Below are positions 1 through 28,579 of a stretch of 28,579 nt of DNA, piece after piece. The translations under genes and the position numbers were made by a program. Numbering within the stretch: position 1 is the first letter of the stretch; each line of letters begins with the position of its first letter. Source of the stretch: a virus. A model generated the notes under the pieces. It did not search any database, was not told where the DNA came from, and saw only the letters and a program-made list of their open reading frames with translations. The stretch is from positions 1-28,579 of IMG/VR virus record IMGVR_UViG_3300029913_000087. One strand, given 5' to 3'.

Positions 1-1
1 T

Positions 2-934
2 CTTGACCTGTCCATTTGGACTGCCGATAGTAGTATGTATCAAGCTAAAATTGATACAGAAACATACAACATGCTTCTAGCCCGTCTAATGGGTTTGAAG
101 GATGAAGTTTTTTCAGACACTTTGATCACAACCGACGATAGCGTGCAATCTAGGAGAGCTTCTTCCATGAGCAATCAGCATTATCAAAACATCCTGCGGA
201 TCGCCAGTGGGCTCAGGAAGACAGACCCTCGCGCTGCATTCGAACTAGTCAAAAATCTTCGTTCTTTTGTTGCCCAAGAAGAGCCTCAGGATGAGGAACA
301 GGCCGCTCCGCCTGCTCCCCCGGCAGCTCAGGGTCAGGAGCAAGAGGAGGAGCAGGAGCAGGTAGTTCCTCCCCCCGCTCCCCCTGCTGCTCAGGGCCAG
401 CAACAGATGATGGGCCAGCAGCAACAACAGGGCCAGCAAGAACAACAGGGTGCTGGCGCTGTAAAAACGGCACCGATTGCTGATTGGGATGACAACCAGA
501 TCCATAAGTTTCTTGAGTCTATGAAAACTCAGGCCGGTAAATTTCTATCCGAGCATGATATCGCAGAATTTATGGACGGCGTCGAAGAGAAGTTCGACGA
601 AATGTCTGAGTCCGGTGAAGAAGAAGGAAAAGGAAAAGAGAAGGAGAAGGTCGCCTTCAGTGTGGCATCTCTTGTCCGTATTGCATTCGCGAATCCTGGC
701 GCTCGCCCAGCCCTCCTTGGTATGATTCGTGAGGCTGCCAAGAAGAAGGAAAAGAAGAAGGAAAAGAAGAAGAGTAAGAAAGCTCCGAAGAAGGAGAGCA
801 AGAACCCCTTCGCCGATAAGAAGGCCCCACCCGGTAAGGGCGGGAAGAAGGCTCCTTTCGGTGGCAAGAAGGCGCCTCCTTTCGGTAAAAAGAAGTCCTC
901 AGTAAGTATCGACCTCTCGGACACCGATTGGTGA
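2..934 (+). CDS. Q/P-rich, Lys-rich-tailed structural-type protein (5' partial)
   Basis: The frame is open from base 2, with no stop before the ATG at 35 and no SD ahead of that ATG, so the true start probably lies left of the window. The protein is modular. A helical N-terminal part is followed by two Pro/Gln linkers of the type PPAPPAAQGQ (about residues 90-135 counted from the ATG). A Glu/Lys-rich region comes next, then a motif RIAFANPGARPALLGMI, then a very basic tail with repeated KKAP(P/F)GK units. A similar R-I-A-x-A-x-P-x-x-R-x-x-LL motif ends the gene at 2300. One linker is identical at the DNA level to one in the gene at 6716. Low-complexity linkers and a basic tail suit a head core, scaffold or DNA-contacting virion protein, but that is inference. 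No enzymatic motif is visible. Confidence 0.75.
   Translation, partial: LDLSIWTADSSMYQAKIDTETYNMLLARLMGLKDEVFSDTLITTDDSVQSRRASSMSNQHYQNILRIASGLRKTDPRAAFELVKNLRSFVAQEEPQDEEQAAPPAPPAAQGQEQEEEQEQVVPPPAPPAAQGQQQMMGQQQQQGQQEQQGAGAVKTAPIADWDDNQIHKFLESMKTQAGKFLSEHDIAEFMDGVEEKFDEMSESGEEEGKGKEKEKVAFSVASLVRIAFANPGARPALLGMIREAAKKKEKKKEKKKSKKAPKKESKNPFADKKAPPGKGGKKAPFGGKKAPPFGKKKSSVSIDLSDTDW
368..420 (+). repeat. 53-bp dispersed direct repeat, copy 1 (copy 2 at 7550-7602)
   Basis: The 53 bases at 368-420 are identical to 7550-7602. Both copies encode a PPPAPPAAQGQQQMMGQQ linker in otherwise dissimilar proteins. Exact identity, including synonymous positions, points to recent duplication or gene conversion rather than convergent low complexity. 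Confidence 0.9.
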
Positions 935-985
935 CCAAGGTTGTTACAATTTTCATAATTTTTTGAATACAAGCCCGGAGACATC

Positions 986-1546
986 ATGCCGACCTCAGCC
1001 CCTCAGAAGAAGATTGCTAACAAGGTTCTCGCGACCTTAGACAACACAGCGGATCAACTGGATAGCCTTGTCAAATTAGGCAAGATCAATCCGAAACTTG
1101 CTTCCGGTATCATCCGTGATATCGAGACCTTCGCGGATAAGTTCGAAGTGGCCGTTTATGGTCGCGCGAACCTTCAGAAGCGTGCGTCGCAGGTTCGGCA
1201 GGCGAAGGTCATTCAGCAGGATTCGGACGAATCCTACATGAATACTTTTGAGAATCCGATCAAGGCGATCACTACGGATGCTGACGAGCCTTATATGCAC
1301 AAGGCCGAGCATGGGTACCAGTCTACTAAGGACATGGAGACGTACGATGCTGACATTTCATCGTCGGTACATGATCGTCCTGAGTACGCTGTTCGTGACC
1401 TGAACGAGTTTGCTTCTGGTACTAAGAAGCAACCGTCTTGGGAAGGCGGACCTGCTGGTAAGAGCACGGCTATTGGTTCCGGCCCACGTCGGCCTGCACC
1501 ATCAGCACCGAAGCCACGGGCAGCTGCCAAAAACTGGGCCCCTTGA
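986..1546 (+). CDS. Conserved-type phage structural protein, function unknown
   Basis: The product has 186 residues. The ATG is preceded by GGAG (975-978) at good spacing. The N-terminal half is helical and polar (residues about 10-75). The middle is acidic and tyrosine-containing, with repeated S/P-Y-M segments near residues 82-105. The C-terminal 45 residues are Pro/Ala/Gly-rich and basic. There is no signal peptide, membrane segment or catalytic motif. It lies between other co-directional structural-type genes, 51 bases after the preceding gene, so co-expression with the head-assembly genes is likely. I do not recognise the family; virion component is inferred from position only. Confidence 0.8.
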   Translation: MPTSAPQKKIANKVLATLDNTADQLDSLVKLGKINPKLASGIIRDIETFADKFEVAVYGRANLQKRASQVRQAKVIQQDSDESYMNTFENPIKAITTDADEPYMHKAEHGYQSTKDMETYDADISSSVHDRPEYAVRDLNEFASGTKKQPSWEGGPAGKSTAIGSGPRRPAPSAPKPRAAAKNWAP

Positions 1547-1553
1547 TTTAGTC

Positions 1554-1579
1554 GGTGCCTAGTCGCCGGGCTGGGCACC
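1554..1579 (+). terminator. Short GC-rich hairpin between genes
   Basis: GGTGCC at 1554-1559 pairs with GGCACC at 1574-1579 across a 14-base loop, just after the stop at 1546 and before the SD of the next gene. There is no T-tract, so it may be an mRNA-processing or attenuating structure rather than a true terminator. Confidence 0.3.
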
Positions 1580-1594
1580 TAATATGAGGGACCC

Positions 1595-2290
1595 ATGCAA
1601 ACTCGTGTATCATTCGTCGATGATCAGCTCATCGCCAGGGAATTCAAGAGTGGTGATGTAGTCCGGAAAGCCGGAATACGCGATTTCGTATTATCTCCAT
1701 ATGTTGGACGAGTTATCTACTCTAGTCCCGATTCCGGCAAGGTACACGTTCAATGGCCTTGGGGTGCAGAAGAGTCTCCCGCATCTGAACTTATTATAGA
1801 TCTGAGTGGTAATTTTCAACCACCTCTGCAGACTGATCAGAGTTATTCGACTCATGAAATGTCGCGTAACATAAATACCCCAGAAGTTGTAAAGGAGGAT
1901 GCAAAATGGCGCAAGTCACTTTCTTCGACAATAGTCGAGAAGTATGAAGAGTACACTCTTCCGCTTTGGAGAGCAGCATGTGAAGCCTGGCATTGCGAAA
2001 TGCCAGAAATTGAAACATTCACTAAAATGTCGGCTACATTTGCACCTCAATACGGCCATGAAGCTGTTCGTCTAACGGTTGCTAATCTATATGAATTAGG
2101 TCGCCGCCTAGCTCTGTATTGGAAAGATAACAAAAGAAAGTACAGGACGACTCAAAAAGAAAAACAAACTGGGGCTCTAACCTGTCCTCGATGCAAGGGT
2201 ATACTAAAACCACGCGTTTTTAGTCATGGAAAACGAGTTCTTTCCTGTAAAGGTTGTGGGTTCTCTATCTCCCCCTTGGACGTTAAGTAG
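1595..2290 (+). CDS. Protein with C-terminal zinc ribbon, function unknown
   Basis: The product has 231 residues, with GAGGG five to nine bases before the ATG. The N-terminal ~70 residues look like a small beta-barrel (SH3/KOW-like pattern: GDVVRKAG, GRVIYSS, GKVHVQWPWG). A helical middle follows. The C-terminus carries a zinc ribbon with CPRC near residue 198 and CKGC near residue 218. The small barrel plus zinc ribbon suggests nucleic-acid or protein contact. Its stop codon overlaps the SD of the gene at 2300, indicating translational coupling. The exact role is not recognisable; a structural or morphogenesis accessory is possible. Confidence 0.8.
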   Translation: MQTRVSFVDDQLIAREFKSGDVVRKAGIRDFVLSPYVGRVIYSSPDSGKVHVQWPWGAEESPASELIIDLSGNFQPPLQTDQSYSTHEMSRNINTPEVVKEDAKWRKSLSSTIVEKYEEYTLPLWRAACEAWHCEMPEIETFTKMSATFAPQYGHEAVRLTVANLYELGRRLALYWKDNKRKYRTTQKEKQTGALTCPRCKGILKPRVFSHGKRVLSCKGCGFSISPLDVK

Positions 2291-2299
2291 GAGTCTCAC

Positions 2300-3547
2300 A
2301 TGAATCCGACTCCTAAACGTAAACTTGCTGGACAGCCTTTGTTTCAGCTTAAGCTGAGAGATAAGGGTCAAAGCGGTAGAGACTTCGTACAAATTCTCAA
2401 GGATAAGAGTGGCTGGGTCTGGAGACGTGTAGACCCTTCCGGTATGGAGACTGGATTTACTCGCGGTTTCCTTGAGCCTAAAGAAATACTCCATGATATT
2501 GAGAGTAACAGTACTATGGATACCGACGCCAAAAAGGCGATCGAGTTTTTTCAAAATTTAGTTGATCAAGAATCTAGCGCTAAAATTGCGAGTCTTAATG
2601 TTTGGAAGGAAGTCAAGAAAGCCCGTATGTCGGGCTTCTTGAACCCTATCCTTGGATACAATCTTGAGCGAATTGCCATCGCCGTTGTTAATCCTGGTGC
2701 TAGGAAATTTGAACAAAATCTAGAGAATACTATTACTGTTCTTGAGTCTCTTAAGAACGAACTTGATGAAGCACTATCCAAGCTCGACACCGAAGATGCG
2801 AAAGAATTTGCGAAATTCTTTGAAGACGCGACTGAAGCTGAAGAAGAAGAACTTCGTCAGGTCTTAAAGAAGGTATCGACTGTCGCTGGAGTCAAAGACT
2901 TCTTTAACAAATTCAAGGAAGTCTTCAAATCAAAAAAGCCTAAGGCCGATGAAGTAAATGCCAATGAACCATCTTATACGATGGATGATTCGACGATTGA
3001 TGAATTCGTCGAGGGCAAACGCGAATGGACAGATTCCGGCCACTATATCGAGCAAGAAGCCAAGCAGAATGCTGAATTCTTCGGTGGTGTCGAAGAAGTT
3101 CTTGGGAAAATGGATTCGGCTAGGAAGAAGCCTAACCGTAAACTTATCCAAGATATTCTGAAGGCAGTAGATGTCCTTATTCGGAAGGGAAAAAACCTTT
3201 CGAAGGGTATTCGGGAACATCTTCTTGAGCCTGGTGTTACGGTAGACACCGGGGAGGGTAAGAAAGAGAAAAAGCCCACCGAGAATCCGAAGATGGCCCC
3301 GGAGAAGCTCGACAGTATGGTTACATATTATGCTGACCTCCTCAAGGATTCATCTGGGGATGAAGTTAAGACGATTAAATATCTGAAAGAGCTTTTCAAG
3401 GCTGTCGAGCCCCTTATTAAAGAAAATCGTGCTGAATTAGCCTCAACACGCATGCGTGCGGCTGCATCAATTATTCGATGTGCTCATGCACGTCCTGTCT
3501 TGAGAAAACATTTGCTTTCCACTATATATACACTTTCCGGACGTTAA
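2300..3547 (+). CDS. Helical structural-type protein, function unknown
   Basis: The product has 415 residues. TAGGAG at 2288-2293 overlaps the previous stop and supplies the SD. The N-terminal ~60 residues have a compact beta pattern with many aromatics (GWVWRRVDPSG). The rest is mostly charged helix, with coiled-coil-like stretches around residues 140-200 and 240-300. The C-terminus ends in RMRAAASIIRCAHARPVLRK, related to the R-I-A-x-A-x-P-x-x-R-x-x-LL motif of the first gene in the window. No membrane segment or enzymatic motif is visible. The charged helical composition fits a scaffold or core protein but does not prove it. Confidence 0.8.
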   Translation: MNPTPKRKLAGQPLFQLKLRDKGQSGRDFVQILKDKSGWVWRRVDPSGMETGFTRGFLEPKEILHDIESNSTMDTDAKKAIEFFQNLVDQESSAKIASLNVWKEVKKARMSGFLNPILGYNLERIAIAVVNPGARKFEQNLENTITVLESLKNELDEALSKLDTEDAKEFAKFFEDATEAEEEELRQVLKKVSTVAGVKDFFNKFKEVFKSKKPKADEVNANEPSYTMDDSTIDEFVEGKREWTDSGHYIEQEAKQNAEFFGGVEEVLGKMDSARKKPNRKLIQDILKAVDVLIRKGKNLSKGIREHLLEPGVTVDTGEGKKEKKPTENPKMAPEKLDSMVTYYADLLKDSSGDEVKTIKYLKELFKAVEPLIKENRAELASTRMRAAASIIRCAHARPVLRKHLLSTIYTLSGR

Positions 3548-3771
3548 TCGTTCATAATTAAATAGACTGTCTCAATCTCTTTAGAGACAGTAGTCAATCG
3601 TAGTTTCCAAGTCGGTGTACCATATTGATTTGGTTGCGGACCTTCAATATTATATACTTCAAATATTCGACCCCCTGATAGTATCAAATCACCTATGTTA
3701 GGTTTTTTGATTGAATACTTTATCCTAACCTCCCCTATTTTTTGACATCCATAATGAGTAATTACTGTCAA
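3544..3771 (-). CDS. Small reverse-strand protein, function unknown; start codon uncertain
   Basis: The only conventional start giving 75 residues is TTG at 3771, which has no SD. Inside the frame a very strong SD, GGGGAGG (complement of 3729-3735), lies five bases before an in-frame ATA at 3723. Use of that codon would give a 59-residue protein beginning with the K-Y-S-I-K-K-P-N segment. The sequence is a plausible small beta-rich fold (KPNIGDLILSGGRIFEVYN). The gene converges on and overlaps the end of the gene at 2300 by four bases. The family is unknown and reality is moderately supported by composition and the SD. Confidence 0.5.
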   Translation of the reverse strand: MTVITHYGCQKIGEVRIKYSIKKPNIGDLILSGGRIFEVYNIEGPQPNQYGTPTWKLRLTTVSKEIETVYLIMND

Positions 3772-3799
3772 TCGTATGCAATTTACGTCTGCATGTCTG

Positions 3800-3830
3800 G
3801 AGTTTCTATGCCCTGTGTTGACAGAAACTC
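3800..3830 (+). promoter_or_regulatory. Hairpin ending immediately before the protease start codon
   Basis: GAGTTTCT (3800-3807) and AGAAACTC (3823-3830) form a perfect 8-bp stem with a 15-base loop. The ATG of the protease gene is the next base. The only SD-like GGAG (3798-3801) lies on the far side of the stem, so folding could bring it near the ATG. T4 gene 38 is a known example of such an arrangement. Confidence 0.5.
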
Positions 3831-6578
3831 ATGTCAGTCAAAAGATATGCGAAAGCACTAATCGAACGTCGCGGAATCGAGTTTGATGAATGGATGGAAG
3901 GTATCCGTTCTCAAAATGAAGGGGCGGTCCCGAAAGATTTTATTAACAGGACGGCGAAGACTGTTCTTCGTAAGTGCGACCCGAAGCAATTTCTGTTGTC
4001 ACACGCTACAATTGTAGCCTCTGTTGATACTTTTGCGCCGAAAGGCGTAAAGACCGGGCGGTTGATGAATCGCGGATGTCAAATTGACGTTCGTTGGCCT
4101 GAATTTCGTGTGAAGCCGGAATGTCACCCGATCATAAATAACAATGGTGATGCCTGGGAACGCTCACTCCTTCTATCTACATACCGCACATTTATCGGTG
4201 CACATAATTATTTAGAGCATATTCAGTTACCCGAGTTATCCAAGGGTTTCATTGTAGACGCCATTGCTCGGGACCTCGGGAAGAGCTGTTATATAGATAT
4301 CCTTGTAGGAACAGATCGGAAGCATAACCAATTAGTTTCTGATATTATTAGTGGGGCCATAACTGGTCTCAGCATGGGCTGCTGGGAAGCTTCAACACCA
4401 GTAACTCTTGATGACGGAAGTACTATTCCTATCTGTGATGTTCTACCGGATATGAATGTTCTCACTCAATCTGGGAACATTCGGAGGGTTGAGAATCTTC
4501 AAATTCGTCAAAATCGTTGGGATATGGTGGATTTGAAAATCGTTGGTCTTCCGCATATTAAATGTACATCTAATCATGGGATTTACATAGCTGCACGTGA
4601 AGAAATTGAATACAAGAAAGCCTGTAGTGGGAAAAAGAATCCGATTCCTCGTGCCTATAACTTCCAAAAAATAGAAGCCGGGCAATTAAAGATAGGTGAC
4701 ATAGTTGCTACACCTATTCCTCGCGATATAATCGATCCTGGCATTTCTGAATCAGATGCTAGATTTCTTGGATTATATATGGCCGAAGGTTATAAGATTG
4801 ATATAACTGAAAATACTTTTGGGATAGGATTTTGTATTGGGGCCCACGAGTTTGACATTATTAATGAAATCGAAACGAAGATTGACCAGATCTCATGGGC
4901 TGCTAAAGAAACCAAATGGGCAGTTGGAGGTGGTCGAATTCCGCTTTCTACTACAAAACGTTTCGCTCGTAACGGGTGTTATTTAGTTTCTAGAAGTCAT
5001 TCTGCCCGATTGTTAGTAGATAAGTTTATTCATGGTCGACATGCAAAAGATAAACTTCTTGATAAAACTGTTCTGCTTTGGCCGAAGCATCTTCAACTGG
5101 CCTTTCTTGGCGGTGTTATTGATGGGGATGGTTGTGTCAGTACCAGAAACACGAAATATGAAACAAAATCTGTCCACGTATCAACTAGAAATTTTAATCT
5201 AGCCAATCAACTGTTCTATATGGCCCTTCGTTGTGGCATAGTTACAACTATTTCATCTGCGAAAAGAAAAGGTACCAAAAAGGTTCCTAATGGTGCTGGA
5301 ATTGATTATCAACTGAAATTCCGAAATGACTCAGCTGAATCCATTCCATCTTCAAAAGTAAAGAGTTTTATTGGTCAATTTAACAGTGAAATTTCTCGAC
5401 TAATCAGTGAGAAGGATAGATGGATAGCGGGCGATCATATGTATGCCCGTGTGCAGTCTTTACGAATTTTTGACTATGAAGGATTCGTTTATGACCTACA
5501 GGTAGACGATGATCACACCTATACAGCTGGTCACATTGGTGTTTCTAACTGTATCAGTTTGTTCACTACTTGCACCAAATGCGGCAACGTTGCATCGGAC
5601 GATGCTCAGCTTTGTCCGTGCATTCTATACGACGGCAAACTTTCAACATTCGTAGACGAAGCCGGTCAATCGCAAATTTTAGGTGAGTTGATTGGTCACG
5701 TATCAGTTCCAAATTCAAATCAATTTATTGAAGCTTCTTGGGTTCGTAATCCTGCTTTCCGTGGAGCAGTTCGTCGCAATCTATTGAATGCTGATGTCTC
5801 CCAGATTGCATCAAAAATGGGAGAAGCTAAATGGGTTTATGAGCTTCGCTCTCAAATTCCGGAAATAGATGGGATTAAGAAAGCTGCATCATCAAGACGA
5901 GCCGATCAGGGTCAGGGTCAATCATTCGACAGTGTATTTGGTGATGATGCCGACCAAGGTGATGGTCAGGACCAAGGTCAGGGTGCACAGGGTCAAGGTG
6001 GCGGCCAAGGCCAAGGCCAAGATTCAAGTCAAGGCCAAGGCCAAGATTCAAGTCAAGGTCAACAAAGTCCAGATGCTTCTAAGCCTGCAGAACCGAAGAC
6101 CGACAAAGTTGACTCGATGTTGGATAAAATTACAGAGCAACTTCTCACGAGTATTACTCAAAAGCTAACTGATAAATTAGCTCCAAAGCCCGAAGATGTT
6201 GGAACTGTTACTTCTCCACCAATCGATCTTGAAGCTGGTAATGATAATTTAGTTCGGTCTACGGTCGATTTTACTCGTCTTCTTCGGAAGAAGTTTTCGT
6301 CCAATAAACGCCTAGTGCAATGGGCGGAACGTGCCTATAAAATCCGTTCTGCTAATTCTGGAAAATTATCACATCAAGAACGCATAATTCTCTCTTGGAT
6401 TGAAGATCGCTGTCAGGATCGAATCTATCCTCCAAGTTTATATAAAACTGCAATTCAAGTTGGTTCAATAAATAACTATCCAAGTAAAATTTCTTTTATT
6501 GCAGCATGCAATATGAAACTCGGTAGAAATGTTTCTCAGCAAGAAGGTAAATTCTTGATTTGGAAGGCTAAAGTATAA
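3831..6578 (+). CDS. Prohead (capsid maturation) protease with intein and Gln/Gly-rich C-terminal extension
   Basis: The 915-residue precursor would leave a 525-residue product after splicing. The exteins carry the two hallmark segments of HK97-type prohead serine proteases. One is GAITGLSMG (putative catalytic Ser181), matching the LSxG motif; the other is EASWVRNPAF (residues 634-643), matching the E-x-S-x-V-x-x-P-A motif. Upstream, SKGFIVDAIARDLGKS fits the preceding strand region. A zinc ribbon is inserted after the splice site (Cys581, Cys584, Cys595, Cys597). A Q/G-rich repeat region (about residues 690-745) and a helical C-terminal domain follow, possibly scaffold-like. The family cleaves scaffold and capsid precursors during head maturation. 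It lies two genes upstream of the decoration and capsid genes. No SD is seen at the expected distance; a hairpin abuts the ATG. Confidence 0.78.
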   Translation: MSVKRYAKALIERRGIEFDEWMEGIRSQNEGAVPKDFINRTAKTVLRKCDPKQFLLSHATIVASVDTFAPKGVKTGRLMNRGCQIDVRWPEFRVKPECHPIINNNGDAWERSLLLSTYRTFIGAHNYLEHIQLPELSKGFIVDAIARDLGKSCYIDILVGTDRKHNQLVSDIISGAITGLSMGCWEASTPVTLDDGSTIPICDVLPDMNVLTQSGNIRRVENLQIRQNRWDMVDLKIVGLPHIKCTSNHGIYIAAREEIEYKKACSGKKNPIPRAYNFQKIEAGQLKIGDIVATPIPRDIIDPGISESDARFLGLYMAEGYKIDITENTFGIGFCIGAHEFDIINEIETKIDQISWAAKETKWAVGGGRIPLSTTKRFARNGCYLVSRSHSARLLVDKFIHGRHAKDKLLDKTVLLWPKHLQLAFLGGVIDGDGCVSTRNTKYETKSVHVSTRNFNLANQLFYMALRCGIVTTISSAKRKGTKKVPNGAGIDYQLKFRNDSAESIPSSKVKSFIGQFNSEISRLISEKDRWIAGDHMYARVQSLRIFDYEGFVYDLQVDDDHTYTAGHIGVSNCISLFTTCTKCGNVASDDAQLCPCILYDGKLSTFVDEAGQSQILGELIGHVSVPNSNQFIEASWVRNPAFRGAVRRNLLNADVSQIASKMGEAKWVYELRSQIPEIDGIKKAASSRRADQGQGQSFDSVFGDDADQGDGQDQGQGAQGQGGGQGQGQDSSQGQGQDSSQGQQSPDASKPAEPKTDKVDSMLDKITEQLLTSITQKLTDKLAPKPEDVGTVTSPPIDLEAGNDNLVRSTVDFTRLLRKKFSSNKRLVQWAERAYKIRSANSGKLSHQERIILSWIEDRCQDRIYPPSLYKTAIQVGSINNYPSKISFIAACNMKLGRNVSQQEGKFLIWKAKV
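4380..5549 (+). mobile_element. Intein with LAGLIDADG homing endonuclease domain (precursor residues 184-573)
   Basis: The element begins at Cys184 directly after LSMG and ends with GHIGVSN before Cys574, so both splice-junction nucleophiles are Cys. The N-terminal splicing block (ASTPVTLDDGSTIPICDV) and block B-like TSNHG are present. The C-terminal block YDLQVDDDHTYTAGHIGVSN is canonical except that the penultimate residue is Ser rather than the usual His, a variant known in other inteins. The endonuclease has two LAGLIDADG motifs, FLGLYMAEG (residues 312-320) and FLGGVIDGDG (425-434). Both acidic residues are intact, so it may still be active. Its position two residues after the putative catalytic serine is typical of inteins, which favour highly conserved active-site codons. 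Confidence 0.93.
6006..6053 (+). repeat. Two identical 24-bp tandem repeats in the protease gene
   Basis: Positions 6006-6029 and 6030-6053 are identical. Each encodes an 8-residue Q-G-Q-G-Q-D-S-S unit. They sit within a wider Q/G-rich linker (about 5905-6065), so copy number could vary between related phages by slippage. Confidence 0.9.
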
Positions 6579-6641
6579 TTGTACTATCAGGTCTGGTTTA
6601 AAACAGAAATTAACTAAAATTTCAATGGCTAATAAATATGG

Positions 6642-6669
6642 AATAGTAGTTAATAATTTAATTACTATT
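6642..6669 (+). promoter_or_regulatory. AT-rich hairpin in the 137-base gap after the protease gene
   Basis: AATAGTAGTTAA (6642-6653) pairs with TTAATTACTATT (6658-6669) with one G-T wobble and a four-base loop. It could be a weak terminator or an mRNA-protecting leader for the gene at 6716. An AATAAATA box (6631-6638), similar to the core of T4-type late promoters, lies just upstream. Confidence 0.45.
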
Positions 6670-6715
6670 GATTCATAAACTCTTGATGAACCACAAACTA
6701 ATAGGAGATTTTCAA

Positions 6716-8164
6716 ATGCGCGTTCGATCCACCTGGCAAAATCAAGCAGCCAATCGTCAGGCGGCTACGAATCGCCAAGCTGACATTTACACTATGAATC
6801 AGGAGCACCCGCAACCGAGTCCAATCGACTACGAGAACGGCGACCCTGATAAGTGGGCAGAGTCTTGGCACGGTTACGGTGACGTTGATGCCGAGTACGA
6901 GGGTGGTCACGTCAAACGTAACGAAATTGGAATGCCAGAGTTTCGTGAGAACACCTTCAAGCACAAGGACTCAGATAACTGGCACTCGGGTAAGGGAACT
7001 TACGATAACGTCAAGGATGGCGAAGGTAAGTTCGAGAACACGTCTGGTAAGTCGACCGGCGAAAAGGCTGGACGGACTTACGAGGCGGCTGGCAAGACAG
7101 CCACCCCCGCAGTAGCCAGTGGTCGACGCGACAATGCCGAGCGTAAGGCTCAGGCTGTTGAGCGCATTACTCGTGCGATGCTTCGCACCTCGAATGAGAA
7201 GGTTATTACCGATGTGGCTATCGGTTTTATGGGGATGCCAGATCGCGTTGTTGTTGCAGCGCTTAAGGCTCTTGACTCAGTCTCCCCCGACGCTCTCTCT
7301 CGAGAAAATAAGATTCGTCGGGCTCTAGCCTGTACAAAACTCTCAGTTCAGCTGATCGGCGAGACTTCGGAGAAGTCCGTTGAGATTCTCGCATCGACAC
7401 TCATGTCGATTGACGATCCGACCCTCAGGTCTATTCTGAAGCAAGTGGCAACTGCTCGTGTTGCCCAGCAACAGGAAGAGCAGGAGGAAGGCTCGCACAC
7501 CTCTCAGCAACAGGACCAGGGCGAGGGTGGGGAAGCAGCTCCTCAGGTCCCTCCCCCCGCTCCCCCTGCTGCTCAGGGCCAGCAACAGATGATGGGCCAG
7601 CAACAGATGATGGGCCAGCAGCAACAGATGAGCCAAGAAGAGCAGCTTGCCCAGCAGCTTATGGCTCAGCAGCAGCAGCAACAGGGTCAAGAGTGTGCAC
7701 CTGAAGAAATGGGTATGCCCCATATGGGCAATGACCTTCCTGCAGTCGAGATGCAGATGCTCGATCAGATGCTCAAGGAAGAAATGGGCGGACAGGGTTG
7801 CCCGCCTGGAGACGATCTCCAGGCTCTTTTCCAAGCAGCTCCTGCTCCCGCAGCTCCCGTCGTGCCGGTTATGGCTTCACAGGGCGCACAGGGCGCACAG
7901 GGCATCTCTTTCGATGACGATGATGAGGCTTCGATCGTCAATGTTGCCGCCGATGCGGATCTTGATGCTCTCTTCTCCGATAACGAAGAAGTGCAGGCAC
8001 AGCGGCAGATTGCATCTGCTGAACGTGAGCAAGTTGCCCGTGAGCACGGCTACAATGTCAGTCGCATAGCTTCTTCGGGCGGCGCCAAGAAAATTGGTCA
8101 AGTTCAGCGTGGCAAGGCTGTCACTGTTGATTCTGCTCTCGAGAATCTCTGGGACCGTTCATAA
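6716..8164 (+). CDS. Gln/Met-rich structural-type protein, function unknown
   Basis: The ATG at 6716 is chosen because AGGAG (6703-6707) precedes it by eight bases; an in-frame upstream extension to 6668 has no SD. The product is 482 residues. The N-terminal ~130 residues are hydrophilic with many Asp, Gly, His and Trp and look disordered. Residues about 140-270 form a helical region (VERITRAMLRTS, DRVVVAALKALDSV). A long Q/P/M-rich stretch (PPPAPPAAQGQ and QQMMGQ repeats) follows, then an acidic end (DDDDEASIVNVAADADLDAL). The linker shares 53 identical bases with the first gene in the window. Position ahead of the capsid genes suggests a head assembly or core protein; no known family is recognised. 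Confidence 0.8.
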   Translation: MRVRSTWQNQAANRQAATNRQADIYTMNQEHPQPSPIDYENGDPDKWAESWHGYGDVDAEYEGGHVKRNEIGMPEFRENTFKHKDSDNWHSGKGTYDNVKDGEGKFENTSGKSTGEKAGRTYEAAGKTATPAVASGRRDNAERKAQAVERITRAMLRTSNEKVITDVAIGFMGMPDRVVVAALKALDSVSPDALSRENKIRRALACTKLSVQLIGETSEKSVEILASTLMSIDDPTLRSILKQVATARVAQQQEEQEEGSHTSQQQDQGEGGEAAPQVPPPAPPAAQGQQQMMGQQQMMGQQQQMSQEEQLAQQLMAQQQQQQGQECAPEEMGMPHMGNDLPAVEMQMLDQMLKEEMGGQGCPPGDDLQALFQAAPAPAAPVVPVMASQGAQGAQGISFDDDDEASIVNVAADADLDALFSDNEEVQAQRQIASAEREQVAREHGYNVSRIASSGGAKKIGQVQRGKAVTVDSALENLWDRS

Positions 8165-8360
8165 AGTTTTAACCGAATTTATTCGGAGATACTATAAAGG
8201 AAACATAGACTAACCACAGCCTCGACGGAAACTTTAGATAAATAAATTCATTCAATTCAAAATTGATGGACAGTTTCGCGGGTAACACCGGACTGAAACT
8301 ACATTTTTCTAGAAATAATGAATTTATAACTTCTTAGGTTAACGAAGACTGGAGTAATCA
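8165..8360 (+). promoter_or_regulatory. 196-base leader of the capsid gene pair
   Basis: This non-coding gap precedes the decoration and capsid genes, which need very high expression. It contains a small hairpin CCGAA/TTCGG just after the preceding stop, a GATAAATAA box (8237-8245) resembling a T4-type late-promoter core, and an AGTTTC/GAAACT stem further down. A late promoter is likely somewhere here, but I cannot fix its exact position. Confidence 0.35.
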
Positions 8361-9056
8361 ATGGGATCGATTGGCGGCCAAGCCTCTGGTGACTTTAAGT
8401 TAAGCACCAGTGCACTGCGAATCCTATACAGCATCTTCAAGGACAGTATTACGTCCTTGTCGCCTGATGGGTTTACGCAGAATAATCCAAACGTAGTTAC
8501 AACGCTTAGTGCGGTGTCTACGACAATTCCGGTTAATGTCAAGAAGGGCGTCCTCGGCGCTTCGGTTGCATTCGTGCGACCAGACATTGGTGAGAACACG
8601 ACTGGTGGTGGTGTCCTCGTAAGCGCAGCTTACGTCGTTAACACGCGTCCACTCGGTCTCTTTATCAACGATGCCGTTGGTAATGCATACGAGAACACTC
8701 CAGGCCCCGCCTCGGGTAAGGGTCCGTTCCTTCGTGGCGGCGCGTGCGGCGTAAAGCTGTACGAGACGGCGAAGCAAACGACCAACTCTGTGTCCTCTGG
8801 TGCGATGATCACCTCTGGTGGAACAGTTGGAACAGCGCTGGTTTACAGCCCAGGACAAAAGCTTTACGCTTCAGTCAATGGCTATCTGACCAACGACTGG
8901 ACCGACTCCTACGAGGCCCAGTGGCTATACGCTTCCAGTCTCGGAAGCAGCTCGGGCGGCAAGCCCCTCGAACCCGACGTTACCCGAATGGGTACCGTCT
9001 TGGCCCAACCTGACTCAACGAGCACCGAGATGTTTCTCGAGCTCACGTTGGCATAA
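8361..9056 (+). CDS. Probable capsid decoration/stabilisation protein
   Basis: The product has 231 residues and GGAG eight bases upstream of the ATG. It is Gly/Ser/Thr/Val-rich with an evident beta-sandwich or beta-barrel pattern and almost no charged helix. A segment YSPGQKLYASVNGYLTN near residue 160 resembles the strand-turn region of small phage head-decoration proteins. It is encoded 23 bases upstream of the major capsid gene and shares its high-expression codon choice and long leader, a common place for decoration genes. The call rests on pattern and position. A capsid fibre or another coat component is the alternative. Confidence 0.55.
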   Translation: MGSIGGQASGDFKLSTSALRILYSIFKDSITSLSPDGFTQNNPNVVTTLSAVSTTIPVNVKKGVLGASVAFVRPDIGENTTGGGVLVSAAYVVNTRPLGLFINDAVGNAYENTPGPASGKGPFLRGGACGVKLYETAKQTTNSVSSGAMITSGGTVGTALVYSPGQKLYASVNGYLTNDWTDSYEAQWLYASSLGSSSGGKPLEPDVTRMGTVLAQPDSTSTEMFLELTLA

Positions 9057-9079
9057 GCCGGAAGGACAAGGAAAATACC

Positions 9080-9970
9080 ATGAATCCATTCGGCGTACAG
9101 GTTGTTGATAACACCCTCAAAGAGGCGATGGTTGATAAGTTCATCGGATCGCAAGCCGGACGTAAGCGTCTAGCTGCCTCGATGATTCAGCCACTTCGTG
9201 AGCGGCGCGATTACTCGTCCGTTGGCCGCAAGACCTTTTTGGTCGAGCAGCTCCCGGACGGTGCTCTCCCGATCTACGATAAGGATCCGGACGTCACGGC
9301 ATACGTGATTGGTGAGGAAGGCGAGTCGATCACGGCGGTCATGAAGCCCCGCCGCGTTATCTTCCCGCTCTTCGAGATTGCGGCCCTCCCCAAGGCCCCT
9401 CTTACGCAAATCAAGGAGCGTCGGTACGACCTCCTGAAGCGTATGCAGGACCTCGGCAAGGCGCAGGTTCAGGCTGCGGAAGACGATCGCGTCTTCAGCA
9501 TCATGGACGCTCTCGCCGTCAACGGGTTCGATGAACTCCCCGGTCAGACAAACCCGGACATTCCGGTTGTCGCCCCGATTTCGCCAGCCGTCCTCGCGGA
9601 CGCGTTTGCCGAGATCGAGCGTCAGGACCTTCGCGTTGCTCGCGTTTACATGAACGCTACGGATTACGCAGATATCCGTAAGTTCGGTCGCGACGTTCTC
9701 GACATCGAGAGCCAGGCAACCCTCTGGAAGACAGGAATGATGGCAACCGGGTGGAATGCCCAGTTCATCGTCAGCCGTTTAGTCGCCGCAGGCGTCGTCT
9801 ACATCACCTGCGAGCCGGAGCACTTCGGTCGTATCCCGGTTAGAACAGAGTTGACGGTTCTCTCGGCAGACAACCCGGAAGAGAGGACGATCGGTTTTAG
9901 CATGTTCGAAAATCTTGGCATCGGTGCATACAACCCTCGCGGTCTCGTTCGTTTGATAGTCACTCGATAA
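9080..9970 (+). CDS. Major capsid protein (HK97-fold type)
   Basis: The product has 296 residues with AAGGA-type SD sequence upstream and the most GC-rich, uniform codon use in the window, as expected for the most abundant virion protein. The N-terminal arm contains AGRKRLAASMIQPLRERRDY. The segment PDGALPIYDKDPDVTAYV with GEEGE after it and the later R-V-Y-M-N-A-T-D-Y-A-D-I-R region fit the strand/spine-helix order of HK97-like coat proteins. The C-terminal IGAYNPRGLVRLIV strand also fits. It follows the protease and decoration genes, and a strong hairpin closes the gene. The N-terminal motif is reused in two small reverse-strand genes downstream (12703 and 13298). No large N-terminal delta domain is evident. 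Confidence 0.75.
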   Translation: MNPFGVQVVDNTLKEAMVDKFIGSQAGRKRLAASMIQPLRERRDYSSVGRKTFLVEQLPDGALPIYDKDPDVTAYVIGEEGESITAVMKPRRVIFPLFEIAALPKAPLTQIKERRYDLLKRMQDLGKAQVQAAEDDRVFSIMDALAVNGFDELPGQTNPDIPVVAPISPAVLADAFAEIERQDLRVARVYMNATDYADIRKFGRDVLDIESQATLWKTGMMATGWNAQFIVSRLVAAGVVYITCEPEHFGRIPVRTELTVLSADNPEERTIGFSMFENLGIGAYNPRGLVRLIVTR

Positions 9971-9987
9971 TCAAACGGTTTAGTTAT

Positions 9988-10021
9988 TTGAGCCCCATTG
10001 ACGAAAGTCGGTGGGGCTCAA
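9988..10021 (+). terminator. Strong hairpin downstream of the capsid gene, abutting the next start codon
   Basis: TTGAGCCCCATTGAC (9988-10002) pairs over 15 bp with GTCGGTGGGGCTCAA (10007-10021), including two G-T wobbles, around a GAAA tetraloop. The T-rich run after it is poor. It probably stabilises or ends the capsid mRNA. The ATG of the nuclease gene is the next base, so the SD-like GGTGGGG lies inside the stem and would be hidden in read-through transcripts. Confidence 0.75.
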
Positions 10022-11527
10022 ATGTATGTTTTGGGGCATACAATGTTATGTCCCTGCGGAAAAGAAGCCACCCATCAGAACAGTTGTTTTAACTGTTCAT
10101 TATCTAAAAATTATCTTGATGAGTATCCTTCATTAAATAAAATACTGGACCTTGGATCAATAGAGAAATTACAAATTCCAATATCAGCAGCAAAATTGGG
10201 GGCCTTGGTTGCTATTTGTCAAAAATGTAGTTCATTAACAAAAATTACTATTGTTAGTTTGTTAAAACAAATTAAAAGAAATATTAAAAATAAGGCATAT
10301 TTCTTTTATCAATGTCATACATGTTCAAAGGCTGGCAAATCTGGCATATCAACAAATAATGTTCTTAAACTCATCAATTTGGATCTCACTATTCAAAAAT
10401 TTGGCGGATTGCCAGATAACATCAAAAAAGGAATGGTTGTTGCTCAATGTGAAGACTGCAAAGGATTGTTTGATGTGAAAATGGGTAGTTTGCTTCATCA
10501 AGCAAGACGGCACAAACTTAATGGTAGAACTTGTATCTACAAATGTTTCAAATGTGGCGTACGACGTCCAGATGCGTTAGAAAAATCTTCGGCGTCTCGC
10601 GCTCTTCAATTACAAGAAGGACATATTTCTGGCCTTGAAAAGGCCATGGGAAATAGATTAGATTATCTTGGAATCAAATTTGAAAGTCAATTTAGACTTG
10701 ATATGTATGTTTGGGATTTCTTCCTTCCAGATCAAAAATTATTGATCGATGTAAATGGCGAATATTGGCATTCTCTGCCGAAAAATTTATCAAAAGATAA
10801 AGCTAAGATAACGTATACTGAGAGATACCATTCTGAATATAAAATTCTCGTTGTTCAAGAGAAAAATTTTTTGAATCCACTTAGAGTTGATAAAATTCTG
10901 CAAGAAAAACTCGGTATCACTTCCGAAATTCCACTTATCGATTTCGATTTTTCTGTTGTAAATATTGTTCAATTACCAATAGGTTCTAAGTACTCAACTC
11001 CTTACGCTACATTCCTAAACTCATATCATTATGCTTGTTGCGGAAGATCTGGAAAAGTTGTATTCGGTGCTTTTTTAGGGTCTGAGTTAATAGCTGTTTG
11101 CAAATTTAGTTCTGTTGTCCGCAATGAAGTAGCCTCCTCAATGAAATTAAAATGTACTCAAGTGATGGAACTTGACAGATTTTGCATTCATCCAACATAT
11201 CAAAAAAAGAATTTTGCTTCTTGGTTCATATCAAGATGTTCTAAGAATATATTTACTTCTTATCAAAATATCTTAGGACTTGCTAGTTTTGCTGATTCGA
11301 CGTTCGGTCATTCAGGGACCATTTACAAAGCTTCAAATTGGACTGAAGTTGGTCAAACTAAACCTAGTTATCATTACATGGATGATCTTGGGATACCTAT
11401 TAATAAAAAACGAGTTTATGATATCGCTTCGAAACTTTGTATGAAAGAAGCAGAATATGTTCAGAAACATAATCTTGTGAAATATAAGGAACTTCCGAAA
11501 ACAAAGTTTATTTTATTGCGAAAATAA
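10022..11527 (+). CDS. Zinc-ribbon/Vsr-like nuclease/Mom-like GNAT fusion, probable homing endonuclease
   Basis: ATG 10022 is preferred; an in-frame TTG at 9998 lies inside the hairpin. The product has 501 residues. The N-terminal ~190 residues hold several CxxC/CxC zinc-ribbon sites (CPCG, CQKC, CHTC, CEDC, CFKC), likely DNA-binding. Residues about 215-280 match the Vsr/EDxHD (PD-(D/E)xK-like) nuclease pattern: FESQF, YVWDFFLP, LLIDVNGEYWH. Residues about 325-460 resemble the GNAT-fold Mom DNA-modification family: ELDRFCIHPTYQKKNFASW and ADSTFGHSGTIYKASNW. The Vsr-like fold is known in the freestanding homing endonuclease I-Bth0305I. The Mom-like domain might modify DNA or only contribute structure. 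The gene is AT-rich, unlike the capsid gene it follows, indicating separate origin. Confidence 0.65.
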   Translation: MYVLGHTMLCPCGKEATHQNSCFNCSLSKNYLDEYPSLNKILDLGSIEKLQIPISAAKLGALVAICQKCSSLTKITIVSLLKQIKRNIKNKAYFFYQCHTCSKAGKSGISTNNVLKLINLDLTIQKFGGLPDNIKKGMVVAQCEDCKGLFDVKMGSLLHQARRHKLNGRTCIYKCFKCGVRRPDALEKSSASRALQLQEGHISGLEKAMGNRLDYLGIKFESQFRLDMYVWDFFLPDQKLLIDVNGEYWHSLPKNLSKDKAKITYTERYHSEYKILVVQEKNFLNPLRVDKILQEKLGITSEIPLIDFDFSVVNIVQLPIGSKYSTPYATFLNSYHYACCGRSGKVVFGAFLGSELIAVCKFSSVVRNEVASSMKLKCTQVMELDRFCIHPTYQKKNFASWFISRCSKNIFTSYQNILGLASFADSTFGHSGTIYKASNWTEVGQTKPSYHYMDDLGIPINKKRVYDIASKLCMKEAEYVQKHNLVKYKELPKTKFILLRK

Positions 11528-11529
11528 CT

Positions 11530-11582
11530 TTTCGATGTTTGAAAAATTCACATTTCAAATATTGAGAATCGAATCATCGAAA
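11530..11582 (+). terminator. Nested inverted repeats after the nuclease gene
   Basis: TTTCGATG (11530-11537) pairs with CATCGAAA (11575-11582). Immediately inside, TTTGAAA (11538-11544) pairs with TTTCAAA (11553-11559). The two stems are contiguous on the left side. They lie just after the nuclease stop codon and may end its transcript. A further CTCGAGA/TCTCGAG hairpin follows at 11619-11642. Confidence 0.45.
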
Positions 11583-11590
11583 TTTCTTAA

Positions 11591-11677
11591 ATGTTGGGCT
11601 CTTTCCAATCTGCGTCCACTCGAGAGTTCAAAGAATCTCGAGAAAGGATGTCGAGTGTAATATGGAGAGAGGTATAA
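11591..11677 (+). CDS. Possible 28-residue leader peptide
   Basis: An ATG at 11591 opens a 28-codon frame (MLGSFQSASTREFKES near the N-terminus) that ends one base before the ATG of the broken gene at 11679. No SD is present. Its amino-acid make-up is compatible with coding, but the length gives little support. Confidence 0.2.
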   Translation: MLGSFQSASTREFKESRERMSSVIWREV

Positions 11678-11678
11678 A

Positions 11679-11883
11679 ATGGCCAAGGTAAAGGTTATAA
11701 CAGTAATAGGAAAGGGGGGCTCTCCAAGGGGAATTACCGGGTAAATTTTCTACGAGACTCGAAGATGCAATCAACGCAGTATTGAGTGAAGAAGTTAATC
11801 CTAATTGGGAGATGCAAGGACAGCCAGTATTTGATAACACTGGCGACTGTCATGTAATTTTTCGACGGGCCTTTCGCAATTGA
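11679..11883 (+). pseudogene. Small gene with a reading-frame break at a six-G run
   Basis: GAGAGG precedes ATG 11679 by six bases. The frame reads MAKVKVITVIGKGG and then stops at 11742. A second frame, offset by +1 (equally -2), opens at 11710 and runs to TGA 11881-11883 with clearly protein-like sequence (LPGKFSTRLEDAINAVL and VFDNTGDCHVIFRRAFRN). Removing one G from the run at 11714-11719 joins them into a continuous protein of about 67 residues. It is either a mutated gene, a sequencing or assembly indel, a phase-variable gene, or a programmed frameshift at AAAGGGGGGC. The protein family is not recognised. It converges on the reverse gene ending at 11898. Confidence 0.65.
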
Positions 11884-11897
11884 TAAATTCTTCGGAG

Positions 11898-12197
11898 TTA
11901 CTCATCGACCACGGCCATAGATGGTCCATCGATTTTCCATCCATGGTCCACTTTTCTCAGAAAATTCATTCCATCTACGGGAGCTTTATCAACAGATTCA
12001 ATACCTGTTCCAACTTCTTCTGGTGAAGTTGGAATATCGTCCGGGTAAGCTGGCTCCTTGAACAATTTTATTTTGTGCTGTCCGAGAATACTTCTAGCAT
12101 GATCTACATTCTTCGCAGCGGCCAAATCCGTATTAACGGCATCAAATACCCCTCCATTGGCTACGCGGACGGCTATTCTCAATAGATCCATACTCAT
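11898..12197 (-). CDS. Small reverse-strand protein, function unknown
   Basis: The product has 99 residues from ATG 12197. ATG 12191 is equally possible and has AGGA five bases upstream. The N-terminal ~45 residues are helical (MDLLRIAVRVA, LAAAKNVDHARSIL). The C-terminal half is acidic and Pro-rich and ends in a short aromatic segment (KVDHGWKIDG). It has no Cys cluster, signal peptide or membrane segment. It converges with the broken gene at 11679 and diverges from the gene at 12240 across a 42-base gap. It belongs to the patch of small alternating-strand genes behind the capsid gene. Function unknown. Confidence 0.65.
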   Translation of the reverse strand: MSMDLLRIAVRVANGGVFDAVNTDLAAAKNVDHARSILGQHKIKLFKEPAYPDDIPTSPEEVGTGIESVDKAPVDGMNFLRKVDHGWKIDGPSMAVVDE

Positions 12198-12239
12198 CCT
12201 ATATATGAAAATCTGAGAGTCTCAAGCGTAAAATAAATC

Positions 12240-12716
12240 ATGGAAGTTTTCTGTACAGCCAAAAAACTCACCGAATATCAAGACACCATCGAATTTTCTG
12301 CATTCATTCTCCAAGGTTGGAAGCTTGAACCAGGAACCAAGCTGGAACAGCGGAGAGATGAGGTCGTGATCGCTACGTGGGAACTAGTAAATCATACCCA
12401 CAAGTCTCTCACCGTGAAGAAAATTGGTATCCCAATTGAATTTGGCGATATGTTCTATGTCGAAAATCCCGAGGTAATCGTGATTCCAGTTCAGGTCGAG
12501 TCAGAAATGACGAGCGCTTTGGTATTTGCCGGTAAAAATTGGAAGATGGCGTCCCCAAAGAAGTGGGTTCCGACAGAACTTCTAACGACAACAGTCCAAA
12601 CTGGAATGAAGGATACTCTAGGCGAAGTCATTATTCTTGAGAAGAATTATTCAGTCTTCAAATTCATCAATAATCTGAATGAGACTATATTCGTCGCAGT
12701 ACTCAAGACTCCATGA
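12240..12716 (+). CDS. Beta-rich small protein, function unknown
   Basis: The product has 158 residues. No SD precedes the ATG; only an AT-rich GTAAAATAAATC run does. Alternating hydrophobic residues throughout (VVIATWELVNHT, PEVIVIPVQV, TIFVAVLKTP) indicate a mostly beta fold, such as a small sandwich. It has no catalytic or metal motif and no signal peptide. The 3' end overlaps the convergent gene at 12703 by 14 bases. It could be a minor virion protein or an accessory gene; I see nothing that decides between these. Confidence 0.65.
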   Translation: MEVFCTAKKLTEYQDTIEFSAFILQGWKLEPGTKLEQRRDEVVIATWELVNHTHKSLTVKKIGIPIEFGDMFYVENPEVIVIPVQVESEMTSALVFAGKNWKMASPKKWVPTELLTTTVQTGMKDTLGEVIILEKNYSVFKFINNLNETIFVAVLKTP

Positions 12717-12984
12717 CTTGATGGACGCAACACTCTTCATCTGTATGGGAAACTGCGTCCTCGGGTTCCCAATGTGGCTTCCCGCATTCGTTACACATTC
12801 CCCAAGGTCCGCCGAAACGTCTACGGCGGATTGGGTCTATCATAGCTTTGGCTAAAGCCAACTTTGCCGGAGCCAAATTTTGGTAAATATCCATAATTTG
12901 CTTTATTTGCTCCGGAGAGGTTGCACCTAATTTTTCAAATTTATCTTTGAGCGTCATTGTTCCATGATTCCATGAAACAGGCAT
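12703..12984 (-). CDS. Zinc-knuckle miniprotein with a capsid N-arm-like motif
   Basis: The product is 93 residues from ATG 12984, or 84 from ATG 12957. After a helical N-terminal part it has LAKAMIDPIRRRRF (residues 44-57). This aligns with LAASMIQPLRERRDY of the major capsid protein, with 8 identities in the first 13 positions. A CNECGKPH site (Cys64, Cys67) follows at once, and a CC-H cluster near the end could complete a zinc site. It is the last gene of a reverse-strand run 13298, 13007, 12703 with short gaps, so co-transcription is likely. It may bind capsid partners by mimicking the coat-protein arm; that is inference. Confidence 0.65.
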   Translation of the reverse strand: MPVSWNHGTMTLKDKFEKLGATSPEQIKQIMDIYQNLAPAKLALAKAMIDPIRRRRFGGPWGMCNECGKPHWEPEDAVSHTDEECCVHQVMES

Positions 12985-13006
12985 TCGACGTCATCGTGTT
13001 CTACGA

Positions 13007-13288
13007 TCATTCCATGTACATGAAGACGAACTCTCCAGTTCCTGCTGGAAGAAGCAGGAGGGCCTGCCTTATGACCTCTCGAGCCCAGTCATCCTGAACC
13101 CGCTCAGCACAATCCAGCATAGCTATGGACTCAGGAGTCTTGGGCGGGACTCCCACCCTCATAAGATGACGACACTCGATTCCGAGCGTCTCTAGCAGGG
13201 TGATAACCTGCAGCACAAAGGACTCTCGGGTATATGCGTACATCCCCGGAGTCAGGGCCATCTCTTCGAGCCGCTTTCGGAAGTTCAT
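13007..13288 (-). CDS. Small reverse-strand helical protein, function unknown
   Basis: The product has 93 residues. AGG lies just upstream of the ATG, and the stop codon of the preceding reverse gene is about ten bases away, so the two are likely translated from one mRNA. The sequence is mostly amphipathic helix (FVLQVITLLETLGIE, DDWAREVIRQALLLLPAG) with two Cys. There is no signal peptide or clear membrane segment. It is the middle gene of the three-gene reverse run. I do not recognise the family. Confidence 0.65.
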   Translation of the reverse strand: MNFRKRLEEMALTPGMYAYTRESFVLQVITLLETLGIECRHLMRVGVPPKTPESIAMLDCAERVQDDWAREVIRQALLLLPAGTGEFVFMYME

Positions 13289-13297
13289 CCTGGCTGC

Positions 13298-13516
13298 CTA
13301 CTGCAGAAGTAACGTAAAAGCAAGAGGATCCAGGTCCTTGACAATCCGGCGGGACCTAGTACCTAAATCGATATTACATTTTGGACACTTTCTGTAATCT
13401 AACGTTGTTCTAAGCGGTTGCATCATGGACGCAGCCAACTTGGTTCTCCCAGACGCAGTTGCCATATACTTCGAGATTAATGCTTTTTTCTCTTCCTCAG
13501 TAACTATCGGTTGCAT
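13298..13516 (-). CDS. 72-residue capsid N-arm paralogue with zinc knuckle
   Basis: Residues 12-41 align without gaps to residues 16-45 of the major capsid protein, with 15 of 30 positions identical. The core is SGRTKLAASMMQPLRTTLDY. Directly after it comes CPKC (Cys44, Cys47), and the protein then ends with a short basic and hydrophobic tail. The rest of the capsid fold is absent, so it is not a second coat protein. It is the first gene of the three-gene reverse run. No SD is seen; an ATAAATAG box lies about 22 bases upstream. Possible roles are a capsid-assembly regulator, a minor capsid-binding protein, or a remnant of a duplicated capsid gene; the added CxxC argues for a selected function. 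Confidence 0.7.
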   Translation of the reverse strand: MQPIVTEEEKKALISKYMATASGRTKLAASMMQPLRTTLDYRKCPKCNIDLGTRSRRIVKDLDPLAFTLLLQ

Positions 13517-13538
13517 TTTTTAACAGTACACTTTTGAA

Positions 13539-13546
13539 CTATTTAT
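13539..13546 (-). promoter_or_regulatory. Late-promoter-like box for the reverse-strand run
   Basis: ATAAATAG on the minus strand, 22 bases before the ATG at 13516, resembles the T4 late-promoter core TATAAATA. Its placement in the 44-base divergent gap is suitable. No phage sigma factor is visible in this window, so this is tentative. Confidence 0.3.
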
Positions 13547-13560
13547 TCAATCACATAAAT

Positions 13561-14454
13561 ATGAAGGTATGGCAACATTTGGCATCTTGGCAACGTAAGA
13601 CGATATTTCGGACCGCCTCGGACAAGCCTTCTGTTACTCCGGAAGAAATCGTAGACCATCTGCGGTCAATTGCCGCCGCCCTTGATTCTGCGAAAAATCC
13701 TAGCAGGTCTCTCGTCTTGGCAGCGATCACCGGCCTCATAATGGCTACAGATCGTTCACTATCAGCTACCATTCGCGATGCTATTAAAGACAAGATCATT
13801 GAAGCCGTTCCGTCAGAATTTGATAGCCTATACGATACGAATCCGGAAGGAAAAGGTTTCAAAAAGGGTTACATGTCATTTGGTCTACAACCTACTTCCT
13901 GGGTAGCCAAGGACCTGATCGGTGGTATTTTAATTCACTGTCAGTATAATATTAGTGAATTTACTTCCGAATCTCCTGGTCCCGGTGTCCAGTGGCAAGG
14001 TCATTCGAAGGGCGGTGGGATTTTAGAATTTGAACTATCCGCTTGTTATTATAATAAGCGTCTTGGTGGAGGATGTGACGAAAACGCGTTTAGTCTACAA
14101 AATCTCGGAAATGTTGTAATCTCATTTGATGCTCAAGAGAACATGGATGAAATTGAAGTTGATATGGTTGCCATATCAACTGGCATTAAGGCCATAATTA
14201 ATGAGGTCCTGACAAATCCGCCTGAGGCTGCCAAGTCTTCGAAATCGAAGAAGCTGTCGCAACCCCCGACTACGAGCCCGAAGGCACTTTTGAACTGGCT
14301 CTACATTACTGGACTGGCCGAGGCCGCCCAATCTGAAGTCGAGGCTACAGCGCGGGCTATGTCGGAGCGGAGTGGCCGTCCTTATGAGGGAGTTTTGAAT
14401 GAAGTAGTCAAATATATTCGTGGTCGAGGGTTTCCGATCAATCCGAATATCTAG
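13561..14454 (+). CDS. Structural-type protein, function unknown
   Basis: ATG 13561 is preferred over an in-frame TTG at 13534; neither has an SD. The product has 297 residues. Residues about 20-55 carry LRSIAAALDSAKNPSRSLV, closely matched by LRRIASKIDASKNPSTSLV in the gene at 15054. The middle (about 105-205) is beta-rich and Gly-rich (GGGILEFELSACYYNKRLGGG). A basic linker follows (SKSKKLSQPPTTSPK), then a helical C-terminal domain (ALLNWLYITGLAEAAQ, YEGVLNEVVKYIRGRGF). No enzymatic motif is visible. The shared helical N-terminal module suggests both proteins dock to the same partner. Confidence 0.75.
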   Translation: MKVWQHLASWQRKTIFRTASDKPSVTPEEIVDHLRSIAAALDSAKNPSRSLVLAAITGLIMATDRSLSATIRDAIKDKIIEAVPSEFDSLYDTNPEGKGFKKGYMSFGLQPTSWVAKDLIGGILIHCQYNISEFTSESPGPGVQWQGHSKGGGILEFELSACYYNKRLGGGCDENAFSLQNLGNVVISFDAQENMDEIEVDMVAISTGIKAIINEVLTNPPEAAKSSKSKKLSQPPTTSPKALLNWLYITGLAEAAQSEVEATARAMSERSGRPYEGVLNEVVKYIRGRGFPINPNI

Positions 14455-14458
14455 GCAT

Positions 14459-14731
14459 CTAGGCACTGTGAACTTGTTCCATCGCAAGAACAGGCGGTAA
14501 TTCTTTTAAAGCTTCTTTCACTAATTCTACATCATAGACTGGCGCAAGCGAAACATACCATTTTGTGGGTTTACCTGTTTCACCCACCAAACATACTACC
14601 CGTCTCACGTTAGTTGATGTAACGATGCTCACCGCATATTCACGTTCAGTGCGTCCGAAACCCTTGGAGAAGACGTTTTTTATATAGAGAACTGAGCCGT
14701 CAGATAATTTTTTCTCCCAGATCATGACCAT
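14459..14731 (-). CDS. Small reverse-strand protein, function unknown
   Basis: The product is 90 residues from ATG 14731, with a second in-frame ATG at 14725. The sequence alternates in a beta pattern (REYAVSIVTSTNVRRVVCLV, KWYVSLAPVYD), then has a helix (VELVKEALKEL). No metal or catalytic motif is visible. Its stop is five bases from the end of the convergent gene, and both stops lie in a CTAGGCAT direct repeat. It follows the reverse gene at 14747 by 15 bases and could share its mRNA. Function unknown. Confidence 0.65.
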   Translation of the reverse strand: MVMIWEKKLSDGSVLYIKNVFSKGFGRTEREYAVSIVTSTNVRRVVCLVGETGKPTKWYVSLAPVYDVELVKEALKELPPVLAMEQVHSA

Positions 14732-14745
14732 ACTTGTATTACGTA

Positions 14746-14754
14746 GTTATTTAT
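14746..14754 (-). promoter_or_regulatory. Late-promoter-like box before the 90-residue reverse gene
   Basis: ATAAATAAC on the minus strand lies 15 bases before ATG 14731. It overlaps the last codons and stop of the upstream gene, so the match to the T4-type core may simply reflect an Asp-Lys-stop ending. Confidence 0.2.
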
Positions 14755-14983
14755 CCAATTTCCGACTAGATTTTCTGGGCTTTTTTATCTTTACCGGATG
14801 AATAGTACATCGAATATTATCTAATATTTTAACGACTTCTTCTGGTCCAGCTATTTCTATGAGTTTTCTCATTTCTTTCGCACGCATTCCGATGATACAC
14901 CCGCATGCAAGCAACATCAATCCGCCTTGTTTCTCTATTAGGGCTACTGCTTTAGCTGCTGTGCGTCTGGCAGTTTGTACCAT
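14747..14983 (-). CDS. Small basic reverse-strand protein, function unknown
   Basis: The product has 78 residues, with GAGG about five bases upstream of the ATG, a good SD. The N-terminal half is an Ala-rich helix ending in a hydrophobic, Cys-containing stretch (GGLMLLACGCIIGM) that is too short for a secure membrane segment. The middle is helical (KEMRKLIEIAG, EEVVKILDNIRC), and the tail is strongly basic (KIKKPRKSSRKLDK). The basic tail might bind nucleic acid. It diverges from the gene at 15054. No family recognised. Confidence 0.65.
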   Translation of the reverse strand: MVQTARRTAAKAVALIEKQGGLMLLACGCIIGMRAKEMRKLIEIAGPEEVVKILDNIRCTIHPVKIKKPRKSSRKLDK

Positions 14984-15053
14984 TTATCCTCGGAGTTTCA
15001 CCCCTAATTACTTTCCACAAATGATAGAAGCTCGATAGTACATTAAATTTTTG

Positions 15054-15485
15054 ATGTTCAGTTTTAGTATGCTTTCTCCCGATATCATTGCCGCTAAACT
15101 GCGTCGCATTGCCTCCAAAATTGACGCAAGCAAAAATCCGAGTACATCTCTTGTGCAACAGGACTTACGGAATTTAACAACGAGTATAACGCGTGACTCT
15201 CGTTTAGAAAGAATTGCGGCTGAAATCTATCATATTGCACAAGATGACACGATCGATGCTGGTCCTTGGGAGTCGGACGAGGGTGTAGAGGTTGAGCGCA
15301 GAATGAAAGATGCTCGTAAGGAAGACGATGAGCATCGTCTAGCCCCCTTCCTTAAGCGTGTAAAGGAAGAAATAGATAACTTTTTAGTTGAACTAAAGCG
15401 TGATCCGAATACCCCGAAAGCCAAGAAGCCTGAGGATCATGATGTTGTTACCAAGACGAAAGAGAACGAGAGTGTTAGCGGATAA
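15054..15485 (+). CDS. Small protein sharing a helical module with the gene at 13561
   Basis: Possible starts are TTG 15051, ATG 15054 and ATG 15069, none with an SD; ATG 15054 gives 143 residues. Residues about 12-40 include LRRIASKIDASKNPSTSLV, near-identical in pattern to part of the product of 13561. The middle contains further short helices. The C-terminal half is highly charged (EVERRMKDARKEDDEHRLAP) with coiled-coil character and a Lys/Glu-rich end. It probably works with, or was partly copied from, the 13561 gene. Function unknown; a minor head or scaffold component is a guess from context. Confidence 0.7.
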   Translation: MFSFSMLSPDIIAAKLRRIASKIDASKNPSTSLVQQDLRNLTTSITRDSRLERIAAEIYHIAQDDTIDAGPWESDEGVEVERRMKDARKEDDEHRLAPFLKRVKEEIDNFLVELKRDPNTPKAKKPEDHDVVTKTKENESVSG

Positions 15486-15559
15486 TACTGGTTAGATTTT
15501 TTATAATTTCTGCCTTCAATTTCAAGTAGAGTCCAGTCAAACCCTAAAGGAGTTTGCAC

Positions 15560-16624
15560 ATGGACGTTCAATACAAGCGTGGTGAATTTATTACATTTTA
15601 TGCGAAGATGAAAGTCCGTGTTGGTGGGACACACAATATTACTGTTGAAAAGGGCGATGAGATTGAATATGACGGCATGGTGATGAAATATGCCGGTATG
15701 GATGTGTCCATAGGACCGAGCCTGCGGTCATCTATTCGTCATGACTGGTTTACTGATGACATTGATGAACTCGATACCAGAGTTAGTGCCGTTGTTCCTG
15801 ATAGGAACGTGGCAAAGTCCCAGACGAAGAATACAGATCTTGCCCGTGTTCAACGTCATGATGAGCAGTCATCCATGACTACCGACAATAGTGATGAAGA
15901 TACTGTTATGAAGGTTAGTGACCGTCGTCCGGGGGCGGGGGTTGATAAGAACCACCCGGGCGGGCGTAACGTTCGAGCGGAGCCGATAGCCATTAAGAAG
16001 GGATTCAAGTCCAAGGGACTTGTTATAAATCCTGGTGAGATTGAAGAGCAGGACTACACCCCCGTAGCTCGTCTTCGAACGGCAGCAAAATCGAAGCCAA
16101 TCGATATGTACTCGTCTGAAGTTGGGCGGGTGAAGAGGGAGATCGACACGATGTCCGGCTCCGGTGCCATCCCGCTTCATAGAAGGGAAGAAACGTACGA
16201 GCGCGAGGGTGTAACAATGCGCGCTACTGGCAAGATGAACCGGCAAGCTCCCGTTGAGATTGCTCAGGAAAACGATGGTGAAGTGGTTGGAAAGGTCACG
16301 CATCGTTCGAAGACGGCCAGCACGGGGAACAACGGCGGGATTACGATCCGTGATACTAGCAATATCCGGAACGAGAAGACTGCGAAGTCTGCTCCGGTTG
16401 AAGTGAAGATCGATACCAATTTGTCGCCGAAGATCCGGATGGCTCGTCGCATTGATCCTAGTTTCCCAGCCGATTGGTCATTCACTGGACGTTTGGTGGA
16501 TAGACTGGACGCAGCTAAGAAGCATGGGGCTACATCTACATTCCTCGAAGCGTTGTATGCTGCTGAGGGGGATCAGATGAGAAAGATCCTTGAATCTGAG
16601 TATAGCAAACAATTTGGCAAGTGA
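15560..16624 (+). CDS. Structural-type protein, function unknown
   Basis: ATG 15560 is chosen because AAAGGAG (15546-15552) lies seven bases upstream; a TTG two codons earlier lies between them. The product has 354 residues. The N-terminal ~70 residues form a compact beta domain (GEFITFYAKMKVRVGG, VEKGDEIEYDGMVMKYAG) ending in a short aromatic segment (LRSSIRHDWF). A long, charged, low-complexity middle follows. The C-terminal 65 residues are helical (DWSFTGRLVDRLDAAKKHG). A composite hairpin and a terminator follow, so it probably ends a transcription unit. Codon use resembles the capsid group, which suits a virion protein. Confidence 0.75.
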   Translation: MDVQYKRGEFITFYAKMKVRVGGTHNITVEKGDEIEYDGMVMKYAGMDVSIGPSLRSSIRHDWFTDDIDELDTRVSAVVPDRNVAKSQTKNTDLARVQRHDEQSSMTTDNSDEDTVMKVSDRRPGAGVDKNHPGGRNVRAEPIAIKKGFKSKGLVINPGEIEEQDYTPVARLRTAAKSKPIDMYSSEVGRVKREIDTMSGSGAIPLHRREETYEREGVTMRATGKMNRQAPVEIAQENDGEVVGKVTHRSKTASTGNNGGITIRDTSNIRNEKTAKSAPVEVKIDTNLSPKIRMARRIDPSFPADWSFTGRLVDRLDAAKKHGATSTFLEALYAAEGDQMRKILESEYSKQFGK

Positions 16625-16666
16625 TGTAAATTTCTTATGGAGATTAATAAACGACTAAAGATTGGT

Positions 16667-16705
16667 TGGTCTTTCGAGGAAGCTATAATGCTTCCTGCTA
16701 GACCA
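16667..16705 (+). ncRNA. Two-tier RNA hairpin, type unknown
   Basis: Outer stem TGGTCT (16667-16672)/AGACCA (16700-16705) and inner stem AGGAAGC (16677-16683)/GCTTCCT (16690-16696) are separated by a small asymmetric internal loop (four and three bases), with a six-base apical loop. It lies between a structural gene and a separate terminator. No T-tract follows it, so an mRNA-stability element, processing site or small regulatory RNA fits better than a terminator. Confidence 0.45.
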
Positions 16706-16738
16706 GGTCACAAACAATTTGCCTGATACCAATTCAAT

Positions 16739-16775
16739 AAAGGGTCCCTGTCTGAAACTTTGATGGGGACCTTTT
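16739..16775 (+). terminator. Rho-independent terminator
   Basis: AAAGGGTCCC (16739-16748) pairs with GGGACCTTT (16766-16774) with one bulged G, followed by TTATT. Position after the 15560 gene supports termination there. The next gene's ATG is only five bases downstream, so that gene must rely on read-through or a start within the structure. Confidence 0.7.
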
Positions 16776-16779
16776 ATTG

Positions 16780-17166
16780 ATGGCCATTCGGACCGCTAAC
16801 GCAACAATTTATATTCAAGAAGAGCTCTCGGATGCCAGATTACGTGCGGATGAGCTGAAAAATTTCATAGCTCGTGCTCTTGACCTCGTTCATACCTCCG
16901 AACATCGTGATCATTTCTATGCCGTTGCCGGTGATATAATACACGCAGTTCCTGACTGCATGTTGAAATTGGAACGTGCTCTACAGGCTGCTGCTGTGGC
17001 AGTAAACGAATCTGACAGTCAGGAACTCAGACAAATTCTACGTCCCCAAAAAATCGATGAGTTGGAACGTGTTCTTGCTGATATGAGAATTAGAGTCCCC
17101 AAGCGGACCTCGACGAATTCAACTGTATTATATGACTATGACTATGACTATGAGATTGACAAATGA
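16780..17166 (+). CDS. Helical protein with a C-terminal Tyr-Asp repeat, function unknown
   Basis: ATG 16780 is used; a TTG sits one codon earlier, and there is no SD. The product has 128 residues and is nearly all helix (DARLRADELKNFIARALDLV, LERALQAAAVAVNE, LERVLADMRIRV), with coiled-coil character. It ends in a low-complexity D-Y-D-Y-D-Y-E segment encoded by a GACTAT triplet-pair repeat. Its stop TGA is overlapped by an ATG that begins the 10-base repeat also found at the start of the gene at 18208. This suggests the two genes once overlapped by four bases before a LAGLIDADG gene was inserted between them. Function unknown. Confidence 0.7.
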   Translation: MAIRTANATIYIQEELSDARLRADELKNFIARALDLVHTSEHRDHFYAVAGDIIHAVPDCMLKLERALQAAAVAVNESDSQELRQILRPQKIDELERVLADMRIRVPKRTSTNSTVLYDYDYDYEIDK

Positions 17167-17171
17167 TTCGT
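17162..17171 (+). repeat. 10-bp direct repeat flanking the LAGLIDADG gene (second copy 18207-18216)
   Basis: AATGATTCGT occurs at 17162-17171 and 18207-18216. A close relative, ATGGTTCGTGAT, forms the first codons of the endonuclease itself at 17186, against ATGATTCGTGAT at 18208. This is consistent with insertion at the start of the downstream gene with duplication of its first codons. Confidence 0.6.
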
Positions 17172-17185
17172 ATGTACAGTACTAG

Positions 17186-18178
17186 ATGGTTCGTGATTTA
17201 CTAGGGCATTTAATTCCTAAGTCATTCAATACCAGTGATGAATTACGATCAATAATTGATGGTTTATTATTAGGTGATGGAAGTATCAATACTAAAAAGT
17301 ATAAGTCTAAATCCGGTCCTAAATCTGGGACTTTTATTCTACGAGTTAAAGAAACTAGTTTTGACTGGGTAATGTTAGTCAAATCAAAATTCGATCAATT
17401 AGGAATTAAATCAAATATTCGTCATAATCCCGCTAAAAAAGATATTATTCAGGGTCGTATAATTAATAGAGGACCCAGTGTTGTTTTAGAAACTTGCGGT
17501 TATACTAATTTTCTCAATGAATATGAAAGATGGTATCCTAATGGCACTAAAATAGTTCCACAAGATGTGTGTATTGATCCGGTGTCGTTAGCACATTGGT
17601 ATATGGGCGATGGATGTTTGAATATTAATAAGACTGACAGACTCAGAATCACATTCTTCACAAATGGATTCACATATGAAGATGTTTTAGAGTTAAAAGA
17701 TCGCATGAATATTGTATATGGAATTTCTGGCTCAGTTCAGTTACAAAAGAAAAAATTTCCGATCATGAATTTTACTACTAGACATGCACTAATTCTTCTC
17801 AATATCATGAGACCTCACATAGTTCAATGTTTCAGATATAAAGTTGATAATATCAAATATGAAATGTCAAATTGTGTTGTTTGTGGGATTGAATTAAGAA
17901 AACAGTATGGGATAGCATGTAAAAACTGCCATCTTTCATATCAAAAGGCATGTAATCATAATAGACGTGATAATGATATAAACATAATTGAATTGGCTAA
18001 AGAATTTCGTAATGGTCTTAAACCAGTATGTCTCATCTGTGGTTTAGAATTTAATAATAGAATCGGAGTTAAGTATTGTTTTAATTGCCGTAATTACGTT
18101 CGGAAATTTAATAAGACTAACATTCGATTCGGTGATGATAGGATCGGTTTTTTCGAATTCATTCGAGGAAAAATGTGA
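17186..18178 (+). CDS. Freestanding LAGLIDADG homing endonuclease with zinc-finger tail
   Basis: The product has 330 residues. Motif 1 is IIDGLLLGDG (residues 23-32) and motif 2 is LAHWYMGDG (135-143), both with their catalytic acidic residue, the two-motif monomeric arrangement of the LAGLIDADG_2 type. The C-terminal ~100 residues add two CxxC...CxxC sites (CVVC/CKNC near 231-250 and CLIC/CFNC near 282-302), likely extra DNA contacts. Such enzymes cut a specific site so that repair copies their gene. It is AT-rich compared with flanking genes and has no SD. It lies between two genes that appear to have been joined. No intron sequence is evident, so it is freestanding. Confidence 0.88.
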   Translation: MVRDLLGHLIPKSFNTSDELRSIIDGLLLGDGSINTKKYKSKSGPKSGTFILRVKETSFDWVMLVKSKFDQLGIKSNIRHNPAKKDIIQGRIINRGPSVVLETCGYTNFLNEYERWYPNGTKIVPQDVCIDPVSLAHWYMGDGCLNINKTDRLRITFFTNGFTYEDVLELKDRMNIVYGISGSVQLQKKKFPIMNFTTRHALILLNIMRPHIVQCFRYKVDNIKYEMSNCVVCGIELRKQYGIACKNCHLSYQKACNHNRRDNDINIIELAKEFRNGLKPVCLICGLEFNNRIGVKYCFNCRNYVRKFNKTNIRFGDDRIGFFEFIRGKM

Positions 18179-18207
18179 ATAACCTTATTGTCAGGGTTTA
18201 GTATTGA

Positions 18208-19641
18208 ATGATTCGTGATATAAATAAATTCTCAAACATTGCAAAGAAAGAATTTCCACATGGATTTCTTCTTTCAGAAAGTGCTCAATACGCATACTTA
18301 TGTCAAGATGTGTTTGATAATATAATAAGTTTTGCGGCGGCGATACCATCCCACTTGCAACCTCTATTTCTCATACCAATAATGCTGGAAACAGCTCATA
18401 CGGCTTCTGTTGCTCGTATCGCAAGTCGTATAGCAGACGGATCTACTCCAACTGGAGACGGTGGTGAAAACGAAGCCGATTGGTTCGGGACCAAGACTTT
18501 CAAATATGATGATAATGAGCCAACTGTTCCGAGTTCGGAGCCGGGTTCAATTTTTGAGGTTGTTGACGCTGATGATATGACCCATCATCAAGAGTATAAT
18601 TTCGACGAAAATATTCAAACACCGACTGACACGTCATACATGAACGACGTGGATATGACACAATATTATGACTATCCATATCGGACGAAAGAACAACCGG
18701 TTCGACACTCATTCAAGCAAGTAATGCTGCTTGAGCTGCCTTGGCGCGTTCGGCTGGCTCTTAAGCCAAAGGAACTTGAGTCGAAGGCTCCTGATAAAAT
18801 AAAATCTAACGCCAATAAATGCAGAGTATCGCTTACTTCATACGATAAAAAGAATCGTGTTTTTACATTCGCTGTAGATGCAGGACACGGTTCGAAGACA
18901 GTTCAAGCATCTTTGTCTGATGTCGATAAAATTGCTCTTTCGTGTAATTGTCCATTCTGGCGGTATAATGGTCCAGAATTTCATGCCAAACATAACGCAT
19001 ATATGCTCGGTCAACCATTCGGTACAGCTGCACCTCCTAATGTAAGGGATCCGGATAGAAAATATTTCTTATGTAAACATGCCTATTCTGTCCTAAGACG
19101 TTTCGATGACTTTGTTCAAGAAGTCGCTGATGAAAATTGGGACCTCGACGATGCTGAACTTCTCGATCAGATCGATGAAGATTGGGATAGGCTCGAAGGA
19201 GTCACTGAAGTTCCTACAGACGAGCTTGACAAATTAGAAGTCGACTGGGATGAGACTCCGGAAGGTCTTGAGCCTGAACCCGCAGAAGCGGAGGAAGAGG
19301 CTGAAGAAGAATCAGAAGAGACCGAAGAAACGCCAGAAGAGGTCGTTGATGAATATAAAGTCGACCTTTCAGATCTTGAAGAACCGGATGACTATGAAGT
19401 CGATCTATCAGAACTAGAGTCGGATTATACGCCTCCAGAGGAGACGGACTATGAAGTCCCAGAAGAGTCAGACGATTATCAAGCAGTCAAAGAAGCTCTA
19501 GAGGAAGAACCCGACTATGAGGTTCAAGAGACTCCGGAAGAACCCGAAGAAGACTACGAGGTTCCGAAAGAAGAGGAATCCGAAGAAGAACCTGACTATG
19601 AGGTTGAATCCGAAGAACAAGAAGGACAGGAGCAACAGTAA
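18208..19641 (+). CDS. SWIM-type zinc-finger protein with acidic DYEV-repeat tail
   Basis: The product has 477 residues and no SD. Residues 246-291 carry the SWIM pattern C-N-C ... C-K-H (Cys246, Cys248, Cys289, His291) within SCNCPFWRYNGPEF and FLCKHAYSVLRRF. SWIM domains bind DNA or proteins. The N-terminal ~75 residues are helical and hydrophobic. Residues 80-165 are acidic and disordered, and 170-235 form a mixed domain ahead of the finger. The tail from about residue 315 is extremely acidic with repeated D-Y-E-V units, perhaps DNA-mimicking or a disordered linker. A late, head-associated role is plausible from position, but the specific function is unknown. Confidence 0.75.
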   Translation: MIRDINKFSNIAKKEFPHGFLLSESAQYAYLCQDVFDNIISFAAAIPSHLQPLFLIPIMLETAHTASVARIASRIADGSTPTGDGGENEADWFGTKTFKYDDNEPTVPSSEPGSIFEVVDADDMTHHQEYNFDENIQTPTDTSYMNDVDMTQYYDYPYRTKEQPVRHSFKQVMLLELPWRVRLALKPKELESKAPDKIKSNANKCRVSLTSYDKKNRVFTFAVDAGHGSKTVQASLSDVDKIALSCNCPFWRYNGPEFHAKHNAYMLGQPFGTAAPPNVRDPDRKYFLCKHAYSVLRRFDDFVQEVADENWDLDDAELLDQIDEDWDRLEGVTEVPTDELDKLEVDWDETPEGLEPEPAEAEEEAEEESEETEETPEEVVDEYKVDLSDLEEPDDYEVDLSELESDYTPPEETDYEVPEESDDYQAVKEALEEEPDYEVQETPEEPEEDYEVPKEEESEEEPDYEVESEEQEGQEQQ

Positions 19642-19649
19642 CGTTATAT

Positions 19650-20063
19650 ATGCCGATATATGGATATCGTTGTACTAGTTGTGATGTTCTTGCAGAACAT
19701 GAACTACCAATTTCAATAGACCAAAAGGCACAACACCCTCCATGTGTTAATTGTGGTGAGATATGTAATTATGAATGGATACCGTCTGCACCTCAATTTG
19801 TCCTTAAAGATGGTAATTCCGGATCATGGCCATCGAAAGGCAATCGCATTAAAGGACAGATGATCAAAAGATCAGAAGCTGCTGGAATTCGTCAGAGAAA
19901 TAGATTCGGAGAGGCTAAGAAAGCCGTACCGAATTATATGGGTAAAGAGACAACTGACTGGCATGAAGCGAAATATGAGGCCATCAAGGATAAGGGTCTT
20001 GAAGCGGCCCCAACATATAATGCGAAAATAGCCGAAGTTGAAAAAACCAAGATTAAGATTTAG
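19650..20063 (+). CDS. FmdB-like zinc-ribbon protein
   Basis: The product has 137 residues and starts eight bases after the previous stop with no SD. MPIYGYRCTSC with a second CVNC (Cys8, Cys11, Cys32, Cys35) is the signature of the FmdB-type small zinc ribbon found in many bacteria and phages. The segment PQFVLKDGNSGSWPSKGNRI resembles the variable tail seen in that family. The remainder is basic and helical (KKAVPNYMGKET, HEAKYEAIKDKG). In cellular proteins the ribbon has been linked to regulation, but in phages its role is not established. It probably shares an mRNA with the SWIM gene. Confidence 0.75.
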   Translation: MPIYGYRCTSCDVLAEHELPISIDQKAQHPPCVNCGEICNYEWIPSAPQFVLKDGNSGSWPSKGNRIKGQMIKRSEAAGIRQRNRFGEAKKAVPNYMGKETTDWHEAKYEAIKDKGLEAAPTYNAKIAEVEKTKIKI

Positions 20064-20082
20064 TAGCAGACTTTTGATGGTC

Positions 20083-20098
20083 ACTCACTAATGTGAGT
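20083..20098 (+). promoter_or_regulatory. Hairpin containing the GTG start of the collagen-like gene
   Basis: ACTCAC (20083-20088) pairs with GTGAGT (20093-20098) around TAAT. The GTG start codon is the first triplet of the 3' arm, so folding would hide it and could tune translation. No SD is present. Confidence 0.4.
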
Positions 20099-20830
20099 AC
20101 AACTATTAATGCCGTTCGTGGTTCCTCGCTAAACACGAGCGTCATAACAGCTAATATTAGTATAACATCGGATCAAATACTAACTGATCCGACTGGATTT
20201 TTATTTTCGAATGCGTCGTCAGTTTATAGTCAGTTACACGCTCCCAATACGTTTATTAATAATATCGTACTGACCGGTTATTCAATAGTACTTGGACAAT
20301 ATGTATATACATATAGCGCTGTTATGGTCGCTCAAGGATCTTCTGCACCGGTCCAATTTGTCCCGGGACCACAGGGGCCGATTGGGCTCATGGGACCACA
20401 GGGGCCGATTGGTCCTATGGGATTCGGTCCGCAGGGGCTACAGGGGTTCCAAGGAATACCAGGACCTATTGGACCGACTGGTTCACCTGGACCGGCTGCT
20501 CAAGTCATCATTAACACATCTTCGTTCACCATTACGTCACCTACGTTAAATACGAATTTTATTGTTGAATCATCTGCTGGAACAGGTCCAATTTCTATTA
20601 TTATTGCCGGTACTCCGATGAAGGGAGTGGAACTTGGATTCTATGATGAATCTCAGAACTGGATTACATATAATATGACCCTCACAGTTCAAGTTGGGTG
20701 GACCATGCGAAACCCGTGGGACATTCAATCTGCGGACACCAATTCTGTAATCTTCGGTGCCGGAGATGATGCTCTTAACGGTCAATCGTTTTCTATTCTT
20801 TGTGTTCCTTCGGTGAGCAAATGGCTTTAA
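20093..20830 (+). CDS. Collagen-like phage fibre/appendage protein
   Basis: The product has 245 residues from GTG. Residues about 92-133 form G-x-y collagen triplets ([19 protein letters not shown] and [15 protein letters not shown]), interrupted once. Flanking regions are Ser/Thr-rich beta strands. Phage collagen-like segments form trimeric stalks in fibres or head appendages, so the protein is likely a trimer with an N-terminal attachment part and a C-terminal beta tip ([17 protein letters not shown]). It overlaps the start of the downstream lipoprotein frame by ten bases, indicating a coupled operon with the LamG-like gene. Tail versus head placement cannot be decided here. Confidence 0.8.
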
Positions 20831-20985
20831 AACGACTTGCGATTTTTGCACTATTTGTCGGATGCGTTCCTAATACTCCGTCGAAATCGGATGCTGTCTT
20901 TGACGCCTACGATATGGCTCAAAGGTTATCGTGGTCCGGTCACCAACTCGACCTTTACGACATGGACTTGGAAGGATCAGAGTAA
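20821..20985 (+). CDS. Small lipoprotein frame, possibly the 5' part of the LamG-like gene
   Basis: The product has 54 residues. [15 protein letters not shown] is a typical lipoprotein signal with lipobox F-V-G-C. After it the frame reads [17 protein letters not shown] and ends at 20985. The last part overlaps the LamG-like frame at 20891, and its sequence looks less protein-like there. Either this is a tiny separate lipoprotein overlapping the next gene by 95 bases, or a +1 frame change near 20870-20890 joins the signal peptide to the LamG-like domain. The GGTGAG just upstream is a weak SD. Confidence 0.5.
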
Positions 20986-21610
20986 TAACTATTGGCCGTT
21001 CACATTCAATGGTACTGCTGTCGTAGGATCGATGCGTTGGGGGCGTATTAACGGCTGGAATACCGTCAACTTCCTGGTCAACAACTCCTCGAACCAGAGC
21101 CGTTTTACGGTGACGGGACTTCAGTCGTCCAAGGTCGTCACAACGACCGCGTGGACAGTCGCGTCTATCTGGACGTTCACTGGAGCCCAATCATCGAATA
21201 CGGCATACCTGAATGCTGGAATCATTGGGAGTAGCGGCGGCTACTGGGGGATGAGCGTTGGACTCAGCGTCGGTGACGCCACGACGCTGAAGGTCTGGGG
21301 TATTCAGTATACCGGCAGCGATCATCCTGTGAGTACTGCGCCTGTCCTTCACAACAATACTGGCACTCAACACTTCTCGATCGTTCAACAGAACGGATCG
21401 ACAATTACTGCTCAACTCGACCGTAATGCTGCTGCTAGCGCTGCGAGCACGACCATGAACGCGACGGGGCTTACACAAGCTGTCCTGATTGGCGAAGCGG
21501 ACACGTCGGCCACCTACTTTCAAGGTCAACACCTTGAAGATCTCGCGTTCAACACCGCTGTCAGTGTTCCAGTGTTAACAGCTTACCTCGAATGTCGGAG
21601 TGGTCTCTAA
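20891..21610 (+). CDS. LamG/concanavalin-A-like lectin-fold protein
   Basis: ATG 20891 gives 239 residues; a TTG at 20837 would extend it, but that extension looks non-coding. The N-terminus [15 protein letters not shown] followed by [11 protein letters not shown], and the C-terminal HLEDLAFNTAVSVPVLTAYL with a final SGL, are the opening and closing strands typical of LamG-like jelly rolls in phage and bacterial surface proteins. Such domains bind glycans or other surface ligands. No SD precedes ATG 20891. The stop TAA shares its last base with the ATG of the next lipoprotein gene. Codon use is GC-richer than its neighbours. Confidence 0.65.
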   Translation: MLSLTPTIWLKGYRGPVTNSTFTTWTWKDQSNNYWPFTFNGTAVVGSMRWGRINGWNTVNFLVNNSSNQSRFTVTGLQSSKVVTTTAWTVASIWTFTGAQSSNTAYLNAGIIGSSGGYWGMSVGLSVGDATTLKVWGIQYTGSDHPVSTAPVLHNNTGTQHFSIVQQNGSTITAQLDRNAAASAASTTMNATGLTQAVLIGEADTSATYFQGQHLEDLAFNTAVSVPVLTAYLECRSGL

Positions 21611-21804
21611 TGAGAAAAATGGCTTTGGTGATCGTATGTTTGTGTATAGCTTGTCCGCCTCCTCCTACAGTGCCAGTTGGGGCGAAGATCTGCAATGTTC
21701 CTGGTGATTGTGACTATCCGGCTGAAACTTGCGGATTTTCAGGATGGAATACTGTACTTACATGTATCCCGAATACAGTAACTAAGATACCATGTCATAA
21801 TTAA
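21610..21804 (+). CDS. Small cysteine-rich lipoprotein
   Basis: The product is 64 residues. Start and upstream stop overlap as TAATG, and GGAG (21597-21600) serves as SD within the end of the LamG-like gene. MRKMALVIVCLCIACPPPP is a lipoprotein signal with lipobox C-I-A-C, then Pro-rich. The mature part contains five further Cys, likely disulfide-bonded outside the cytoplasm. Phage lipoproteins of this size can act in superinfection exclusion or lysis, but nothing here proves either. It is encoded within the collagen-like/LamG-like unit, the second lipoprotein signal in 800 bases. Confidence 0.7.
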   Translation: MRKMALVIVCLCIACPPPPTVPVGAKICNVPGDCDYPAETCGFSGWNTVLTCIPNTVTKIPCHN

Positions 21805-21840
21805 TAGTTTGAGCAATTTTTCATAAGCAAAAATTCATGG

Positions 21841-22890
21841 ATGGCTAGATACTTATCACTTTATAGACGTCGTACAAATCTGATTGACGTGAATCTTCAA
21901 TCAGGATTAGGGTCACTTATCCCTACACGCGCCAATGCTGCATCATATAATTTTCAAGTCGCATCGAATTTTGATATAACGACATCAAGTTGGTTGACAT
22001 TTCAAAATGTACCAGCTTCCGGTGGTTTTACATCACTTAACGCTAGAAGTATAGCATTTGATGGGGAACAATTTAGTCAGTCAAGGACTCCATATCTTAC
22101 CAGATTCAGGTTTGCTCCATCTGATTATTCAACGATTTTTACATCGGCCGGAGTTAGCGATTTAACTCCTATTTGGTTAAGAGTTGTTCAAGTTAATTCC
22201 AATGGTACTACAGATGCGGAAGGGTACCCAACGATTACTGGTACCGTAAACTTAAATACTCTTGTGTATGGATCTGGTGGAAGTGTTGATACACTAACTT
22301 TAATAATTAGTCAAGACGGTGGAGGGGATCAAACTATAACCTTTGCCGCACCAGGTAATCGTGGTGCAATAATTACGCAAATTAACGCGATTGTATCACC
22401 TGGAATAGTTGCTAGTATTAATCCAAATAATCAATTGGTACTGATCTCATCTACTGGGGTTGGAGCTTCATTCTCCATAAAGTTAGAGGCGGGAAGCACA
22501 TCTCTTACTGCCCTAGGACTAGTATCAGGCACTGTTACTGGTGCGATAAACCTTGCGGAAGCTCCGCACCTAATTCTACCATATAGCTCTCAACCAAATC
22601 GCCCAATACTTCTCTCGGGTACGGCTCCATCCGGAGCCGCCATCATAAATTCACAAGAGATTCAATTACCACTTCAAGTGAATAATATTCAGGTTCAGAA
22701 TAACGGTAGTAATATCCTTATGATTGCATTTGAGCCGTCAGGTCCTGAATTTTTACTTAACCCTTTCTCGGAAGAGGGAACGAACCTTGTTGAAACTTTC
22801 CCCGCTTCCTCACAAATATTTGTGCGTGGAGCTGGTGGTTCAACGACCTTTAGTTTGATCTCCGCTCTTCGGAATAACCCTATTCAGTAA
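21841..22890 (+). CDS. Beta-rich virion protein, tail/appendage type
   Basis: The product has 349 residues and no SD (ATG 21841 follows TTCATGG). It is rich in Ser, Thr, Asn, Gly and Ile with few charges, as in fibres and baseplate-type proteins. The central part (about residues 140-235) has a pattern seen in flagellar-hook-like and virion beta domains: DTLTLIISQDGG, ITQINAIV, NQLVLISSTGVGASFSIKLE. A C-terminal strand-rich part follows. A related pattern occurs in the 23819 gene. A short CAATTT/AAATTG stem follows the stop. Structural assignment is inference from composition and neighbours. Confidence 0.7.
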   Translation: MARYLSLYRRRTNLIDVNLQSGLGSLIPTRANAASYNFQVASNFDITTSSWLTFQNVPASGGFTSLNARSIAFDGEQFSQSRTPYLTRFRFAPSDYSTIFTSAGVSDLTPIWLRVVQVNSNGTTDAEGYPTITGTVNLNTLVYGSGGSVDTLTLIISQDGGGDQTITFAAPGNRGAIITQINAIVSPGIVASINPNNQLVLISSTGVGASFSIKLEAGSTSLTALGLVSGTVTGAINLAEAPHLILPYSSQPNRPILLSGTAPSGAAIINSQEIQLPLQVNNIQVQNNGSNILMIAFEPSGPEFLLNPFSEEGTNLVETFPASSQIFVRGAGGSTTFSLISALRNNPIQ

Positions 22891-22930
22891 TCCAATTTTT
22901 ATATCATTAAATTGATAGGAGTAATCAGGC

Positions 22931-23758
22931 ATGGAAACGGTAGCCCTTGTTAGAGTGATTAACCTTCAGGTTCTGCCGCGATCTATCCTCCTTGATAAGA
23001 TCGATAGGTCCTCTGGACAGTTCGTGACCGATATCACGTATGCCCAGACTGGTAAGCAGCCTTGCTATGTACCTCAGAAGAATCCGATCGATCCGACTGT
23101 AGACGGGTACATAGACCTCGTCCCGACTGATGAAGTTTTACTCCAAGTCAACAAGCCGCACGGCGTTATTGTTAAGCTAGCAGCAGCTGGGTATGTAAGT
23201 TATTTTGCCCATTCCGGAGCACTAACGGTCGCGCCGGTTGTTTCGGCTGCGGTGCATGGCGCTCCTCTTGCTCAGTCTGGTGTAAACGGTGTTCTAGGGC
23301 TAGCCGTTGCTGGTGTTGCAACATTCACGGACTCGACAGCCACAGCATTCACAGCATCGGATATTGGTAGCCCAATAACAATTTCTGGTTCCATCCATGC
23401 TGTAAACAATGGAACATTTGAAATTGTTGGCTACACCTCTTCATCCACAGTTTCGATTGCAAACCCGGCTGCAATCGTTGATACGGCTGTTGATGTTTGG
23501 TCAACACCTGGTGGCCTGCCGATCACCGGCACTACCTTTCTATCTCTATCTCCTGACCACACATATGTGTACCTAACAAACGCTTCTGGTGTGGTTCAGA
23601 AAATTACAGATACCGCCATTATTGCAGCAGATGGAATGGTGTCTGCAACAAGAGTTTTTGTTCCAGAAACTTTGATCGTTGGTGGTCCCCCCACAACTTC
23701 TTGGAAAGTTCAAGTACAAGCTAATAGTAAGCAGAGCAATCTATACTCTGTCACATAG
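22931..23758 (+). CDS. Beta-rich virion protein with NnGTF-type repeat domain
   Basis: The product has 275 residues, with AGGAG (22917-22921) nine bases before the ATG. The N-terminal ~80 residues are a mixed domain. Residues about 125-195 form a Ser/Thr/Val-rich module with AVNNGTFEIVGYTSSSTVSI, matched by NDGTFQIVQYISATSVVIAN in the gene at 23819. Such modules recur in large phage structural proteins. There is no transmembrane or catalytic motif. Good SD and capsid-like codon use indicate substantial late expression. It is probably a minor virion or appendage protein made alongside its neighbour. Confidence 0.75.
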   Translation: METVALVRVINLQVLPRSILLDKIDRSSGQFVTDITYAQTGKQPCYVPQKNPIDPTVDGYIDLVPTDEVLLQVNKPHGVIVKLAAAGYVSYFAHSGALTVAPVVSAAVHGAPLAQSGVNGVLGLAVAGVATFTDSTATAFTASDIGSPITISGSIHAVNNGTFEIVGYTSSSTVSIANPAAIVDTAVDVWSTPGGLPITGTTFLSLSPDHTYVYLTNASGVVQKITDTAIIAADGMVSATRVFVPETLIVGGPPTTSWKVQVQANSKQSNLYSVT

Positions 23759-23818
23759 AAAAGTGAGTCCATCATTTTCACGTTTTGATGAACTAAAGTC
23801 TTTAGGAGAATTAAGAAA

Positions 23819-25066
23819 ATGCGAGTTGGACTAATCCGTCAAGATCTGCCGAGAATGTTCATACAGGATCTTGAACAGACCTCGCAGCGCAACTTCAGCT
23901 CACAGCCACCGGGCCAAACTCGATATATCGAGTACCCAACCTCTAATGAGCTGACAAGCGTATTGAATCAATACGCCTTCTTGTCAGCATTGGGTGCTAG
24001 TGCGAGCTACCCTCTGACCATTTCAGGATCTAACGACACGCTGAATGTGTTTTCATCAGCGTCAGTTAGTTCTACTATTACAGTTACACATGCCGCATAT
24101 AGTGCAGCTGCTCTTGCAGCTTATCTAAATGCACAGTTCTTGAATCTCGGGCTACTTTTCGTAGCCAGTGTTCAAGGCGGGCAGATTCAGATCGATACTG
24201 TTGCACCAGCGAGCCCGTATGTGCCGTCGTTTGCCACAGCGTATACTTTACCTTCACCCCCGTTGGGTCTCTCGCATGAACATTACTTCGTCAATCCGCT
24301 AAACTCGGGTCCGACTGCGTATATGAAGTTCACGGGTAACCTAGCAACCGCTCTCGGTGGTGCTATCACTACAGCGAGTACGGCGATTGTCGGTCTTCCA
24401 GTCGCCGCTACGGCCACTAGCTCGGTATCTCTCAAGGGTATTGGGTCAAACCTTGGTGTGTACCAATACACCAATATTAGCGGTCAGACTGGTGCTGCTG
24501 GAACAACTGCCGCAGCTCTCGGAGCTAACGGAACAGTAACTGTCGGTGGTCTTACGGGAATGACCGCTAACTCGGTTCTGCATTATCTGACCCTTACGGG
24601 CGGATCTGCAGGAAACGATGGCACGTTCCAGATCGTGCAATATATATCGGCGACGTCGGTCGTTATTGCCAATGCCACTGCAGTCGCAAGCGATTCGTCT
24701 CTCACCTGGCATGAGCAGACAGTCTCGTTCAACATTTCCTACTCCCAAATTGGAGCACTTTCGACGTTCGTCAGCATGGAAGGTTATAGTGCGACAGTCC
24801 CAACAGGGTCGTTCCTGGCGCTTGCGACGGCGATCCAGAATGCCATCGCCCCCAGTCTGGTTGAGACTGGTCCGGTTCTCCTATCATTCGCTAAGGGAAA
24901 CCTTTCCGTGATGGTTTCGTCCTACTTCCAACCCGGTTACCCGGCTCAGGGACCGAATGCGTCACCATTCGGTGGAAATGAAAGCGCAATATCGCGTCTT
25001 GGTTACGCCATGGGTCCCGCAGTTTTCATCACTGAGAATGACGGGTCTACGACGTATTCTTTATGA
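23819..25066 (+). CDS. Beta-rich virion protein, paralogous module to 22931
   Basis: The product has 415 residues with a TAGGAGA SD. It opens with a short helical piece (MRVGLIRQDLPRMFIQDLEQ). Two hook-like beta modules (GSNDTLNVFSSASVSST and TVSFNISYSQIGALSTFV) flank the NnGTF-type module near residue 260. The C-terminal part (YFQPGYPAQGPNASPFGG and beyond) is Gly/Ser-rich. Its codon use is GC-rich, like the capsid gene. It is followed by a hairpin and then a GIY-YIG endonuclease gene, the same order as at the capsid gene. Likely an abundant structural protein; the exact role is unknown. Confidence 0.75.
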   Translation: MRVGLIRQDLPRMFIQDLEQTSQRNFSSQPPGQTRYIEYPTSNELTSVLNQYAFLSALGASASYPLTISGSNDTLNVFSSASVSSTITVTHAAYSAAALAAYLNAQFLNLGLLFVASVQGGQIQIDTVAPASPYVPSFATAYTLPSPPLGLSHEHYFVNPLNSGPTAYMKFTGNLATALGGAITTASTAIVGLPVAATATSSVSLKGIGSNLGVYQYTNISGQTGAAGTTAAALGANGTVTVGGLTGMTANSVLHYLTLTGGSAGNDGTFQIVQYISATSVVIANATAVASDSSLTWHEQTVSFNISYSQIGALSTFVSMEGYSATVPTGSFLALATAIQNAIAPSLVETGPVLLSFAKGNLSVMVSSYFQPGYPAQGPNASPFGGNESAISRLGYAMGPAVFITENDGSTTYSL

Positions 25067-25080
25067 TCTAATGTTTGATA

Positions 25081-25101
25081 AACCCACATAAGTGGTGGGT
25101 T
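25081..25101 (+). terminator. Hairpin between the virion gene and the first GIY-YIG gene
   Basis: AACCCAC (25081-25087) pairs with GTGGGTT (25095-25101) over seven bases with a seven-base loop. The T-tract is poor. It sits 14 bases after the stop at 25066 and 13 bases before ATG 25115, and may end or attenuate transcription into the endonuclease gene. Confidence 0.55.
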
Positions 25102-25114
25102 GGTAGGGTCAACT

Positions 25115-25948
25115 ATGGCCCCAGTATGGATAATTTATTGCCATACCCACACTGAATCCCAACGGCGTTACATTGGTCTGACTAAAAAGACCATGTTACG
25201 CCGTTGGCGTGAACATATTCAGAACTCAAGTCGTAAACAAAGAGGGTATTCGCATTTGTGGAACGCGATTCGTAAATATGGAAAAGATGCATTTGAACAT
25301 CAGGAATTTTCAGTGAAATATGACACGATTGAAGATGCGAACGCCGCTGAAGAATTTGCGATTGAATTGCTTTGCACTAGAGACCCCAAATTTGGATTTA
25401 ATTTCATGAAGGGAGGCACACATACTCCACATCCAGTTAAGAATCCATGGGATCGTCCAGAATTTCGAAATAATAATTTGGATCATACTCGAAACATGGG
25501 TAAATCAAATTCTGCTAGAAAGCACAATTCTCACATGGCAAAGCAGCGGTGGCAGGATCCTAGTTATCGAGAAAAGGTAATAGCAACATGTATTGCTACT
25601 CGTTCTACTCCAGAGTCATTTGCTCGTTCATCTAAGGCGCAGAAAGAAAGATTTTTAAAACCTGAAGAACTAGCGAAGTCTGTTCTTAATTCTACTATAA
25701 TGTGGCAGTCTGATGAATACCGAGCTAATAATGCGAAACTTTGGGAAGATCCTGATTTTCGTGAGAGGTGTCAGTCGGGACTTATTCGCGGTTCTTCATT
25801 GAATAAGTCCAAGACCCACTGTCGTAATGGTCACGAATACTCTGAACAGAACACCTACGTAAAACCAAAAGGTAATCGAGTGTGTCGTATTTGTATTGGA
25901 GCTAGTAGAATTAAATCGGACGAGAAACACGCGTCCCGTACCAACTAG
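25115..25948 (+). CDS. GIY-YIG homing endonuclease, copy 1
   Basis: ATG 25115 is chosen over an in-frame TTG at 25100 inside the hairpin; there is no SD. The product has 277 residues. The catalytic domain shows IIYC (6-9) and RRYIGLTKKT (17-26), then RRWREH, AIRKYGKDAF and AEEFAIE, as in freestanding GIY-YIG enzymes. The middle is made of W/x-x-D-P/S-x-Y/F-R repeats (WQDPSYREK, WEDPDFRER) typical of DNA-contacting linkers. The C-terminus has a zinc site, HCRNGHEYSEQNTY with CRIC. The first ~100 residues are nearly the same as in the gene at 26218. The gene is AT-rich relative to the upstream virion gene. Confidence 0.88.
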   Translation: MAPVWIIYCHTHTESQRRYIGLTKKTMLRRWREHIQNSSRKQRGYSHLWNAIRKYGKDAFEHQEFSVKYDTIEDANAAEEFAIELLCTRDPKFGFNFMKGGTHTPHPVKNPWDRPEFRNNNLDHTRNMGKSNSARKHNSHMAKQRWQDPSYREKVIATCIATRSTPESFARSSKAQKERFLKPEELAKSVLNSTIMWQSDEYRANNAKLWEDPDFRERCQSGLIRGSSLNKSKTHCRNGHEYSEQNTYVKPKGNRVCRICIGASRIKSDEKHASRTN

Positions 25949-25965
25949 TATAGTATATTACACAA

Positions 25966-26211
25966 ATGCCTGAACTTGATAACGAATTTGAGACACATGA
26001 TATCTATCTAGCTGCATATCTACAGATTGCATCATGTGTACTAAAACGTAGGCGCCGACAGGGACCTAGAGTCTATTTCATATTCACAAATACTGGGGGT
26101 CCTATTAAGGACTTACGTGAGGATTTCTACTCAGGTAAAGCTATGGTGAAAGCGCACCAGTATAGTCAGTCTGTAATTGCGATGAAGAATTTAACTCAGA
26201 TCGATACCTAG
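25966..26211 (+). CDS. Small DUF5659-like protein between two homing endonucleases
   Basis: The product has 81 residues and no SD. DIYLAAYLQIASCVLKRRRR followed by VYFIFTN, then a loop and a C-terminal helix (AHQYSQSVIAMKNL), resembles the small DUF5659-type proteins of phages and bacteria, whose function is not established. The gap to the upstream endonuclease is 17 bases and to the downstream one six bases, so this native gene has mobile genes on both sides. It may be the target locus. Confidence 0.6.
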   Translation: MPELDNEFETHDIYLAAYLQIASCVLKRRRRQGPRVYFIFTNTGGPIKDLREDFYSGKAMVKAHQYSQSVIAMKNLTQIDT

Positions 26212-26217
26212 TTATCG

Positions 26218-27099
26218 ATGTCTTGGATAATCTATTGTCACATCCATATTGAATCGCAGCGTCGTTATATAGGTCTTACTAAAAAGACTATACACCAACG
26301 TTGGCGTGAACATTGTATTCGAGCAGAAAGTCATTTTTCGAATGCAATTCGTAAATATGGGGAAGATGCATTTGAACATTATGAATTCGCACAGAAATAC
26401 GATACTATTGAAGATGCGAATCGAGCGGAAGAATTTGCAATTGAATTTTGGTGCACTAAAGATCCTGAATTCGGGTTCAACATAATGAATGGTGGATTTC
26501 ATATTCCTCATTCAGTTAAGAAAAATCACTGGGATGACCCTTCATATCGTGCGGCAGCATCTGCCCGATCAAAAGAAATTAATTCAAGACCAATCACAAA
26601 AATGAAAATATCAGCTGCTCTTACTGGTAGAAAGATGGACCAAGGGCATAAGGATAAAATTTCTGTTTTTCAGAAACAGTATAATGAGGATCCGGTAATT
26701 CGTAACAAACGATCTTTAATTTCTAGAAAAGCATGGTCTTCTCCAGGTTTTAGGGAGAAACAATCTCTATCTCATATGGGAAAAGTTACTAGCCCGGAAA
26801 CCCGTAGAAAATTGAGTGAAGTCTGTAAATCTAGTTTACCTGAAATTCGTGCCAAAATTAGTGCATCTTCAAAATCCAATACCCCGGAAGCTAGAGAGAA
26901 CTATCGAATTAAATTACTTGAATTTTTCAGAAAGAAACGTGAACAGCACCCAAATTATCATATGTGTAAAAATCATGGTCTGACTCTGTTTAGTGACTGT
27001 TATAAATCATTCAGGAATGGTTATACTAGATACACTTGTAAGAAGTGTGCATTGAAAAATGGACAGAAATACCGTTCGTCTTTGATTAAGGGCCTTTGA
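26218..27099 (+). CDS. GIY-YIG homing endonuclease, copy 2 (NUMOD3-type repeats)
   Basis: The product has 293 residues and no SD. The catalytic part is SWIIYCHIHIESQRRYIGL (2-20), then QRWREH, AIRKYGEDAF and AEEFAIE, paralogous to the gene at 25115. After it come NUMOD3-like DNA-binding repeats (KISAALTGRKM, SPETRRKLSEV and a third near residue 220). The C-terminus has a different zinc site, CKNHG with CKKC. The shared catalytic half and divergent DNA-binding half suggest duplication followed by change of target site. It is closely packed after the DUF5659-like gene. Confidence 0.88.
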   Translation: MSWIIYCHIHIESQRRYIGLTKKTIHQRWREHCIRAESHFSNAIRKYGEDAFEHYEFAQKYDTIEDANRAEEFAIEFWCTKDPEFGFNIMNGGFHIPHSVKKNHWDDPSYRAAASARSKEINSRPITKMKISAALTGRKMDQGHKDKISVFQKQYNEDPVIRNKRSLISRKAWSSPGFREKQSLSHMGKVTSPETRRKLSEVCKSSLPEIRAKISASSKSNTPEARENYRIKLLEFFRKKREQHPNYHMCKNHGLTLFSDCYKSFRNGYTRYTCKKCALKNGQKYRSSLIKGL

Positions 27100-27121
27100 C
27101 CCTTCTATTCCTTTTTGGTGT

Positions 27122-27508
27122 ATGGGTCGAAGTGTACCAGCAGGTCAACTAGTTCTAGACCAAATTAACTTTTATATGCCTTCGGGCAGTATAAATCGTG
27201 TTATTGGTATAACAAGCGTTTCATTATCACTCAATATATTTTCTGATAACTGCCTTTTAAATTGGCCGCTACTTGATGGAACAAATGTAGCGAATTTTTC
27301 AGTATCGTCAGGATCTGTATATTTCAATGAGATATCCGGATCTCCAGGATTTTACTCCATTAGATTTTTCCCTGATAGAATTGGATTCTGGTGTTTGGTT
27401 TTCCAAAATCTAACCCTGAACGAAGAAGCCATCCGTTCATATGATGTCACATCTGCTAGACCCGGTCCTAGTAATGATCTTAATGCAACATTTCTTCCTA
27501 ATCCATGA
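27122..27508 (+). CDS. Small beta-sandwich virion-type protein
   Basis: The product has 128 residues and no SD. The sequence alternates hydrophobic and polar residues, with an Ig-like strand order (VIGITSVSLSLNIFSD, GFYSIRFFPDRIGFWCLVFQN). Its pattern G-x-Y-x-x-x-F-x-P near residue 78 echoes the repeats in the following gene. The stop TGA overlaps the SD of that gene, so the two are coupled. A tail or fibre component is likely by context only. Confidence 0.65.
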   Translation: MGRSVPAGQLVLDQINFYMPSGSINRVIGITSVSLSLNIFSDNCLLNWPLLDGTNVANFSVSSGSVYFNEISGSPGFYSIRFFPDRIGFWCLVFQNLTLNEEAIRSYDVTSARPGPSNDLNATFLPNP

Positions 27509-27514
27509 GGATAC

Positions 27515-28579
27515 ATGCCAGTTTTCCTCATACGGAACAATTTATCTAGAGGCGATTTAAAACTATTACTGAGTAATAGTAATGGATACGCTCAAGATGC
27601 TTCATCGGTCCGATGGACCATATATGCCAGAGATGGCAAACAAGTTTCCGGTAAAAATCTCCAGGCTATTCGTCAAACTTGCGGATTTTACTATGCGCCA
27701 TGGTTTACAGATGTTCCAAACGGTAATTATTCGTGTATTTGGGAAGTTACTCAAGAATTCGGTGGACCAACAGTAAAAATTACAGAATTTATATTTGTAG
27801 TTGATCCAGCCAGTTATCCTTGTGCTCGTCCGATTAATGAATCAGCCGTCCCCGCTCAAGGACAACTAACATTTTTATCAGGACAGGCACTTGGCCCTGG
27901 CGATTTACCCCTATATCTGAGAAATAAAGATGGGCTTCTGCAAAATGCATATGTAGTATTTTTTACGATTTTTGACGTTGCTATGAACAGTGTTAAGTGT
28001 AGAACACCAGCAATGAATTTTGGTGTAGGTACATATTATGCTCCATATTTTATTAGTGTTTGTAGCGGGAATTACATAATTCAGTGGGAATGGCAAACAG
28101 ATCAAAATTCACCGATGAAATCCGTTCGTGTCGAATTCGGAGTTGTGGACCCAGGAAGTCCGTACTCTGTTGTTGTTCCGATTTTGTGTTCGAGTTCATT
28201 ATTTGCTAATGGTTTGGGTTGTGGTTTTACGACAAAACCCATACTTACAAGAATATTAGTCTCCCAATGCGACTCAGGTGGTGGAGGTTCATGCGGCACT
28301 TATAGACAATTACCTTGTCAGACGTTCGTTCCCCAGCAAGTTTTTTCACCTCTACCGCCATGTCCACCAAATCCGGGATGTTGTGACGTGGAAATTCCTC
28401 GCACAGTTCATTTGCAGAACTCTTTACTTCCATCTACAGGCGATTGGACTAATCAACCATCTTATGTGATTCCGAATGGAATTCATAAGATCACCTTCTA
28501 CATTACATATGCTTATGGGGTACCAGGCGGTTATGCGTTATTACGTCTTCTTTGGGGGAATGGGACGGAAGAAACACAA
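27515..28579 (+). CDS. Ig-like repeat virion protein (3' partial)
   Basis: The ATG at 27515 has GAGG four bases upstream and the frame stays open to the right edge: 355 codons with no stop, so the gene continues beyond the window. Two tandem beta modules are visible. One contains TCGFYYAPWFTDVPNGNYSC and ends in FVVDP; the other contains GVGTYYAPYFISVCSGNY and ends in GVVDP. This is an Ig-like duplication. A Cys/Pro-rich linker (PPCPPNPGCC near residue 290) and a further beta domain follow. Repeated Ig-like domains are common in exposed tail or head-surface proteins. Function otherwise unknown. Confidence 0.8.
   Translation, partial: MPVFLIRNNLSRGDLKLLLSNSNGYAQDASSVRWTIYARDGKQVSGKNLQAIRQTCGFYYAPWFTDVPNGNYSCIWEVTQEFGGPTVKITEFIFVVDPASYPCARPINESAVPAQGQLTFLSGQALGPGDLPLYLRNKDGLLQNAYVVFFTIFDVAMNSVKCRTPAMNFGVGTYYAPYFISVCSGNYIIQWEWQTDQNSPMKSVRVEFGVVDPGSPYSVVVPILCSSSLFANGLGCGFTTKPILTRILVSQCDSGGGGSCGTYRQLPCQTFVPQQVFSPLPPCPPNPGCCDVEIPRTVHLQNSLLPSTGDWTNQPSYVIPNGIHKITFYITYAYGVPGGYALLRLLWGNGTEETQ

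Follow-up and report, generated by a model that had tools for sequence, protein, structure and literature searches.

Miniproteins built on single pieces of the major capsid protein, often with a predicted zinc finger and a VMES ending, in huge phages of the phage G type

Why a huge phage should encode, in short genes behind its capsid gene, isolated pieces of capsid sequence was the question raised by a 28,579-base IMG/VR virus record, which holds a head-gene region and is called the window below. Two reverse-strand reading frames, P72 and P93, had been singled out in a first-pass annotation as independent small genes that pair the N-arm of the major capsid protein (MCP) with a zinc knuckle. 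Both were confirmed in position (Table 1). Short genes, mostly on the reverse strand, were clustered at 11.9-15.0 kb of the window, behind a Mom-domain/endonuclease-like gene (9998-11527) that lies immediately behind the MCP gene. The AlphaFold model of the window MCP had a pLDDT of 33. Elsewhere in the window, a capsid-protease candidate gene (3831-6578) was apparently split after LSMGC by an intein-like insertion, two candidate homing endonuclease genes of a GIY-YIG-like type (25100-25948 and 26218-27099) were located close to the tail genes, and a reverse-strand gene of 90 aa (14459-14731) ended in QVHSA, similar to variants of the VMES tail described below.

Table 1. Positions in the window of the capsid gene, the miniprotein genes and their parts
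Feature	Position	Strand	Remark
Major capsid protein (MCP)	9080-9970	+	PHROG 2522; phage G gp27 type, PDB 6wkk
MCP N-arm segment copied in miniproteins (residues 8-45)	9101-9214	+	comparison with miniproteins
P93	12703-12984	-	N-arm-like stretch, C2HC finger and VMES tail; likely true start 12957
P93 C-terminal VMES tail	12706-12717	-	
P93 C2HC zinc-finger ligand span (C64, C67, H80, C85)	12730-12795	-	
P93 N-arm-like stretch (residues 31-55)	12820-12894	-	
18-codon ORF	12954-13010	-	MIVEHDDVECLFHGIMEQ, then stop; resembles His-Cys half of finger plus tail; TGA overlaps ATG at 12957
P93b	13007-13288	-	93-aa gene between P72 and P93; end EFVFMYME, tail-like without final S
P72	13298-13516	-	72-aa miniprotein; MCP N-arm copy, then CxxC (half zinc site), without VMES tail
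P72 CPKC	13376-13387	-	from sequence; without second ligand pair
P72 N-arm-like stretch (residues 4-41)	13394-13507	-	

The claimed match of P72 to the MCP proved exact: residues 12-41 aligned without gaps to MCP residues 16-45, with 15 of 30 positions identical. The whole MCP retrieved P72 from the window by tblastn at E=2e-6. With P72 as query, PHROG 2522 (major head protein; 8e-4), LR745208 (2e-5) and gp27 of Bacillus phage G (1e-3) were matched, and the best match in a small MCP-only database had E=1e-10. Judged by these search scores, the match exceeds chance. Over 38 aa, the N-arm-like stretch was 58% identical to the MCP of record L081 and 45% identical to the MCP of the window. An MCP segment was recognised as homologous by PHROG 2522, tblastn and profile search; the PHROG 2522 match covered only positions 39-75 of 318, and the rest of the profile, which a full-length HK97-fold MCP would carry, was absent from P72.

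A zinc knuckle had been read into both proteins, directly behind the arm. In P93 a complete predicted C2HC finger was found (C64-x2-C67-x12-H80-x4-C85, with Cys-Cys and His-Cys ligand pairs at finger spacing), though about 8 residues away from the arm, whereas P72 had a CxxC close behind the arm (DYRKCPKC) with no His or Cys after it, at most a putative knuckle. P72, which has neither a complete finger nor a tail, may be a degenerate member of the group. The weaker arm copy of P93 was indeed weak by itself (E 1e-4 against the MCP-only database and 0.3 with an N-arm HMM), but P93 was placed in the N-arm group because an ORF of another record that follows its MCP gene immediately, L003:3942-4160, matched both P93 (1e-9) and the MCP arm. 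P72 and P93 are better described as related architectures of one group than as separate inventions. Translation of P93 probably starts at M10, the ATG of which overlaps the stop of the upstream 18-codon ORF. Codon usage clearly favoured the own frame of P93 and only marginally that of P72. The AF2 model of P93 was confident in the arm helices only; its finger region reached a pLDDT of about 60, and a PDB search gave no fold match to the model. Homologue searches with P93b gave none.

In order to follow the architecture beyond the window, 80 MCP relatives were fetched and all their ORFs were searched, and whole-record searches were added; the records are metagenomic and partly incomplete, and the genes are simple ORF calls. 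Miniproteins with the MCP N-arm and a CxxC or C2HC site were detected in at least six other huge-phage records. The N-arm plus CxxC ORFs were located in L003, L033, L034 (two), L145, L147, L150 and L161, and the whole-record searches placed N-arm plus CxxC miniproteins in genomes G005, G018 and G029. Other MCP pieces (loop, core and C-terminal strand) were used in L024, L034, L054, L145, L149-L151, L155, L158, L159 and L169. The segment around residues 87-121 appeared in miniproteins of L034, L054, L155 and L169, residues 115-165 in L151, and residues 165-245 in L149, L150, L159 and L146, and in L024:12850-13122 a finger was inserted between the C-terminal strands. Against PDB sequences, the miniprotein profile matched residues 8-40 of phage G gp27 (1.2e-5) as well as C2H2 fingers (9e-9), and PHROG 2522 matched L161 at 4e-6. 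An MCP segment, 79% identical to the MCP of the same phage over 29 residues, also formed the end of gp172 of the cultured phage Tunturi_5, where it was preceded by a hydrophobic segment, possibly for membrane or export. The host of Tunturi_5 is Tunturiibacter (PMC11924767).

Some related ORFs differed in form. Three MCP-fragment ORFs of G016 (L238:13397-13564, L238:17462-17653 and L241:15468-15662) had a second motif in common at the C terminus, (P)KKIIT[KR]. MCP stretches of about residues 62-105 were embedded in larger ORFs of 383 aa (L031:14992-16140) and 397 aa (L016:6598-7788). The N-arm of L161 was matched best by L214:2725-3633, an MCP-like but divergent ORF about 300 residues long on a 435-kb contig. 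Genes that seemed split when compared with G015 proved to be antisense ORFs in which all three stops occur, and no case of recoding.

A lack of homologues pairing arm and CxxC in other phages had been named as what would refute the earlier view that P72 and P93 are selected rather than decayed; many such homologues were found, and the view was supported. Decay of such genes was rejected because in-frame pairings of arm and CxxC recur. Among the N-arm copies, synonymous change was saturated and pN/pS was about 0.58, against 0.97 in codon shuffles, in a comparison of distant copies chosen by protein similarity that leans toward conservation; the value is supportive of selection, short of conclusive. 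No close orthologues of P72, P93, L157 or, beyond the arm, L161 were found in IMG/VR, and individual miniprotein genes, to judge from these sequences, turn over fast. The fragments were not consistently nearer to the MCPs of another clade than to those of their own (18 of 32, p=0.6). Since they were about equally far from both MCP clades, most would not have been copied recently from the capsid gene of the same phage. An origin from the MCPs of rival lineages was dropped, as best hits agreed with it and clade medians did not; the idea of a weapon aimed at rivals thereby loses one of its arguments.

A role in the capsid of the same phage, where the miniproteins would fill the N-arm site and serve as assembly regulator, plug or minor cement, could be weighed from their distribution. 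N-arm pieces were the commonest class, and some genes, in L003, the window, L033, L034 and L054, were located 0.1-8 kb downstream of the MCP gene. However, most others were far from it, which leaves little of the closeness to the capsid gene that had been emphasized, and no syntenic orthologues of P72 or P93, as a cement or decoration protein should have, were found beside the MCP in relatives. Pieces came from every MCP region, core segments included, P72 was nearer to the MCP of the other clade than to that of its own, and the MCP-fragment genes were absent from the sister genome G015 despite an MCP about 90% identical. An own-capsid cement or assembly role was disfavoured because of this accessory distribution, the multiple copies and the use of core segments. 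The proposed functions of assembly regulator, arm-site occupant or cement thus found no support, and we consider this role distinctly unlikely.

The specificity for the capsid protein was evaluated with a control of 74 families of long proteins, each conserved in four or more of six genomes. One profile was built per family, and in four genomes the short ORFs at other places that matched less than half of this profile were counted. For the MCP, 20 remote short fragments were found in the four genomes, 8 of them tailed, while 55 of the 74 families had none. The next families were a collagen-repeat protein (10) and DnaJ (8), none of whose fragments were tailed, and these counts are explained by common repeats and domains. 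The MCP excess was unique among the 74 families. This bears on a second explanation, that a mobile finger-plus-tail module was fused repeatedly to random coding scraps, among which MCP scraps are merely common and the MCP part has little function. Phage proteins are mosaic, tail and finger were found on many unrelated N-termini, and turnover per gene was high; yet the MCP excess stands against it, as do pieces that stayed in frame over strong divergence with arm residues kept, and such shuffling seems rather unlikely.

The tail, [VI]M[ED]S, ended many MCP-fragment miniproteins and many unrelated small proteins. In G005 (L165-L184 and L204), 64 of 648 genes carried it, about 10% (VMES 40, VMDS 12, IMES 10), and permuted motifs gave zero. 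Pattern counts were 61 in G005, 41 in G016 and 26 in G003, against 0-1 for the permuted control. Phage G and several relatives had a pattern count of zero, and G015 and G022 had no MCP fragments and essentially no tail. MCP fragments were tailed in 9 of 24 cases compared with 209 of 1960 background small genes (p=0.0005), about five times commoner. Upstream of the motif, V at position -7 and E at -10 were also preferred. A profile scan with the tail found few loci, and a wider alignment gave no usable pattern. The tailed proteins of G005 included many unrelated small ones, often with paired cysteines. In L167:17353-19602 of the same genome, tandem tailed genes overlapped by four bases (ATGA), which suggests translational coupling.

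The ending might be a mere by-product of a DNA signal for such coupling (ATGGARTCATGA stop-start overlap), and TCATGA does overlap the next ATG in many arrays. But Ser was encoded by TCN or AGC, Glu alternated with Asp and GAG with GAA, V at -7 and E at -10 were preferred as well, and many tailed genes had no overlapping start. Because the codons vary, the tail is a signal at the protein level; a purely DNA-level signal was rejected on this variety, and the by-product explanation is very improbable. A VMES-type ending may possibly be a genome-wide C-terminal targeting tag. One form of this idea is that tailed proteins are packaged in the capsid or docked to a hub, with MCP pieces helping head loading. 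Dozens of unrelated small proteins with one short tail, the V at -7 and the [VI]MES end are consistent with it. So is a tailed family of 144 residues, whose homologues in Xanthomonas phage XaC1 and Pseudomonas phage nickie aligned only to about residue 121; there the tail looks added. However, the capsid-protease and scaffold candidates of the window were without tail and many tailed genes were outside structural regions, and we regard packaging or docking as unlikely. The tail and the MCP fragments, also found apart, may be separate stories.

The architecture, its recurrence, the MCP specificity and the protein-level tail were observed here: P72 and P93 are members of a set of accessory miniproteins in huge phage-G-type phages, consisting of a diverged MCP piece (in these two the N-arm), often a C2HC finger and often a VMES end. 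We tentatively propose, as a possible reading, that they are putative decoys or inhibitors. Most likely, the miniproteins would interfere with something that recognises the MCP. The MCP segment would be the variable "head" and finger and tail the common part: the piece would bind whatever binds that MCP segment, be it an adjacent capsid subunit, an assembly factor or a host immune sensor for capsid protein, and finger and tail would stabilise the miniprotein or tie it to a common partner. The likeliest use would be in conflict, where the miniprotein would be a decoy for host defences that sense capsids or would inhibit capsid assembly in a competing phage. These readings were favoured because MCPs and one MCP peptide trigger bacterial immunity, as in CapRel with phage MCP and Lit with the T4 Gol peptide (PMC9712102). 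The lack of close orthologues and the absence from G015 and G022 are expected of fast-turnover conflict genes. The more specific version, in which a shifting repertoire of MCP pieces with finger and common tag acts in trans to blind capsid-sensing immunity or poison rival capsids, the tag linking to a shared partner, is doubtful.

What is new here is the miniprotein architecture, which is well supported, and its recurrence; the mechanism is what we infer. In open-access papers, no prior description of capsid-fragment/zinc-finger miniproteins was found, no account of phages that spread single segments of the capsid protein over the genome in small tagged genes of their own, and nothing relevant on VMES, capsid fragments and C-terminal tags. 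Capsid proteins are immunity triggers and satellite targets, and a new strategy of counter-defence or competition would be indicated should the pieces work as decoys or poisons. That about one gene in ten of one phage ends in a common four-residue tail points to a targeting or docking system. Both points can be tested directly, and the cultured Tunturi_5 carries a capsid-fragment gene.

Compared with known systems, the miniproteins have the sequence of the N-arm and other segments in common with the phage G-type MCP (PHROG 2522; gp27, PDB 6wkk; Pfam PF05065 Phage_capsid fold), but each holds one segment of about 25-80 residues, with which no HK97 fold is possible, and finger and tail are added. 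With C2H2/C2HC zinc fingers they share Cys-Cys and His-Cys pairs, finger-like spacing and a profile match; differently, they are phage-encoded and have a single predicted finger plus a VMES tail. In capsid-sensing immunity (CapRel, Lit), the capsid protein or a short capsid peptide is likewise the recognised feature, but there the capsid protein activates defence, whereas here free-standing capsid pieces are separate phage genes. Capsid-interference proteins of phage satellites (P4 Sid and PICI capsid-size factors) are small and act on the capsid of another element; they are not known to be MCP fragments. In T4, an N-terminal capsid targeting sequence is common to several unrelated internal proteins, a short terminal signal as with VMES, but VMES is C-terminal and different in sequence, and is no N-terminal signal cleaved by a prohead protease.
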